Source: an uncultured Pelagibacteraceae bacterium (GTDB lineage Bacteria > Pseudomonadota > Alphaproteobacteria > Pelagibacterales > Pelagibacteraceae). From it: a stretch of DNA of 64,000 nt. Position numbers and translations under genes: made by a program. Shown here piece by piece: positions 1 through 64,000 of the stretch; position 1 is the first letter of the stretch; every line of letters begins with the position of its first letter. The notes beneath the pieces were generated by a model. That model searched no databases. It had not been told where the DNA came from and saw nothing but the letters and a program-made list of their open reading frames with translations. The stretch is taken from NCBI GenBank assembly GCA_902607625.1, contig CACLKR010000002.1, forward strand, positions 1 to 64,000, given 5' to 3'.

Positions 1-466
1 CTATTGGCGATAATAAATATATTGTATTCTTTTTTGGCAAATCTTTTATTTTATCTACAATTTCAGCTACGCTTTGAGATTTGATCGGTTTTCCTGTGAA
101 AGGTGAATAAGGCGTTCCAGCTCTAGCAAACAATACTCTCATGTAATCGTAAATTTCAGTAACTGTAGCAACTGTGGACCTTGGATTTTTTGAAGTATTT
201 TTTTGCTCTATTGCTATAGCAGGACTTAAACCTTCAATTAAATCAACTTTAGGTTTTTTCATTTTGTCTAAAAATTGTCTAGCGTAAGAAGAAAGGCTTT
301 CTACATACCTTCTTTGACCTTCAGCATAAATTGTATCAAAGGCTAAAGAGGATTTTCCTGATCCTGAAAGTCCAGTTATCACAATAAATTTGTCTTTTGG
401 CACTTCAAGAGAAATATTTTTTAAGTTGTGTTCTTTAGCGCCTTTTATAACGATTTTTTTAAGCAT
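1..466 (-). CDS. uvrA: UvrA, excinuclease ABC subunit A (N-terminal part, runs off window)
   Basis: This is the first 155 codons of the ATPase that loads UvrB onto damaged DNA in nucleotide excision repair. The start is the ATG at 466, and the rest lies beyond position 1. The N-terminus gives the family's [18 protein letters not shown] Walker A stretch at residues 30-47, followed by the [18 protein letters not shown] signature. It is transcribed divergently from ssb across a 98-bp gap, as in many proteobacteria. I looked for an SOS-type operator (GTTC-N7-GTTC in alphaproteobacteria) in that gap and saw none. The visible part is intact. Confidence 0.97.
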
Positions 467-564
467 ATTTTTTAACAAGTATATCTAACCTATTAATAAA
501 AAGATGGAAATATGTTATATTTGTGGATATTAACAATTAATCTTTTAATAAATCTTTAAATAAT

Positions 565-1023
565 ATGGCGGGAAGTCTAAATAAAGTTCTTTTAATTGGC
601 CGATTAGGTGCTGATCCAGAAATTAAGCAAATGGTCAATGGAAAGAGTGTTGCTAGATTAAGTATTGCAACTAGCAATACATGGAAGGATAAAAATACTG
701 GAGAAAAAAAAGAAAAAACAGAATGGCACAGAGTTGTAATTTTTAATGAAGGACTGGTCAATGTAGTGCAACAATATGTAAAAAAAGGTGCTCAAGTTTA
801 TATAGAAGGTCAATTAACAACAAGAAAATGGAAAGATGAAAAATTAGGGCTAGATAGATATTCAACAGAAGTGGTGTTACAAGGATTTAACTCCTCATTT
901 AAAATACTAAGTAGTAAGAATAATCAAATAGAAAATTTACAAGATGATAAACAAGAAAAAAGTTCACTTCCAAATGATGAAAAAGTTTCATCAAATGATT
1001 TGGATGATGAAATTCCTTTTTAA
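565..1023 (+). CDS. ssb: Single-stranded DNA-binding protein
   Basis: SSB coats single-stranded DNA in replication, repair and recombination. The OB fold occupies residues 1 to about 110 ([17 protein letters not shown] at the start, [11 protein letters not shown] in the core). A short charged linker leads to the acidic tail DDEIPF, the docking peptide for SSB-interacting proteins. At 152 aa it has a shorter linker than most SSBs, in keeping with a compact genome. gyrA starts 5 bp downstream, so the two are probably co-transcribed. Confidence 0.97.
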
Positions 1024-1028
1024 ATTTA

Positions 1029-3635
1029 ATGCAAAAGATAGAAACTACTCTAGATAAAAAAAATTATAAATCAATTTTTGTTTATGATGAAATGAGTTCA
1101 TCTTATTTATCATATGCAATGAGTGTTATAGTTAGCAGAGCTTTGCCTGACTCACGAGATGGTTTGAAACCAGTCCACAGAAGGATAATTTATGCAATGT
1201 ACAAGGGTGGATTTGATTGGTCCAAACAATTTAGAAAATCTGCAAGAGTGGTTGGCGATGTCATGGGTAAATATCATCCTCATGGAGATCAAGCAATCTA
1301 TGATGCTCTAGTTAGAATGGCACAAGATTTTTCAATGAGTTTACCATTAATTGATGGACAAGGAAATTTTGGTTCAATTGACGGTGATCCAGCTGCCGCA
1401 ATGAGATACACAGAAACAAAATTGGCAAAGGTTTCTCAATTTTTAATTGACGATATAGAAAAAGATGTAATTGATTATAGAAGTAATTATGATGAAACCG
1501 ATAAAGAACCAACAGTCTTGCCGTCGCAATTTCCAAATTTATTAGTTAACGGAGCTGGTGGTATTGCAGTAGGAATGGCTACCAGTATACCTCCACATAA
1601 TTTGGGAGAAATCATTGATGGGACTATTGCTTTTATAAACAACAGAGATATTACTATTTCTCAATTGATGAAGAGGATCCCCGGGCCAGATTTTCCAACT
1701 GGCGGAATAATTATTGGTAAAGATAATTTGAAACATGGATACAATAAGGGCAGAGGCTCGATTAAGATAAGAGGTGAACTAGATGTAGAAAGTGTAAAAA
1801 ATGGAAAAGATCGTTTAATAATTAAATCCATACCTTATCAAGTTAACAAATCGGTTTTGAATGAAAGGATCGCAGAACTAGCAAGAGATAAAAAAATAGA
1901 GGGTATAAGCGATATCAGAGATGAATCTAACCACAAAGGAGTAAGAGTTGTAATTGATTTAAGAAGAAATGTTGAGCCCGAAACAATTAAAAGGCAATTA
2001 TATAAATTAACCTCCATAGAGTCTTCGTTTGGTTTTAATACATTAGCAATTGTTGACGGTAAACCAAAAATACTAAATTTAAAAGAATTTATATCTGAGT
2101 TTGTTAATTTTAGAGAAAAAACTTTAACAAGAAAAATAAAATTTGACCTAAAAAAAGCTCAAGATAAAGCGCATATTTTATTAGGTATCTCTGTATCAGT
2201 TGAAAATATTGATACTGTTATAAAAATTATAAAAAGATCCGATACAGTAGAAATTGCAAAAAAATCTTTATTAGACAAGAAATGGAAAATTAACAAGACA
2301 AATAAACTAATAAGACTTATAAGATCTGAAAAAAGTGGAAGTAGTTATACATTATCTGATAAGCAAGTTATCGCAATACTTGAATTACGATTACAGAAAC
2401 TAACAGCCTTTGGAATTAATGAAATAGAAACTGAAATAAAAAAATTGGCTTTATTAATTAAAGAATATGAGAAAATCTTAAAATCTAAAAAAGAACTGTT
2501 TAATGCAATTATTAACGAGTTAAGTAAAATTAAAGAAAAGTTTTCAATAAAGAGGAGAACTAAAATTATAGATGCTGTTTTAAATTACAACATCGAGGAA
2601 ACAATACAAAAAGAAGCAGTTGTAATTACTATTACGCAGAAAGGCTATATCAAAAGAGGCTCACTTTCATCTGTTAAAGTCCAAAAAAGAGGAGGCAAAG
2701 GAAAAGCTGGAATTAAAACAAGAGAAGAAGATTATGTTGTGCAAATATTTACAGCAAACTCACACACTCCTATATTGTTTTTTTCAACCCAAGGACTCGT
2801 TTATAAACTTAAGGCTTGGAAAATACCACAAGGAACTTCTAGCTCGAAGGGTAAAACTTTATTTAATCTTCTTCCTCTTAAAAGTCATCAATCAATAAGT
2901 TCAATTATGCCTTTACCCGAAAATGAAAGTGAATGGAAAAAGCTCTACGTAATTTTTGCTACTCAAAAAGGAAAGATTAGAAAAAATAGTTTAGAAGACT
3001 TTATTAATATTCAATCTACTGGAAAAATTGCTATGAAATTGGATGGAGATGATAAAATAATAGGAGTTAAAATTTGCAGAGAAGATCAAGATGTAATCTT
3101 GAGTACCCAATTAGGTAAATGTATAAGATTTATGTCAAAAAAAATAAGAATATTTAAGGGACGTTCGTCTAAAGGGATTAAAGGAATAGAATTAGGTCCC
3201 GACGATAAAGTAATGTCATTATCAGTTCTAAATGCTGTTGATATAAACCCAAAAACTGCGAAAAAATTACTTAAGAATGGCGCCAGTAATAAAGACAAAA
3301 AATCAGAGATAATAGCTAAGCAAAAATATATTTTATCTATAACAAAAAATGGTTTTGGTAAAAGAACATCTTTTTATGATTATAGAGTTACGAATAGAGG
3401 TGGAAAAGGTATAATCGGAATTATTGCCTCATCTAGAAATGGAGATGTTGCCGCATCCTTCCCAGTAAATGAAGGTGACGAAATTATTTTATCAACTGAC
3501 AAAGGTAAGGTGATAAGATGTGCCGTTAAAGAAATTAGAATTGCCGGAAGAAATACACAAGGAGTTAGAATTTTTAAGCTTTCAGGAGAAGAAAAAGTTG
3601 TGTCAGCAATCAAAATTGATGACAATTTTAATTAA
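1029..3635 (+). CDS. gyrA: DNA gyrase subunit A
   Basis: GyrA is the DNA-cleaving subunit of gyrase, which introduces negative supercoils as a GyrA2GyrB2 complex. The catalytic tyrosine is Y127 in [11 protein letters not shown]. The GyrA box, needed for DNA wrapping, is present as QKRGGKG at the start of the C-terminal beta-pinwheel domain. The length (868 aa) is close to that of E. coli. In the quinolone-resistance region ([10 protein letters not shown]) the residue equivalent to E. coli Ser83 is Gln88, while the acidic Asp92 (E. coli Asp87) is kept. Serine or threonine is usual at the first position. The gene follows ssb closely and precedes coaD by 9 bp. Confidence 0.97.
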
Positions 3636-3644
3636 TTTTTAGCT

Positions 3645-4139
3645 ATGAATAAAATTGGTATTTATCCTGGAACTTTTGACCCTATTACAATCGGACACAT
3701 TGATATTATTAAAAGCTCTTTAAAAATAGTTAACAAATTAATCATTGCAGTCTCAAATGATTATACAAAAGATTATTTATTTTCTTCCGATGATAGAGTT
3801 TCAATAATAAAAAATTCTCTTTTTAAGGATTTAAAATTTACAGAAAAAAGAATAAAAGTTTTATCATTTAGTACATTAACTACGTCGTTATGTAAGAAAT
3901 ATAAAGCAACAATTATATTTAGAGGTTTAAGGGCGGTTTCGGACTTTGAATATGAATTTCAATTAGCTGGCATGAACAGACAGCTAAATAGAAATATCGA
4001 AACAATTTTTTTGATGTCTGATCCAGACAAGCAGGTCATTTCATCAAGATTTGTTAAAGAGATTGCTAAATTAAATGGTAAAATTGATAATTTTGTCACA
4101 AAAAGTGTAAATAAAGCAATAAAAGAAAAATATGATTAG
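3645..4139 (+). CDS. coaD: Phosphopantetheine adenylyltransferase
   Basis: CoaD transfers AMP from ATP to 4'-phosphopantetheine to make dephospho-CoA, the penultimate step of coenzyme A synthesis. The nucleotidyltransferase signature GTFDPITIGH is at residues 9-18, and the family's SSRFVKEIAKLNG stretch lies near the C-terminus. The length (164 aa) is typical. The end overlaps the next gene by 8 bp, which suggests translational coupling within a gyrA-coaD-ppi-tgt run. Confidence 0.96.
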   Translation: MNKIGIYPGTFDPITIGHIDIIKSSLKIVNKLIIAVSNDYTKDYLFSSDDRVSIIKNSLFKDLKFTEKRIKVLSFSTLTTSLCKKYKATIIFRGLRAVSDFEYEFQLAGMNRQLNRNIETIFLMSDPDKQVISSRFVKEIAKLNGKIDNFVTKSVNKAIKEKYD

Positions 4140-4686
4140 AAAATTTTTTTTTCCTTTTATATTTTATTTATTTATTAATCAATCTTATGCAGAGGAAACA
4201 ATTATGATTATGAAATTAAAAAATGGTGATGTTATTATTGAATTGTTTGATACTATCGCTCCAAATCATGTGAAAAGATTTAAACAGCTCTCTAAAGAAA
4301 AAAAGTATGATGGTGTAGTCTTTCATAGAGTAATAGATGGATTTATGGCGCAAACTGGAGATGTTCAGTTTGGTAATTCCAATTCACCAAATTTTGACCT
4401 TAAACGTGCTGGTACTGGTGGGTCGGAATATCCAGATTTAAAAGCCGAATTTAGCGATATACCTCATGACAGAGGTGCATTATCAATGGCTCGATCATCA
4501 GATCCAGATAGTGCAAATAGTCAATTTTTTATTTGTTTTAAATCCGCTCCCCACCTAGATCGACAATACACCGTTTTTGGTAAAGTAATTCAGGGTATGG
4601 AATTTGTTGATTTAATCAAAAGAGGAGAGGGTTCAAATGGAGCAGTCTCAAAACCAGATACAATTATAAGTCTGACAATCAAATAA
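4132..4686 (+). CDS. Cyclophilin-type peptidylprolyl isomerase, exported
   Basis: This is a cis-trans proline isomerase of the cyclophilin fold. Residues 1-20 form a signal peptide ending before EETIM, so the enzyme should act in the periplasm. Cyclophilin motifs are clear: FHRVIDGFMAQTGD, the RGALSMARSSDPDSANSQFF active-site segment and LDRQYTVFGKVIQGME. It overlaps the end of coaD, and tgt starts 14 bp later. Cyclophilin genes next to coaD, tgt or queA are frequent in alphaproteobacteria. Whether it matches E. coli PpiA or PpiB cannot be decided from sequence alone. Confidence 0.93.
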   Translation: MIRKFFFPFIFYLFINQSYAEETIMIMKLKNGDVIIELFDTIAPNHVKRFKQLSKEKKYDGVVFHRVIDGFMAQTGDVQFGNSNSPNFDLKRAGTGGSEYPDLKAEFSDIPHDRGALSMARSSDPDSANSQFFICFKSAPHLDRQYTVFGKVIQGMEFVDLIKRGEGSNGAVSKPDTIISLTIK

Positions 4687-4700
4687 TATAAATTTGCACC

Positions 4701-5813
4701 ATGTTTAAGAAAAAATTTTCTTTTAAACTATTAAAAGAAGATTGTTTAGCTCGCGCTGGGAAAATTAACACACATAGAGGAGAAATTGATACACCAGCAT
4801 TCATGCCTGTTGGTACCCGGGGCACAATTAAATCAGCATTTATAGAAGATGTAATACAGGCGGGCTCCCAAATAATTTTATCAAATACATACCATTTAAT
4901 GATTAGACCTGGAACCACTAGAATAAAAAGAGTGGGAGGTCTTCATAAATTTATGAATTGCAATCTTCCAATATTAACAGATTCGGGTGGTTTTCAAATA
5001 ATGTCATTATCTAAGTTTGTAAAAATTAATAAAAGAGATGGTGCAACTTTTAATTCACATTTAGATGGAAAAAAAATTACTTTGAGTCCTGAAAAAAGTA
5101 TTAGAATTCAAAAAGATTTGAATTCTGACATACTAATGGTTTTAGATGAATGCCCAAAACTAACTAATGACAAAAATATAATTAGCAAATCCATAAATCT
5201 TTCTAAAAATTGGGCGGAAAGGTCAAAGATTGAATTTGGTAGTAACTCTAAAAAAGCCTTGTTTGGAATTGTTCAAGGGGGGATTTATAAAGACCTAAGA
5301 TTGGAAAGCTTAGAAGCTTTGAAAGAAATTGGTTTTGATGGTTATGCTTTAGGTGGCTTAGCTGTTGGAGAAACCCAAAAACAAATGTTTAATGTTCTTA
5401 AAGATATTGTTCCTTTTATGCCAAAAAATAAACCTCGCTATTTGATGGGAGTAGGAACGCCATCAGATATACTCGGAGCTGTTAAAATGGGTATTGATAT
5501 GTTTGATTGTGTAATGCCCACTAGATCAGGAAGAACAGGGTTAGCTTTTACATGGAATGGTAGATTGAATTTAAGAAATTCAAAATATAAAAATGATGAC
5601 ACTCCAATTAATGAAAATATAAGCATTAGAAATCTTAATGCTTACTCTAAGAGTTATATCAATCATTTAATCAATTCTAACGAGATTTTGGCATCTATGA
5701 TTTTAACTATGAATAATATTATTTTTTATCAAGAATTAATGAAAAAAATAAGAATTGCTATAAGAACTAATACTTTTAATGTTTTTTACAACAAATATAT
5801 CAATGTAATTTAG
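4701..5813 (+). CDS. tgt: tRNA-guanine transglycosylase lacking the zinc site
   Basis: Tgt exchanges guanine-34 for preQ1 in tRNAs with GUN anticodons, the committing step of queuosine modification. The TIM-barrel catalytic features are intact: TDSGGFQIMSL (acid/base Asp), FGIVQGGIY, LGGLAVGE, and the nucleophile Asp in FDCVMPTRSGRTG. The odd part is the zinc subdomain. Bacterial Tgt has C-x-C-x2-C and, 26 residues after the last Cys, a His. Aligned on the flanking TPINE...YSKSYINHL and LTMNNIIFYQ segments, the four positions here are Ile307, Ile309, Leu312 and Asn338. All ligands are gone with the fold-flanking sequence preserved. Length (370 aa) is normal. Function as a transglycosylase is inferred, but the loss of metal is seen directly. 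Confidence 0.94.
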   Translation: MFKKKFSFKLLKEDCLARAGKINTHRGEIDTPAFMPVGTRGTIKSAFIEDVIQAGSQIILSNTYHLMIRPGTTRIKRVGGLHKFMNCNLPILTDSGGFQIMSLSKFVKINKRDGATFNSHLDGKKITLSPEKSIRIQKDLNSDILMVLDECPKLTNDKNIISKSINLSKNWAERSKIEFGSNSKKALFGIVQGGIYKDLRLESLEALKEIGFDGYALGGLAVGETQKQMFNVLKDIVPFMPKNKPRYLMGVGTPSDILGAVKMGIDMFDCVMPTRSGRTGLAFTWNGRLNLRNSKYKNDDTPINENISIRNLNAYSKSYINHLINSNEILASMILTMNNIIFYQELMKKIRIAIRTNTFNVFYNKYINVI

Positions 5814-5954
5814 TTTTACTAAGTTATATCTACTTGAATATAATTTAAAAAAATATAGCAATAATCAACTTTTGTGTAGTCCCGTATTCATAAATTACAC
5901 AACAATTATAGTTTGAAAAATTTATTGAATGGTTTATACAAGCCATCTGACTAC

Positions 5955-5982
5955 TTGCTTTTATACCGTTAATGTATATTTT
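5955..5982 (+). promoter_or_regulatory. Candidate promoter of tRNA-Lys
   Basis: A -35-like TTGCTT at 5955 and a -10-like TATTTT at 5977 are separated by 16 bp and end 10 bp before the tRNA. The match to the sigma-70 consensus is moderate and the region is A+T-rich, so chance matches are possible. The rest of the 179-bp gap after tgt contains no open frame that I can support. Confidence 0.35.
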
Positions 5983-5992
5983 GTAAGTTTGT

Positions 5993-6068
5993 GGGCCGTT
6001 AGCTCAGTTGGTAGAGCACTTCCCTTTTAAGGAAGGTGTCATTGGTTCGAATCCAATACGGCTCACCA
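5993..6068 (+). tRNA. tRNA-Lys (anticodon TTT)
   Basis: The cloverleaf closes fully. The 7-bp acceptor stem GGGCCGT pairs with ACGGCTC (one G-U), the D arm is AGCTCAGTTGGTAGAGC, and the anticodon stem CTTCC/GGAAG encloses the loop CTTTTAA with anticodon TTT. The T loop is TTCGAAT, and CCA is encoded. The gene following it on the same strand begins 54 bp downstream. Confidence 0.97.
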
Positions 6069-6121
6069 AAACCAATAAATTTAAATGTCAACGTACGCAG
6101 TCTACGAAAATAAAAAAAAAG

Positions 6122-7348
6122 ATGAAAATACAAAAGTGCAGAAATTGTAAAAGTTCAATTTTAATAAGTTTATTTTCCTTAGGTAAGTTGAGCTTTACAG
6201 GCAAGTTTCCCAAAAGTAAAAATGCTAACATAAGAAAAGCACAGTTAAGCTTAGTAAAATGCGCAAAATGCTCATTAGTCCAACTGGATACTAATTACAA
6301 TCTCAAATATCTTTATGGACCAGATTATGGTTATAGAACTGGTATTAATGAAACCATGAGAGATCATATGAATAATGTTCAAAAAATATTAGTTAAAAAA
6401 TCAAAATTAAGACCGGGCGATTATGTCTTAGACATTGCTAGTAATGATGCAACACTGCTAAATTTTTATAATAGAAATATAATTAAAGTTGGGATTGATC
6501 CATTAGTTAATAAATACATTAAATTTTATAAAGATGTAAATTATAAAATATCTGATTTTTTTTCTGCAGAAAAAATTTTTAAGAGAAAAATAAAAAGAAA
6601 GTTTAAAATTATTACAGCTTTGTCAGTATTTTATGATGCTGAAAATCCAAACAAATTTTTAAAGGATGTAAATAAACTACTCAAATCTGACGGGATATTT
6701 ATGCTGGAACACGCTGATTTGTTATCTATTTTGCGCTACAAAATGTTCGATACTATATGTCATGAACATCTTTATTATCTTTCAAGTAAAGTAATATTTA
6801 ATATGGCATCAAATAATAATCTCAGAGTTTTTGATTTAAGAAAAAATAAAATTAATGGAGGCAGTACACAATATTTTATTTGTAAAAAAGAGGCAAAATA
6901 TAAAACTAATTTTAAAGTTATAAAAAACACACTTAGAGAAGAAAAAAAAATGAAATTGGAAAGTAAAAAGACTTATTTGAACTTTTTTAAACAAATAAAT
7001 GAAGTTAAATCAAAATTAATAAAACTTCTTCACTCAATTATTTTAAATAACAAGACGATCCATGGTTATGGTGCTTCTACCAAGGGTAATGTAATTTTAC
7101 AATATTTTGAGATAAATCGAAAATATATTAAATTTATTGCGGATAGAAATATAAATAAATTTAATCATTATACTCCGGGAACAAAAATTAAAATTATTTC
7201 TGAAAAAAAATCCAGAAAATTATCACCGGATTATTATTTAGTTCTTCCTTGGCATTTTAAAAGAGAAATTTTGAGACGAGAAAAATTAACAATAAAACGT
7301 GGAAGCAAATTCATTTTTCCTTTTCCCAAATTAAGTGTTTATCAATAA
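6122..7348 (+). CDS. SAM-dependent C-methyltransferase, nucleotide-sugar type
   Basis: This 408-aa protein has the three-part layout of the TylC3/NovU family of sugar C-methyltransferases. An N-terminal zinc-binding domain holds CRNC and CAKC pairs. A class I methyltransferase core follows, with DYVLDIASNDATLLNFY as the SAM-binding loop. The C-terminal domain carries GYGASTKGNVILQYF. Such enzymes methylate keto-sugars of surface polysaccharides, and the exact substrate cannot be told. A longer frame opens at 6008 inside tRNA-Lys. I chose the ATG at 6122 because the first Cys pair starts right after it and an upstream start would read through the tRNA. The next gene, another methyltransferase, follows after 5 bp. 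Confidence 0.88.
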   Translation: MKIQKCRNCKSSILISLFSLGKLSFTGKFPKSKNANIRKAQLSLVKCAKCSLVQLDTNYNLKYLYGPDYGYRTGINETMRDHMNNVQKILVKKSKLRPGDYVLDIASNDATLLNFYNRNIIKVGIDPLVNKYIKFYKDVNYKISDFFSAEKIFKRKIKRKFKIITALSVFYDAENPNKFLKDVNKLLKSDGIFMLEHADLLSILRYKMFDTICHEHLYYLSSKVIFNMASNNNLRVFDLRKNKINGGSTQYFICKKEAKYKTNFKVIKNTLREEKKMKLESKKTYLNFFKQINEVKSKLIKLLHSIILNNKTIHGYGASTKGNVILQYFEINRKYIKFIADRNINKFNHYTPGTKIKIISEKKSRKLSPDYYLVLPWHFKREILRREKLTIKRGSKFIFPFPKLSVYQ

Positions 7349-7353
7349 TTTCA

Positions 7354-7983
7354 ATGGAATTTAAAAAATATTGGAGAAAAACCAGCCTCAAAAATAAGAT
7401 AGATGGAAATTTCCTTCTAAAACATATAGAGGAAATAAAACCGAAAAACTTTCTTGAGGTCGGAATATTTCACGGAGTTACATCAAGAAATGTATGTGAG
7501 ATTTTATATTTAATCCATGGTCATAATTTTAAATTTACAGGTATAGATACATTTTTAGGTAAACTGGCTCCAAAAAGAGAGCATGTACCAATAATGACGT
7601 TTTCAAATCCTTTAAAAAATATTTATTATAATCATATAATTAAATTAGATCCTTATTCACTTGAATCAGTTCTTAAATTATTAAAAAAATTCAAAGGGAA
7701 TGTTAATATAATCAAAGGAGATTCTAATATAGTGTTAAAAGAAATTTCAATTATTTTTGATTACGTTTTTTTAGATGGAGGACATGAATATCAAACAGTG
7801 AAAAATGATTTAAACAATTTAACTAAAGTTATAAATAATGGTGGTTTAATTCTTTGTGACGACTATAATCTTTCGTATGGCGGAGTTAAAAAAGCAATAG
7901 ACGAATATGTTACTCAAAACAGTTTTAACTTAAAAATTTTCAATTCAAGATTTGCTGAAATAAAAAAAAAGGATTATTCTTAA
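7354..7983 (+). CDS. Class I SAM-dependent methyltransferase
   Basis: A 209-aa protein of the Methyltransf_24 kind. The SAM-binding loop is NFLEVGIFHGVTSRN, GIDTF corresponds to the ribose-binding acidic strand, and DYVFLDGGHEYQTVKNDL and GGLILCDDY complete the core. In this family these methyltransferases often modify sugars or glycans. Its position directly after the sugar C-methyltransferase supports a joint role in surface glycan decoration, but this is inference. Its stop codon overlaps the convergent M48 protease gene by 4 bp. Confidence 0.85.
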   Translation: MEFKKYWRKTSLKNKIDGNFLLKHIEEIKPKNFLEVGIFHGVTSRNVCEILYLIHGHNFKFTGIDTFLGKLAPKREHVPIMTFSNPLKNIYYNHIIKLDPYSLESVLKLLKKFKGNVNIIKGDSNIVLKEISIIFDYVFLDGGHEYQTVKNDLNNLTKVINNGGLILCDDYNLSYGGVKKAIDEYVTQNSFNLKIFNSRFAEIKKKDYS

Positions 7984-8828
7984 GAGGTTTTTTTAATAGG
8001 AGGATATTCAACTATAATTTCTGGTATCCATTTTTTCAAAGATTCGATTCTCCTTCTGTTTGAAGGATGTGTGCTCATCCATTCTGGAGGTTCTTGTCCC
8101 TTATGTGCTTCTTTCATCCGTTCCCAAACTTTTACCGATTCTCTAATATCATAACCTGCTAAAGATGAAAAAATTAATCCTAAATAGTCCGCTTCAGTTT
8201 CTTGTTTTCTTCCAAAAGGATTGTCAATACCAAACGTTCTTAACATTCCAGCTACATCAACTCCTGTTGCTCTTGAAGTTCTTGAAATAGCACCACCTGA
8301 AGCAATATCTGCAATTTGGGTTCCTATATTTAATACCAATGCTCGACTAGCTCTTTCGACAGAATGCTTAGCAACAGCATGTGCAATTTCATGACCCATT
8401 ACAGCAGCTAAGCCATGCTTATTTTTGGTAATATTAAGTATGCCAGTATATACAGCAATTTTGCCTCCAGGCATACACCAAGCATTTTTTATTTTATCAT
8501 TATCAATTAAAATATATTCCCATCGAAAATTATAAGTTGGGTCTTTTGCGTTTATTGAATTAAAATATGAGCTAACAGCTTCCTCAATTCTAAATCCTAT
8601 TTCTTTAATTTCTTCCAGTTGTTTTTTATCATCACTTAATTTTGTTTTCTTTTTAACATTTTCATATATTTGTGCTGCCTGTCTATTTAATGTGGTTTCT
8701 GGTATTATTTTAAATTGTCTTCTTTCGGTTATAGGTGCGGTTGCACAAGAAGTGATCATTAAACCACATGTACAACAACCAAATATTTCAAGAAATTGTC
8801 TTCTATTTATGTTAATAATTTTACTCAT
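7980..8828 (-). CDS. M48-family metalloprotease, lipoprotein
   Basis: A zinc-dependent peptidase of the M48 (Ste24/BepA-like) family, thought to act on envelope proteins. The zinc site HEIAHAVAKH is at residues 146-155 and a third ligand is expected in ETEADYLG. The N-terminus shows NRRQFLEIFG, a twin-arginine-like start, followed by a lipobox LMITSC with Cys28, so it is probably a lipid-anchored periplasmic protein. It has no TPR extension, unlike BepA. The gene is convergent with the methyltransferase and divergent from the DUF502 gene. Confidence 0.9.
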   Translation of the reverse strand: MSKIININRRQFLEIFGCCTCGLMITSCATAPITERRQFKIIPETTLNRQAAQIYENVKKKTKLSDDKKQLEEIKEIGFRIEEAVSSYFNSINAKDPTYNFRWEYILIDNDKIKNAWCMPGGKIAVYTGILNITKNKHGLAAVMGHEIAHAVAKHSVERASRALVLNIGTQIADIASGGAISRTSRATGVDVAGMLRTFGIDNPFGRKQETEADYLGLIFSSLAGYDIRESVKVWERMKEAHKGQEPPEWMSTHPSNRRRIESLKKWIPEIIVEYPPIKKTS

Positions 8829-8846
8829 TTTAAATTGATATATTAA

Positions 8847-9461
8847 ATGCCAAAGATAGAAAAAAAAAGAAGTATTTTTACAAAAGTTAGGAACTATTTC
8901 ATTGCCGGTGTTGTTGTTTTAATCCCCATAGGTGTTACCTTATACTTAACTTTTTTTTTAGTATCGATCTCATCAAAAATTTTACCTAAAGAAATTAATC
9001 CGAATCATTATCTGCCATATAACATTCCTGGTTTAGAGATATTCATATCAATATTTTTGATCACTTTTATTGGTTGGCTGTCTTTATCGTTTCTCGGAAA
9101 AAAAATGTTAATTATGTTTAATACTATTTTAAAAAGAATACCAATTTTAAGAACTATTTATTCTGCAATTGGGCAAATGACCGAAACATTTACTAGTAGT
9201 GATTCAGGTAAAAAAAATGTTGTTTTAGTTGAATACCCTAGAAAAGGTTCGTGGGCTGTTGGATTTGCTACTAAAGAAAACGTTGGTGAAATTAGTAATA
9301 AAACTAAACAAGAATTAATTAATGTATTTGTTCCAACTACTCCTAATCCAACAAGTGGTTTTTTACTTATGTTTCCGAAAGATGAAGTAATTTATCTTGA
9401 TTTAACTTTTGAAGAAGCGTCAAAATTTATTGTTTCAGCAGGAACGTCTAATCCGAGTTAA
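8847..9461 (+). CDS. DUF502 family membrane protein
   Basis: A 204-aa protein of the DUF502 family of unknown role. Two hydrophobic segments lie near residues 17-40 and 57-80, followed by a conserved soluble part with KRIPILRTIYSAIGQMTET and a GSWAVGFAT strand. Alphaproteobacteria often carry this gene beside recG. Its 3' end overlaps the convergent recG gene by 14 bp. No molecular function can be assigned. Confidence 0.85.
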   Translation: MPKIEKKRSIFTKVRNYFIAGVVVLIPIGVTLYLTFFLVSISSKILPKEINPNHYLPYNIPGLEIFISIFLITFIGWLSLSFLGKKMLIMFNTILKRIPILRTIYSAIGQMTETFTSSDSGKKNVVLVEYPRKGSWAVGFATKENVGEISNKTKQELINVFVPTTPNPTSGFLLMFPKDEVIYLDLTFEEASKFIVSAGTSNPS

Positions 9462-11511
9462 TTTCGTTTACAATACCAGCTTTATCAAATAATTTTAATA
9501 AAAAGTCATATTTTTTAAAATTATTTTCGTCATATTCAATATCTTTAATATTTTTGCCAGCTAATTTAAAAAGATCTTCATGATGGATTGGATCAGCAAG
9601 TCTAAAGTTCTTAATTCCACTTTGTTGATAACCTAAAACATCACCAAATCCTCTAAGTTTCATATCTTCATCAGCTATTAAAAAACCATCGTTGGATGAT
9701 TTTAATATAGTTATTCTTTTTTTAGCATTTTCACTTAAATTTTTCTTATATAGTAATATACAAGTTCCTTCTTTTGATCCTCTACCAACCCTTCCTCTTA
9801 ATTGATGGAGTTGTGATAATCCAAATTTATTAGAATTTTCAATTATTATTACGTTTGCATTCGGAAAATCAATACCTACTTCTATTACGGTTGTAGATAC
9901 CAATATATCTATTTTTTTTTCTAAAAATTTATTCAATACATCGTTTTTTTGATTTCTTTCTAAACCACCATGAATAAATCCAACTTTGTTAGAAAATTTT
10001 TTTGATAAGTAGGTGTATTTTTTTAATACTGCTGAATAATCTAATTTTTTTGACTCTTCAATTAAAGGACAGACCCAAAAAATTTGATTTTCTTTTTTGA
10101 TTTCTTTTTTGATAAAAAGTAATATTTCATCAATTTTTTCTTCAGGCTTGCTTAAAGTAGTTATATCTTTTCTACTTAAAGGCTTTTCTATAAGTCGCGA
10201 AACATCCATATCTCCATATACGGTCATAACTAATGTACGTGGTATAGGAGTCGCTGACATTAAAAGTATATCGCAATCTTTACCTCCCTTGTTGGAAAGT
10301 TCTATTCTTTGTTTGACTCCAAATTTATGCTGTTCATCAATGATGGCTAAACCTAAATTTTTAAATGCTATATTCTTTTGAAATAACGCATGAGTTCCAA
10401 TTAAAAAATTAATTTTTCCATTTAATAAATTTTCTCGAATTATATTTTTTTCCTTAGGTTTAGTCTTGCCGGTTAAAAATTCAATAGTAATATTAGTTGA
10501 TTTAAATATTTTTTTTGCAAGCTCAAAATGTTGTTTAGCAAGAATTTCTGTAGGAGCCATCATAGTTACTTGATAATTTGATTTAATGACGTTAGCAGCT
10601 CCCAAAAAAGAAACAATAGTTTTACCCGTCCCAACATCCCCTTGTAAAATTCGAAACATTTTATAATCAGATTGCAAATCGTAATTAATTTCTTGTATAG
10701 TTTTTTTTTGATCTACAGTTAAAGGAAAATTAAAGTTTTTTATTAATCTTTTAGAAAAATCTTCATCAAATTTTTTCTTTTTCTTTTTAAATTTTCTTAT
10801 TCTTCTTCTTACCTGTGATAGAACTAGCAAGTTAGACAAAATTTCATCATAAGCTAGTCTTCTATAATAATGTGAATTAATATCATTTCCTTTTTCTTTA
10901 TGTAAATAAAATATAGATTTTGCCCAACTTACGTTTCCAATTTTCTTGAGTATATCCTTGTTATGCCATTCGTCTAAATCTGTAATTCTTTTTAATATCT
11001 GCTCTATCAATTTTCTATATATTTTTTCTGTTAATCCTTCTGTTAAAGAATATTTGGGAATTACTTTATTAACATAATTTTCTTTTTCAACAGGAACTAC
11101 ATATGTCGGGTTAGTAATTTGATATTTTGTTTTAAAATAATTAATTTTACCACTTATTATTACCAGAGCGTTGAGGGGGAGAATTTTTCTTATGTATCCC
11201 TCTCTGCTATTAAAAAAAACAATATCAATTTTCCCCTTCGAATCCTCACAAAAAACCCTGTTCGGAAGATTTCTTATTCGAGGAAAATTGTACTTTATTA
11301 CTTTTACCTTAATAGTAGTAATTTTTCCAATTTCGAGTTTATCTAATGTTTGCAAGTTTGACCGATCAGTATAACCTTGTGGAAAATTCCATAGTAAATC
11401 TGATATTTTTTCAATCTTTTTTTTCTTTAAGAGTTTTTTTGTTCTCACCCCAACTCCGTACAATGTAGATACATTTTTAGTTAAGAAGTCTTGTATATTT
11501 GGTTGATTCAT
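9448..11511 (-). CDS. recG: ATP-dependent DNA helicase RecG
   Basis: RecG remodels stalled replication forks and branched DNA. The wedge/OB region occupies the first half. The helicase motors follow, with LQGDVGTGKT (Walker A), MAPTEIL, IIDEQHKFG (the DEQH box), MSATPIPRTL and the C-terminal QLHQLRGRVGRG motif VI. I place the start at 11511 (MNQPNIQDF; 687 aa). An open frame extends to 11595 but would overlap the divergent sdhE gene, and its extra residues are not RecG-like. Confidence 0.95.
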   Translation of the reverse strand: MNQPNIQDFLTKNVSTLYGVGVRTKKLLKKKKIEKISDLLWNFPQGYTDRSNLQTLDKLEIGKITTIKVKVIKYNFPRIRNLPNRVFCEDSKGKIDIVFFNSREGYIRKILPLNALVIISGKINYFKTKYQITNPTYVVPVEKENYVNKVIPKYSLTEGLTEKIYRKLIEQILKRITDLDEWHNKDILKKIGNVSWAKSIFYLHKEKGNDINSHYYRRLAYDEILSNLLVLSQVRRRIRKFKKKKKKFDEDFSKRLIKNFNFPLTVDQKKTIQEINYDLQSDYKMFRILQGDVGTGKTIVSFLGAANVIKSNYQVTMMAPTEILAKQHFELAKKIFKSTNITIEFLTGKTKPKEKNIIRENLLNGKINFLIGTHALFQKNIAFKNLGLAIIDEQHKFGVKQRIELSNKGGKDCDILLMSATPIPRTLVMTVYGDMDVSRLIEKPLSRKDITTLSKPEEKIDEILLFIKKEIKKENQIFWVCPLIEESKKLDYSAVLKKYTYLSKKFSNKVGFIHGGLERNQKNDVLNKFLEKKIDILVSTTVIEVGIDFPNANVIIIENSNKFGLSQLHQLRGRVGRGSKEGTCILLYKKNLSENAKKRITILKSSNDGFLIADEDMKLRGFGDVLGYQQSGIKNFRLADPIHHEDLFKLAGKNIKDIEYDENNFKKYDFLLKLFDKAGIVNEINSD

Positions 11512-11544
11512 TAATTTATAATATATAATAAATTTTTTTGAACA

Positions 11545-11799
11545 ATGAAAAATAATGAAATTTTGAAAAGACAAATTATCTACAGGTCGACACATAGGGG
11601 GACTAGAGAGATGGATATATTATTAGGTAATTTTGTTAAAAAATATATAGATGAATTCAATGATAGTGACCTTAAAGATTTGAGACAGTTATTATTTATC
11701 GAAGATGAACTAATATATAATTGGTATTTTAAAAAGAAATCTAACACCAGCGTTCCAAATACAAAAGTATCACTAATGCTTAAAAATTTTAAATTATAA
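11545..11799 (+). CDS. sdhE: SdhE / FAD assembly factor
   Basis: A small protein (84 aa) that promotes covalent attachment of FAD to the succinate dehydrogenase flavoprotein, the bacterial counterpart of mitochondrial SDHAF2. The diagnostic RGTRE motif is at residues 18-22 in YRSTHRGTREMDILLGNF. The acidic EDELIYNWYF segment also fits the family. It is divergent from recG, a pairing seen in many alphaproteobacteria. Confidence 0.92.
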   Translation: MKNNEILKRQIIYRSTHRGTREMDILLGNFVKKYIDEFNDSDLKDLRQLLFIEDELIYNWYFKKKSNTSVPNTKVSLMLKNFKL

Positions 11800-11804
11800 A
11801 TTTA

Positions 11805-11894
11805 TGGCGGAGAGGGTGGGATTCGAACCCACGAAAGAGTTGCCCCTTCGCTGGTTTTCAAGACCAGTGCTTTCAACCGCTCAGCCACCTCTCC
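11805..11894 (-). tRNA. tRNA-Ser (anticodon TGA)
   Basis: A class II tRNA with a long variable arm. The acceptor stem GGAGAGG pairs with CCTCTCC. The anticodon loop in CTGGTCTTGAAAACCAG reads TGA, the variable arm is CGAAGGGGCAACTCTTTCG, the T loop is TTCGAAT, and CCA is encoded. It lies 5 bp after sdhE on the opposite strand. Confidence 0.97.
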
Positions 11895-12081
11895 GAAGTC
11901 TAGTTTTATAAAGAGTTTAATATATTTTTTGTAAATTTTATACAAGCAGAATATTAATTTATCTACATCTTTATTGAGTTAGTTAAATAGATCTGCTTCA
12001 AATTTTAAATATTAATTTTAAAATTTCTTCAAATTGTACTTGTGGTAACATTATTAATTATTTCTGTAAATAAGTAAGTCT

Positions 12082-12489
12082 TTAAAGTTTTTTTGAATCT
12101 GTGTATTTAGTATATTGTTTTACTTCTCTAATATTTGAACCTAATATTTTATTAATCTCTAGCTTAATTTTTGATCTGTTGTCGTTTGCAAAATATATAT
12201 CTCGTGATATTTGGATAAATTTTTCATTAAAGTCTGAATTTTTTTCGCACAATCTAATTTCGTCTTCAATTTTCCATAGTTTTTCATTTGTTTCTTTTAA
12301 TTTTTTATAAAGAGTATTTATTTCTTTAGAAAAGTTAATATTCTTCTTTTTTGTCTCATTTAAAATTTCATATTCCTTTTTAACCTCGCTTAACAAAATA
12401 TGGTCTTTTATTTTGCTCAATTTTATTTCTAGAATGCTGATTTTATCTAATAATTCACCTTCAGATATTTCAGTTAGAATTTTGCTCAT
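12082..12489 (-). CDS. DUF6165 family protein
   Basis: A 135-aa, Lys/Glu-rich protein. The N-terminal EGELLDKISILEIKLSKI and the later LWKIEDEIRLCEKNSDFNEKF and YFANDNRSKIKLEINKILGS match my recollection of the DUF6165 family, often found near glycosyltransferases and TPR proteins. It is probably helical or coiled-coil along most of its length. No function is known. The 187-bp stretch between it and tRNA-Ser holds nothing that I can support. Confidence 0.6.
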   Translation of the reverse strand: MSKILTEISEGELLDKISILEIKLSKIKDHILLSEVKKEYEILNETKKKNINFSKEINTLYKKLKETNEKLWKIEDEIRLCEKNSDFNEKFIQISRDIYFANDNRSKIKLEINKILGSNIREVKQYTKYTDSKKL

Positions 12490-12537
12490 TTTATAATTAT
12501 AAATGATAAAAGATTATTTAATAAAATTTAATGAACT

Positions 12538-12575
12538 GTATATATTAAAGTATATACAATATTGCAATGTATAAT
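12538..12575 (+). promoter_or_regulatory. Palindromic site over the promoter of the amino-acid dehydrogenase
   Basis: A perfect 7-bp inverted repeat, GTATATA-ttaaag-TATATAC, spans 12538-12557. It sits over the expected -35 region of a TATAAT hexamer at 12570-12575, 40 bp before the start codon of the dehydrogenase gene. This geometry is that of an operator or activator site. Which regulator binds is unknown. The arms are A+T-only apart from their outer G and C, so chance cannot be excluded. Confidence 0.4.
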
Positions 12576-12615
12576 ATGAATATGAAAATCATTATTACTT
12601 TAGTTGTATATTAGT

Positions 12616-13632
12616 ATGGCGCTAAAAATAGTAGACATTAAAGTTAAAGGTTATGAACGTGTAGTTCACGCAACAAATGAAACTACAAAACTCGATTGTA
12701 TTATATCAATTCATAATACAAAACTTGGACCAGCTTTAGGAGGGGTTAGATCATGGGAATATAGCAGTTTCGAAAATCAAAAAAATGATGTTCTTAATCT
12801 TTCAGAATCCATGACGCTTAAAAATAGTATTTGTGGAATTAACTTTGGTGGAGGCAAAGCCTCTCTCAATTTAACCAAAGTTAAAAAGACTCCTGAACTT
12901 TACCAAAGTTACGCTGAAGCTGTCGAGGCTCTAAAGGGGAGTTACTTTACAGCTGGAGATGTAAACACCTTTAAAGAAGATTTAATTGAGTGTTCTAAAA
13001 TCTCAAAATACGTTTATGGAATTAATGTTGAAACTTCTGGACCAACAGCAAAAGGATTATTTTACGCAATGAAAGCAGTATTAAATTTTATTAGTAATAA
13101 AAATGATCTAGAGAATGTTCATGTGGCTATTAGTGGCGTTGGTAAAGTAGGAGGCAAACTTGCTAAATTACTTTCTAAAGCGAATGTTAAAATTACTGCA
13201 GCGAGCATGAATCCAAAAATTATAAAAGAATTAAAAAATTCAATTAAAATTACTGAAGTATATCCTGAAGAATTATTTAATACTAAATGTGATATTATAT
13301 CTCCATGCGCGTTAGGAGGGGCCATCAATGAAAGCTCTAAAAAGCAACTTAAGTGTAAGGCTATAGTTGGTGCAGCTAATAATCAACTTGCAAATCCATC
13401 AATTGGAGACTGGTTGAATAAAAATAATATTATATACGCACCGGATTATCTCGTAAATTCAGGTGGTGTTATAGCAATAGCATCTGAAATTAATAAAACA
13501 GAAAATGTATTAGAAAAAAAATTACAGGAAATTGCTGAAAGATTAATACATGTTCTAGAAGAAAGTAAAAGAAATAATGAATCTTGCGATTTGATTGCCA
13601 AACGAATAGCCTGGGAACGAATAAATAGTTAA
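12616..13632 (+). CDS. Leu/Glu/Phe/Val dehydrogenase family protein
   Basis: An NAD(P)-dependent amino-acid dehydrogenase that interconverts an amino acid and its 2-oxo acid with ammonia. LGPALGGVRSW and NFGGGKASL include the glycines and lysine that hold the substrate, and the second domain gives the nucleotide-binding loop AISGVGKVGGKLAKLL. At 338 aa it is closer in size to leucine or phenylalanine dehydrogenases than to glutamate dehydrogenase. I use the ATG at 12616 rather than a TTG at 12604. The substrate cannot be fixed from motifs. A palindrome overlaps its promoter. Confidence 0.85.
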   Translation: MALKIVDIKVKGYERVVHATNETTKLDCIISIHNTKLGPALGGVRSWEYSSFENQKNDVLNLSESMTLKNSICGINFGGGKASLNLTKVKKTPELYQSYAEAVEALKGSYFTAGDVNTFKEDLIECSKISKYVYGINVETSGPTAKGLFYAMKAVLNFISNKNDLENVHVAISGVGKVGGKLAKLLSKANVKITAASMNPKIIKELKNSIKITEVYPEELFNTKCDIISPCALGGAINESSKKQLKCKAIVGAANNQLANPSIGDWLNKNNIIYAPDYLVNSGGVIAIASEINKTENVLEKKLQEIAERLIHVLEESKRNNESCDLIAKRIAWERINS

Positions 13633-13657
13633 ATTCAATTTCATGTGATATTAAAAG

Positions 13658-14656
13658 ATGATGTCTTATAACTATAAAATTATAATTTTTTTAGTTCTTT
13701 TTAAAATTTTAATTACCAGTTCAGTTATGGCAACGACCTCAGAAGATAATTTTGAAAAATGGCTTGTTTCTTATAAAAAATTTGCTTTAAAGAAAGGTAT
13801 TTCTCAAAAAACATTAAATACAGTCTTTAAAAATGTTAAGTTTTTAGATCAGGTTATTCAATATGACAGAAAACAACCAGAATTTTTTGAAGATACAATT
13901 ACGTATGTTAATAAAAGAGCTACCAATCTAAGAGCAAATAAGGCAAAAAAATTATTAAAAAAAAATAATATTCTTTTTAACGATATAGAAAAAAAATTTT
14001 TTGTTGAAAAGGAAATCTTGGTAGCTTTATGGGGTATCGAAACAAATTTTGGAAAGCATGTAGGAAAGATGGACATAATTTCTTGTCTAGCAACATTAAG
14101 TTATGATAAACGAAGAAGCAAATTTTTTTCCTCACAACTATTAACTTTGCTCAAATTAATTGATGAAAAATTAATTGATCCTAAAACATTGTTTGGCTCT
14201 TGGGCTGGAGCTTATGGAAATTTTCAATTTATGCCATCTACTATTGAACGTTATGCAATTGATTATGACGGTAATCAAAAAATTGAATTAAAGTCCTCCT
14301 TGGACGATTCATTAGCATCTGCAGCAAATTATATAAATAGTATAGGATGGAAAAAAGGAGAGCCATGTTTTTATAGAGTTAAATTAACTAAAAAATTAAA
14401 TAAAAAATATTTAAATTTATCAGCCAGGAAAATTTCTTATAGGCTAAAAATTTCTGAATGGAAAAATAAAGGTGTTCTAAATTTTGATGGAACTGACCTT
14501 AAGACCAATCTTAAAGCCGCATTGATCATGCCAGATGGTGAGCTAAAAACCCCTATTTTTTTAGTTTTTCAAAATTATGAAAAAATATTAAAATGGAATA
14601 GATCTTTGAGATTCGGAATCAGTGTTTGCACATTAGCTAATATGATAAAAATATGA
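13658..14656 (+). CDS. mltB: Lytic murein transglycosylase (MltB/SLT_2 family)
   Basis: This enzyme cleaves the MurNAc-GlcNAc bond of peptidoglycan to give 1,6-anhydro ends. Residues 1 to about 25 form a signal peptide (LVLFKILITSSVMA). The catalytic Glu is in LWGIETNFG, and SWAGAYGNFQFMPST is the family signature. The length is 332 aa. There is no lipobox, so it is probably soluble and periplasmic. It overlaps the next gene by 4 bp (ATGA) and starts a cell-wall block with the RlpA-like and D-Ala carboxypeptidase genes. Confidence 0.92.
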   Translation: MMSYNYKIIIFLVLFKILITSSVMATTSEDNFEKWLVSYKKFALKKGISQKTLNTVFKNVKFLDQVIQYDRKQPEFFEDTITYVNKRATNLRANKAKKLLKKNNILFNDIEKKFFVEKEILVALWGIETNFGKHVGKMDIISCLATLSYDKRRSKFFSSQLLTLLKLIDEKLIDPKTLFGSWAGAYGNFQFMPSTIERYAIDYDGNQKIELKSSLDDSLASAANYINSIGWKKGEPCFYRVKLTKKLNKKYLNLSARKISYRLKISEWKNKGVLNFDGTDLKTNLKAALIMPDGELKTPIFLVFQNYEKILKWNRSLRFGISVCTLANMIKI

Positions 14657-15405
14657 AATTTCATAGAGCAATAATATTAGTTGTATCTTTTATACATTTA
14701 TATTCGTGCGCCGACTATAAAACGGGTAGAACTGATCAAGATAAAGAAAAAGTCTATTATTCCTCAAGTGGATTTGCTTTGATTTTTGAGGATAGGCTCT
14801 ACGAGGAGAAAATTATTAGCAAAAAGATTAACAACGACGAAATAAGAGTCATGCATAATTTTTTAAAAAAAAATACTTTAATAAAAATTATTAATCCTTT
14901 GAACTCAAAGACCGTTGAAAGTAAAATTTATAACAACTCCAAGTATCCCAAAATATTCAATATAGTTATTAGTCAGAAAATTGCTTCCATTTTAGAATTA
15001 GATATAGACAATCCTTATGTAGAAATTATTGAAGTTAAAAAAAATAAAACTTTTATTGCTAAAGAGGGTAATATTTTTGATGAAGAAAAAAATGTTGCCG
15101 AAAAAGCGCCAATAAGTGAAGTTAAAATGGATGACTTAACAAAAGAGAAAATAAAAAATCAAGAAATATTGATAAAAGATAGCAACTATATTTTAGTCAT
15201 ATCTGATTTCTATTATCCAGATTCCGCCAATAATTTAAAAAAAGAATTGTCTAAAAAAATGAACATAAATAATATTTCAGTAAAAAAAATTAATAATAAA
15301 TATAGGCTTTTGGTGGGTCCTTTTAAAAATTTTAATGCTTTAAAAAACACGTATATTAGTTTAAATAATTTGGGGTTTGAAGGATTAAACATTTATAAAG
15401 AGTAA
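14653..15405 (+). CDS. RlpA-like SPOR-domain lipoprotein, degenerate DPBB domain
   Basis: Its place between mltB and the D-Ala-D-Ala carboxypeptidase is that of rlpA in alphaproteobacteria. A lipobox (LYSC, Cys18) is present, and the last 70 residues (NYILVISDFYYPDSANNLKK... RLLVGPFKNF) form a SPOR domain, which binds glycan strands lacking stem peptides at the septum. The middle part should be the double-psi beta-barrel, but its hallmarks are absent. There is no TASGE, no AAHKTLPLG, and the DRGP-type catalytic Asp stretch reads YNNSKYPKIF. So it probably binds septal peptidoglycan without cutting it. The RlpA call rests on context plus SPOR domain. Confidence 0.7.
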   Translation: MKFHRAIILVVSFIHLYSCADYKTGRTDQDKEKVYYSSSGFALIFEDRLYEEKIISKKINNDEIRVMHNFLKKNTLIKIINPLNSKTVESKIYNNSKYPKIFNIVISQKIASILELDIDNPYVEIIEVKKNKTFIAKEGNIFDEEKNVAEKAPISEVKMDDLTKEKIKNQEILIKDSNYILVISDFYYPDSANNLKKELSKKMNINNISVKKINNKYRLLVGPFKNFNALKNTYISLNNLGFEGLNIYKE

Positions 15406-15406
15406 T

Positions 15407-16561
15407 ATGAAATATATTAAAATTTTTGCTATTTTCTTTCTATATTTTCTTTTTTATGAAAAAGTGCACTCCGAAATAAAATTTGATGTGGATCATTTAA
15501 TTTTACAAGACCATCATTCCGGTAAAATTCTTTTTGAAAATGACGCAGATGCTTCTATCTATCCAGCCTCTATGACCAAAATAATGACCGCTATTGTCAC
15601 TTTCGATTTATTAAAAAAAGGCGAAACTTCCTTAGATGAAATGATTACAATATCTGAAAAAGCCTGGAGACTTTCGCAAAGCGGATACTCATCAATGTTT
15701 ATAATGTTGAATGATCAAGTAAGTGTAGAGGATTTATTAAAAGGAATAATTATAGTATCCGGTAATGACGCATGCGTTGCTTTAGCAGAAGGGTTATCTG
15801 GCACAGAAGAAGATTTTGTTATTTTAATGAATGAAAAGGCACAAGAAATTGGTTTAGAAAATACTAATTTTAATAATGCATCAGGAATAAACGATGTAAA
15901 CAACTATTCAACAGTTAGAGATATTTTAAAAATGTCAAGATATATGATTATAAACTATCCCGAATATTATTCTTATTTTAAAGAAACTACATTCACTTGG
16001 GATAGAACAGGTGGAGATCCAATTACACAAGGTAACCGCAATCCATTATTATATAAAGATATTGGTGCTGATGGAATTAAAACAGGATTTTTAACAGTGG
16101 AACAATATTCCTTAGCATCATCAGTTAAAGTTAAAGAAAGAAGAATTACTGCAGTAGCCAGCGGTTTTAAGACTAAAAACAGCAGATCAAGAGAATCGAT
16201 CAAAATGTTAAATTGGGGACTAAAAAAGTTTGACACCATTCGAATTACTAAAAAAAATGAAATTTTTACAAATCTGGATGTGTGGTTAGGAAAAAAAAAT
16301 AAAGTTCAGGTCGCTCCAAATGAAGATTTTTATATTACAATTCCAAAAAGGAAAAAAAAAACAATCAAAGCTATTTTGGAATATAAAGGACCTATTGAAG
16401 CTCCAATTAAAAAAGGTGACAGAATAGCTTTATTGAACATATATCTTTTGGGTGAATTAAATAAACAAATTGATCTCTTCGCCACAGAAGATGTAAAAAA
16501 AGCAAATATTTTTTCAAGGCTATTTAATTCTTTGAATTATCTAGTTTGGGGTGATGCGTAA
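15407..16561 (+). CDS. dacF: D-alanyl-D-alanine carboxypeptidase (PBP5/6 family)
   Basis: A serine peptidase that trims the terminal D-Ala from peptidoglycan pentapeptides. A signal peptide (residues 1-22) precedes the penicillin-binding motifs: SMTK at 55-58 in PASMTKIMTA, SGN in IIVSGNDACVALAEG, and KTG in DGIKTGFL. A C-terminal beta domain and a hydrophobic tail (LFNSLNYLVWG) suggest membrane attachment. It starts one base after the RlpA-like gene and overlaps tmk. Confidence 0.94.
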   Translation: MKYIKIFAIFFLYFLFYEKVHSEIKFDVDHLILQDHHSGKILFENDADASIYPASMTKIMTAIVTFDLLKKGETSLDEMITISEKAWRLSQSGYSSMFIMLNDQVSVEDLLKGIIIVSGNDACVALAEGLSGTEEDFVILMNEKAQEIGLENTNFNNASGINDVNNYSTVRDILKMSRYMIINYPEYYSYFKETTFTWDRTGGDPITQGNRNPLLYKDIGADGIKTGFLTVEQYSLASSVKVKERRITAVASGFKTKNSRSRESIKMLNWGLKKFDTIRITKKNEIFTNLDVWLGKKNKVQVAPNEDFYITIPKRKKKTIKAILEYKGPIEAPIKKGDRIALLNIYLLGELNKQIDLFATEDVKKANIFSRLFNSLNYLVWGDA

Positions 16562-17186
16562 AGATAAATATCTCTTTATTACATTTGAAGGTATTGAAGG
16601 TTCTGGAAAATCATATCAAGGCAAAAAGCTGTATAGAAATCTTAAAAAAAGAAAAATTCCAGTTATTTTTACTAGAGAACCAGGGGGATCAACTAGCGCT
16701 GAGAAAATAAGAAAACTTATACTCACTGGATCAAAAAATAAATTTACAAAAACCACTGATACTTTGCTTTATTTGGCAGCAAGAAATGAGCATATTCAAA
16801 AAACTTTAAAACCAGCAATCTCAAGAAAAAAAAATATAATATGCGATCGCTTTATCGATTCTACCATGGCATATCAGGTTTATGGAAAAAGTGTTAATAA
16901 ATCATTAGTAAATACTGTTCATAAACATATATTGGAAACAATTAAACCTAATTTAACTGTTTTATTGAAAGTAAATATCAAAAAAGCTTTTCAAAGAATT
17001 AAAAATAGGAAATTTAAAAACCGATATGATAAATTTGATAGAGATTTTTATCAAAAAGTACAAAATGCATTTATTAAAATCGCAAAAAAAAATAAAAAGA
17101 GGTATTTTATAATTGATAACTCAATAGATTCGAATGAAACAGAAAAAATTATATTAAAAAAAATTATTAGAACATTAAGTAAATGA
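16554..17186 (+). CDS. tmk: Thymidylate kinase
   Basis: This kinase phosphorylates dTMP to dTDP. The P-loop EGIEGSGKSYQGKKL is near the N-terminus, FTREPGGS is the dTMP-binding segment and ICDRFIDSTMAYQ the DRF/Y motif. The length is 210 aa. A GTG three bases earlier is an alternative start. It overlaps both the carboxypeptidase gene upstream and holB downstream, giving the common tmk-holB pair. Confidence 0.95.
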   Translation: MRKDKYLFITFEGIEGSGKSYQGKKLYRNLKKRKIPVIFTREPGGSTSAEKIRKLILTGSKNKFTKTTDTLLYLAARNEHIQKTLKPAISRKKNIICDRFIDSTMAYQVYGKSVNKSLVNTVHKHILETIKPNLTVLLKVNIKKAFQRIKNRKFKNRYDKFDRDFYQKVQNAFIKIAKKNKKRYFIIDNSIDSNETEKIILKKIIRTLSK

Positions 17187-18157
17187 ATTTAGAAGAAAAA
17201 AATAATGAAATTTTGCATCCAAAAATTCAGCCATACCTTTATGGATATGATTCTTACTTTCGATTTTTTACATCACTATATAATAAAAAAAAATTGCCAA
17301 ATGTGATGTTATTAACTGGAATTAAGGGATTAGGAAAATCTACATTCGTATATCATTTTATCAATTATTTATTGTCACATGGAGAGGCCAACCCATATTC
17401 TTATCCAAACTTTGAAATTAATCAAAATAATTCTTCCTTCAAATTAATCCAGAATAACACACATCCCAATTTTTTCTTACTTGAAAACACCTTCTCAAAC
17501 ACATATATAAAAATTGAACAGGTAAGGAATCTCCTTGGTTTTCTTAATAAATCTATCCTATCAAGAAATTTAAGAATAGTCTTGATTGATAGTGCTGAAT
17601 ATTTAAATATTAACTCGTCCAACGCTTTACTAAAATCTTTGGAAGAACCTTCTCCTAATACCTTTTTTTTTATTATCCATAATAGTTCATCAAAAATATT
17701 AGATACAATAAAATCAAGATGTGTGGAATATAAATTTCATTTTAATAATCTGCAAAAAAAAAATATTTTTAATAAAATTTCTAAAAATTATCAAATAAAT
17801 ATAAATAATGATATTTTAGAACAATTTTTGTACTTTGATACTCCTGGCAATATTTTAAGATATTTATTAGTTTTTAAGGATTCAAAAATTACTATTTCAA
17901 GGGATATTCTCCCATGTATCTTATATTTAATGGAAAATTATAGAAATAAAAAAGATCCAGAATTATTAAATTTCATAACTTTATTCATTGAGAATTATTA
18001 TAATGAATTATCTTTAAATAATCATTCAAATTTAATTAATTATTTCAATAATAAATATAAAATATTAAATATGATTCAAAATATGAAAATTTTTAATCTA
18101 AATGAAAAAAACTCACTAACTTCTATCGACAGAATAATAAGAAATGAAACAAAATAA
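17183..18157 (+). CDS. holB: DNA polymerase III subunit delta'
   Basis: HolB is part of the clamp-loader complex. GIKGLGKSTFVYHF is the P-loop, and NSSNALLKSLEEPSPNTFFF with TIKSRC is the sensor-1/SRC region of the AAA+ fold. The Cys4 zinc module seen in many delta' subunits is absent, as in other short members. The very A/T-rich gene encodes a Lys/Asn/Ile-heavy C-terminal collar domain. It overlaps tmk by 4 bp and metG by 14 bp. Confidence 0.92.
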   Translation: MNLEEKNNEILHPKIQPYLYGYDSYFRFFTSLYNKKKLPNVMLLTGIKGLGKSTFVYHFINYLLSHGEANPYSYPNFEINQNNSSFKLIQNNTHPNFFLLENTFSNTYIKIEQVRNLLGFLNKSILSRNLRIVLIDSAEYLNINSSNALLKSLEEPSPNTFFFIIHNSSSKILDTIKSRCVEYKFHFNNLQKKNIFNKISKNYQININNDILEQFLYFDTPGNILRYLLVFKDSKITISRDILPCILYLMENYRNKKDPELLNFITLFIENYYNELSLNNHSNLINYFNNKYKILNMIQNMKIFNLNEKNSLTSIDRIIRNETK

Positions 18158-19679
18158 CTTTTATATTACTACACCTATCTATTATCCATCTGGTCAACCG
18201 CATATGGGTCATGCTTACTCGAGCATTTTAGCTGACGTTTTTGCAAGATTCATGCGTATAAACAATTGTAAAGTTTATTTTTTAACCGGCACTGATGAAC
18301 ATGGTTTAAAAATCCAAAAATCTGCGGAAAAAGTTGGTTTAGATCCTTTAATATATTGCGACAAGATATCTAAAGTTTTTAGAGAGTTAACAAAAAAATT
18401 AAATTTATCCAATGATGATTTTATTAGAACTACAGAAAAAAGACATTATAAATCAGTAAATGATTTGTGGAATAGATTGATAAAATCTGGTGATATTTAT
18501 CTATCCAAATATAAGGGTTGGTATTCTGTATCTGATGAAGCCTATTATAACGATGATGAAATTATTGAAAAAGATGGAAAGAAAATTACAACTTTTTCTG
18601 GTTCATCTGTAGAGTGGGTTGAAGAAGAGTCCTTTTTTTTTAAGTTGTCATCTTGGGAAAAAAAATTATTAGAATTTTATGCACGAAATGAAAAATTTAT
18701 ATTACCAGTTTCTAGAAGAAATGAGGTTATTAATTTTGTTAAAAACGGTCTTAAAGATTTATCAGTAAGCAGAACATCATTTACATGGGGCATTAAAGTG
18801 CCAAAAAACCATAAACATGTTATTTATGTGTGGTTAGATGCTCTAACCAACTATTTGAGTGCTCTTAATTATCCTAACACTAAAGATATTTTATTTAAAA
18901 GTTTTTGGCCTGCTTCTGTTCACATAATTGGAAAAGATATTTTAAGATTCCATGCAATTTACTGGCCCGCTTTTTTACTAGCTGCAAATATAAAACCACC
19001 AAATAGAGTTTTTGGACATGGTTGGATTTTATCTGGAGATGAAAAAATGTCTAAATCTAAAGGTAATATTTTGAACCCACAACAAATAATAGATACTTAT
19101 GGCATTGATCAACTTAGATACTATTTGATGAAGGAAGTTTCGCATGGAAGTGACGGGAACATTTCTTTAAAAAGTCTAGAAAGATGTATTAATAGTGATT
19201 TGGCTAACAACTATGGAAATTTATGTCAAAGAATTTTTTCATTTATAAAAAATAATTGTAATAATAAAGTTAAAAAGACTAATAAAGTGTCCAATTCTGA
19301 CAAAGAAATAATTAAAAAAACTAGAGAATTAACAAATAATTTAAGAAATGAAATGAACAATCAAAATCTGAATAATTACATAAAAGCAGTAATAAATATT
19401 AGTTTTTTAACGAATAAATATATTAATGATGAAGAGCCTTGGAAACTAAAAAAAAATAACGTTGAAAAAATGAATAATATTTTACATTTAGCTTTAGAGC
19501 AAATTGCAAAAATTTCTATATTATTTAACCCAATTATTCCAAAGGCAACAACAAAAGTTTTAGATGCTTTAAATGTAAAAAATAATTCAAGAAATTTATC
19601 CTTTTTAGATAGGAAAAATGTATTAGCAGAAAAAATTAAGATAAAAGATTTAAATATATTGTTTAAAAAAATCACTTAA
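18144..19679 (+). CDS. metG: Methionyl-tRNA synthetase
   Basis: A class I aminoacyl-tRNA synthetase that charges tRNA-Met. The HIGH-like motif is GQPHMGHAYSS near the N-terminus and the KMSKS motif is DEKMSKSKGN. The connective region lacks Cys knuckles (GWYSVSDEAYYND), so it is the zinc-free type. There is no C-terminal dimerisation (Arc1-like) domain, and the length is 511 aa. Its TAA overlaps the ATG of the next gene (TAATG). Confidence 0.96.
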   Translation: MKQNNFYITTPIYYPSGQPHMGHAYSSILADVFARFMRINNCKVYFLTGTDEHGLKIQKSAEKVGLDPLIYCDKISKVFRELTKKLNLSNDDFIRTTEKRHYKSVNDLWNRLIKSGDIYLSKYKGWYSVSDEAYYNDDEIIEKDGKKITTFSGSSVEWVEEESFFFKLSSWEKKLLEFYARNEKFILPVSRRNEVINFVKNGLKDLSVSRTSFTWGIKVPKNHKHVIYVWLDALTNYLSALNYPNTKDILFKSFWPASVHIIGKDILRFHAIYWPAFLLAANIKPPNRVFGHGWILSGDEKMSKSKGNILNPQQIIDTYGIDQLRYYLMKEVSHGSDGNISLKSLERCINSDLANNYGNLCQRIFSFIKNNCNNKVKKTNKVSNSDKEIIKKTRELTNNLRNEMNNQNLNNYIKAVINISFLTNKYINDEEPWKLKKNNVEKMNNILHLALEQIAKISILFNPIIPKATTKVLDALNVKNNSRNLSFLDRKNVLAEKIKIKDLNILFKKIT

Positions 19680-20452
19680 TGATTGCTGATTCACATTGCC
19701 ATTTAGATTATCCTCATCTTTTTGATCAATTAACTGATGTTGTTAAAAGAGCAGAAAACAATCAAGTTAAGTATTTTTTGACAATCTGTACAACGCTGGA
19801 AAGCTTTGAAAAAATTAAATTAATTATGCAAAGATATAAAAACATTTATGGTACTTTTGGAATTCATCCTCACGAATCCAAAAATCATGCAAATGTTAAT
19901 TTAAAATTTATATTAAATACAAAGAAAAAATATAAAAAAATAATTGGAATTGGTGAAACGGGTTTAGATTTTTACTACAATCATAGCGACAAAAAAATTC
20001 AAATTGAAAGTTTCATTGAACATATACATGCTGCTTCTGAATTGGATATTCCATTAATCGTTCATTCCCGTAATGCTGAAAAAGATACACTTGAAATATT
20101 AAAAAGGGAAAGAAAAAATTCTAATTTAAAAATCTTATTACATTGTTTTACCGGTTCTTATGATTTTGCAAAAAAGCTTATTGATTTAAATTGTAATATT
20201 TCTGTAAGTGGTATTATTACCTTTAAAAATTCTATCGAGTTAACAAAAACTATATCTTTAATACCTAAGGAAAACTTATTAGTTGAAACTGATGCTCCTT
20301 ATTTATCTCCTGTACCATATAGAGGCAAATTTAACGAACCATCGTATATAATCCATACAATAGAAAAGTTAGCTCAAATTAAAAAAACTACTAAAGAAGA
20401 AATTATATCTATCACTACAAACAACTTCAAAAAACTTTTTAATTTATTATGA
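19679..20452 (+). CDS. tatD: TatD-family metal-dependent hydrolase / DNase
   Basis: A TIM-barrel metallohydrolase of the TatD/YcfH family, with 3'-5' deoxyribonuclease activity in studied members. The metal-binding HCH of ADSHCHLDY is at residues 6-8. GIHPHESK, IGIGETGLDFYYNHS, IVHSRNAEKDTLEIL, LLHCFTGS and VETDAPYLSPVPYRGK are the remaining family motifs. The length is 257 aa. It is translationally coupled to metG and to the downstream metallo-hydrolase, the usual metG-tatD-MBL order. Confidence 0.94.
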   Translation: MIADSHCHLDYPHLFDQLTDVVKRAENNQVKYFLTICTTLESFEKIKLIMQRYKNIYGTFGIHPHESKNHANVNLKFILNTKKKYKKIIGIGETGLDFYYNHSDKKIQIESFIEHIHAASELDIPLIVHSRNAEKDTLEILKRERKNSNLKILLHCFTGSYDFAKKLIDLNCNISVSGIITFKNSIELTKTISLIPKENLLVETDAPYLSPVPYRGKFNEPSYIIHTIEKLAQIKKTTKEEIISITTNNFKKLFNLL

Positions 20453-21219
20453 AATCAAAACTTATTATCTTGGGATGTGGTAGCTCAGTAGGTACACCAA
20501 GAATAGATGGTTACTGGGGACATTGTGATAAAAGGAATAAAAAAAATATTAGAAGTAGATGTTCGGCAATTATTATAAGAGGATCTAATTCTATATTAAT
20601 AGACACATCCCCGGATATTAAAAATCAATTGCTGATAAACAAAATAAAAAATATAAGTTCAATTCTTTTTTCGCACGAACATGCCGATCAAACCAATGGT
20701 TTATTTGAAGTAAGGCCATTTTATTGGAAATACAATAAAAGAATAAATGTTTATGGAAATTTTCGTACGATAAAACATTTAATGAAAAGACACGATTACT
20801 TATTTAGTAAAATTACTGATTATAAACCAATTGTTAAGGCAAATATAATCAATAACAGTTTTTCTTTAGGCAGATCGAAAGAAAAAATTCATTTTAAAAC
20901 ACTTAAGGTAAAACATGGCCAAACCAAAAGTTTAATATATATTTTTCAAAAGACAGCATATATTAGCGATTCTAATGATTTGTCTATAACTAATAAAAAA
21001 GAGCTAAAAAATTTAAGGTATTTGATACTTGATTGTTTGAATTTAAAAAAACATCCTACACATTTTAATTTAAAAGAGGCTCTTTTTATCCATAGTCAAT
21101 TAAAACCAAAAAAGACTATTTTAACTAATCTTCATTATGATTTGGACTACGATTACTTATTGAAAATTCTTCCTAACAATGTAATACCTGCTCACGACGG
21201 ATTATCTTTAAACTTATAA
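20449..21219 (+). CDS. MBL-fold metallo-hydrolase (PhnP-like)
   Basis: A metallo-beta-lactamase-fold hydrolase related to PhnP phosphodiesterase. LGCGSSVGTPRIDGYWGHCD and LIDTSPDIKNQLL are typical. The metal motif reads HEHADQTNG, so the usual final His of HxHxDH is Gln. LTNLHYDLDYDYL and PAHDGL complete the fold. It overlaps tatD by 4 bp and precedes the epimerase by one base. The substrate is unknown, but the persistent tie to tatD suggests nucleic-acid or nucleotide turnover. Confidence 0.85.
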   Translation: MKSKLIILGCGSSVGTPRIDGYWGHCDKRNKKNIRSRCSAIIIRGSNSILIDTSPDIKNQLLINKIKNISSILFSHEHADQTNGLFEVRPFYWKYNKRINVYGNFRTIKHLMKRHDYLFSKITDYKPIVKANIINNSFSLGRSKEKIHFKTLKVKHGQTKSLIYIFQKTAYISDSNDLSITNKKELKNLRYLILDCLNLKKHPTHFNLKEALFIHSQLKPKKTILTNLHYDLDYDYLLKILPNNVIPAHDGLSLNL

Positions 21220-21220
21220 A

Positions 21221-22105
21221 ATGAAAAAAAATAAAATTATTATTACTGGTGGAGCGGGTTTTGTAGGCACTAATTTAATTAATTTATTACTAGAAAAAAC
21301 AAAATATAAAATAATCAGCGTGGATAATTATTCATCTGGTGTGCAAAAAAATCATATTAAAAATAAAAGAGTAAATTATATAAGAGCAGACACAAAAAAT
21401 ATTTCCCAGATTCTAAAAAATCCCAAAAGCATCAATTCCATTTTTCATTTTGGAGAATTTTCTAGAATTTATCAAAGTTTTTTAAGAATGAATGAATGTA
21501 TTAATTCAAATTCTGTCGGAACTAATGCTGTTTTTAATTATTGTCTAAAAAATAAAATTAAACTTATCTATTCAGCTACATCTGCGTCATTGGGAAATAG
21601 GGGAGATGATAAAAATTTATCCCCTTATGCTTTTACGAAAGCAAAAAATGTAGAATTATTAGAAAATCTAAAGAGGTGGTTTAACTTTAAATACGAAGTA
21701 ATTTATTTTTACAATGTGTATGGACCGCATCAAATAAGCAAAGGTAAAATGGCTTCAGTAATAGGAATATTTGAAGATCATTATAAATCCAAAAAACCCT
21801 TACCAATTGTAAAACCGGGGACCCAGACAAGACGGTTTACTCATATTTACGATGTAGTTGAAATTTGTTTCCAAGCGTGGAAAAAAAATCTGTGTAGACA
21901 TTACAGCATTTCAAATCGAAAGAAATATTCAATTTCAAATGTTGCAAAAATGTTTGGAAGTAAGATCATATATTTACCTAAAAGACCCGGAGAAAGATTT
22001 GAGTCGGCATTAACAAACATGCATCTATCTAACAAGGTTTATAAACATTTTGGAAAAATTGATATTAGAAAATACATAAAAAATATTGTTATAAAAAATT
22101 ATTAA
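21221..22105 (+). CDS. NAD-dependent epimerase/dehydratase (SDR family)
   Basis: An extended short-chain dehydrogenase acting on nucleotide sugars. The NAD-binding loop IITGGAGFVGTNLI is at residues 6-19, and the catalytic Tyr/Lys are in SPYAFTKAKNVE. YFYNVYGPHQ and RRFTHIYDVV are typical of sugar-nucleotide epimerases. At 294 aa it is a little short. The exact reaction (4-epimerase or dehydratase) is not clear. It ends the block that starts with mltB and is convergent with the glutathione peroxidase gene. Confidence 0.85.
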   Translation: MKKNKIIITGGAGFVGTNLINLLLEKTKYKIISVDNYSSGVQKNHIKNKRVNYIRADTKNISQILKNPKSINSIFHFGEFSRIYQSFLRMNECINSNSVGTNAVFNYCLKNKIKLIYSATSASLGNRGDDKNLSPYAFTKAKNVELLENLKRWFNFKYEVIYFYNVYGPHQISKGKMASVIGIFEDHYKSKKPLPIVKPGTQTRRFTHIYDVVEICFQAWKKNLCRHYSISNRKKYSISNVAKMFGSKIIYLPKRPGERFESALTNMHLSNKVYKHFGKIDIRKYIKNIVIKNY

Positions 22106-22662
22106 ATTTTATCAAGAGCTTTCTCTATGGCTTTTATAAACCTTTTAGATGATGGGTTTGTTATTGATGCAAAAGTATCTTCTATTCTGCCATCTTTACC
22201 GATAATAATTTTGTGAAAGTTCCATTTAGGAACTGCTGAACTTCCATAATTTTCTTTAGCCCATTTATATAACGGATGTGCATTTTTACCTTTCACAGAA
22301 ACTTTTTCGGTCATTGGGAAGGAAATCCCAAACTTTGCTTCACAAAAATTTTTAATATCCTTGTTACTTCCTGGTTCCTGTTTACCAAAATCATTTGATG
22401 GTATGCCAAGTATTACAATTCCTTTAGACTGATATTTTTCCCAAACATTCTGCATATCTTCATATTGTTTTGTAAAACCACATTGACTAGCGACGTTGAC
22501 AACAACTATCACCTTATCTTTATATTCTGATAAATTCAAAGGACTACCATCTAGATCTTTGAACTGAAAGTCATAAGCAAGTTTTTCATAATCTGCACTT
22601 AATTTATTTCCAAAAAGAGATATCATAATTAATAATATAATTACTTTAATTTGTTTCAGCAT
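22102..22662 (-). CDS. Glutathione peroxidase, exported
   Basis: A thiol peroxidase that reduces hydroperoxides. VVNVASQCGFTKQYEDMQ carries the peroxidatic Cys (not selenocysteine), and GIPSNDFGKQEPGS and VPKWNFHKIIIGKDG supply the Gln, Trp and Asn of the active site. Residues 1 to about 23 form a signal peptide, so it should work in the periplasm, where thioredoxin-like reductants are more likely partners than glutathione. Confidence 0.93.
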   Translation of the reverse strand: MLKQIKVIILLIMISLFGNKLSADYEKLAYDFQFKDLDGSPLNLSEYKDKVIVVVNVASQCGFTKQYEDMQNVWEKYQSKGIVILGIPSNDFGKQEPGSNKDIKNFCEAKFGISFPMTEKVSVKGKNAHPLYKWAKENYGSSAVPKWNFHKIIIGKDGRIEDTFASITNPSSKRFIKAIEKALDKI

Positions 22663-22674
22663 TTACAAAGAATA

Positions 22675-23850
22675 TTACTTCTTTTTTGTTACCACCAATA
22701 ACATAAAGTAACCTACTATTGCCGATAAAAATGACCCAGCCAGAACACCAATTTTTACTCCCTCCATCTGGTTCGAATAATCAACAAAAGCCAAATTTCC
22801 AACAAATAGGCTCATTGTAAATCCTATTCCAGTAAGAATGCCAACCCCATAAAATTTAGTCCAATTTGAATTTGACGGCATTTCAGCTAATTCTAGTTTT
22901 ACAGATATAAATGCAAATAAGAATACACCAATCTGTTTTCCAAAAAATAAACCACATAAAATTCCTAAAGGAACCGGAGAGAGTAGGGAATTAAAAGAAA
23001 CGCCTTTTAAAGCCACCCCAGCATTTGCCAAAGCAAATAAAGGCATTATTCCAAAAGCTACATAAGGAGAAAGCATGCGCTCTAATTTTAGAAGTAATGA
23101 ATAGTCTTTTTCATGTTTTCTGTGTGGAATTGTTGCAGCTAGCAAGACTCCAGATATTGTAGAATGTATTCCTGATCCATGAGTAAAGTACCACAATAAA
23201 AGACCAATAAAAAAAAATGGTGCAAATTTCTTTACACCAAATTTATTTAATAAAAGTAAAGCAATAAATGTTATTAACATCAATAATAAATAATTATATT
23301 GAAGTTCTGTTGAGTAAAAAAAAGCGATAATAATTATTGCTCCTAAATCATCAATAATTGCAAGTGCTACCAAAAAAACCTTTAACGATATTGGCACTCT
23401 AGAACCAAGAAGAGATAGAACGCCAATAGAAAAAGCTATATCTGTAGCTGAAGGAATAGCCCAACCTCTAAGAGTGTATCCAGTTTCAAAGTTTATAATT
23501 ACATAAATTAACGCTGGCAAAGCCATTCCACCAATAGCACCTATTATAGGTAAAAGAGCTTTCTTGCGTTTAGAAAGTTCACCATGAATAAATTCTCTTT
23601 TAATTTCTAAAGTGACAATAAAGAAAAATACTGCCATTAATGCATCGTTAATCCAATGAAGGATGCTCAAATCTAAACCAAAATTTTGGGTACCAATTAA
23701 TATATGGGTGTTTAATATACCAAAATAGTAATCACTTAAATTTGTATTACTTAATATTAAAGCAATTAGCGCAGCTATTAATAGAACGAGGCCACCAGCG
23801 GCTTCTAGTTTAAAAAACCATTTAAATGGAGCTGAAATAAAATTTATCAT
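22675..23850 (-). CDS. nhaA: Na+/H+ antiporter NhaA
   Basis: An inner-membrane antiporter that expels Na+ in exchange for protons and keeps pH and sodium balance, relevant in seawater. It has about 12 hydrophobic segments. The paired aspartates of the ion site are in ALAIIDDLGAIIII, and the family's SATDIAFSIGVL and GFTMSLFVG motifs are present. The length (391 aa) is typical. The gene lies one base downstream of the MOSC gene on the same strand. Confidence 0.95.
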   Translation of the reverse strand: MINFISAPFKWFFKLEAAGGLVLLIAALIALILSNTNLSDYYFGILNTHILIGTQNFGLDLSILHWINDALMAVFFFIVTLEIKREFIHGELSKRKKALLPIIGAIGGMALPALIYVIINFETGYTLRGWAIPSATDIAFSIGVLSLLGSRVPISLKVFLVALAIIDDLGAIIIIAFFYSTELQYNYLLLMLITFIALLLLNKFGVKKFAPFFFIGLLLWYFTHGSGIHSTISGVLLAATIPHRKHEKDYSLLLKLERMLSPYVAFGIMPLFALANAGVALKGVSFNSLLSPVPLGILCGLFFGKQIGVFLFAFISVKLELAEMPSNSNWTKFYGVGILTGIGFTMSLFVGNLAFVDYSNQMEGVKIGVLAGSFLSAIVGYFMLLVVTKKK

Positions 23851-23851
23851 T

Positions 23852-24292
23852 TTATTGTTGTATTATATCACCTATAAAAATTTTCCCACTAGATAAAATT
23901 TCACAACGCAAACCTCCTTTACGCAAAAATTCTTTAATTATATTTTTTTGTTTCAAGGATTCTTGTAGATATTTACATGGTCTACATAAATCGTGAGCCT
24001 TTACTTTTATTTTACCAATAAAAAATTCTTTAGCAATCAGATCGTTAAGTTTAATACCTTCTGTAACAATGTTTCTTCTAAAGTTTACAGCTTGGATGTT
24101 AGTTCCTGATATTTTGTTGTAGTGGTTAATATTTTCTATTTCAATAAGAGTAATTTGACACCTTTTATCATTATCTTTTTTAAAATGTGAATCATTTATT
24201 AATCCCTTTCCTGCTATAGCTTCGACTTCCTGTAAATTTAGTATTTTATTGTCCTGATTTATAAAAATTCCGATTTCACGAACTTTTCCCAT
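23852..24292 (-). CDS. MOSC domain-containing protein
   Basis: A 146-aa protein made of a single MOSC domain, the molybdenum-cofactor sulfurase C-terminal module. AGKGLINDSHF resembles the domain's GLxGD start, and KAHDLCRPCKYLQ holds the conserved Cys thought to carry a persulfide. Stand-alone MOSC proteins act in sulfur transfer or molybdenum-dependent reductions. It shares a transcript with nhaA, and the functional link is unclear. Confidence 0.82.
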   Translation of the reverse strand: MGKVREIGIFINQDNKILNLQEVEAIAGKGLINDSHFKKDNDKRCQITLIEIENINHYNKISGTNIQAVNFRRNIVTEGIKLNDLIAKEFFIGKIKVKAHDLCRPCKYLQESLKQKNIIKEFLRKGGLRCEILSSGKIFIGDIIQQ

Positions 24293-24368
24293 AATATATT
24301 TAAAACATAGTTATCTTTGATTTGGTAGATTAAATTTGATATTCTCATAATTATTAACCTTATTGAAA

Positions 24369-24518
24369 ATGAGGAAAATCAAATTCTCTTATTTGTTGTG
24401 TTTGTTAGGAGTTCATAGGTATAAAATAATTGATAGTACATATGGATTTGGTTCAACTGGTGCAATTAAAAAGATAAAATGTAAAATCTGTGGAATTGAA
24501 AAAACTAAAAGTGGATAA
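24369..24518 (+). CDS. Mini-protein with a zinc-ribbon-like CxxC
   Basis: A 49-residue open frame, MRKIKFSYLLCLLGVHRYK at the N-terminus and KCKICGIEKTKSG at the C-terminus. The C-x-L-L-G-x-H start and the C-terminal CxxCG are the arrangement of small DUF1660-like proteins, where a Cys/His pair and a CxxC would bind one metal. There is no strong ribosome-binding site. It fills most of the 307-bp gap between the MOSC gene and tRNA-Pro, and nothing else is visible there apart from the tRNA promoter. Confidence 0.5.
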   Translation: MRKIKFSYLLCLLGVHRYKIIDSTYGFGSTGAIKKIKCKICGIEKTKSG

Positions 24519-24560
24519 TAAAGTCTGACAAGATGGTTGTAAAATCACTTTACCTTTCAA

Positions 24561-24589
24561 TTGATAAAAAGCTCTATATACATTATAAA
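24561..24589 (+). promoter_or_regulatory. Promoter of tRNA-Pro and the NDUFS4-like gene
   Basis: TTGATA (24561-24566) and TATAAA (24584-24589) are separated by exactly 17 bp, and the mature tRNA starts 11 bp after the -10 box. This is among the best sigma-70-type matches in the window. Confidence 0.6.
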
Positions 24590-24599
24590 ATCAAGCATT

Positions 24600-24676
<77 letters not shown>

Positions 24677-24686
24677 TTGGTAAAAT

Positions 24687-24968
24687 ATGAGAAAAGCTAA
24701 AATATATAAACCAAGTAAAACGGCCATGCAATCAGGTAAAGGTAATACAAAAAATTGGTTATTAAAATTTGATACATTAGACACTGGCATTAACCCTTTG
24801 ATGGGATGGGAGACATCCAAAGACACCATGTCTGAAGTTAAATTGGAATTTTCAACAAAAGAAGAGGCTTTAAATTATGCAAAAAGGAATAATATTGATT
24901 ATTATATAGTTGAACCTCAGAAAAGTAAGATAATAAAAAAATCTTACACAGATAATTTTTTAAAATAA
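24687..24968 (+). CDS. NDUFS4-like complex I accessory subunit
   Basis: A 93-aa protein of the NADH dehydrogenase (ubiquinone) iron-sulfur protein 4 family. This is an accessory subunit shared by alphaproteobacterial and mitochondrial complex I. Family features are the N-terminal [20 protein letters not shown], the GWETSKDT motif, and the [19 protein letters not shown] segment. It is encoded alone, away from the nuo operon, right behind tRNA-Pro. Confidence 0.88.
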
Positions 24969-24972
24969 TTAA

Positions 24973-25974
24973 ATGATAAAGAGTTTTTTTCTAAATAAAA
25001 AATGGGCTTTTTGGGCGTGGGGAGGTTTTCTTTTTATTATAGGATCTTTGTTAGCTCAAACTTGGATCGATGTTAAAATTAATGAATGGTATAAAAATTT
25101 TTATGATCTTCTTCAAAAAGCTACAGAGAGAGATGTTTCAGAGTTTTATGATGGTCTTTTGTTATTTATGAAATTGGCTATTCCTTATGTCATAATTTAC
25201 ACAATTACAAATTACTTTACGCGTTTATATGCATTCCGTTGGAGAGAAGCTATGACATTTGCTTATATGCCATATTGGAAAAAGGTAGATGCAAAAGTAG
25301 AAGGTGCTTCACAAAGAATTCAAGAAGATTGTATGAATTTTGCAAGAATTGTTGAAAGCATTGGACTTCAAATTATCAGAGCCCTTATGCTATTGATTGC
25401 TTTTATTCCAATACTTTACGGCTTATCATCTAATGTGGTAATTCCATGGTTAAAAGACATTAATGGATCTCTAGTTTGGGTATCATTAACTGCTAGTTTA
25501 GGTGGTGTCCTAATTAGTTGGTTGGTTGGATATAGGCTTCCTGGACTTGAATATAATAACCAGGTAGTCGAAGCTGCTTTTAGAAAAGAGTTAGTATATG
25601 GGGAAGATGATAGGATACAATATGCTAAACCGCCAACCATTTTAGAACTTTTTACTGGAATAAAGTTTAACTATCATAGACTTTTTTTACACTACGGTTA
25701 CTTCGATCTTTGGTTAATCATGTATAACCAATCTATGATTATAGTACCCTATATTTTAATGGGGCCTGGACTATTTACTGGAGCAATGACTCTTGGAATT
25801 CTTATTCAAACTTCGAGTGCATTTAGAGAAGTACAAGGAAGTTTTTCTCTTTTTATGCAAAATTGGACGAGAATAACTGAGTTAAGGTCAATATATAAAC
25901 GACTTAGTGAGTTTGAAAAATCAATTGGATTTAAAATTCCAAGAGATGAAATTATAACACCTTCAAGATCTTAA
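24973..25974 (+). CDS. sbmA: SbmA/BacA-like peptide transporter
   Basis: An inner-membrane protein of the SbmA/BacA family, which imports proline-rich peptides and thiazole/oxazole peptide antibiotics in a proton-driven way. It has about seven hydrophobic segments. TWIDVKINEWYKNFYDLLQKA, RLYAFRWREAMTFAY, AQRIQEDC-like SQRIQEDCMNFA and the C-terminal RITELRSIYKRLSEFE match the family. At 333 aa it is shorter than E. coli SbmA (406 aa), mostly in the termini. It sits 4 bp after the NDUFS4-like gene and 1 bp before a permease. Confidence 0.85.
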   Translation: MIKSFFLNKKWAFWAWGGFLFIIGSLLAQTWIDVKINEWYKNFYDLLQKATERDVSEFYDGLLLFMKLAIPYVIIYTITNYFTRLYAFRWREAMTFAYMPYWKKVDAKVEGASQRIQEDCMNFARIVESIGLQIIRALMLLIAFIPILYGLSSNVVIPWLKDINGSLVWVSLTASLGGVLISWLVGYRLPGLEYNNQVVEAAFRKELVYGEDDRIQYAKPPTILELFTGIKFNYHRLFLHYGYFDLWLIMYNQSMIIVPYILMGPGLFTGAMTLGILIQTSSAFREVQGSFSLFMQNWTRITELRSIYKRLSEFEKSIGFKIPRDEIITPSRS

Positions 25975-25975
25975 T

Positions 25976-26875
25976 ATGGATCTCTTGATCAAGCTATTTG
26001 ATGTTCTATTTCCTGTCTTTTTGATTATAGGAATAGGTTATTGGTACGGCAAAAAAGATCCTAAATTTGACACTAAATTTATCACTACTTTTGCTGGAAA
26101 TTTTGGTCTACCAGCTATTATTTTTTATTCATTTACAACAACTAATATAAGCATTGAGCTTTTTTTACGTTTTTCTTACTACATAACTCTCTATGTGCTT
26201 ATATTCTCTGTTGTTGGAGTAATTATACTTAAAATATTAAATAAGGATATTTATAGATTGCTTCCTCCACTAATTTTACCAAACACAGGAAATATGGGTA
26301 TGCCATTATGTTTATTTGCCTATGGAAAAATCGGTTTGGCTATAGCCACTGCGGCGACCGCAATGATATTAATTTTTCATTTTAGTATTGGAATTTTATT
26401 GGCAAGTAAAAAAATTTCATTAAAACCTTTACTAAAATGTACACCTGTTTATGCGTTGATAATTTCTTTAATATTTGTTTATTATGAAATTCCTTCTCCA
26501 AAATTCTTAGAAAACGCAACTTTTTTAATTGGATATTCTGCAATTTTCTTAGTTTTGATGTCCTTAGGAATTGCACTTTCACACCTAAAGGTTTTTTCCT
26601 TTTACGAAACATTAACATATTCACTGACTAGAGTTTTGATTGGACCTATTGTTGGATTTGGATTTGTTAAGTTTTTTAGTCTTACCGGGGTAGAGGCTGG
26701 AGTTATGTTTATTCAGGCATCAATGCCATCAGCAGTTTTAACTTTTTTAGTCGCCAAAATTTATTCTCCCAAAAAAATATCCGATAACATAGCTAGCACT
26801 GTTGCTTTATCAACTTTTTTATCATTTTTTACTTTAGTCGTCGTGGTATTTATCTCTCTAAAATACTTTAGTTAA
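25976..26875 (+). CDS. AEC-family permease
   Basis: A 299-aa membrane protein of the auxin efflux carrier family with about ten hydrophobic segments. VFLIIGIGYWYGKK at the start and LPNTGNMGMPLCLFAYG in the middle crossing are typical. Family members export organic acids such as malate, and the substrate here is unknown. It is packed between the SbmA-like and DMT genes. Confidence 0.85.
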   Translation: MDLLIKLFDVLFPVFLIIGIGYWYGKKDPKFDTKFITTFAGNFGLPAIIFYSFTTTNISIELFLRFSYYITLYVLIFSVVGVIILKILNKDIYRLLPPLILPNTGNMGMPLCLFAYGKIGLAIATAATAMILIFHFSIGILLASKKISLKPLLKCTPVYALIISLIFVYYEIPSPKFLENATFLIGYSAIFLVLMSLGIALSHLKVFSFYETLTYSLTRVLIGPIVGFGFVKFFSLTGVEAGVMFIQASMPSAVLTFLVAKIYSPKKISDNIASTVALSTFLSFFTLVVVVFISLKYFS

Positions 26876-26877
26876 CA

Positions 26878-27729
26878 GTGAAAGCAATTTTTTATAATCT
26901 ATTGGCCTGGGCAATATTACCCTTCATGGATACTATTGCTAAATATTTGAGTTCTGAATTATCTTTTTTTCAAATTACATGGGCAAGATATTTTTTTACT
27001 GTTCTTTTTACCTTGCCTTTTATGTTTTTCTTCTTTAGAAAAAATTTGACTTGGTCTACTCAACCAAAGTTACAAATTTTTAGAGGCTTAACTTTGCTCT
27101 CTGCAAACATATTATTTTTCTACTCTATTTCTATAATCTCAATGGCAAAGGCTTTGACTCTAGCATTTGTTGCTCCTTTAATTACGACGGCGTTATCGCC
27201 TATCTTTTTGGGTGAGAAGGTGGGCATTAGAAGATGGTCGGCTGTAATAATTGGTTTTGTAGGAAGTTTAATTGTAATTCAACCTGGTTTTATGGAATTC
27301 AATTTAGCAAGTATTTCAGCATTAGGAACAGGTTTTTTCTATGGCATTTATCTTGTTGTAACTCGCAAACTACACAGCTCAGATAGTCCTTTATTAACAT
27401 TATTATTAACGGGCGTAGTGGGGGCTGTGCTTGCTTCTTTCTTTGTGCCTGTTGTTTGGATCAATCCAACTTTTAATCAATGGTCATTGTTGGCTTTAAT
27501 GGGTATCTTTGCATGTCTTGGTCACTTATTTTTAATCCTCTCACTAAAATATGCTGACGCATCTAAATTGGCACCTTTTGGTTATTTTGAAATCGTTACT
27601 AACGTTATTCTAGGATATTATTTCTTTGGAGATTTTCCTCACAACTGGACATGGTTTGGTTTGGCTATAATTGTTTGTTCAGGTGTTTATATCTCTTTAA
27701 GAGAAAGATCTGGTGTCTTAATTATGTAG
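26878..27729 (+). CDS. DMT-superfamily transporter (two EamA domains)
   Basis: A ten-helix drug/metabolite transporter with two EamA repeats. AKYLSSELSFFQITWARYFF and the FVAPLITTALSPIFLGEK segment close the first repeat, and FGYFEIVTNVILGYYFFGD the second. The start codon is GTG, 2 bp after the AEC gene. The substrate is unknown. A 398-bp stretch without an intact gene follows. Confidence 0.85.
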   Translation: MKAIFYNLLAWAILPFMDTIAKYLSSELSFFQITWARYFFTVLFTLPFMFFFFRKNLTWSTQPKLQIFRGLTLLSANILFFYSISIISMAKALTLAFVAPLITTALSPIFLGEKVGIRRWSAVIIGFVGSLIVIQPGFMEFNLASISALGTGFFYGIYLVVTRKLHSSDSPLLTLLLTGVVGAVLASFFVPVVWINPTFNQWSLLALMGIFACLGHLFLILSLKYADASKLAPFGYFEIVTNVILGYYFFGDFPHNWTWFGLAIIVCSGVYISLRERSGVLIM

Positions 27730-27943
27730 CTTTATACTTAATGTATTACTTGAAGTATCATAAAATATATAACAAATACAATAACTTAAATAAATATCTT
27801 AATGTTAATTATAGATTATAGAGAACAGTCAAGATTATGCTAAATAAGTCAATAAAATAGGCACTTATTTAGATTACGTCTGATATAGACATAACACCAA
27901 ATAACAAAATTGAAATAAAGCTTTAAAATAGGGGTTAATTTAA

Positions 27944-28107
27944 GCAAAAAGGATTAAAAAAACTGTTATAAGAAAGGTTGATTCAGAAGGGTTGCAGTCT
28001 TGGAATATGCTGATTAGAGGCCCATAGAGGGGGTATTTTTAAGGAATCCATATAAAACGTTACAACCAATGGTAGAAATAAAAGAATTACCCAAATATGG
28101 GTCATAA
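27944..28107 (+). pseudogene. Possible decayed ORF in the gap before the cupin gene
   Basis: The 27730-28127 gap has no intact gene. Within it one frame stays open from 27944 to a TAG at 28025, and a second (+1) frame continues from about 28018 to a TAA at 28105. Joined near 28018 they give about 55 residues of less A+T-biased, protein-like sequence (VDSEGLQSWNMLIRGP then IEGVFLRNPYKTL). No start codon is evident and I recognise no family. It could be a remnant of an integrated element, since a recombinase follows. Confidence 0.22.
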
Positions 28108-28127
28108 GGGTGAATAAGTGGCTTAAA

Positions 28128-28520
28128 TTATAGATTTTTTGAGTATTTTGAGTGTAATTTTGCCTCTCTTTTAGGTCCTACAATCAATAAGGTCCAAGCA
28201 CACTTGCCATCAGGTATCTTAATGCTATGTCGATGGTTATGTCTTCTAAACCCAACATATCCAGGTTTTCTCCAAAAAGTACCATTTTCTGTTGTTTCCC
28301 AATAACCTCCTTTGAGTATTACTGTGATGTATGTCCAATAATGATCGTGTAAGTCCCCTAGATCGCTCTTTAGAAGCTTATGGATAAGAATATTGAAAGG
28401 AAACCAGGTAGGTCTTCGTCTGAAAAGAGGGTAATATCTAATAACAAATGGTTCTGCTGCCTGATAATCAGGCCAACTTGGCCCTCTATCTAGTATTATT
28501 CTTTTCCTATTACCAAACAT
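28128..28520 (-). CDS. Cupin-fold protein
   Basis: A 130-aa protein with a single cupin barrel. DLHDHYWTYITVILKGGYWE matches the first cupin motif, with two His and a later Glu, and WRKPGYVGFRRHNHRHSIKI supplies the second-motif His. It has many Arg and Trp residues, unlike its Lys/Asn-rich neighbours, which hints at a transferred gene. It is divergent from the recombinase gene, with a 67-bp to 88-bp shared regulatory gap. The role is unknown. Confidence 0.65.
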   Translation of the reverse strand: MFGNRKRIILDRGPSWPDYQAAEPFVIRYYPLFRRRPTWFPFNILIHKLLKSDLGDLHDHYWTYITVILKGGYWETTENGTFWRKPGYVGFRRHNHRHSIKIPDGKCAWTLLIVGPKREAKLHSKYSKNL

Positions 28521-28545
28521 ACTTAAAGTTATTATAATTCATTAC

Positions 28546-28574
28546 TTGACATATCAAAATCCATAATATATTAC
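28546..28574 (+). promoter_or_regulatory. Candidate promoter of the tyrosine recombinase
   Basis: A consensus TTGACA at 28546-28551 is followed by TATATT after 15 bp or TATTAC after 17 bp. An inverted repeat GATAA-ttaattg-TTATC (28579-28595) lies just downstream, before the ATG at 28609, and could be an operator. Confidence 0.45.
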
Positions 28575-28608
28575 TAACGATAATTAATTGTTATCAATAG
28601 TAATAGAT

Positions 28609-29565
28609 ATGAATGACTTAATTACTGACGTAAAATTACTACACGAGGAAACACTTAATAATCTTAAAAACTCTAAGGCTAATAACACTATAAGGGCTTA
28701 TAGGTCAGATTTTAAGGATTTCGGGGTATTTTGTGCTAAGAACAGCTTTAAATCCCTTCCCACAGAACCAAAAGTGGTTTCTTTATACCTTACCAATTTG
28801 TCAATTAAGGACGCTAAAATGAGTACTTTAAGACGTAGATTAGTATCTATTGGTATGATTCATAAATTAAAAGGTCATTATTTAGATACAAAACATCCTG
28901 TAATTATCGAAAACTTAATGGGAATTAGCCGTAAAAAAGGTAATTACCAAAGAGGCAAAAAACCTATTTTAATCAATCAATTAAAAGCAATAATTAATGT
29001 AATAGACAATGAAAAAACTGAAGAAATAAAAAAGATTAGAGACAAAACAATAATCCTAATTGGTTTTGCGGGAGGTTTTAGACGAGCAGAATTAGTCGCT
29101 ATTGATTATGAAGATTTAGAATTTGTATCAGAAGGAGTTAAAATCAGTATTAGAAGATCTAAAACAGACCAATTTGGAGAGGGAATGTTAAAAGCTCTAC
29201 CCTACTTTTCTAATCAAACCTTTTGTCCAGTTTTACATTTAAAAAAATGGCTTGAATTATCTAACATTAAATCTGGCGCAATATTCAGAAAATTTAATAA
29301 GGGTTATGGTTTAAGTGATAATCGTTTAACCGACCAAACAGTTGCTTTGGTTTTGAAAAGTTATCTTACTGTAGCTGGAATAGAAAACAAAAACTATTCA
29401 GGTCATAGCTTAAGATCAGGTTTTGCTACAGTATCAGCCGAATCTGGAGCAGACGAAAGAAGTATAATGGCTATGACAGGCCACAAAACTACACAAATGG
29501 TTAGAAGATACATTAAAGAAGCTAATTTATTTAAAAATAATGCTCTTAATAAAATTAAGATATGA
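28609..29565 (+). CDS. Tyrosine recombinase / integrase
   Basis: A site-specific recombinase of the phage integrase family. The N-terminal SAM-like DNA-binding domain (about residues 1-95) has NTIRAYRSDFKDFG. The catalytic domain has Arg in GGFRRAELVAI, His-x-x-Arg in GHSLRSGFATV, His in TGHKTTQMV, and the nucleophile Tyr in RRYIKEA. The length is 318 aa from the ATG; a TTG at 28588 is an alternative start. It is not XerC or XerD by length and spacing as far as I can judge. No attachment repeats were found nearby, so it may belong to an old, immobile element. Confidence 0.88.
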   Translation: MNDLITDVKLLHEETLNNLKNSKANNTIRAYRSDFKDFGVFCAKNSFKSLPTEPKVVSLYLTNLSIKDAKMSTLRRRLVSIGMIHKLKGHYLDTKHPVIIENLMGISRKKGNYQRGKKPILINQLKAIINVIDNEKTEEIKKIRDKTIILIGFAGGFRRAELVAIDYEDLEFVSEGVKISIRRSKTDQFGEGMLKALPYFSNQTFCPVLHLKKWLELSNIKSGAIFRKFNKGYGLSDNRLTDQTVALVLKSYLTVAGIENKNYSGHSLRSGFATVSAESGADERSIMAMTGHKTTQMVRRYIKEANLFKNNALNKIKI

Positions 29566-29587
29566 AAGAAAAGAAAGAATTTAAAAA

Positions 29588-30346
29588 ATGAGAATAAAAT
29601 TTAATAAAGAATTAGAATTTCTATTTAAGAAATTATTTTTTTCAGAGAAGTATCTTTTAGAAAGAAGATTAAAAAGAACAATTAAAAAAAATTATGAGAA
29701 AGAGTTATTAATATTAGACAGAATTGTTAATAAAGAGTTAGAAAGTATAGATGTAGGCGCGTATAGAGGTGTATATACATATCGATTATCACAACTTAGT
29801 AAACACGTTTATTCATTTGAGCCAAATCCTTTAATATTTCCTTATTTAGATAAAAATCTTAAAAAAATAGTTAAAAATATAACTTTATACAACATAGCAC
29901 TATCTAATGTAAAAACGGTAGCAGATTTAAAAATACCAAAAAGATTTAATACAATTATTAAAAAAAATTATGAGGAAAGGTATAAATTAGGTACAGCAAC
30001 TATTCATAAAAATAATGTACTTACCAATAAAGAATTCATAACATGTAAAGTAAAAACGGAGAGATTGGATGATTTATTAGCGAGTAAAAATATCGGTTTT
30101 ATTAAGATTGATGTAGAGGGACATGAAAAAAATGTATTAATGGGTAGTGAAAATTTAATTAAGAAAAATAAACCTATTTTACTTGTAGAAATTGAAGAAC
30201 GACACTCAAAAGAAAAAGTCGAAGATACTATAAACTTTATAAATAATTTAGGATACAAATCTTATTTTTGTGATAAATTAAATCTCATAAGCACTACTAA
30301 GTTAAAGGATTTTAAATTAAATAATAATTATATTTTTCTATCTTAA
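29588..30346 (+). CDS. FkbM-family methyltransferase
   Basis: A SAM-dependent O-methyltransferase of the FkbM family. SIDVGAYRGVYTYRLSQL is the SAM-binding loop, YSFEPNPLIFPYL the acidic ribose-binding strand, and GFIKIDVEGHEKNVLMG the family signature. FkbM proteins in marine bacteria usually methylate glycans. The neighbouring glycosyltransferases support that role. It is convergent with the fused glycosyltransferase gene, overlapping by 4 bp. Confidence 0.88.
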   Translation: MRIKFNKELEFLFKKLFFSEKYLLERRLKRTIKKNYEKELLILDRIVNKELESIDVGAYRGVYTYRLSQLSKHVYSFEPNPLIFPYLDKNLKKIVKNITLYNIALSNVKTVADLKIPKRFNTIIKKNYEERYKLGTATIHKNNVLTNKEFITCKVKTERLDDLLASKNIGFIKIDVEGHEKNVLMGSENLIKKNKPILLVEIEERHSKEKVEDTINFINNLGYKSYFCDKLNLISTTKLKDFKLNNNYIFLS

Positions 30347-32487
30347 TTATTTTGTTCCCAAAAATATTTGGTTGAAGAACTTTTATCAAAAGTTTTTTCT
30401 AATATATACTTTGCTACCAGAGTGGAATTAAAAAACTTCATGTACTTCTTTTTGCCTTTCTTTGCAATTTTTCTGCGTAGAATGTCATCTCTAGCATATT
30501 TTTGTATCTGTTCGGATAAGTTAGATAAATTTGAATAAAATATAACTTCATCCTTAGAAAAGAAATTGTTATAATGAGTGTCTTTGTGAATGAAAGTTAG
30601 AAGCCCATTTCCTATTAATTGTGTAATTCTATCGCTGCTGTAATATTTAATTGGACTTCCTCTACTTAAATTTACCCCCATTTTAGCATTTGATATGGAT
30701 TTAAGAAATGAATCTGCCCAAATAGGTTGAATATTATTTATTCCATATAAATCAAATTTAACATTTGGTGTAATTTCTACTAATCTATTGACATAATCTG
30801 CTCGTTCATCGTGCTTCCCCTTCTTGAGAATTCCTCTATGAACACCATGACTTAATGCAAAAAAAACATCCATTGAACAACGATTATTTTCATAATTATT
30901 TAGCACTTCAAAAGATGGGTCAGTCGGATTAGGCATGAATAAACAGGTTTTTCTTTTAGGTAAAAAATTTAGAACATCTGGTGATGTTGTAATAAAATTT
31001 GAGTCAGTAAACTCAATTTTATCTAATATTCTTGATTTATTTTTATCAAAATCTGGTCCATCCTTAATTAATGGATCAAGAAACCATTGCGCAATTCTTA
31101 AATTTTTATAGTTGTCCCTTAAATATGATAAAGTTTTCCCTTTTATTAGATCTGCGTGCCCAAAGATTAATAAATCTGGTTTGTAATTATATACCGTATT
31201 AATTAATTTTTGATTAAGGGTTTTTGATCCAGAATAATCTTTTATACTCTTGTAATGTTTAACAATATCTCTATCACTAAATTCAAGTACACTGTGACCC
31301 AATCTTATAAAACCATTATTGAGCCTCCTTCCAGTATTAAAAAAAAGCCTGCCATCATGACGTTCATTAAAATTGGTAACGTGTAAAATTCGTAAAGTTT
31401 TCCGTATATGGGTACTAAATTTAGTGATTTTATCATAATTTATTAAGAACTTTGTTCTATAGTCATCAATATTATGTGAACTTATTTTATTAGTATGGAA
31501 AAAGTTCTTTATAGAAAGTTTTTGCATGTCTTTTCGATGCTTGGGGTTATCAATTAGTTTTTTCATTGCTTGATACACATTGTTAACATTAAGATCTTTT
31601 AAAATAACTCCATGAGTAATAGTTTCGGGAAGACCACCTCTGTTACTAATAATAGTCGCGCAACCCCTACTACTAGCTTCCAAGCTAGTTCTTCCTAACG
31701 GCTCATCCCATCTAGAGCATGCAACTGCAATACTAGTTTTTTCAAAGATTTTTAAAACTTGGTTATGATTTAAAAAACCCATATTTCTTAATCTTTTATG
31801 TTGAAAGTTAAGTGTTGCTCTTGGTTCATCACCTATGACTATGGCATTCCATTTTTTATATTTGTTTAAAATTTTTATTACAGCATGTCCAAATAAATCA
31901 TAGCCTTTTGCTCTATTTAATTTACCAACAAATGTAATCCATTTTTTTTTCTTATTAAAATCTATTTTTACAGGATTTGTAGACTGATAAATTACATTTA
32001 ATTTTTCAGAATTTATATTTGAGCCCTCTATACCTTCTAAAAATCTTTTTCTTGACCAGTGACTGTTAAAAATAATTTTTGTTGTTAAGTCTAATAATTT
32101 TTTTCTATCGGTAGTAGATCTTGAACCTGTCATTGTAAGTGGATCATTATGAAAATACAAAACTATTTTTTGATTTTTCTTTTTTTTTTCTATCAAATGA
32201 AAATAATTTGGTCGATTATGTATTTCAATAATGTCTGAGGGAGATTCTTTTTCGTGTTTTAAAAATTCATCTACGTAATATTTACTACCACTCTCCATAA
32301 ATTTCTTCTTCAAAAAAATATTTTTATAAGCGAGATTAAATATATTTTTGTAGTCTGTGTTTCCAAAAATAGTAATATGCTTCCTAAATTTGCTGATTTG
32401 AACTGTATCCTTTACGAATAAGGAAACTGCACCTGCGTAGGTTGGAGAAAAATTTTCTTTATAAGGTAATAATATTGAAATTTTCAT
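30343..32487 (-). CDS. Two-domain glycosyltransferase (GT4-like plus CgeB-like)
   Basis: A 714-aa protein built from two GT-B-type units. The N-terminal half resembles family GT4: IIFNSHWSRKRFLEG, ITFVGKLNRAKGYDLFG, and the sugar-nucleotide site DEPLGRTSLEASSRG. The C-terminal half (from about residue 365, TLRILHVTNFNERHDGRLFF) resembles CgeB-type glycosyltransferases, with LLIFGHADLI and RITQLIGNGLLTFIH. Such fusions make two successive linkages in surface glycans. It starts directly at the end of the GT9 gene (TAATG-like junction). Confidence 0.82.
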   Translation of the reverse strand: MKISILLPYKENFSPTYAGAVSLFVKDTVQISKFRKHITIFGNTDYKNIFNLAYKNIFLKKKFMESGSKYYVDEFLKHEKESPSDIIEIHNRPNYFHLIEKKKKNQKIVLYFHNDPLTMTGSRSTTDRKKLLDLTTKIIFNSHWSRKRFLEGIEGSNINSEKLNVIYQSTNPVKIDFNKKKKWITFVGKLNRAKGYDLFGHAVIKILNKYKKWNAIVIGDEPRATLNFQHKRLRNMGFLNHNQVLKIFEKTSIAVACSRWDEPLGRTSLEASSRGCATIISNRGGLPETITHGVILKDLNVNNVYQAMKKLIDNPKHRKDMQKLSIKNFFHTNKISSHNIDDYRTKFLINYDKITKFSTHIRKTLRILHVTNFNERHDGRLFFNTGRRLNNGFIRLGHSVLEFSDRDIVKHYKSIKDYSGSKTLNQKLINTVYNYKPDLLIFGHADLIKGKTLSYLRDNYKNLRIAQWFLDPLIKDGPDFDKNKSRILDKIEFTDSNFITTSPDVLNFLPKRKTCLFMPNPTDPSFEVLNNYENNRCSMDVFFALSHGVHRGILKKGKHDERADYVNRLVEITPNVKFDLYGINNIQPIWADSFLKSISNAKMGVNLSRGSPIKYYSSDRITQLIGNGLLTFIHKDTHYNNFFSKDEVIFYSNLSNLSEQIQKYARDDILRRKIAKKGKKKYMKFFNSTLVAKYILEKTFDKSSSTKYFWEQNN

Positions 32488-33509
32488 TATTTTATTTTAT
32501 TAAGAATTTCTGTCGATAACTCATTAAAGTTTTTTCTGAATAGTTTATTATAATTTTCTTTGTTAGAAATATGTCTATTATACCAATTCTCCAGCTTTTC
32601 TTCTAATATATCTATTACATTAATATTAAATGACCCGGCTAATTGAGTAATTGGCCCATTGCATGTAATAATATTTTGTGAATTCATTGACAATATTTCT
32701 AAGTCTTTTATGGATGTTTTAAGTATCAATATTGCTTTTAAATCATCATAAGAATACTCAAATATATTTTCATTAATTTTTCTCAAATATTTTTCTTTAA
32801 AATCATTAACAAAAGGAAGATAAATTAGACCGGTGGTAATAATTAAATTACCCTTCTTCTTTTTTAGGAAATCAACAATAAAAACAAAGAAATTTTCTTT
32901 AGTGGGGGCAATATCAATATAATTATTTATGTAAAATTTTGAAAACCATTTTTCATCGATATGAATAAGAGAATAACTTTTTAAATTACTATATAAATTT
33001 TTTGGAAGATCCAAGTAATCTAAATTTTCATACTTTAGAAATCTTGAGTCTGATCTAGAAACTTTAACATCTAATTTTTCCATTAATTTTGTAAATAAAT
33101 AGTTATAAGTATCAATTTTATTATCAATTAAAACATAATATTTTTTTTTAGATAATATAATTCTTGAAAAAAAGTTTAATTTTCTTCCTTCCATAAAAAG
33201 AAATTTTTTTATACCATTCAATAAAATTGCTAAAATGATTGATCTATCTTTACCATCAAATACAATAATGTTTTCATAACAATTTTTCTTTATTTCAAAT
33301 ATCAATTTTAACTTTTTATAAAAATTTTTATGCGGAAATGAATAAATTTTTTGAAAAAAGTAAACTTTTTTTTTAAAATGCTCGAAAATATTTTCTGAGA
33401 CAATAATATCTATATTCTCTTTACCAAATTTCTTTACCAAAGAATTTATGTATGGCATTGTTACATAAAAATCCCCTAATTTATCGGTTCTTATTATTAA
33501 AGTTTTCAA
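32487..33509 (-). CDS. GT9-family glycosyltransferase (heptosyltransferase-like)
   Basis: The N-terminus MKTLIIRTDKLGDFYVTMPYI is the hallmark of family GT9, the LPS heptosyltransferases. ENIIVFDGKDRSIILAILL and the late NIITCNGPITQLAGSFNI (where the family has the acceptor/ADP-heptose region GxxThlA) fit. The sequence is otherwise diverged, so the sugar transferred is not certain. The 5' end overlaps the GIY-YIG gene by 29 bp. Confidence 0.78.
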   Translation of the reverse strand: MKTLIIRTDKLGDFYVTMPYINSLVKKFGKENIDIIVSENIFEHFKKKVYFFQKIYSFPHKNFYKKLKLIFEIKKNCYENIIVFDGKDRSIILAILLNGIKKFLFMEGRKLNFFSRIILSKKKYYVLIDNKIDTYNYLFTKLMEKLDVKVSRSDSRFLKYENLDYLDLPKNLYSNLKSYSLIHIDEKWFSKFYINNYIDIAPTKENFFVFIVDFLKKKKGNLIITTGLIYLPFVNDFKEKYLRKINENIFEYSYDDLKAILILKTSIKDLEILSMNSQNIITCNGPITQLAGSFNINVIDILEEKLENWYNRHISNKENYNKLFRKNFNELSTEILNKIK

Positions 33510-33765
33510 CTTTTAGTTTAAATTTATTTCTAATTAAATTTCTAAATTTTCTATTTTTCTTTATATAATATTCTCTAGAAATTGCTTCATTTTTTCTATC
33601 AAATTTCTCATGGTATAAAATTTTCCAGGTTCTACCTCTGGTAAATTTAGCGCCTCTTCCACTGTTATGTAGCCTTATTCTTTTCTTGAGGTTATTTGTA
33701 TATCCAACATATGTAGTTATCTTGGATTTTTCACAATTCCCAATAAGATAAACAAAATATGACAT
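33481..33765 (-). CDS. GIY-YIG nuclease-domain protein (UPF0213-like)
   Basis: A 94-aa single-domain GIY-YIG protein. FVYLIG and TYVGYTNNLKKRIRLHNSG give the two halves of the motif plus the catalytic Arg, and the Glu is in EAISREYYIKK. Stand-alone members such as YhbQ/UPF0213 have weak or unknown nuclease activity and are often horizontally spread. It lies 12 bp downstream of the FAA hydrolase gene. Confidence 0.85.
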   Translation of the reverse strand: MSYFVYLIGNCEKSKITTYVGYTNNLKKRIRLHNSGRGAKFTRGRTWKILYHEKFDRKNEAISREYYIKKNRKFRNLIRNKFKLKVENFNNKNR

Positions 33766-33777
33766 GTAAATAAATAT

Positions 33778-34623
33778 TTACTGATTTGAAATTACTTTTT
33801 GTTTTTGAATTCCCAATCCATCAATCTCAAGAATCATTTCGTCACCTGGTTTTAAAAATACCTCAGGTTTTTTTGCCATACCTACACCAGGAGGTGTACC
33901 GGTCGTTATAATATCACCGGGGTATAATGTCATAAAATTACTTACGTAAGAAACTATGTATTCCACACCAAATATCATTTTTTTTGTATTTCCTTCTTGC
34001 ATTATTTTACCATTAACTTTTAATTTAAGATTAAGATCTTGAACATTTGTTATCTCATCTTTGGTAACCATGTACGGTCCAATTGGCCCGAAAGTATCTG
34101 ATCCTTTGCCTTTATCCCATTGACCTGATCTTTCTAATTGAAATTCTCTTTCACTAATATCGTTAACAATACAAAAACCAAAAATATGGTTAAATGATTC
34201 TCTCTCAGCAATGTATTTGGCTTTTTTCCCAATAATTATTCCTAATTCAATTTCCCAATCAGTTTTAAGTGAGTTATTCGGTATTATAACATTATCATTA
34301 GGTCCAGAAATGCAACTATTAGCCTTAATAAATATTATGGGTTCCTTGGGTGGTTTCATTCCTGTTTCTTCAGCATGATCACTATAGTTGAGTCCTATAC
34401 CTATAAATTTTTGTGGATTGGAAACGCAAGCCCCTATTCTAATTTTTTTAGATATTTCTGGTAGTTTATTTGAGTTAGTATTTTTTATAATTTCAATTGT
34501 TTCTTGGTTTATAGTTTTTTGGTTAAAATCTTCAATCACTGAAGATAAGTCTTTTATAATTCCACTTTTGTCGATAAAGGCAGGTTTTTCATGATTTGGA
34601 TTTCCAATTCTAAGTAATTTCAT
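33778..34623 (-). CDS. Fumarylacetoacetate hydrolase family protein
   Basis: A divalent-metal hydrolase or decarboxylase of the FAH family. IGIGLNYSDHAEETG, the metal-binding DWEIELGIIIGKKAK, RSGQWDKGKGSDTFGPIGPY and TGTPPGVGMAKKP are characteristic. Closest in style to 2,4-diketo-3-deoxy-L-fuconate hydrolase or ureidoglycolate lyase-like enzymes. The pathway is not shown by the neighbours. The gene starts 10 bp downstream of tRNA-Glu in the same direction. Confidence 0.87.
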   Translation of the reverse strand: MKLLRIGNPNHEKPAFIDKSGIIKDLSSVIEDFNQKTINQETIEIIKNTNSNKLPEISKKIRIGACVSNPQKFIGIGLNYSDHAEETGMKPPKEPIIFIKANSCISGPNDNVIIPNNSLKTDWEIELGIIIGKKAKYIAERESFNHIFGFCIVNDISEREFQLERSGQWDKGKGSDTFGPIGPYMVTKDEITNVQDLNLKLKVNGKIMQEGNTKKMIFGVEYIVSYVSNFMTLYPGDIITTGTPPGVGMAKKPEVFLKPGDEMILEIDGLGIQKQKVISNQ

Positions 34624-34632
34624 ATTGGTTTA

Positions 34633-34707
34633 TGGCGGTCCCAAGGGGAGTCGAACCCCTCTTTCGAGGATGAAAACCACGTGTCCTAACCGATAGACGA
34701 TGGGACC
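34633..34707 (-). tRNA. tRNA-Glu (anticodon TTC), with a U-U pair in the anticodon stem
   Basis: The acceptor stem GGTCCCA pairs with TGGGACC, the D arm is GTCTATCGGTTAGGAC, the anticodon loop TTTTCAT gives TTC, the T arm GGGG-TTCGACT-CCCC closes, and CCA is encoded. The anticodon stem reads CGTGG against CCTCG, leaving a U-U mismatch in the middle pair (29-41). The tRNA marks the boundary of the accessory stretch. Confidence 0.95.
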
Positions 34708-34762
34708 TATTAAATTAATCTTGTATTTATTATATATTTAATGTTGTTTCAATGATCAAAAG

Positions 34763-36331
34763 ATGGAAAAATTAAAGAAAGAAATTCAATCTGTTGTAGA
34801 TATCTATAAATCAAGAGATTTATTAAAAGCAAAATTACTTTGTGAAAAACTTATTATAGTTAATCCTAAGGTTGCTTTTTTATATAATCTTATGGGACTC
34901 ATTTTAACAGATCAAGAAAAAATACAAGAAGCAATAGAATGTTATGAAAAGGGTCTAAAAATCGATCCAAATTTTGCTATGATTTATAATAATTTAGGAC
35001 TTTTATTTTTTAATCACAAATCAAATGGAAATGTTAAAAAAGCAGAAAATTATTACTTGAAATCTATTTCTCTAAATAAAAATATACCTGAGCCTCACAC
35101 TAATTTAGGAAGCTTATATAATTCGCTAAATAAATTTGAAGAAGCTATCAATTGTCTCAAACACGCAATACATATCAGCCCCAAGTTTTCTCATGCACAT
35201 CATAATTTAGGTAATATTTATGTTGCATTAGGAGATTTCACTAAAGCGAGAATACATTTTAAAGAATCAATAAAATCAGATCCAAATTTTTACTCATCTC
35301 ACAGAGCTTTAAGTAGGTTAACTAAATATACTGATAACAACGAGCATTTTAATGAACTAAAGAAAATTTATGAACAGATAAATATAAATGATACAGAGTT
35401 TAAAATGAACATTGGTTATTCCCTAGGCAAGGCTTATGAAGATATAAAAGATTTTGAAAAATCTTTTGCTTACTATAGTGAATCAAATTTACTCTATAGA
35501 AAAAAAATTAATTTTTCATTAGATTCTGAGGTTAGGAAATTTAAAGAAATTAAAGATATATTCAATAGAAATTTATATGAAAAATATCCATCCAGCGGCT
35601 ATTCAAAATTTTCTCCTATTTTTATTGTTGGGATGCCTCGCTCAGGTACAACTTTGATAGAACAAATATTGTCAAGTCATCATAAGGTTTTCGGTGCTGA
35701 TGAAGTTGAATTTCTACCTAAATTAATGAAGAAATATTTTGGAAACAAGAATTTGAACTTATTTTTTAAAGGAGTATTAGATTTTAATGAAAAAGACTTT
35801 GAGAAAATGGGTGAAGAGTACGCAATAAAAATGAAAAATTATTCAAATAATTCAGAGAGAATAACTGATAAATTGCCTGAAAATTTTTTACGTATTGGAT
35901 TTATTAAACTTATATTACCAAAATCTAAAATAATACATTGTTATAGGAACCCTATGGATACCTGCTTATCTGTTTTTAAAAATCATTTTCCCGGAGGAAA
36001 AATTGAATTTGGTTATGATTTAGATGATCTCTTTGGTTTTTATAATCTATACTCTGATTTAATGAAATATTGGAATGATTTACTGCCTAATTTTATTTTT
36101 AACATTAAGTACGAGAAACTTATTTCAAACACTGAGTCCGAAGTTCGAAATTTACTAAAAGCCTGTCAACTTGAATGGAGCGATGAATGTTTAAATTTTT
36201 ACAATAATAAGAGAGCAATAAGAACTGCTAGTGATATTCAAGCAAGAAATAAAATATATAAAACTTCAATTGATTCATGGAAAAATTATCAGAAACACGT
36301 AAACAAATACGCGGATAAGGTTAAGATTTAA
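34763..36331 (+). CDS. TPR-repeat sulfotransferase
   Basis: The N-terminal half (to about residue 230) is a series of tetratricopeptide repeats (for example IQEAIECYEKGLKIDPNFAMIYNNLG). The C-terminal half is a sulfotransferase: GMPRSGTTLIEQILSSH binds the 5'-phosphosulfate part of PAPS, and IIHCYRNPMDTCLSVFKNHF the 3'-phosphate. The fused form is widespread in marine alphaproteobacteria and may sulfate protein or glycan targets held by the TPRs. The substrate is unknown. It overlaps the convergent recJ gene by 4 bp. Confidence 0.9.
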   Translation: MEKLKKEIQSVVDIYKSRDLLKAKLLCEKLIIVNPKVAFLYNLMGLILTDQEKIQEAIECYEKGLKIDPNFAMIYNNLGLLFFNHKSNGNVKKAENYYLKSISLNKNIPEPHTNLGSLYNSLNKFEEAINCLKHAIHISPKFSHAHHNLGNIYVALGDFTKARIHFKESIKSDPNFYSSHRALSRLTKYTDNNEHFNELKKIYEQININDTEFKMNIGYSLGKAYEDIKDFEKSFAYYSESNLLYRKKINFSLDSEVRKFKEIKDIFNRNLYEKYPSSGYSKFSPIFIVGMPRSGTTLIEQILSSHHKVFGADEVEFLPKLMKKYFGNKNLNLFFKGVLDFNEKDFEKMGEEYAIKMKNYSNNSERITDKLPENFLRIGFIKLILPKSKIIHCYRNPMDTCLSVFKNHFPGGKIEFGYDLDDLFGFYNLYSDLMKYWNDLLPNFIFNIKYEKLISNTESEVRNLLKACQLEWSDECLNFYNNKRAIRTASDIQARNKIYKTSIDSWKNYQKHVNKYADKVKI

Positions 36332-38076
36332 TTAAGAGAAATGTCATCGATCATAAATTCGATCTTTTTTTGTCCTTTCCATTTATTTAATCTCATTCTT
36401 CCTGCAATATTAATTTCCTTTTTATTTTTGCTATCAAGGTAGACACCAAGAGGCGTGTTCTTAGCATTCCATGCAAAGCTTTTGAATACTGAACCATCTT
36501 TACCAATCAAAGTAGATTTAATGTGATTATTGCCAACAACATCAGATGAAAGTACTTTAATATTCTCTATAATAAATTTAGGCTCACTATTTCCAGAACC
36601 AAAAGGTGCAAGAGAATTAACTTCACTAAAGAATTCTTCATTTAATGCGCTTGGTGCAATAACAGAATCTAAATATAAATTTAAGTCTTTTGTGGTTTTA
36701 GAAAATATTTTTTCAAAATTTTTTATTAACAAATCTCTAAAAATTGGGATATTTTTTTCTTTTATTGTAAATCCACCTGCCATTTTGTGGCCACCACCCT
36801 TTTCTAGAATGTTTGATTGTACAGCCCTAATAATTTCAGCACCTATATCGAAACCTACAATCGATCTTGCAGAACCCTTACCAATGTTTTTGTTTAATGA
36901 AATTAATATAGTTGGTTTATTATATTTATCTTTAATTCTTGAAGCTACAATTCCTATTACTCCTTCATGCCAGTAATTTCCTGATAAAACTAAAACAGGA
37001 TGGTTATGAAATCTTTTTACTTCAGAATTAATTTGTTCTGACAGCATCATTTCAATACTTTGTCTTTCTCTATTTGATTTATCTAAATCAACAGCTATTT
37101 GATAAGCTTTCATTGGATCATTTGAGATTAGTAGATCTGCTCCATGAGAAGCTTTACCAACTCTTCCGCCGGCATTAATTCGTGGACCTAATTTAAAACC
37201 TAAATCAAATGTAGTGGGCTGTGAATCTATTTTACATAAATCATATAAAGTTTTTAAACCTAAGTTAGATCTATTTTTTATAATTTTTAATCCTTGTTTT
37301 ACTAAAGCTCTATTTAAATCGATTAATGGAACCACATCACAAACGGTTCCCAAAGCAACTAAATCTAAAAAATTTAATATATCCGGTTCAATAATTTTAT
37401 TTTTTTTAAACCAATTTTCATCACGTAACTTTTTATTTAATGCCACCAAAAAAACAAAACATACACCTGCTGCACAAAGATAATTGAGTCCGGAAGAGTC
37501 ATCATAGCGATTTGGATTAACAATGGCGCATGCACTTGGTAGTTTAATGTCAGATTGATGATGGTCTAATACAATAACGTCAACATTTAACTTTTGTGCA
37601 TAATTTATAGGCTGAAATGATTGGGTTCCACAATCAACTGTAAAAATAATTTTTGTACCCTTACTAATAAGATAGTCAAATCCTGTTAAATTTGGGCCAT
37701 AACCTTCTGTACGTCTGTCCGGTATATAAGTTTGTATTTTTTGTTTTATAGATGAAAAATATCGAAAAAGTAGAGCTGTAGAAGAAGCTCCATCGACATC
37801 GTAGTCACCAAATACACCTATTATTTCTTTTTTAAGAATAGTTTGATAGGTCTTTTCAATTGCATTTTTCATATCCTTTAAACGAAAAGGATTTGGTAAT
37901 AAATTTTTTATTTTAGGGTCTAAGAAAAGACTTATATCTTTAATATTTATTTTTCTTATTGATAATAGTTTAGCAACAATTTCTGTTAAAGAGTGATTTT
38001 CACTAAATTTGGTTACATCGGTTGAATCGAATTTTCTAAATAGCCAGTTTTTACCACTAACTGAAGGAAAATTCAT
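36328..38076 (-). CDS. recJ: Single-stranded-DNA exonuclease RecJ
   Basis: A 5'-3' exonuclease in recombination and mismatch repair. DHH-family motifs are present: GVFGDYDVDGASSTAL, IFTVDCG and VIVLDHHQSD. The DHHA1 part holds GGGHKMAGGF and GPRINAGGRVGKA. The length (582 aa) is normal. It is the last gene of hom-glpX-recJ, an order common in alphaproteobacteria, and overlaps glpX by 4 bp. Confidence 0.95.
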   Translation of the reverse strand: MNFPSVSGKNWLFRKFDSTDVTKFSENHSLTEIVAKLLSIRKINIKDISLFLDPKIKNLLPNPFRLKDMKNAIEKTYQTILKKEIIGVFGDYDVDGASSTALLFRYFSSIKQKIQTYIPDRRTEGYGPNLTGFDYLISKGTKIIFTVDCGTQSFQPINYAQKLNVDVIVLDHHQSDIKLPSACAIVNPNRYDDSSGLNYLCAAGVCFVFLVALNKKLRDENWFKKNKIIEPDILNFLDLVALGTVCDVVPLIDLNRALVKQGLKIIKNRSNLGLKTLYDLCKIDSQPTTFDLGFKLGPRINAGGRVGKASHGADLLISNDPMKAYQIAVDLDKSNRERQSIEMMLSEQINSEVKRFHNHPVLVLSGNYWHEGVIGIVASRIKDKYNKPTILISLNKNIGKGSARSIVGFDIGAEIIRAVQSNILEKGGGHKMAGGFTIKEKNIPIFRDLLIKNFEKIFSKTTKDLNLYLDSVIAPSALNEEFFSEVNSLAPFGSGNSEPKFIIENIKVLSSDVVGNNHIKSTLIGKDGSVFKSFAWNAKNTPLGVYLDSKNKKEINIAGRMRLNKWKGQKKIEFMIDDISLN

Positions 38077-39017
38077 TTTTTATTGTAATTTTTTATTATT
38101 TTATTTATTTTACTGCTCTTGTGAAACACTAAGGTTTCTGAAGTAAAAGTTTTGCCGTGATCTTTTATACCTTTAACGATATCTCCGTCAGTTACTCCGG
38201 TGGCACAAAATATGACGTCACCTTTTGTCATATCATCAATATTATATTTTTTTTTTAGATCTTTAATACCTAATTTATTAGCCCTTCGCTTTTCATTATC
38301 ATTTTGAAATACTAGCCTAGTTTGCATTTGACATTCCAAACAATGTAAGGCGGCTGAAGCCAAAACACCTTCAGGGGCACCACCAATTCCCACATAAATA
38401 TCAACATTAGTTTTTGGGTCAGCTACTGATATGGCCCCCAATACATCTCCATCATCAATAAAATTAATTTTAACACCCATTTCAATGAGAGACTTTGTTA
38501 TAGAATCGTGTCTAGGACGTTTAAGCAGGCAAGCAGTTAATTTATTGGGTTTAACCTTTTTTGCCTCAGCTAGTAATTGAATATTTTTTTTTATATCAAA
38601 ATCTAGATCTAATAAATTCTTTGGAAGATTGGGTCCTATTGCAATTTTTTCCATATAAACATCTGGGGCATTAAATAAATTTCCTCTTCTAGCAACAGCT
38701 AAGACTGATAAAGCATTTGGTAAGTTTTTTGCTGTAAAATTAGTACCCTCTAAAGGATCAACGGCAATATCCAATTCTTCCCCAGTTTTTGTTCCAACTT
38801 CTTCGTTAATATATAACATGGGCGCTTCATCTAGCTCACCTTCCCCAATAACAATTTTGCCTTTCATTTTTATTGAATTTAATTGTTTTCTCATTTCATC
38901 AACAGCAGCTTGATCGGCGGAAATTTTATCATTTTTACCTTTAAAAATGGAAGCGCCATATGCAGCTCTTTCAGTTGCTTTTACAAAAGAGTCTATAAGG
39001 ATTTTATTGATGTTCAT
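38073..39017 (-). CDS. glpX: Class II fructose-1,6-bisphosphatase
   Basis: GlpX removes the 1-phosphate of fructose-1,6-bisphosphate in gluconeogenesis. The metal and substrate motifs GEGELDEAPML, DPLEGTNFTAKN, IDDGDVLGAI and IGGAPEGVLASAAL are all present. The length is 314 aa. It lies directly after hom with no gap. Confidence 0.95.
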   Translation of the reverse strand: MNINKILIDSFVKATERAAYGASIFKGKNDKISADQAAVDEMRKQLNSIKMKGKIVIGEGELDEAPMLYINEEVGTKTGEELDIAVDPLEGTNFTAKNLPNALSVLAVARRGNLFNAPDVYMEKIAIGPNLPKNLLDLDFDIKKNIQLLAEAKKVKPNKLTACLLKRPRHDSITKSLIEMGVKINFIDDGDVLGAISVADPKTNVDIYVGIGGAPEGVLASAALHCLECQMQTRLVFQNDNEKRRANKLGIKDLKKKYNIDDMTKGDVIFCATGVTDGDIVKGIKDHGKTFTSETLVFHKSSKINKIIKNYNKK

Positions 39018-40310
39018 TTACATTTTTTCTATTCTGATAAAAGTAGGTTTTTTCAGTACAAATTTATTTTTTGTTAAATTAAAAAGTAAATTATTATAAT
39101 TTTTTTCCGAATTTGTATGAGTTATTATTATTATAGAAGCTTTTTTATTTTTTTTATCAGGATTTTGTATTAAATTTTTAATTGAGATTTTATTCTTCGA
39201 AAAAATTTTTGTTATAGAAGACAAAACACCTGGTAGATCTTTTACTTCAATACGCAAATAGGAAGAGCAACTGTGATTTAATATATTAAATTTGGCAATT
39301 TTTTTTCTAAAAATTGACGATATGCCAAAAGGAAATTTAATATTTCCTCTCATCACTGAACATAAATCAGATATTAAAGCGGAAGATGTAGGTCCAGGTC
39401 CCGCTCCTTCACCCTGAAAAATGGATTTACCAATTGGTTTACCATCGATAACAATAGCATTTAATACTCCATCTATATTAGCTAAATACGAGTTATTCTG
39501 AATTAAACAAGGATGAACACGCTCAATTAATTTATTTTCCTTAATTTCTGAAATTGATAATAATTTTATTTTGAAACCCAATTTCTTGGCATGCAAAATA
39601 TCAGTTAAATTAATATTTTGAATACCTTCAATTAAAATTTTGTTTTTAGAAATAGTCTTATTAAAAGCTATTGAAGATAAAATTCTTAATTTAGAAGCAG
39701 AGTCATTTCCATCAAGATCAGAACTTGGGTTTGTTTCAGCAAAACCTAAATTTTTAGCTTCATTAAGAACATCTGAAAATTTTTTCTTACTACTTTCCAT
39801 AGAGGATAAAATAAAATTTGTTGTACCATTAAGAATTCCATAAATTTTATTAATTTTATTTGCTATCAAGTTTTCTTTTATTGATCTTATAATTGGTATT
39901 CCTCCTGCTACAGATGCTTCATATTCAAGATTTACTTCATTACTTTCTGCTAATTCGGCAAGTTGATCTCCGTATTTGGCCATTAAAGCTTTGTTTGCTG
40001 TTATCACATGTTTTTTATTTTTTAACGCTGAAAAAACTAATTTTTTTGCAACTCCTTCAGAACCTCCAATTAATTCAACTATAATGTCAAGATCATCTAT
40101 TAAAGGTAATTTTAAAGGATTTTTAAACCATTTTGATTTAGGAATTTTAATTGATCTCTTTTTATTAATATTTTTCGCACAAATATATTTTATGTTTGGA
40201 ATTTTCCCAGTTTTAACAGATATATTATTTTTATTTTTTTCCAAAGTTTTATAAAAATAACTACCAATATTTCCAAATCCAACAACTGCTATATTGATCA
40301 TTTCAGCCAT
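39018..40310 (-). CDS. hom: Homoserine dehydrogenase
   Basis: This enzyme reduces aspartate-semialdehyde to homoserine, leading to threonine and methionine. The NAD(P) loop VVGFGNIGSYFYK is at the N-terminus, YEASVAGGIPIIRSIKENL and GILNGTTNFILSSM in the core, and LGFAETNPSSDLDGNDSASKL carries the catalytic Asp/Lys region. A C-terminal ACT domain (YLRIEVKDLPGVLSSITKIF) suggests feedback control, usually by threonine. An ATG three codons in (40301) is an alternative start. Confidence 0.95.
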   Translation of the reverse strand: MAEMINIAVVGFGNIGSYFYKTLEKNKNNISVKTGKIPNIKYICAKNINKKRSIKIPKSKWFKNPLKLPLIDDLDIIVELIGGSEGVAKKLVFSALKNKKHVITANKALMAKYGDQLAELAESNEVNLEYEASVAGGIPIIRSIKENLIANKINKIYGILNGTTNFILSSMESSKKKFSDVLNEAKNLGFAETNPSSDLDGNDSASKLRILSSIAFNKTISKNKILIEGIQNINLTDILHAKKLGFKIKLLSISEIKENKLIERVHPCLIQNNSYLANIDGVLNAIVIDGKPIGKSIFQGEGAGPGPTSSALISDLCSVMRGNIKFPFGISSIFRKKIAKFNILNHSCSSYLRIEVKDLPGVLSSITKIFSKNKISIKNLIQNPDKKNKKASIIIITHTNSEKNYNNLLFNLTKNKFVLKKPTFIRIEKM

Positions 40311-40315
40311 AATAT

Positions 40316-40972
40316 TTAATCAGGGATGTTATTAATATCAGGATAATCTCTGTTAACATTTTTATTTGTAATTTTTTCTGCCAATATCAAAAATTTTGAT
40401 GATTTCATCTCTTCATATATAGCACTGTCATCAATATTAACGGTTTGTTTTGGTTTCTTATTTTTCTTTTTTACTGTTTTTTCTTTATCAAGATTGATTT
40501 GTTTAGCTAATTCTTTTTCCTCTTCAATTCTTCTTTTTTCATCAAGTTTTACTTGCTTAGCTAATTCTTTTTCCTCTTCAATTCTTCTTTTTTCATCAAG
40601 TTTTACTTGTTTAGCTAATTCTTTTTCCTCTTCGATTCTTCTTTTTTCATCAAGTTTTACTTGTTTAGCTAATTCTTTTTCCTCTTCGATTCTTCTTTTT
40701 TCATCAAGTTTTACTTGTTTAGCTAATTCTTTTTCTTCATTAATCATTTTTTTTTTATTAGTACGTGTTTGTAAAATAATTCTTTCTATATCTGAATTAT
40801 TAGTAAGCTTTTTTTTATTGATATTTTTTACTTCTACAATCATTGTTTTTTTAAAATATGCTTCTCTCTCTTTTTTATTTATACACGCATGATCGCCACA
40901 CCAATACACGACTTTATTATTAGCACAACTAAAAACAACAAAAAATATAATTATATAATAAAACTTTTTCAT
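40316..40972 (-). CDS. Lipoprotein with tandem 18-residue coiled-coil repeats
   Basis: A 218-aa protein of unknown function. The lipobox VFSC (Cys16) marks it as a lipoprotein. Next comes a short Cys-containing part, VVYWCGDHACINKKEREAYF, then four full copies plus a partial copy of an 18-residue unit (EEEKELAKQVKLDEKRRI), strongly charged and helical. A C-terminal Asp/Asn-rich region ends in DINNIPD. The repeat is nearly identical at DNA level, so copy number may vary between strains. It overlaps the start-side neighbour argC by 4 bp. Confidence 0.75.
   Translation of the reverse strand: MKKFYYIIIFFVVFSCANNKVVYWCGDHACINKKEREAYFKKTMIVEVKNINKKKLTNNSDIERIILQTRTNKKKMINEEKELAKQVKLDEKRRIEEEKELAKQVKLDEKRRIEEEKELAKQVKLDEKRRIEEEKELAKQVKLDEKRRIEEEKELAKQINLDKEKTVKKKNKKPKQTVNIDDSAIYEEMKSSKFLILAEKITNKNVNRDYPDINNIPD
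40501..40737. repeat. 54-bp tandem repeat inside the lipoprotein gene
   Basis: Four complete 54-bp units (starting at 40501, 40555, 40609 and 40663) and about 20 bp of a fifth follow one another. They differ at only a few positions (gcttag/gtttag at the unit start, caattc/cgattc inside). The period is a multiple of three, so the frame is kept whatever the copy number. Confidence 0.95.
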
Positions 40973-42006
40973 ATCAGGCCCATGGTTTCTTTTAATTTAA
41001 AAGCAACATTCATATTTTGAACAGCCTGACCAGATGCGCCCTTTATCAAATTGTCGATTGTTGAAATTATTATAACTTTATTTTTAATTCTACTTTTGCA
41101 TACAGAAATATTGCAATAATTTGTATTTATAACATCTCCAGTACCTATTGGAGTATTAAATTTAGCAATTTTTACAAAAAAATTTCTTTTATGATATTTT
41201 TTTAAATATTTATAAATTTTTAAAGCATTTATATTTCTGTGGGTATCCAAATATATAGTCGATAAAATACCTCTAAACATTGGTATAAGATGTGGTGTAA
41301 AAGACACATTAATTTTTTTATGGGAGATTTTAGATAATTCTTGATCTATTTCTGCCATATGTCTATGTGTACCTACTCCATAAGCTGACACAGAGTTAAA
41401 TAAATTTTTGAATTTAAACTTATTTTTTATTTTTTTTCCGGCACCAGAGTAACCCGACTTAGCGTCTATAGTAATATTATTTATATTAATTATTTTTTTT
41501 TTTATCAATGGTATCAATGGTATTTGTATAGATGTTGGGTAGCAACCAGGACATGAGATAATATTGTATTTATTTAAATATTCTCTTGAAAATTCTGTAA
41601 TTGCATATATAGATTTGTTTATTAAATTTTTACATTTATGATTAATTCCATACCATTTTTTATAAAGTTTAAAATCATTTAATCTAAAGTCAGCCGATAA
41701 ATCAATTAGTTTTACGTGATTTGGTATAACCTTTGCAATTTTTTGCGCTTCTCCATTCGGTAGAGCTGTAAAAATTATATCAATGTTGTTCCAATTAATA
41801 CTTGTGATTTTTGTAATCTTTGGAAGATTTTTTTTTATTATCTTTTTATCGTAATTATAAATTTTACCACCTGACGATTTTTTAGCACACAAATATAAAA
41901 TTTTTACTTTGGGGTGGTTTGATAAAATCTTAATTAATTCAAGCCCCACATAGCCAGTAGCTCCAGCTATAGCAATATTCAATGAATCTTTCATCTCGTT
42001 GATCAT
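40969..42006 (-). CDS. argC: N-acetyl-gamma-glutamyl-phosphate reductase
   Basis: Third step of arginine synthesis, reducing N-acetylglutamyl phosphate to the semialdehyde. AIAGATGYVGLELIKIL is the NADPH loop, SCPGCYPTSIQIPL holds the catalytic Cys, and YGVGTHRHMAEIDQEL the catalytic His. The length is 345 aa. An ATG four codons in (MKDSLNIAIAG) is an alternative start. It lies downstream of rpsI after 37 bp. Confidence 0.95.
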   Translation of the reverse strand: MINEMKDSLNIAIAGATGYVGLELIKILSNHPKVKILYLCAKKSSGGKIYNYDKKIIKKNLPKITKITSINWNNIDIIFTALPNGEAQKIAKVIPNHVKLIDLSADFRLNDFKLYKKWYGINHKCKNLINKSIYAITEFSREYLNKYNIISCPGCYPTSIQIPLIPLIKKKIININNITIDAKSGYSGAGKKIKNKFKFKNLFNSVSAYGVGTHRHMAEIDQELSKISHKKINVSFTPHLIPMFRGILSTIYLDTHRNINALKIYKYLKKYHKRNFFVKIAKFNTPIGTGDVINTNYCNISVCKSRIKNKVIIISTIDNLIKGASGQAVQNMNVAFKLKETMGLI

Positions 42007-42043
42007 ATCAGTTATTAATCTTAAGGGGTATTGTAATAAAGAT

Positions 42044-42484
42044 TTATCTTTTGGAAAATTGAAAGCTTCTTCTTGCTTTTCTACGCCCGTATTTTTTCCG
42101 CTCCACAGCCCTAGAGTCTCTTGTGGTAAGTTTCTCTTTTTTTAAAGTAGTTTTAAGTTCTGGTTCAAATAAAATAATAGCTCTTGCTATGCCATGGATA
42201 ATTGCACCTGCTTGTCCAGATAATCCTCCACCTTTTACCATACATTTAACATCAAACTCATTTTGTCTATTAGTAATAGTGAAAGGCCTAAATATGGCTA
42301 TTTGTAAATTTTGTTTTTGGAAATAATCAATCATTTTTTTTCCATTTACTTGAATGTTACCAGATCCTCTTTTTAGCCAAACTTTGGCAATGGATTTTTT
42401 TCTTCTGCCCGTAGCATATTTAGAGTCTTTAAAATTTATCATTACTTCTTCTTTAATTGGTGTTGTATTTGTTTGTGTTTCCAT
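42044..42484 (-). CDS. rpsI: 30S ribosomal protein S9
   Basis: S9 reaches into the decoding centre with its C-terminal tail. [14 protein letters not shown] at the start of the domain and [14 protein letters not shown] at the end are diagnostic. There is a 15-20 residue N-terminal extension ([15 protein letters not shown]) as in other alphaproteobacteria. It follows rplM by one base, the classic rplM-rpsI operon. Confidence 0.97.
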
Positions 42485-42485
42485 A

Positions 42486-42947
42486 TTAGTTTATTGAAAT
42501 ATAATTTTTTCTATTCATTTTTGCAAAATCAATGATTTTAGGATTTTGCATTTTGTGAGGATGTATATTTCCTTTGTAAATTTTTAACTTTGAGAGTTGT
42601 TTCTTTGCTAGAGGTCCAGAAGGCAGCATTCTTTTAACTGCTAACTTTAAAATTTCTTCTGGTTTCTTTTTTAATAACATAGATGGGACTGTGCTTTTAA
42701 TTCCACCTGGATATCCTGTGTGTCTAAAGTATTTTTTGTTATTAAATTTTTTGCCTGTAAACTTAATTTTTTCAATATTAGTAACAATAACAAAATCACC
42801 GTTGTCCATATGAGGAGTGTATTGATTTTTATTTTTACCTCTTAATGCTTTAGATATATATGTAGCCAATCTACCTACGATTGCATTTTCAGCATCTATT
42901 AAAAGCCAATTATTTTTTATTTCGTCCTTCTTAATAAAACTTGTCAT
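42486..42947 (-). CDS. rplM: 50S ribosomal protein L13
   Basis: An early-assembly large-subunit protein. [45 protein letters not shown] and [20 protein letters not shown] are L13 motifs. The frame is open to 42989, but I use the ATG at 42947 ([11 protein letters not shown], 153 aa), since alphaproteobacterial L13 begins with a very similar short leader. The upstream region, shared with the divergent metY control region, is its likely promoter. Confidence 0.95.
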
Positions 42948-43013
42948 AGTAATTGGCGCATAATTACTGAGATTTGTATACAAAGTCAAATCTTTTGAAG
43001 CTCAAAAAAAAGC

Positions 43014-43042
43014 TTTACATTAAGTATATTTTTTAGTCTAAT
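43014..43042 (+). promoter_or_regulatory. Promoter of the metY riboswitch transcript
   Basis: TTTACA (43014-43019), a 17-bp spacer, and TCTAAT (43037-43042) would start transcription near 43049, exactly at the 5' edge of the SAM-II aptamer. Confidence 0.5.
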
Positions 43043-43044
43043 GA

Positions 43045-43095
43045 TTACTGCCGATTTATATCAATTGCGGGCATTAAACAGCTAAAATGATAGTT
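43045..43095 (+). promoter_or_regulatory. SAM-II riboswitch aptamer
   Basis: This element binds S-adenosylmethionine as a pseudoknot. Seen in the sequence: P1 TGCC (43049-43052) with GGCA (43070-43073); the conserved loop GATTTA...CAATTGCGG; TTAAA; and the AGCTAAAA segment (43080-43087). A pseudoknot helix pairs TATCA (43059-43063) with TGATA (43088-43092). These match the SAM-II class known from alphaproteobacterial methionine genes. A terminator follows at once, so SAM binding probably ends transcription. Confidence 0.85.
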
Positions 43096-43100
43096 TGATG

Positions 43101-43127
43101 AACCGCCTTATTGGGCGGTTTTTTTTT
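43101..43127 (+). terminator. Intrinsic terminator between the two SAM aptamers
   Basis: A 7-bp stem AACCGCC/GGCGGTT with a 6-nt loop TTATTG runs into a run of nine T. The 5' arm can also pair with GCGG (43067-43070) in the 3' side of SAM-II P1. So the ligand-free RNA could form an antiterminator and the SAM-bound RNA a terminator. The pairing is seen; the switch is inference. Confidence 0.85.
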
Positions 43128-43140
43128 ACCGAAATAATTG

Positions 43141-43200
43141 GCTTAGGTATTTGACTATATTGTGCACCTTGAATTTTTCTAAAGCACTAAAAAAGGAGAA
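43141..43200 (+). promoter_or_regulatory. SAM-V riboswitch with the metY Shine-Dalgarno
   Basis: P1 is AGGT (43145-43148) with ACCT (43166-43169). The pseudoknot pairs GTGC (43162-43165) with GCAC (43184-43187) within CTAAAGCACTAAAAAAGGAG. The ribosome-binding site AAGGAG (43193-43198) lies immediately 3' of the pseudoknot, 7 bp before the metY ATG, so SAM binding should block translation. This matches the SAM-V class described from marine bacteria, including the tandem placement after SAM-II. Confidence 0.8.
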
Positions 43201-43205
43201 AAAAA

Positions 43206-44534
43206 ATGACTAAAGATATAAAGCACCCAGAAACAATAGCGTTGCATGGGGGTGAATACAGAAGTGATCCTGCTACTACTGCAGTAGCGGTTCCAATATA
43301 TAGGACCACTTCTTATCAATTTAAGGATACAGATACTGCAGCAAATCTATTTGCCTTAAAAGAGTTTGGAAACATTTATACACGTATAATGAATCCTACT
43401 AACGATGCGTTAGAGAAGAGATTAGCTGCTATAGAAGGTGGTTTAGCTTGTGTTACAGTAGGTTCAGGACAGGCAGCTTCTACTTTTTCAATAACAAATG
43501 TTTGTCAATCAGGAGATAATTTTATTAGTTCAACAGATCTTTATGGTGGAACAGTAAATTTATTTACACATACTTTAAAAAAACTTGGTATTGAAGTTAG
43601 GTATGCTGATCCAACTGATCCAAAAAACTTTGAAAAACTTATTGATGATAAAACTAGAGCTATTTATGCCGAAACTCTTCCAAATCCATATTTAAGAGTT
43701 TTTCCTATTAAAGAAGTATCTGATATAGGGAGAAAATATAATATACCGTTAATAATGGATAACACCGCATCACCATTAATTTGCAAACCGATTGAACAAG
43801 GTGCTGCCGTAGTTGTTCATTCTCTGACAAAATATATTGGTGGTCATGGAACTGTTATTGGTGGATGTTTAATTGATGGAGGTAATTTTGACTGGACAAC
43901 TAATCCAAAAAGGCAACCATTGTATAATGAACCTGACGCAAGTTACGGTGGAGCAGTTTGGGGAAAAGTTGTTCCTGAACTAACAGGAGCCAATGTGGCT
44001 TTTGCAGTACGTGCGAGAGTAGTACTATTAAGAGATTTAGGTTCTGCTTTAGCACCAGATAATGCCTTTGGAATCATTCAAGGCTTAGAAACAGTTGCTT
44101 TAAGAATGAAACAGCATTGTTCAAATGCTGAAAAAGCTGTTGAATTTTTGCAAAAGCATAAAAATGTTGAAAGAGTAATCTACCCTACTCTGCATAAAGG
44201 TGAATTTGGAGCCAGAGCAAAAAAATACTTTAAAGGTGGTAACGGAGGCTTAGTTGGCATTGAAGTTAAAGGTGGTGTTCAAGCAGGTAAAAAGTTTATT
44301 GAGGCACTAAAAATGTTTTATCACGTAGCCAATATTGGTGATGCCAGAAGTTTAGCTATACATCCAGCTACAACTACACATAGTCAATTAACTGAAAAGG
44401 AATTACTGGCTGCTGGAGTAACGCCTGGTTATGTAAGATTGTCTATAGGAATTGAACATCCAGATGACATTATTGCAGATTTAAAACAAGCTTTGGATAC
44501 CGCTGGAAGCGTTAAGCTAAAAGCTGTTAGTTAA
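43206..44534 (+). CDS. metY: O-acetylhomoserine sulfhydrylase
   Basis: A PLP enzyme that makes homocysteine from O-acetylhomoserine and sulfide in methionine synthesis. ETIALHGGEYRSDPATTAVAVPIYRT is cut short here as TIALHGGEYRSDP, GNIYTRIMNPTNDALEKRLA is the family start, and the PLP Lys is in VHSLTKYIGGHGTVIGG. The C-terminal ATTTHSQLTEKE and GYVRLSIGIEHPDDI are typical. The length is 442 aa. Control by two SAM riboswitches upstream fits end-product repression. The last 8 bp overlap the convergent ctaA gene. Confidence 0.95.
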   Translation: MTKDIKHPETIALHGGEYRSDPATTAVAVPIYRTTSYQFKDTDTAANLFALKEFGNIYTRIMNPTNDALEKRLAAIEGGLACVTVGSGQAASTFSITNVCQSGDNFISSTDLYGGTVNLFTHTLKKLGIEVRYADPTDPKNFEKLIDDKTRAIYAETLPNPYLRVFPIKEVSDIGRKYNIPLIMDNTASPLICKPIEQGAAVVVHSLTKYIGGHGTVIGGCLIDGGNFDWTTNPKRQPLYNEPDASYGGAVWGKVVPELTGANVAFAVRARVVLLRDLGSALAPDNAFGIIQGLETVALRMKQHCSNAEKAVEFLQKHKNVERVIYPTLHKGEFGARAKKYFKGGNGGLVGIEVKGGVQAGKKFIEALKMFYHVANIGDARSLAIHPATTTHSQLTEKELLAAGVTPGYVRLSIGIEHPDDIIADLKQALDTAGSVKLKAVS

Positions 44535-45552
44535 TTCTAGAATTTTTAAATACTAGAATTAAAGATGTAGTAATTAGAAGTATTGATCCTATTTGGTGCA
44601 TAGATGCTAAAATTATCTGTGCACCAGAAAGTACTGTTAAAATTCCCAGAAAAATTTGCAAGAAGAGAGATATAAAAATTAATAAAACTGTTTTTCTTAA
44701 ATAAACAAAATCTTTATTTCTATATATAATTGCAGCAATAAAACCAAATAGTAGAATGATAAAATAAGCTAAATTCCTATGGATAAATTGCACAATTGAA
44801 GGTGTTTCAAAAGCTTTTATAGAAAAGAGGTCTTTCATACTTGAATCGTCAGGAAAATAATTATGGTTCATTAAAGGCCAGGATTGATATATTTGTCCCG
44901 CATCTAAGCCTGACACAAAAGCACCTATGCAGATTTGTATGAGCACGCAAAATAAAAAAAAATTTATTAAGTATGATGGTAATTTATTATTATGGATAAA
45001 GATTTGTCGATTGTTATATTTAAGATAATTCCACAACACTAAAATGAAAATAATAAAGGCCAAAGTTAAATGGATAGCTAAACGATAATGACTTACGTCA
45101 GTTTTTTCAGTTAAACCGCTTTTAACCATGTACCATCCAATATAACCTTGTAAAAATATAAGAATCAAAATTAGGTATAAAGAAATGAAAGTATTCTTTT
45201 TAATCACCTTTTTAAATGTGAAATACAATAAAGGTATAAGATAAAACAATCCAATAAAACGTCCTAATAATCTGTGATTATATTCCCACCAATAAATTGT
45301 TTTAAATTCATCTAAAGTCATTGATGAGTTTAGCAACTTATATTCCGGTATTTGTTTATAAAGTGTGAATGATTTTTCCCAATCACCTAATGATAGAGGT
45401 GGTAGTATGCCAAAAATTATATCCCACCTAGTAATTGACAAACCCGAATCTGTTAGTCTGGTTAATCCTCCCAGAATAATCATTAAAGCTACGAGAAAAG
45501 TTATTAACAATAACCAATAAGAAATATAAATATCTTTATTTTCTTCAGTCAT
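44527..45552 (-). CDS. ctaA: Heme A synthase (COX15/CtaA family)
   Basis: An eight-helix membrane enzyme that oxidises heme O to heme A for the aa3-type oxidase. GGLTRLTDSGLSITRWDIIFGILPP is represented here by GGLTRLTDSGLSITRWD, and EYNHRLLGRFIGLFYLIPL and QFIHRNLAYFIILLFG carry the heme-binding His. SMHQIGSILLITTSL holds the C-terminal His. I use the ATG at 45552; an upstream ATG at 45567 is possible. Type 2 (COX15-like) architecture, as in alphaproteobacteria and mitochondria. Confidence 0.93.
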   Translation of the reverse strand: MTEENKDIYISYWLLLITFLVALMIILGGLTRLTDSGLSITRWDIIFGILPPLSLGDWEKSFTLYKQIPEYKLLNSSMTLDEFKTIYWWEYNHRLLGRFIGLFYLIPLLYFTFKKVIKKNTFISLYLILILIFLQGYIGWYMVKSGLTEKTDVSHYRLAIHLTLAFIIFILVLWNYLKYNNRQIFIHNNKLPSYLINFFLFCVLIQICIGAFVSGLDAGQIYQSWPLMNHNYFPDDSSMKDLFSIKAFETPSIVQFIHRNLAYFIILLFGFIAAIIYRNKDFVYLRKTVLLIFISLFLQIFLGILTVLSGAQIILASMHQIGSILLITTSLILVFKNSRIN

Positions 45553-45607
45553 AAAATTAATATACATATCTATTAAGAAAAATAAAAATTACTAATTTGT
45601 CGCCATA

Positions 45608-45889
45608 ATGAATAAAATAAAACTAAAGATAGCAAGAAGAAAAATAGATCAAATAGATAATAGGATTTTTAACCTAATAAGAAAAAGAACTAAGGTTGTA
45701 AAATACATGCTAAGTTTAAAACAATTTAAAAGTCAAATTATTGACCAGAAGAGAATAAATGCAATTCTAAAAAATATAAGAAAAAAATCAGTTAGACATA
45801 GCGTTGATTCAAAAATCACCTCTCGTATATGGAAAGCAATGATTTGGAGTTATATTAGCTATCAAAGGAGAAGCTTTAAGAAAAAATAA
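45608..45889 (+). CDS. Chorismate mutase, AroQ type
   Basis: A 93-aa helical protein that converts chorismate to prephenate. ARRKIDQIDNRIFNLIRKRTKVV gives the N-terminal helix with the conserved Arg residues and acidic partner, and IIDQKRINAIL the second helix. Free-standing small chorismate mutases of this form are common in alphaproteobacteria. It is convergent with rpmG, meeting end to end with no gap. Confidence 0.87.
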   Translation: MNKIKLKIARRKIDQIDNRIFNLIRKRTKVVKYMLSLKQFKSQIIDQKRINAILKNIRKKSVRHSVDSKITSRIWKAMIWSYISYQRRSFKKK

Positions 45890-46081
45890 TTATTTACTGT
45901 GAGGTGGTAATTTTTTTTCGATAAAGATTTCGTGTTTACGAGTGGCGGGGTTATATTTTTTTACTTTTAATTTGACTTTAGCTTTTTCTCCAGAGTTAGG
46001 TTTTTTAACATAATAATTAAAAGGGCTGTCCGGTTTGCTTTCAGGAACAAGTCTAACTTTTATGGATGTCTTTTTAGCCAT
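45890..46081 (-). CDS. rpmG: 50S ribosomal protein L33, Cys-free
   Basis: A 63-aa version of L33. AKKTSIKVRLVPES at the start and YNPATRKHEIFIEKKL at the end are typical of the alphaproteobacterial type. The zinc-binding CxxC pairs of the other L33 type are absent. It is slightly longer than the usual 55 aa through an insertion in the middle. It overlaps the merR-type gene by 8 bp. Confidence 0.88.
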   Translation of the reverse strand: MAKKTSIKVRLVPESKPDSPFNYYVKKPNSGEKAKVKLKVKKYNPATRKHEIFIEKKLPPHSK

Positions 46082-46478
46082 TTTTCAAATTTTTTAATTC
46101 TTTTATAATCTTAGAAATATTTTTTATCTTCTCTTTAATCGTTTCAGTCGATTTTAAGTCTTGTTTATATACACCTAAATTCACAGAATCGTCAATAGAA
46201 TGATTATTATCCTCTTTTAAAATTTTTTTTACTCCATTAATAGTTAATCCTTTTTCTTTTAATAGAAATTTTATGTAATTTATTATTTTGATGTCTTTTT
46301 TTGAATAATATCTTCTTCCGCCTGCCCTTATACTTGGATTAATTTGCTTAAATTGAGTTTCCCAATATCTAATGGTATGTGTTTGCAAACGGCCTGTTTT
46401 TTTATTCATAAGACCTAGAGCTTTTGCTGTCTCACCTATAGTTTTGTATGCATCATGTTTTTTAATATTATTTTTCAT
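46074..46478 (-). CDS. MerR-family transcriptional regulator
   Basis: A 134-aa regulator with one winged-helix domain. YKTIGETAKALGL, HTIRYWETQFKQINPSIRAGGRRYYS and INYIKFLLKEKGLTINGVKKIL are the MerR recognition and dimer helices. The C-terminal part is short and has no metal-binding Cys. It sits after ihfA, its usual place in alphaproteobacteria (plsX-fabH-ihfA-merR). The target is unknown. Confidence 0.88.
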   Translation of the reverse strand: MKNNIKKHDAYKTIGETAKALGLMNKKTGRLQTHTIRYWETQFKQINPSIRAGGRRYYSKKDIKIINYIKFLLKEKGLTINGVKKILKEDNNHSIDDSVNLGVYKQDLKSTETIKEKIKNISKIIKELKNLKNG

Positions 46479-46768
46479 TATCTGTTCAATTTTGTTTTAA
46501 CAATCTGCGAAGGTTTAAACTTGACGACTTTACGTGATGAAATTTTAGCTTCAACTTTTGTTTTTGGATTTCTGCCAATCCTTTCACTTTTGTTCATAAT
46601 TTTAAAAGTTCCAAATGATGAAATTTTAACTTTATTTGATTTGATTAATTCAGTAATTAAAGTTTCAAAAAAATTATCAACAAATTTCAAAGAAAAATTT
46701 TCAGAAAAACCTAAGTCGTGATATATTTTATTAGATAAATTTTTTCTAGTAAAATTTTTTTTGTTCAT
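46478..46768 (-). CDS. ihfA: Integration host factor subunit alpha
   Basis: A DNA-bending protein of the HU/IHF family, 96 aa. NFTRKNLSNKIYHDLGFS at the N-terminus, KISSFGTFKIMNKSERIGRNPKTK in the beta arm (here ISSFGTFKI and RIGRNPKT) and VVKFKPSQIVK at the end are typical of IHF-alpha. It shares its last base with the merR-type gene. Confidence 0.92.
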   Translation of the reverse strand: MNKKNFTRKNLSNKIYHDLGFSENFSLKFVDNFFETLITELIKSNKVKISSFGTFKIMNKSERIGRNPKTKVEAKISSRKVVKFKPSQIVKTKLNR

Positions 46769-46792
46769 TTATAGAAAATATTGTTGCTACAA

Positions 46793-47797
46793 TTAAACAT
46801 CAACTGTAATTAAGTTAGATTTTATTTTTTCAATTAAGTCAGCTTTTACTATTTTGTTACAAACATTTATTGAATGAGCAAATCCAATTGAATCCGTAGC
46901 TCCATGACTTTTTACAACCGCACTTTCTAAACCCAAAAAGATTGCGCCGTTGTATTTTCTTGGATCCAATTTATTTTTAAATTCTTTAAGCGATTTATAT
47001 GATAATAACATTGATAATTTGTTTAGAGATTTTTTTAGATTTTTGGTAATAAAATTCGCAGTTCCTTCGGCAGTCTTTAATGCAATGTTCCCTGTAAATC
47101 CATCGGTAACAATAACATCAATATTTCCATCCATAATATGGTTGCCTTCAATATAGCCACAAAATTTAAAATTTTTTATCTTAATATTTTTTAACATTGA
47201 ATAGGTTTTTTTAAGTATGTCGTTTCCTTTGTGTTCTTCTAGACCAACATTCAATAAAGCAATTCTCGGTTGGCTGTGTGCAAAAAGTGATTTGTAGAGA
47301 GCTGAACCCATACATGCAAAATCAGATAAATTTTTTTCATTACATTCAATATTGGCACCTAAATCCAAAACAACATTCATACTATTTTGATTGGGCCATA
47401 GAGCAGCAAGAGCTGGTTTGCTAATTCCATCAATTGTTTTTAAGAGGAGTCTTGATATGACTAGTAGTGCACCCGTATTTCCGGCAGATAAACAAATATG
47501 AGCTGTTTTCTCCTTCAGAGATTCTACAGCTTTCCACATGCTAGACTGCTTACCTTTTTTTGCTGCCTCAAGAGGACTTGCGTCATCTAAAATAATATCT
47601 TTTGTATGTATAATCTCACAATTTTCTTTAAGTAAAGTAGTTTTAGAAACTTCGCTTTTTAACAAGCTTGAATCGCCATATAAATAAAAAAAGCTTTCTT
47701 TATTTTCTTTCAAAGAAATTTCTATTCCGTTAATAATTTTAGCTGGTGCATCTTCACCCCCCATTGCATCTATAGCAATTTTTACTTTATCATCCAT
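46793..47797 (-). CDS. plsX: Phosphate acyltransferase PlsX
   Basis: PlsX makes acyl-phosphate from acyl-ACP for phospholipid synthesis. KIAIDAMGGEDAPAKI at the start, CLSAGNTGALLVISRLLL, VLDLGANIECNEKNL, VTDGFTGNIALKTAEG and GLESAVVKSHGATDSIGFAH are PlsX motifs. fabH, usually between plsX and ihfA, is not here; only 24 bp separate the two genes. rpmF lies 16 bp upstream. Confidence 0.95.
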   Translation of the reverse strand: MDDKVKIAIDAMGGEDAPAKIINGIEISLKENKESFFYLYGDSSLLKSEVSKTTLLKENCEIIHTKDIILDDASPLEAAKKGKQSSMWKAVESLKEKTAHICLSAGNTGALLVISRLLLKTIDGISKPALAALWPNQNSMNVVLDLGANIECNEKNLSDFACMGSALYKSLFAHSQPRIALLNVGLEEHKGNDILKKTYSMLKNIKIKNFKFCGYIEGNHIMDGNIDVIVTDGFTGNIALKTAEGTANFITKNLKKSLNKLSMLLSYKSLKEFKNKLDPRKYNGAIFLGLESAVVKSHGATDSIGFAHSINVCNKIVKADLIEKIKSNLITVDV

Positions 47798-47813
47798 ATA
47801 GTTTTTGATAATA

Positions 47814-47993
47814 TTATTTTTTGGGCTCTAATATTTGTTTACCATTATAAAGACCAGTTTTTAAGTCTATGTGATGTGAAAGTCTGAATTCACCAGATTT
47901 TTTATCCTCAATAATATTTAATGAGGATATCTTGTGATGAGATCTTCTCTTATTTCTTCTAGATTTTGACGTCTTTCTTTTTGGTACAGCCAT
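47814..47993 (-). CDS. rpmF: 50S ribosomal protein L32, Cys-free
   Basis: A 59-aa protein starting [20 protein letters not shown], the universal L32 N-terminus. The C-terminal part ([19 protein letters not shown]) has no cysteines, so there is no zinc knuckle. The rpmF-plsX pair is widely conserved. The start is the ATG at 47993. Confidence 0.95.
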
Positions 47994-48001
47994 TTTACTA
48001 T

Positions 48002-48526
48002 TTATTTATAATTAAAAATTAATTCACCTTTTAATACACTATCAGAACACAAATCTAAACAAAAAGAATGATATTTATCAAAATACTTAATTATTGCTGA
48101 ATTATTAGGTGTTATTCCAATATGTTTGTACTTCAAATATTTTGAAAAAAAAAATTTTTTATCCCTTAAACTTTTTTCTGCATATTTTTCGCAATTTAAT
48201 AAAATATTGTAAAAGATTTTAACAAGATATTTCATATTATTATTAATACTGGTATCTCCATGTCCAATTTCTCTCATGTTAAGTTCAATTTGTTTAAATA
48301 TTAGATCAAACATTTTCTGATAGAAATGTTTATATTTTTTACCTCCATTATTTTGCTTAATTTTTATAAATAAAAAAGAAATATGAAGAAAAATTAGATT
48401 AATGCGATTTTGAAATGTATCTTCAAAATTAAATTTAGTGTAAAATAATTTATTTCGTGATAATAAAAGAATATTGTTATATAAGATATTTTCTTGCGCA
48501 TTACTTTGTGTGAATTTGTTTAACAT
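48002..48526 (-). CDS. Ubiquinol-cytochrome c chaperone family protein (CBP3-like)
   Basis: A 174-aa protein related to mitochondrial Cbp3/UQCC1, which helps assemble cytochrome b into complex [45 protein letters not shown] and [18 protein letters not shown] follow the family pattern. Its placement opposite bamE is the usual alphaproteobacterial context. The DUF177 gene often found next is absent. Its start codon touches that of bamE. Confidence 0.82.
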
Positions 48527-48979
48527 ATGAAAAAAAATATATATCTATCTTGCATTATTTTATTTCTCGTTATTGGGTGCAATCAAAACGAGGTAATAAA
48601 AACACATGGGATAGCATATCTTGATAAAAGAGAAAAGTTAATAATATTGAACGAAACAAATAAAAACGACACAATTTCAATATTAGGACAGCCTTCTACC
48701 AAAGGAATGGTTGATGATAATTTATGGATATATATTGAAAGAACTATTACCAGGGGTAAAAAATTAAGGCTTGGAAGAAATTACCTAAAAAAAAATAATG
48801 CTCTAGTAATTGAATTCGACAAGTATGGAATTGTTAAGAGAAAAGAATTTTATAATAAAGAAAAAATGAATAAAATATCCTTTGCAAAAAATGAGACTGA
48901 AAATGAAATACGGAAAGAAAACTTTATACATAGTTTTTTATCAAGCGTAAGACAAAAAATGTTAACTAAGAGAAAATAA
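48527..48979 (+). CDS. bamE: BamE/OmlA outer-membrane assembly lipoprotein
   Basis: A 150-aa lipoprotein of the SmpA/OmlA family, part of the BAM complex that inserts beta-barrel proteins. The lipobox is VIGC. NDTISILGQPSTKGMVDDNLWIYIE is the BamE domain core. The C-terminal Lys/Asn-rich tail is longer than in E. coli. Translation starts immediately next to the divergent chaperone gene (CATATG), so its promoter must lie inside that gene. Confidence 0.87.
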   Translation: MKKNIYLSCIILFLVIGCNQNEVIKTHGIAYLDKREKLIILNETNKNDTISILGQPSTKGMVDDNLWIYIERTITRGKKLRLGRNYLKKNNALVIEFDKYGIVKRKEFYNKEKMNKISFAKNETENEIRKENFIHSFLSSVRQKMLTKRK

Positions 48980-48981
48980 AA

Positions 48982-51075
48982 TTAGTGAGCAATTACAGCC
49001 AGCAGTAACAAGGCTACTATATTAGTTATCTTTATCATTGGGTTAACAGCGGGACCTGCTGTGTCTTTATAAGGATCTCCAACTGTATCACCTGTAACAG
49101 CAGCTTTATGAGCTTCAGACCCTTTTCCGCCAAATTTACCGTCTTCAATATATTTTTTTGCATTATCCCAAGCGCCTCCACCAGCTGTCATTGAAATTGC
49201 AACAAATAAACCTGTTATAATAACACCTAACAACATTGCTCCAACTGAAGATAATGCTGCTTCAACTCCACCTATCATTAAAATAATAAAGTATAAAAAT
49301 ATAGGTGATAAAACTGGTAATAAAGAGGGAATTATCATTTCTTTAATCGCAGCTTTAGTTAATAAATCAACCAATTTACTGTAATCAGGTTTTCTTTTCC
49401 GTTTCATAATTCCAGGAATTTTTTTGAATTGTCTTCTAACTTCTATTACTACAGCTCCTCCTGCTCTACCAACAGCTTGCATAGACATAGATCCAAATAA
49501 ATAAGGCAACATTCCTCCAACCAATAGACCCACAACAACAAAAGGATTAGAAAGATCGAAACTTACGGAAATATTTTCTAATGATGATCCATTCATATTT
49601 GAATAAAATTTAATGTCTTCGGTATAAGCAGTAAATAAAACAAGAGCACCCAGTCCAGCAGAACATATAGCATAACCCTTAGTCACAGCCTTTGTTGTGT
49701 TACCCACAGCATCTAAAGCATCTGTTGTTTTTCTGACATTTTTAGGAAGATTAGACATCTCTGCAATTCCTCCAGCATTATCGGTAACAGGGCCGTATGC
49801 ATCTAAAGCTACTATCATACCAGCCAAAGCCAACATTGTAGTAACAGCTATGGCAATCCCAAACAACCCAGCTATGTGATTAGTCAATAAAATTCCAGCA
49901 ACAATTATTAATGCAGGTAAAGCTGTAGCTTCTAAAGAAACTGCTAGACCTTGAATAACATTTGTTCCATGGCCTGTAATTGAAGATTTAGCAACACTTA
50001 TTACTGGACGAAATTTTGTTCCAGTATAATATTCAGTAGCCCAAATTATAAGACCTGTGATTATCAAACCAATAATTCCACATGAATAAAGTTTAAAGCC
50101 CGTAAATTCAGCATTTGCAGTTATATAAATATTATTCAATCCAATAATTTTATCAGTAACCGGATATAAAATTATTATAGAAAAAATAGCGGTAGCTATA
50201 AATCCTTTATATAAAGCTCCCATTATATTTTTACTTGAGCCCAATCGAACAAAAAAAGTTCCAGCAATAGAGGTTAATATGCAAGCGCCTCCAATAGCTA
50301 GTGGATAAACCATCATATTTAAATCACCCAAAAAAAAGATCGATGATAAAACCATTGTTGCAACTATAGTCACAACATATGTTTCAAAAAGATCTGCGGC
50401 CATTCCAGCGCAGTCACCAACATTATCTCCAACGTTATCAGCTATAACAGCAGGATTTCTTGGATCATCCTCAGGAATTCCTACCTCAACTTTACCAACC
50501 AAATCTGCTCCCACATCAGCTCCCTTTGTAAAAATTCCACCGCCTAGTCTAGCAAAAATTGATATTAATGATGCTCCAAAGCCTAATCCAACTAAAGCAT
50601 TAATCACTTCTCTGCTTTCAATATTTAATTTTAATAAAATTAAATAATATATTGATAATGATAAAAGAGCTAAACCTGCAACTAACATTCCGGTGACAGC
50701 TCCAGACTTAAAACCTATATTTAGACCAGAGGCTAAACCTTTTCGAGAAGCTTCAGCAGTTCTAACATTTGCCTGAACAGATATTAGCATTCCAATATAG
50801 CCAGCTGTTCCTGACAGAAAAGCTCCGATAAAGTATCCAAGACCAACCCAAATCCCCAAAGCATATGTAAGTATAATAAGAATTATAATTCCAACTATTG
50901 CTATAGTCTTATATTGACGATTTAAATAAGCTCTCGCACCCTCTTGAATAGCGCTAGCAATTTCCTGCATTTTAGCATTACCTGGGCTTGCTGATAAAAT
51001 TTGTTTTCCGGTAGTGTAACCGTATAAAATAGCTAAGAAACCTGCTGCTATAATTAGATTAAGTGTACTAATCAT
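48982..51075 (-). CDS. hppA: Membrane H+-translocating pyrophosphatase, K+-independent type
   Basis: A large membrane pump (697 aa, about 16 helices) that couples pyrophosphate hydrolysis to proton export. The PPi site carries [20 protein letters not shown] (here split as [17 protein letters not shown]), [28 protein letters not shown] and [15 protein letters not shown]. In [13 protein letters not shown] the Lys after GNTT marks the K+-independent class, as in other alphaproteobacteria. It ends the thiL side of the riboflavin cluster. Confidence 0.95.
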
Positions 51076-51144
51076 TTATTATAATTTAAATAGATTAAAA
51101 AAACGCAAAATGACAAAAAAAAGCATAAAAGGCAACAATAATCT

Positions 51145-52108
51145 TTATTTGAAATTGTGAATATATCCCATTTTTTGTGGAGTCATTTTGAATTGCTTCA
51201 TATTATAATTAAAAATAATATTTTTCTCTTTTTTAATTAATCCAATTCGAGATATTTTGATATTCAATTTTTTAGATAAGGCAAGAATTTTAGATCTGTT
51301 TATGTGATGAGAAGTAAAGATAATTTGATAATCGTCACCTCTGGAGAAAATATTTTTAAGTTTAATTTTTTTTTGTTTTATTAAATTTTTACAAACTAAT
51401 GATAGTGGCAAAAGATTCAAATTAATTGAAGCTCCATGTTTTGAATTAAAACATAAATGCTGAAGATCTTGTGCCAAGCCATCCGAGACATCAATTGAAG
51501 AAGAGGCAAACTTGTGCAGGTGAGGAGAAATTTTTATCGGTAAGTCTGGCTCGTAATATTTTTTTAAAAAAAACTTATTATTTTTTCCAAAATTATATTT
51601 TTTTTTTAATTATGTCTAAGCCTATAGAGGAATCTCCAATATTACCTGTAACATAAATATCATCATCTATTGAAGAGCCAATTCTAAGTACCGGTATATT
51701 TTTGCAGTGCCCCATAACAACTATTGTAATAACTAATTTGGAGGATTGTACTGTGTCCCCGCCAGATAGCATTATATTAAATCTTTTTTGTTCATAAGAT
51801 AATATATGTTTAATTTTTTTAAGCCAAAATATTTTAGTTAGTTTTTTGTTTAAACCTAAAGATAAAAAATAAGATTTTGGTTTTATTCCTTTAGAATATA
51901 AGTCAGATAATGATGCTCTTAATATTTTTTTTAAAAATCTATCAGGGTTTCTAGCGTCTACAAAATGAACACCTTCAACATAAGTATCTAGTGTTATAGC
52001 AATTTTTTTTTCAGGATCAAAAAAGATATCATCAGCCAATTTTAAAGCTCCCGGATTCTTAATTGCTAATGGTTTTAAATATTTGTTAATTAATACGAAT
52101 TCATTCAT
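51145..52108 (-). pseudogene. thiL: Thiamine-monophosphate kinase, frame broken at a 10-A run
   Basis: ThiL phosphorylates thiamine phosphate to the diphosphate cofactor. The first part (52108 to about 51608) has ADDIFFDPEKKIAITLDTYVEGVHF and MLSGGDTVQSSKLVITI; the rest (from 51600 down) has SIDVSDGLAQDLQHLCF and SRGDDYQIIFT. They are in different frames, separated by a run of ten A on the coding strand (51598-51607). Removing one A joins GLDIIKKK to YNFGKNNKFF and gives one full-length ThiL. The gene overlaps nusB by 8 bp. The break may be a sequencing error or slippage-tolerated. Confidence 0.9.
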
Positions 52109-52505
52109 TCTTAACTCGACTTACTTTTGACACTTTATCTAATATAGCGTTTAAAAAGTTTTTTTTTTGAGAATCTTCTACAAAAAAAGTAGATGCTTTT
52201 AAATATTCACTAATAACAACATTAATTGGTATTTTATGCATATACATAAATTCATATAATGCCGCCATTACAATTAATAAAGTTATTAGTCCAGTTCTGT
52301 TTTTGTTAATATCTTCTTTTAATTCTTTATCCATAAAATTTTGAATTAATTCTTTTCTTTCAATAGTTCCATTAACAACATCTTTTATAAATTTTTTATA
52401 TCTATGTTTCGGAAAGACAATTTCAGAGTCTTTATTTAAATGATTGGAGTATAATTTTTGGATTATAATAACTCTAGGGTTTTGAAGCGATTCAGCGGAC
52501 TTCAT
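52101..52505 (-). CDS. nusB: Transcription antitermination factor NusB
   Basis: NusB binds boxA RNA with S10 and supports rRNA antitermination. A helical 134-aa protein. NPRVIIIQKLYSNHLNK at the start, KELIQNFMDKELKE, and INVVISEYLKASTFFVEDSQKKNFLNAILDKV (here PINVVISEYLKAS and FLNAILDKV) match NusB. It overlaps ribH by 4 bp, the usual ribH-nusB pair. Confidence 0.93.
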   Translation of the reverse strand: MKSAESLQNPRVIIIQKLYSNHLNKDSEIVFPKHRYKKFIKDVVNGTIERKELIQNFMDKELKEDINKNRTGLITLLIVMAALYEFMYMHKIPINVVISEYLKASTFFVEDSQKKNFLNAILDKVSKVSRVKNE

Positions 52506-52963
52506 TTAATATCCAAAGAAAAATCTTTATTTACTATATTATAAACCGTTAAGGCAGCTCTAACTGCTTCCGCTCCTTTATTTTTTTTTCTCATGTCGGC
52601 TCTTTCCAAAGCCTGTTTTTTATTCAAGCATGTAATGATTCCGTTTCCTATAGGCTTTCCATATCTAGTAGATAAGTTCATAATTTCGCTGATAGATGTT
52701 CGAGATATGAAATCAAAATGTGGAGTCTTACCTTTAATTACACAACCTAAAGCAATAAAAGCGTCAAAGGAGTCTATATATTTTTTTATTACAATAGGTA
52801 TCTCAAAGACACCAGGTACAAGTTTAATTCTTTTTCTTTGTGTTTCGGGTTCAACATTATTTAGAACTCCACTTCTTTTTAATTCTCTAGTGGCTCCATC
52901 AATTAATTTTTTAGATATATCCGAATAATAATTTGCCGAAACAATTAAAACTTTTGGTTTCAT
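52502..52963 (-). CDS. ribH: 6,7-Dimethyl-8-ribityllumazine synthase
   Basis: Condenses the RibA-path pyrimidine with dihydroxybutanone phosphate to the lumazine precursor of riboflavin. VLIVSANYYSDISKKLIDGA, VPGVFEIPIVIKKYI, ALGCVIKGKTPHFDFIS and GNGIITCLNKKQALERAD are typical; the catalytic His is in TPHFDF. The length is 153 aa. The ATG overlaps the ribBA stop as ATGA. Confidence 0.95.
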   Translation of the reverse strand: MKPKVLIVSANYYSDISKKLIDGATRELKRSGVLNNVEPETQRKRIKLVPGVFEIPIVIKKYIDSFDAFIALGCVIKGKTPHFDFISRTSISEIMNLSTRYGKPIGNGIITCLNKKQALERADMRKKNKGAEAVRAALTVYNIVNKDFSLDIK

Positions 52964-54066
52964 TTAATAATTTCCTGTTTTGTAATTTTTATGCCATATC
53001 CTTCTAAACCAATTACTTTTTTTTTTTGATCTAGTTACCAATATCATTCTTTTTTATATTTAATGCCTTAATAATTTGAGCGCCTATTCCGTAATTTTTA
53101 ATTAATTTATCTTGCCCTTTTCTATAAAAATTTTTACTTTTATATCCTCTTAAAGTTTCAGAAACCGATTTGAGATTTGTGTCCCTTATGAAGATAAGAA
53201 CACAATCTTTATATTTTTTAAAGTGTTCAATAGTTTGATTAAATGAATTTGGAAGCTTTTCTCCCATTAGGTAATTTTTTACTATATTTGACGAAATAAC
53301 TCTTACACGAGGGTTCTTATTTATTTTTAAGTTACCCTTAATTAACGCAAAATTTTCAGATCCATCTAGTAAATTTTCAAAAACCTTAATACTATAATTT
53401 TGTCTTTTAATTTTAATTATTGATGATTTTTTAAATCTGATTAATTTTTCACGGTTTAAACGATAGGCTATAAGATCATCAATTTTTCCAAGTTTTAATT
53501 TATGCTTCTTTGCAAAATTTAATAATTGTTTACCTTTTGCCATAGAGCCAGCATCATTCATAATTTCACAAATTACCGCAGAAGGACCGTTTTTTGATAG
53601 TCTAGAAATATCCACTGATGCTTCCGTGTGTCCAGCTCGCACCAAAACACCTCCTGTTTTGGAAACTAAAGGAAAAAACATGACCTGGTGATACAATGTC
53701 TTTTGATGAAGCATTATTTTTAATTGCTGTTTTAATTGTATGGGCTCTGTCGTGAGCCGATATACCTGTTGTAACACCTTTTTTAGCTTCTATAGAGATG
53801 GTGAATGCTGTTTGTGTTCTTGATTTATTAGAAGGAGACATTAATGATAAATTAAGTTTGTTTACTTGAGTCTGGGTTAAAGCTAAGCATATAAGCCCTC
53901 GGCCATGTTTTGCCATAAAGTTTATTGATTTAGCAGAAACTTTTGAAGCTGGTATAATTAAATCACCTTCGTTTTCTCTGCTTTCGTCATCAACCAAGAC
54001 AAACATTTTTCCTTGTTTGGCATCTTGTATAATTTTATTAATTTTAGAAAATTTTACATTATTCAT
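52960..54066 (-). pseudogene. ribB: RibBA: DHBP synthase with a degenerate GTP-cyclohydrolase half, two frame breaks
   Basis: The N-terminal half makes 3,4-dihydroxy-2-butanone 4-phosphate from ribulose 5-phosphate: LVDDESRENEGDLIIPA, KHGRGLICLAL, RAHTIK, then SPGHVF...PLVSKTGGVLVRAGHTEASVD. The frame breaks between SPGHVF and PLVS at a 6-T run of the coding strand (53673-53678), and again in NIKK...MILVTR at a 6-A run (53050-53055). Taking one base from each gives a complete protein ending GLEGYGIKITKQEIIK at 52960. The C-terminal RibA-like half lacks the Cys zinc site (CTGD and CDCG) and GRGIGL, so it should not have GTP cyclohydrolase II activity, like the RibBX-type proteins of alphaproteobacteria. 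Confidence 0.9.
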
Positions 54067-54647
54067 TTTATGAAATTTTTTATATATTTTCCCAATACGT
54101 CAAATTCAACATTTACTATATCTTTTTCTTTAAGATATATTAAATTGGTAAATCTTAGTGTATGAGGTACGATAGAAATTTGAAATCCCTCTTTTAATAT
54201 TTTTGTAATAGTAAGTGAAACACCGTTAATAGCAATAGATCCTTTCGGTACTATATATTTTCTGTATTTTTTTAATAATTTAAAATTAATCAACAAAGAT
54301 CTACCAATAATCTTGATTTTCTTAACATCAGATGTTGTATCAACATGACCTTGAACAAAATGCCCAGAAATATTTTCTTTGAATTTTAAAGATTTTTCAA
54401 GGTTGATTATATCGTTTTTTTTTATTGATTTAAAATTAGTAGTGCTCAAGGTTTCTTGGGAGAGATAAAATTTTGCTAAATTTTTATTGTATTTTTCTAG
54501 GGTAAGGCAGGCGCCAGAGCAAGAAATAGATGTTCCAATTTCATTTTTTGAAAATTTCATTTTAGATAGAATTTCAATAGAACAATTATTATTTTTTTTG
54601 AAAACTTTGTATATTTTTCCTGTATTTTTTATTATTCCATTAAACAT
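54063..54647 (-). CDS. ribE: Riboflavin synthase, alpha subunit
   Basis: Dismutates two lumazines to riboflavin and the RibH substrate. [13 protein letters not shown] at the start, SCSGACLTLEKY and the repeated-lumazine-domain second half with GHFVQGHVDTTSDV and SIAINGVSLTI are typical. The length is 194 aa. It overlaps the ribBA start by 4 bp and ribD by one base. Confidence 0.95.
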   Translation of the reverse strand: MFNGIIKNTGKIYKVFKKNNNCSIEILSKMKFSKNEIGTSISCSGACLTLEKYNKNLAKFYLSQETLSTTNFKSIKKNDIINLEKSLKFKENISGHFVQGHVDTTSDVKKIKIIGRSLLINFKLLKKYRKYIVPKGSIAINGVSLTITKILKEGFQISIVPHTLRFTNLIYLKEKDIVNVEFDVLGKYIKNFIK

Positions 54648-55747
54648 TATTTTAATTTATATGATATTAATTTATCGCCTAAAAGATTCACTTTTTCTAT
54701 TGTTTTTTTTTTATTTCTTAAAAAAATTTTTAAGTATTTTTTAAGACTATAATCTCCATTTTCTCCGAGATTTTTATTTGATATATAAATTTTTAAACAA
54801 TCCACTAAATCATTATTTAAAAAATTTGTTGCTAATTTTATTCCAGATTCTAGAAAAATCCTAGAAAAACCCAATTCTTTTGTTTTAACAAGTGCTTTTA
54901 TTAAATCAAGGTCTCCGTAATTATCAAGCGGGATTTTAAAAAGTTTAATTTTTAATTTTTTTAGTAATTTGATTTTTTGCTTGTTTGTTTTGTTATAAAA
55001 AATTATTGTTCGATGAATTTTCGATTCTTTAATAATATTTGTCTTGATACCTAACCTTAATTTATTATCAAAAATAATTCTAGACGGACTCCTATTTTTT
55101 AAACCTTCAATTCGACATGTTAATCTAGGATTGTCCTTTATTATAGTTTTTGAGCTTGTGATTATACAATCATGTAATGATCTCATCAGCTGTACTCTTC
55201 CTCTGGAAAATTCATTTGTAATACATCTGTTTTTTTTATTAATCGTATAAAAATCTTTTGAAATTGCTATTTTGCATGTCAGATAAGGTAACTTCCTTTT
55301 TTTATAAATAATATAACTTGAGTAAAAAGGTTTCGTTTTATCTATTAGAAGACCATTACTTACAACAATTCCTCTTTCCCTTAGTCTTTTTGAGGATTTG
55401 TTATATGTTCTCGGATCTGGATCTTTAATAGAAAAATACACTCTTTTAATCTTTTTTTTAATAATTTTATTTATGCAAGGTGATGTTCTTCCAAAATGGG
55501 CACATGGTTCAAGCGTTACATAAATTTGAGAATTTTTTAGTTTTATCTTAGAAAAATTAATTGCATTATGCTCTGCGTGTGGTCTACCATTTATGCTTGT
55601 GGCTCCCGCACCTATTACATGTTTATCTTTAGTAATTATACAACCAACGGCTGGATTATCTTTTGTATTTCCTAATATTTTTTCTGCTTGCTGTAAAGCA
55701 AGTCTCATAAAGTAGTTGTGATTTTGTTTATTCTGATTTGTAGACAT
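54647..55747 (-). CDS. ribD: Riboflavin biosynthesis deaminase/reductase RibD
   Basis: A bifunctional enzyme. The N-terminal cytidine-deaminase-like domain has [10 protein letters not shown] (zinc His and catalytic Glu) and [13 protein letters not shown] (two zinc Cys). The C-terminal domain (from about residue 150) is the NADPH reductase: [33 protein letters not shown] and [12 protein letters not shown]. The length is 366 aa and the frame is intact. It overlaps nrdR by 20 bp. Confidence 0.94.
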
Positions 55748-56192
55748 TCAAGTTGCCAATAAATTGTTCGAAATCTTTTGCTTCTTTAAAATTTTTATAA
55801 ACCGAAGCAAAACGAACATAAGCTACTTGATCCAAATTTGCGAGACCGACCATAATGAATTTCCCTATCGTTGATGTAGGGATTTCATTTTCACCAAGTC
55901 CTTCGAGATTTCTTACAATTTTAGAAATAAATTTTTCAATAGATTCACTATTTATTGGTCTTTTTCTTAAAGATATGTTTATTGATTTAGCTATTTTATC
56001 TCTATCAAAAGGTTCTTTTCGACCATTACTCTTTATTACGGTAAGTTCCCTGAATTGAACTCTTTCAAATGTGGTAAAACGTTCTTTCCTTTCACAACCA
56101 CATACTCTCCTTCTTCGTATTGTAGCTCCATCTTCAGTGGGTCTGGAGTCTACTACAGATGTATCTTTTTCTCTACAAAACGGACAAAGCAT
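55728..56192 (-). CDS. nrdR: NrdR, ribonucleotide reductase regulator, unusual zinc ribbon
   Basis: An ATP/dATP-sensing repressor of ribonucleotide reductase genes. The N-terminal zinc ribbon has MLCPFC and [15 protein letters not shown]. The second pair reads [14 protein letters not shown], where the family has CxxC and two residues before RF. So here the Cys pair is CxC and one residue is added. The ATP-cone follows ([13 protein letters not shown]). Length (154 aa) is otherwise normal. It lies between glyA and ribD, the standard place in this lineage. Confidence 0.92.
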
Positions 56193-56198
56193 AATTTA

Positions 56199-57513
56199 TT
56201 ACTTTATTAAATGGTTATAAATAGGGAATTTGGAACAAAGTTCAATAACTTCCTTTTTAATTTCGGTTTCAATTTTACTGTTATCTTCAGGATTTTTTAG
56301 ATAGACCTTCAATCAACTTGGTAATTAAATCTCCAACTTTCTTGAATTCATTTAATCCGAAACCTCTAGTTGTAGCAGCTTGTGTACCAAGTCTTATGCC
56401 TGACGTAATTGTCATTTTTTGTGTGTCAAAAGGAATACCGTTTTTGTTACAAGTGATATTTGCTTTTCCTAAACTCGTTTCCGCGGCTTTTCCAGTAACA
56501 TTGAAAGGTCTTAAGTCAACCAGCATTAAGTGCGTATCGGTACCTCCAGAAAATATTTTAAAACCATTATTTTTTAAAGTTTCAGACAAAATTTTAGCGT
56601 TAGCAAGAACTGATTTAATATAATTTTTGAAACTTGGTTGTAGGGCTTCTTGAAAAGTGACAGCTTTTGCTGCAATAATATGCATTAAAGGTCCGCCTTG
56701 GTAACCTGGAAAAACAGCTGAGTTAATTTTTTTAATTATATCTTCCCTATTTGTTAATATAATACCTCCTCTACCTCCCCTTAAAACTTTATGAGTAGTT
56801 GATGTAACAACATCTGCATATTCAACTGGATTAGGATGTCCTTTTCCTGCAACCAATCCAGAAAAATGGGCCATATCTACCATAAGATATGCATTTACTT
56901 TATCTGCTATTTCTCTAAATTTTTTAAAATCAATAATTCTAGAATACGCACTACCACCAGCTATTATAAGTTTTGGTTTATGTTGTTTTGCTAATAATTC
57001 AATTTGTTCATAATCAATAAGTCCAGTTTCCTTATCAACCTCGTAATGAAATGAATTTAACCATTTGCCAGAAATTGAAACTTTCGCACCATGTGTTAAA
57101 TGACCTCCAGAATTTAAACTCATACCAAGTATTGGGTCTCCAGGATTTAAAAGCGCTAGATATACTGCACCGTTGGCTTGTGCTCCTGAGTGAGGTTGTA
57201 CATTTGCATATTTACAATCAAATAATTTTTTTACTCTTTCGAGAGCCAGGTCTTCAGCTTTATCGACAAATTCACAACCACCGTAATATCTTTTTGATGG
57301 ATAACCTTCTGCATATTTATTCGTCATGATTGATCCTTGAGCATCTAAGACAGCTTTTGAAACAATATTTTCTGATGCAATTAATTCAATGTGTTGTTGT
57401 TGTCTTTCTAACTCAAGCTTTATAGAATTATATAAATCTGGATCTGTAGTAGATAGATTATTATCAAAAAAATTTTGGTAACTATCAGATATATATTTGC
57501 TTAATTTTGGCAT
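56199..57513 (-). CDS. glyA: Serine hydroxymethyltransferase, C-terminus shifted at a 6-A run
   Basis: A PLP enzyme making glycine and methylene-tetrahydrofolate from serine. [36 protein letters not shown] and [17 protein letters not shown] (PLP Lys) are diagnostic. As given, the frame ends at 56287 (GLSKKS). Dropping one base from the 6-A run of the coding strand at 56293-56298 continues it as [16 protein letters not shown] and [10 protein letters not shown], the conserved GlyA C-terminus, to a stop at 56199. Only the last 30 or so residues are affected. It lies 5 bp downstream of rpiB. Confidence 0.95.
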
Positions 57514-57518
57514 AGTTT

Positions 57519-57963
57519 TTATATTTTTTTTATTCTACGTAAATGACGCCCACCTATAAAATTAGTATTGATAAATGTATTAACGCATTTTAAAGCTACA
57601 TTTTTTGTAGTCAATCTAGCACCAATGGTCATTACATTAGCATCATTGTGTTGTCTGCTTAATTTAGCTGATTTTGAGTTATAACATAAAGCTGCCCTAA
57701 CATTTTTATGTCGGTTTGCAGTCATACCCATTCCAATACCCGAACCACAAACCAATATACCAAACTGCTTGGTATTTTTTTTTCATTTTATTTGATAAAC
57801 GGTGCGCAAAGTCAGGATAATCGACTGAGTTTGTGCTGTTTGTTCCAAGATCCAAAACTTTTCTCCTTTTCTTTATTAAAAAATTTTTAATTTGTTCTTT
57901 TAATTTAAAACCAGCATGATCAGATGCTAAAATAATATTTTTTATTTTTATATTCTTGGACAC
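57519..57963 (-). pseudogene. rpiB: Ribose-5-phosphate isomerase B, frame broken at a 9-A run
   Basis: RpiB interconverts ribose 5-phosphate and ribulose 5-phosphate. The N-terminal part has IILASDHAGFKLKEQI and VDYPDFAHRLSNKMKK, the other part LVCGSGIGMGMTANRHKNVRAALC (cut here to CGSGIGMGMTANRH) with the catalytic Cys, and HNDANVMTIGARL. They are joined by removing one A from a run of nine on the coding strand (57775-57783), giving KMKKNTKQFGILVCGSG. It heads the glyA-nrdR-rib cluster. Confidence 0.9.
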
Positions 57964-58039
57964 TGGTATAGTTAAATTAAACTACATATATATATTATAA
58001 AAAATTATACCACAATATTTTGATTTAAATTTTTATTAA

Positions 58040-58642
58040 TTAATGAAACTTATAATCACGCAAACAGGCCACTAAATGGACTCTATTTTCTTCTCCACCA
58101 TTAAAAGCATTGTGATATTTTGTATTGTTGGTAATCCATACAGAACCATCTGCGGGTAGGTGTTTGGCAACATTCTCAATAACTTGTAAACATCCAGGAT
58201 TTGTAATTATAGGTATATGCAATCTTGGCTCTGGATCTCTATGCCAACTTAATGTTGACCTTGGTTTTTTTAATAGAATTCTCACTCGACCAAGATTAAA
58301 TTTTGAGGAAAGTATATCATACACTTCCTTAAAATATGTATGTTCGAAATCTTTTACAAATTCAGTATATAGATTTTCATTTATTGATATATCTCTCGAA
58401 AATTCCTTGCCGGAGCTATCTGGCTTTGTCCAATAAACACCTCTAGCATTATTTCCTTTTGTTGAACTAGAATCTCCAGGAATTTGATTTAGACAAATTG
58501 CTGCAAAGTTGGGAATTCCATTAGCACTATCATAATTTCTTATCTCTAAAACTTTTTTCAACCCCTTTTTAAGTTTTGGAATATCAAAGTGCATATTTTC
58601 GACTTTATGAAAATCTTTAAAATCAGCCATTAAGTCAAACAT
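58040..58642 (-). CDS. Aspartyl/asparaginyl beta-hydroxylase-like dioxygenase
   Basis: A 200-aa protein of the Asp/Asn beta-hydroxylase family, 2-oxoglutarate- and Fe(II)-dependent. LSWHRDPEPRLHIPIITN carries the first metal His (and the family's Arg/Leu-His strand), and KYHNAFNGGEENRVHLVACL the second His and the Arg that grips 2-oxoglutarate. The target is unknown. An ATG four codons in (MADFKDF) is an alternative start. It stands alone, divergent from hemB. Confidence 0.85.
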   Translation of the reverse strand: MFDLMADFKDFHKVENMHFDIPKLKKGLKKVLEIRNYDSANGIPNFAAICLNQIPGDSSSTKGNNARGVYWTKPDSSGKEFSRDISINENLYTEFVKDFEHTYFKEVYDILSSKFNLGRVRILLKKPRSTLSWHRDPEPRLHIPIITNPGCLQVIENVAKHLPADGSVWITNNTKYHNAFNGGEENRVHLVACLRDYKFH

Positions 58643-58674
58643 ATTACATTTGATGATTAAATAATAGACTGGAT

Positions 58675-58702
58675 TTGTCGCAATGGTATTCTTAATTATA
58701 AT
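58675..58702 (+). promoter_or_regulatory. Candidate promoter of hemB
   Basis: TTGTCG (58675-58680), a 16-bp spacer, and a perfect TATAAT (58697-58702), 37 bp before the hemB ATG. Confidence 0.45.
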
Positions 58703-58739
58703 AATATAAACTTAAGATTGAAGTGAGAACGATTATCAA

Positions 58740-59729
58740 ATGAAAAACATAGGTTCATATCCTAATACAAGATTACGTAGAAATCGAAAAAAAGAATGGT
58801 CTCGAAGACTTGTGCAAGAAAATACATTATCCCCAAATGATTTAATTTGGCCAATTTTTGTTTGTGAAGGTAAAAACATAAAGGAACGCATTAAAACAAT
58901 GCCTGGAGTTTATAGACACTCAGTCGATAGATTAGAAAAATTAATTGAGAATGCATTAAATAAAAAAATACCCATGATCGCCCTCTTTCCAAATACTCCG
59001 AGCTCTAAAAAAGATGCCAAGGGGTCTGAGGCCTTAAATAAAAACAATATAATATGTAAAGCACTTAGGCTAATTAAAAAAAATTATAAAGAAATTGGAA
59101 TAATGTGTGATGTGGCTCTTGATCCTTATACGAATCATGGTCATGACGGAATAATAAAAGATAATTATGTAGATAATGATAAAACAGTAAAGATTTTAAT
59201 TAAACAATCTCTTTTACAAGCTGAGATGGGATGTGATGTTATTGCTCCCTCCGATATGATGGATGGTAGAATTGGTGAAATTAGAAAAGCTTTAGACAAA
59301 AATGGTCATGAACTAGTACAAATATTGTCTTATGCAGTAAAATATGCCTCTAATTTTTATGGTCCATTTAGAGATGCCGTTGGTTCAAAAAAGAAATTAA
59401 AGGGTGATAAAAAAAATTATCAAATGGATTTCAACAATTCAAAGGAAGCCTTGAGAGAAGTTGCTTTAGATATTAAGGAAGGAGCCGACTTCGTAATGGT
59501 TAAACCAGGCATGCCTTATCTAGATATAATAAAACTTATTAAGGATAATTTTAAAATTCCAGTTTTTGCTTATCAAGTATCAGGTGAATATAGTTTGATA
59601 AGAAATGGAATTAATAATAAAACCATAAATGAAGACGCAATTCTTGAGAGCTTAATATCTTTTAAAAGAGCTGGCGCTAATGCAATAATTACTTATTTTG
59701 CAGAAGAAATTGCAAGAAAACTAAGATAA
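58740..59729 (+). CDS. hemB: Porphobilinogen synthase, Mg-type (Asp metal site)
   Basis: Condenses two 5-aminolevulinates to porphobilinogen, the second common step of heme synthesis. The Schiff-base Lys is in VMVKPGMPYLD and the second Lys in PSDMMDGRIGEIR-flanked core. The metal site reads DVALDPYTNHGHDG, with Asp where the zinc enzymes have Cys, so this is the magnesium-dependent, zinc-free form known in alphaproteobacteria. The length is 329 aa. Its end overlaps the convergent DUF2061 gene by 9 bp. Confidence 0.96.
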   Translation: MKNIGSYPNTRLRRNRKKEWSRRLVQENTLSPNDLIWPIFVCEGKNIKERIKTMPGVYRHSVDRLEKLIENALNKKIPMIALFPNTPSSKKDAKGSEALNKNNIICKALRLIKKNYKEIGIMCDVALDPYTNHGHDGIIKDNYVDNDKTVKILIKQSLLQAEMGCDVIAPSDMMDGRIGEIRKALDKNGHELVQILSYAVKYASNFYGPFRDAVGSKKKLKGDKKNYQMDFNNSKEALREVALDIKEGADFVMVKPGMPYLDIIKLIKDNFKIPVFAYQVSGEYSLIRNGINNKTINEDAILESLISFKRAGANAIITYFAEEIARKLR

Positions 59730-59945
59730 CCACCACCATTTCTTTTTTCCCCATTTTATTTTATTCCATATTCTTTCATGAAAATAATAAAAAAACATTT
59801 TTGTAATTACTTCAATTCCAGCAATTGATCCTCCCATTTTCCAATCTCCGGTGATTACCCACGCTATAACAAATGTATCTAAAGACGCCGTAATTCTCCA
59901 AGTAATAGTTTTAAGTACAGATCTTTTGGTATGTTCAGTTTCCAT
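59721..59945 (-). CDS. DUF2061 membrane protein
   Basis: A 74-aa protein of the DUF2061 family with two hydrophobic helices. RSVLKTITWRITASLDTFVIAW at the start (shown here as KTITWRITASLDTF) and YYFHERIWNKIKWG at the end are typical. No function is known. It follows recO by one shared base. Confidence 0.85.
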   Translation of the reverse strand: METEHTKRSVLKTITWRITASLDTFVIAWVITGDWKMGGSIAGIEVITKMFFYYFHERIWNKIKWGKKKWWWLS

Positions 59946-60617
59946 TAATTGTAATATTTTTCTAGAATTTTTCTAAATAATGGAAATCTTAGTTTATTTG
60001 GTAGAATAAAGTTTTCCATTAGTAAATTTTTATTAAAAATTAATGCTTCTTTTATTTCGCTATCATAGTTCACTTTATCATCTTGATTAAATAACATTTT
60101 TGGAATTTTCAGCGATCTATTATTTATCCTAATAAAATTTTTATCTTTAGACTCCAAATCTATTTTATTTGATAAGTCAGTTTCATATCCAAGATCTTTA
60201 ATTAAAGATAATTCCCAATGAATATATAAATTTATCCAATTTTTGGAATTTAATTCACTTAACATTTTTTTCAAATGCATTATAAATTTTTTCATTAATC
60301 TGTCTTTCAGGTAATAATATTTTTAAAATAGACGCCGAGGAAAGAATACAAACAGATCTTTTTTTATCATCAAAAAATTTCGCTGCGATAGGATTAATTA
60401 ATTCAATATTGAAATACCCAGATCTATTTTCAGCTTTAGATTTCCAATGTAGTAGAATTTTATTACCGACTTGAAAATTTTTTTTTTGTTTTCTGGAAGA
60501 TCCGCCATATACAATTCCAGTGCATTTTCCATGATTTAAAGTAAAAGTTTCAATGAGAACAGAATTCTCATTAAAATTATTTTTTGCTAGTAAAAAACCT
60601 TCATCTCTCCAATGCAT
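59945..60617 (-). pseudogene. recO: DNA repair protein RecO, frame broken at a 7-A run
   Basis: RecO loads RecA with RecR. The N-terminal OB-fold half has MHWRDEGFLLAKNNFNENSV and TGIVYGGSSRKQKK; the C-terminal half has NLYIHWELSLIKDLGYETDL. They are in different frames, separated by a seven-A run on the coding strand (60265-60271). Dropping one A gives NAFEKMLSELNSKNW across the joint. The C-terminal zinc Cys of many RecO proteins are not visible. In alphaproteobacteria era usually lies between rnc and recO; here only one base does. Confidence 0.88.
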
Positions 60618-60618
60618 A

Positions 60619-61285
60619 TTATTTAATATTCTTCGCCGTTAATAGTTTTGAAGCGCCATCAAGTTCAGCAAGTTGTTTAGAATTTCCAACGCCAGTATAT
60701 TGTTTTGAGCCAGTTACTGATACAGAAATTTTATAGATCGGACTATGTTTTGGTCCGCTAGAATTAATTAAACGATAAGCAGGAAGTCTTTTAAATTTTT
60801 TCAGTGAATATTCTTGTAATTTTGTCTTTGGATCTAAAATAGTAATATCAGATTTATCAATTTTTTTTTTCCAAATCCTTAAGATATAATTTTTAACAAT
60901 CTCGAATCCTCGATCGATATAAATTGCTCCAATTACGGCTTCACAACAATCACTTAACATTTTTTCGTTGACTTTAATAATATTTATTTTTTTATTTCCA
61001 GTAATAATGCAATTTTGAATTCCCATTGACCGAGCTATATCAGAGCACGTTTTTTTTATTTACTAAACTAGCAAATCTTTTATCTAAAACTCCTTCGGAT
61101 ACATTGGGGTACAAATCAAATATTTTTTTTGATAATACTAATCCAATAACTCTATCACCCAAAAATTCAAGTTTTTCGTTATTTACTTTTTGATTAGCAC
61201 TTTTGTGTGTTAAGGCAGCAATTAATAAGGATCTATTTTTAAACTTAATATTTAAATTGGCTTCAAATTTAAGAATGTTTTGCAT
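60619..61285 (-). pseudogene. rnc: Ribonuclease III, frame broken at an 8-A run
   Basis: RNase III cuts double-stranded RNA, including rRNA precursors. NEKLEFLGDRVIGLVLSKK is the signature, DCCEAVIGAIYIDRG the second catalytic segment, and DPKTKLQEYSLKKF starts the dsRNA-binding domain. The frame breaks after SLVNKK. Removing one A from a run of eight (61050-61057) restores SLVNKKTCSDIARSMGIQN. I place the start at 61285 (MQNILKF), which forms a TAATG junction with the predicted lepB stop. Confidence 0.9.
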
Positions 61286-62014
61286 TATTTGATTTTTTTT
61301 AAGAAAACGATCAAAACGTAAAGTTTGATTCCACTTCCAAAATTTAAAAAAAGAACCCCTTTTTTTATTGTTTGAAAAAAAAATTAATTGTGCCTTTCCT
61401 ACCAAATTATTAAAGTTAACGTAGCCTACGCTGCTTAAGTAACGACTATCTTTCGAACAATCTCTGTTGTCACCCATAAAAAAAAAATGCTCTTTTGGAA
61501 TAATAAATTCATCACTGTTCTTCATTGTTCCCTCTTTTCTATATGCTGCAACATATTTTTTACCATTAGGTAGCGTTTCTTCAAAAAAAATTGGTTCAAA
61601 TACTTCATTTCCACAGTTAATATCAATTGAATTGTCTACTTTTCTCTTTTTAACTTTTACATTATTTATGTATAGATCTTGATTTATAATTTGGACAGAA
61701 TCTCCAGGTAGGCCTATTAATCTCTTAATATAATCTGTTCTATTGTCTGCTGGAGTTTTAAAAACAATTATATCACCTCTTTCAGGAACTTTTCCTAAAA
61801 TTCTCTTATTATAAATTTTTGGACTGAAAGGTAACGAATGCCGGCTATAACCATATGAATATTTTGAAACAAATAATCTATCTCCTATTAATAAATTTGG
61901 TTCCATTGAGGATGATGGAATATAAAATGGCTGAAAAAATAAACAGCGAATAAACAGTGCTATTATCAATGCATAAAAGATTGTTTTAATATTATCAATA
62001 ATTTTTTTTTTCAT
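61285..62014 (-). CDS. lepB: Signal peptidase I, read through into rnc as given
   Basis: Cleaves signal peptides of exported proteins. One N-terminal membrane helix is followed by IPSSSMEPNLLIGDRLFVSK with the catalytic Ser, and GDIIVFKTPADNRTDYIKRLIGLPGD (here split; RTDYIKRLIGLPGD) with the catalytic Lys, then MGDNRDCSKDSR. The start is the ATG at 62014, overlapping the acpS stop as ATGA. As given, the frame has no stop and runs into RNase III. Taking one A from an eight-A run (61293-61300) yields RFLKKIK and a TAA that overlaps the rnc ATG. The fusion is therefore likely an artefact of one extra base. Confidence 0.9.
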
Positions 62015-62406
62015 CAAACGTAAGATATAATAACAGTAGCTTGAGCCCAAGGTAGATCATCAGACAGAGATAAATAGATAAAATATTTTTTATTATTGAC
62101 CTTTTTTTTCAAATAATTGGCAGTTGTACCGTTTAATTTAATAGATGGTTTTCCAAAACTATCATTTAATATTTCAATGTCTTTAAAGTTAATCCCTTTT
62201 CTAATACCTGTTCCCAAAGCTTTGCTTAATGCTTCTTTAGCAGCAAATCTTTTTGCATAAAAAGATGAGGGATTCCTTTTTTTGTCGCAATAAATAATTT
62301 CGTTTTTAGAGAAAATTCTTTTTTTATATTTATTGTTTTTATTTTTTAAAGATTTCTCCATTCTTTTAATATTTACAATATCAGTGCCAATTCCAAAAAT
62401 CTTCAT
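62014..62406 (-). CDS. acpS: Holo-[acyl-carrier-protein] synthase
   Basis: Attaches the phosphopantetheine arm to ACP. IFGIGTDIVNIKRMEK with the metal-binding Asp at the start, and FYAKRFAAKEALSKALGTGI with the metal Glu are diagnostic. The length is 130 aa. It directly abuts pdxJ and overlaps lepB, the usual pdxJ-acpS-lepB order. Confidence 0.94.
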   Translation of the reverse strand: MKIFGIGTDIVNIKRMEKSLKNKNNKYKKRIFSKNEIIYCDKKRNPSSFYAKRFAAKEALSKALGTGIRKGINFKDIEILNDSFGKPSIKLNGTTANYLKKKVNNKKYFIYLSLSDDLPWAQATVIISYV

Positions 62407-63134
62407 TTAAGTATTAATAACTTTCTTCAATCTTTTAATCGCATTGCTTAATCCTAAAAATAAAGACTCAGAAATAAGAAAATGTCCAATATTAAATTCG
62501 CAAATATTTCTGATTTTTGATATTTTAAGAGCAGATTTATATGTAAGACCATGTCCTGCATGTACTTCTAATCCTAATTTTTTTGCATAATTTGCTGAAT
62601 TTTTTAAGTTTTAAGAAATCTTTTTTTATTTTTTTACCTTTGTTTAGCAAATTACAAAAATTACCAGTATGTAGCTCCACACAGTTTGCTCCTAATGATT
62701 TTGAAAGTTTAATATCTCTGATTTTAGGTTCAATAAATAAACTTACACGTATTTTATCTCTTTTTAGAGTCTTAATTATTTTTTGTATAAATTTCTTATT
62801 TTTTTTTTATATTTAACCCACCCTCAGTAGTAATTTCTTTCCTCTTTTCTGGTACAATACAAACAAAATTAGGCTTACTTCTAATAGCTATTTTTAGCAT
62901 TTCATTAGTAGGAGCTATCTCTAAATTAACCGGTATCTTAAGTTTTTTTATTATATTTTTTAGATCATAGTCTCGTATATGTCTTCTGTCTTCCCTTAAA
63001 TGCAATGTTATAGAATCTGCGCCTGATTTTTGAGCAATTAATGCTGCTCTTAATGGATTGGGATAAATTTCGCCCCTAGCATTTCTAATAGTTGCAACAT
63101 GATCAATATTCACGCCAAGTCTTTTTTTTACCAT
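62407..63134 (-). pseudogene. pdxJ: Pyridoxine 5'-phosphate synthase, two frame breaks
   Basis: PdxJ forms the pyridine ring of vitamin B6. The first part has [37 protein letters not shown] and [12 protein letters not shown]. After EGGLNIKK the frame breaks at a ten-A run (62799-62808); removing one A continues into IRVSLFIEPK and GANCVELHTGNF. A second break at a six-A run (62600-62605), again fixed by removing one A, leads to NSANYAKKLGLEVHAGHGLT and FNIGHFLISE, the conserved C-terminus, with a stop at 62407. The gene overlaps pyrE by 7 bp. Confidence 0.9.
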
Positions 63135-63719
63135 TTAGATAAATTTCTACTACCAGGTTTTATAGGTTGAATTTTTTTCAGATCTTCAGGAACTTTATCC
63201 GCAGCAAAAGTTTCAATATTGAACTGTATTTGAGAAACGATTTTGTTTTTAATAGAAAGACTTTTGCTTGACCTATCAACAATACATGCATAACCAGCTA
63301 AATTTGCCTTGTTCATTTTTACTATATTTGAACATTCTGTTGCTGACTTTCCTGTTGTAATAACATCTTCAACTATAAGAACATTAGAATTCTGTTTAAT
63401 TTTAAAGCCTCTTCTCAAAATTAATTTATTATCTATTCTTTCAGCAAAAATTGTTTCGATTTTAAGCTGTCTACCAATTTCGTAACCAACAACCACCCCC
63501 CCTAGAGCAGGAGATAAAACAATATCAATTTTATTAAATTTCTTTTTTATTTTCTCACACAAGGAAAAACAAATAGCTTCAGCTTTTCTCGGATGACTTA
63601 ACAATTTAGCACATTGTATATATTGCTTGCTGTGTAAACCCGATGAAAGAATAAAATGACCTTCTAATAATGCCTCAGTCTCTTTTAAAATTTTTTAAAG
63701 ATTCGTCGTAAGAAAGCAT
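63128..63719 (-). pseudogene. pyrE: Orotate phosphoribosyltransferase, 5' end frame break
   Basis: PyrE joins orotate with PRPP in pyrimidine synthesis. VLIVEDVITTGKSATECSNIV is the PRPP-binding loop, and VLSPALGGVVVGYEIGRQL the flanking motif. The expected N-terminus, ILKETEALLEGHFILSSGLHS, lies in the same frame but has no start codon: a TAA precedes it. Dropping one A from a six-A run (63691-63696) connects it to MLSYDESLK starting at 63719. The uncorrected alternative, a TTG at 63604, would cut off about 38 conserved residues. Confidence 0.88.
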
Positions 63720-64000
63720 CCTTTTTCCTGTGTCGTATTATTTTAAATTTGTACTCTTTTAACTTTAATTCTCTAATTAAATTTTTATAGTTATTTAAAT
63801 CCTTAGTCTGTATATCAAAAATAAATTCTAAGTAATCAGTTTTTTTCTCTATGATTTCCATGTTTATTATATTATTTTGATGAAAACCAATTAAACCACT
63901 TACTTCACCAAGTTTTCCAGGCATGTTGGGTATTTTTATACATAAACTACTAATATATTTTTTTTCAGATTGTGAAATAGTACTCTTTGTACTTTGCCAA
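63685..64000 (-). CDS. RelA/SpoT-homologue, C-terminal ACT domain (partial)
   Basis: The frame is open from the window edge at 64000 and ends at 63685. KYISSLCIKIPNMPGKLGEVSGLIGFHQNNIINMEI (read here as IKIPNMPGKLGEVSGLIGF and NNIINMEI) is the ACT domain at the end of bifunctional ppGpp synthetase/hydrolases. RSH genes precede pyrE/pdxJ in the alphaproteobacterial rpoZ-RSH cluster, which supports the call, but the catalytic domains are outside the window. The last codons contain the same six-A run that disturbs pyrE; with one A fewer the protein would end a few residues later (IFKNFKRD). Confidence 0.75.
   Translation of the reverse strand, partial: WQSTKSTISQSEKKYISSLCIKIPNMPGKLGEVSGLIGFHQNNIINMEIIEKKTDYLEFIFDIQTKDLNNYKNLIRELKLKEYKFKIIRHRKKDAFLRRIFKKF

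Follow-up and report, generated by a model that had tools for sequence, protein, structure and literature searches.

A Pelagibacteraceae lipoprotein with a conserved head and an in-frame 54 bp repeat array in a predicted helical stalk

Introduction

Lpp, the Braun lipoprotein of E. coli, is an N-terminally lipidated, helical and charged protein, the C-terminal Lys of which is linked to peptidoglycan. The effects of changing its length have been studied in E. coli (PMC5736177). Domain II of TolA is described as a long charged helical spacer of the periplasm (PMC10666116), and a further source places TolA in the inner membrane, with a globular C-terminal domain and a helical domain II that is mainly gamma-proteobacterial (PMC12204202). 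Single alpha-helix (SAH) domains are E/K/R-rich, form an uninterrupted helix and are used as spacers (PMC4183817). Furthermore, in-frame coding tandem repeats that differ in copy number occur in Legionella pneumophila and other bacteria (PMC2639597).

In this study, a lipoprotein gene was analyzed within a stretch of 64,000 nucleotides from an uncultured Pelagibacteraceae bacterium; this whole stretch is referred to as the window. The protein resembles Lpp in its N-terminal lipid (putative), its helical character and its charge; however, it is larger, with a two-Cys head and 18-residue repeats, and a C-terminal Lys is not conserved, the last residues of the orthologues varying (D, N, E, K, Q and others). 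No Lpp family appeared among the Pfam matches up to E = 1. As in TolA domain II, a long charged helix may act as a periplasmic spacer, whereas, unlike in TolA, there is a lipobox at residue 16, and what follows the helix is a stretch of low model confidence and then a tail of 28 residues; up to E = 1, neither Pfam nor NCBIfam gave a TolA family. The predicted continuous, E/K/R-rich helix (E 22%, K 24% and R 9% over residues 58–173) is like that of SAH domains. The repeats are in-frame, coding and of differing copy number, as in L. pneumophila, but the differences here are between species and the host is a free-living oligotroph, not a pathogen. By analogy, the lipoprotein may work like Lpp, TolA domain II or SAH domains, yet it lacks the features of Lpp and TolA that were tested.

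Materials and methods

The genus of the window genome is denoted g1, and one genome was used per species. The Pelagibacteraceae genomes (297) were searched with a head region of 79 residues at E ≤ 0.001; later counts refer to the 88 orthologues in which the CGDHxC motif is exact. The tail was scanned at E ≤ 0.05 in 118 genomes using a profile of g1, g10 and g6 tails. A FastTree tree of ArgC and Hom covered 36 loci, with no g2, and was midpoint-rooted; its rooting is uncertain. Repeat units for the comparison across species were chosen by score against the consensus, which gave 44 units from 13 of 14 species; L014 yielded none and L017 was excluded.

Results

The gene and its product

Judged from its sequence, the product of the gene (Table 1) is a lipoprotein of the SAR11 family Pelagibacteraceae, encoded in an argC-X-hom gene row in a genome of 927 kb (76.5% complete). 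Its start codon shares four bases (ATGA, read directly) with the argC stop. Directly upstream of the gene, without a change of strand, lies argC in all 88 orthologues; wherever the contig continues (83 orthologues) the next gene is hom, and the other five contigs end inside the gene (L007, L016, L017, L022 and L029). In G012 two contigs apparently share the gene, C21 ending in it (L017) and C37 (L181) carrying its tail and then hom.

The naming of the product as a lipoprotein in the earlier note was borne out: the signal peptide ends in the Cys of a lipobox, a feature of bacterial lipoproteins (MKKFYYIIIFFVVFSC, judged by eye and pattern), and 88/88 orthologues with the exact head motif have a Cys after the hydrophobic stretch and before the head (again by eye and pattern). 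Sorting to the outer membrane requires that Asp is absent at +2, a rule that comes from E. coli. At the position that follows the final Cys ahead of the head, 38 orthologues have S, 18 N, 14 T, 11 A, 4 G, 2 V and 1 E, with Asp in 0/88, although the E. coli sorting rule may not be that of SAR11. The further description as a 'surface' lipoprotein is unsupported, and the default placement would be an outer-membrane anchor facing the periplasm.

Searches of Pfam, NCBIfam and PDB sequences gave nothing above cut-off, also when the queries included long forms (one from g4, two from g2) and two short forms; the LpxD/LpxA and sigma-70 rows in the Pfam and NCBIfam searches lay far below the cut-offs and were set aside. 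A literature search, mostly outside subscription journals, gave no description of this lipoprotein among the matches listed. A promoter scan returned 32 sites, compared with 26.8 ± 4.9 in shuffles.

Table 1. Positions of the gene, its neighbours and the parts of its product in the window
Feature	Position	Strand	Remarks
Lipoprotein gene	40316..40972	(-)	218 aa plus stop; from ORF list
Signal peptide and lipobox, residues 1–16	40925..40972	(-)	..VVFSC; putative lipidated Cys16; Ala at +2; by sequence
Conserved head VYWCGDHACINKKEREAYFKKTMIVE, residues 22–47	40832..40909	(-)	both Cys and Gly in 96/96 orthologues; invariant in alignment A1
Degenerate unit SDIERIILQTRTNKKKMI, residues 60–77	40742..40795	(-)	array register; counterparts in other g1 species
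Five in-frame 54 bp (18 aa) units	40472..40741	(-)	four near-identical, fifth diverged
Predicted continuous helix, residues 61–172 (112 residues)	40457..40792	(-)	AlphaFold2
C-terminal tail SSKFLILAEKITNKNVNRDYPDINNIPD, residues 191–218	40319..40402	(-)	g1 and g6 short forms by profile; g2, g3 and g4 by position and [YF]P[DN]I-type motif, weak profile support
argC, upstream neighbour	40969..42006	(-)	
hom (homoserine dehydrogenase), downstream neighbour	39018..40310	(-)	

The repeat array in the window

Tandem Repeats Finder (TRF) reported period 54 at 40480..40735, with 4.7 copies, a 96% match and a score of 456. The next-best score in the 64 kb window outside the array was 61, and a period-18 row with a score of 70 falls on the array itself. 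SAR11 genomes are very compact; the earlier statement that repeats are rare in such genomes holds for the window, to which these scores apply.

Read in frame on the (-) strand, the 18-codon units lie at 40688–40741, 40634–40687, 40580–40633, 40526–40579 and 40472–40525. Units 2–4 all encode EEEKELAKQVKLDEKRRI and are 1–2 bases apart. Unit 1, in which N replaces E at the first residue, is 3–5 bases from them, three of its differences falling in the first two codons, so that units 1–4 show 1–5 pairwise differences per 54 bases. Unit 5 keeps its first nine residues and is diverged in the rest, at 9–10 bases from units 2–4 and 12 from unit 1. The previous count of four full copies and one partial copy is right if unit 5 is taken as the partial one, and the location given with it (40501..40737) stands, except that the array reaches slightly further at both ends (40472..40741). 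The two-unit peptide gave four matches in the window genome (76.5% complete), all of them inside the array. The array is real and not a chance pattern. A 132 aa open frame at 40494..40892 (+), antisense across the array, is probably a by-product of the in-frame repeat.

The array could have been created during sequencing or assembly, and 5/88 orthologue contigs do end inside the gene, as happens at repeats. However, the longest exact internal repeat is 101 bp (lag 54), which ordinary reads can cross, and in-frame arrays of period 54 are present in the assemblies of eight other species; an artefact is very improbable, while extra identical units could have been collapsed in the assembly.

The degenerate unit at residues 60–77 has counterparts, such as SEIEKIIQQATLDEKQRI and SEYEKLLKQAKIDEKTRI, in other g1 species, including species that have no array, and is a possible seed of the array.

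Repeats across species

TRF found period 54 in 9/15 g1 orthologues (2.0 to 5.6 copies, 64–96% match) and in 0/73 others; of the six g1 orthologues without it, L017 is cut before the linker. The number of repeats thus varies between species, in agreement with the proposal that the protein is length-variable. In L006 the copied block is double, at 108 bp (97%). The mean distance between units was 0.294 within species and 0.362 between species, and 0/2000 label shuffles were as low, yet the nearest neighbour belonged to the same species for only 21/42 units. All five units of the window were nearest to other window units; the nearest species compared with the window differs by 21% in argC DNA. 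The units of L007 and L010 correspond position by position, and their array is therefore old and stable.

The head domain

The head search matched 115 genomes. Three g3 matches (L105–L107) belong to a different lipoprotein, which leaves 112 true matches. The head residues were read in 96 of these 112, 30 from the search loci and 66 from 69 fetched regions (the other three being false matches). Both Cys and the Gly are present in 96/96, Asp in 94/96 and His in 90/96 (R in five and K in one); because the search itself favours the motif, these counts describe variation within the family rather than the frequency of the motif. The conserved head, which had been proposed as something to look for in other genomes, is thus kept across the family. 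At E ≤ 0.01 the head was matched in 16/23 genomes of g1, or 15 without the false match in G004. With the same cut-off, a head profile matched 28 of the 247 genomes of the order, of which two were weak and the rest fell in genera already known to hold the family. In the class as a whole (385 genomes) there were two matches with it, one from the window genome and one from G545, the latter being rejected as chance (18 residues in a 27 aa frame).

Several further matches were rejected. L105–L107 and L020 (G004) have an HG.H or HG.A head, an LG.PS motif and a different neighbourhood. A relation to a BamE-like lipoprotein through these weak matches in g3 and G004 was not found, given that they are another lipoprotein. 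A second weak match in G012 (L021) is out of frame and lies beside a sugar-nucleotide-type enzyme.

The head had been suggested to bind a metal or to form a disulfide. A DsbB-family gene is present in the window genome and in 16 of 21 genomes searched; a disulfide is possible in the head because the window genome has this gene, and the conserved Cys pair favours a disulfide over a His-bound metal. Metal binding through the His is weakened, since this residue is R or K in 6/96.

Helix, linker and selection

The AlphaFold2 prediction, based on nine sequences, gives one helix over the residues listed in Table 1, an uncertain head and a short tail helix, with a pTM of 0.31; block mean pLDDT values are 86–96 over residues 61–160, 71 over residues 161–170 and 47–69 in the head. 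This agrees with the helical part of the earlier proposal of a periplasmic rod. An alpha-helix rises by 1.5 Å per residue. The 18-residue unit is charge-neutral and corresponds to exactly five helical turns. The excess of ion pairs at salt-bridge spacing in the array is modest, 93/2000 shuffles being as high.

Such a helix might also associate with itself as a coiled coil, in which case the lipoprotein would be an oligomeric stalk. Long charged helices can form coiled coils, and L6, V10, A7 and I18 of each unit fall within ∼120° on a helical wheel, but heptads assigned by eye have hydrophobic residues at about two in five core positions, and the AlphaFold2 prediction is of a monomer and says nothing on oligomers. 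We consider this oligomeric form rather doubtful.

The linker is 76–139 aa long (median 103; 81 orthologues) and net-positive in 80/81. Eight close pairs of orthologues, with at most two copies in any array, gave whole-gene dN/dS values of 0.05–0.50, a sign of purifying selection; for the linker, dN/dS was below 0.5 in seven of the eight and 1.13, from few changes, in the eighth. The linker as a whole is therefore not free. These data bear on the idea that the array is a neutral product of slippage and that the head and tail alone matter. The unit is in-frame and charge-neutral, the units are near-identical at the DNA level and 6/15 g1 species have no period-54 array (one being cut before the linker), all of which speak for neutrality; the charge and dN/dS of the linker oppose it, in pairs of which none has a long array. 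Neutral slippage keeps a substantial minority of the probability, above that of any other alternative discussed here, and the repeat itself may be free of constraint, as the pairs measured carry no long array.

The C-terminal tail

A [FY]P-type motif near the C-terminus was found in 82 of 89 long forms (the 88 orthologues plus L028), and the seven long forms without it comprise five contig ends and two broken frames. The latter reading frames stop early, in the linker in L047 and just before the tail motif in L026, through either decay or sequencing error. A CxxxxxC pair occurs in g2 and g4 tails (67/81; for example L036 and L093) and is absent from the 12 g1 tails and from g10 and g11, and so the head and tail Cys pairs are inherited separately.

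With the g1 tail profile, none of 4000 shuffled controls reached the score of either g6 short form (E 0.00017 and 0.0019). With a profile of all tails, the same was true of one g3 short form, L142 (E 0.0071); the other five g3 short forms (of eight short forms) did not exceed the controls with either profile. The tail scan matched 31/118 genomes. Thirteen of these matches are long forms of g1, g10 and g11; the g6 short form was matched in four genomes (E 3e-13 to 9e-12), two of which had supplied rows of the profile, and the slot protein was matched in a further pair of g3 genomes (E 1.2e-4 and 0.0036), where it lies between argC and hom. In the remaining twelve genomes the matches were all weak (E 0.002–0.05), and the four loci that were checked have neither argC nor hom. 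No g2 or g4 slot tail was matched in the scan, the six matches in g2 and g4 genomes lying off the slot, and the window genome gave one match. From these profiles the tail is taken as shared by g1 and g6; its sharing with g2, g3 and g4 is suggested by slot, position and motif, with weak profile support.

The gene slot and short forms

Eight g1 genomes have no true head match; seven have no true argC in the assembly and the contig of G018 ends in argC, and absence of the gene from them is therefore not established. Fifteen true argC loci were read in genomes that lack the head. Eight of them hold a small lipoprotein of 53–76 aa (six in g3 and two in g6) without head or rod, in which a helix-like stretch is followed by a [YF]P[DN]I tail. 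At five loci from four genera (two in g5 and one each in g7, g9 and g12) argC and hom are adjacent, and the remaining loci are those of g13, where another gene follows, and one cut g1 locus. In the ArgC and Hom tree, g10 (long form) groups with g3 (short form) with a support of 0.996, and g6 (short form) lies elsewhere, beside g13; the short form has therefore probably arisen at least twice. Genus g1 is not a single clade in this tree. L018 (g1) and L024 (g11) are 97% identical in the DNA of the argC region despite their different genus labels.

The rod could be a periplasmic ruler or span, as are the helical region of TolA and the coiled coil of Lpp, its length being selected to bridge the outer membrane to peptidoglycan or the inner membrane. 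The predicted helix of 112 residues (∼17 nm) and the equal linker length of 139 in L005 (window) and L006, the arrays of which differ, are consistent with a ruler; in addition, lengthening of Lpp in E. coli widens the distance between the inner and outer membranes (PMC5736177). Against it, linker length varies from 76 to 139 aa (81 orthologues), and in g3 and g6 the lipoprotein of the slot lacks the rod but has a similar tail. Because of these forms, and of the adjacency of argC and hom in four genera, the rod seems to be dispensable, which counts against a fixed ruler; the 'spacer' of the earlier note, if taken as one of needed length, is likewise opposed by the slot lipoproteins that have the tail alone. 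The short forms may act differently, but they make a role in measuring length less likely, and we regard a ruler as unlikely.

Discussion

The reading that we prefer, at a probability of roughly 0.6, is that of a SAR11 lipoprotein with fixed ends and an evolvable middle, in which a lipid-anchored helical stalk presents a docking tail. The N-terminal lipid would be inserted in the inner leaflet of the outer membrane, with the head forming a small disulfide loop beside it; the 18-residue charge-neutral units would build a single alpha-helix, a stalk of ∼17 nm from which the tail would project into the periplasm and may dock there on a partner in the periplasm or the peptidoglycan. The weakest link of this explanation is the tail, the profile support of which is uneven. 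The array may have arisen by tandem duplication of an in-frame 54 bp unit, perhaps from the neighbouring degenerate unit, and slippage or unequal recombination could have amplified it again in several species. Its growth would be tolerated because any whole number of units keeps the frame and the helix and because the length of the rod is not critical. The repeat thus looks like a tolerated, evolvable spacer rather than a fixed ruler.

A broader version would have an outer-membrane lipoprotein confined to the SAR11 lineage, its conserved tail docking on a periplasmic partner and its stalk evolving fast, being repeatedly remade by 54 bp amplification in one genus, while at least two other lineages lost both the stalk and the disulfide head. 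All of these parts together are improbable, and we offer this version as a speculation. If it were true, copy number within populations would tune the reach of the envelope in the most streamlined free-living bacteria.

The protein thus represents a lineage-specific family of lipoproteins, so far without a name, in which the stalk can carry repeats. Conserved envelope proteins that belong to no named family, such as this lipoprotein, are hard to study. The family is now defined by its slot, head and tail and is linked to short forms that the head search had missed, and the natural length series of no rod, linkers of 76–139 aa and repeat arrays allows the question of stalk length to be asked. 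If copy number also varies within populations, an oligotroph of the ocean would have in this gene something like a contingency locus.
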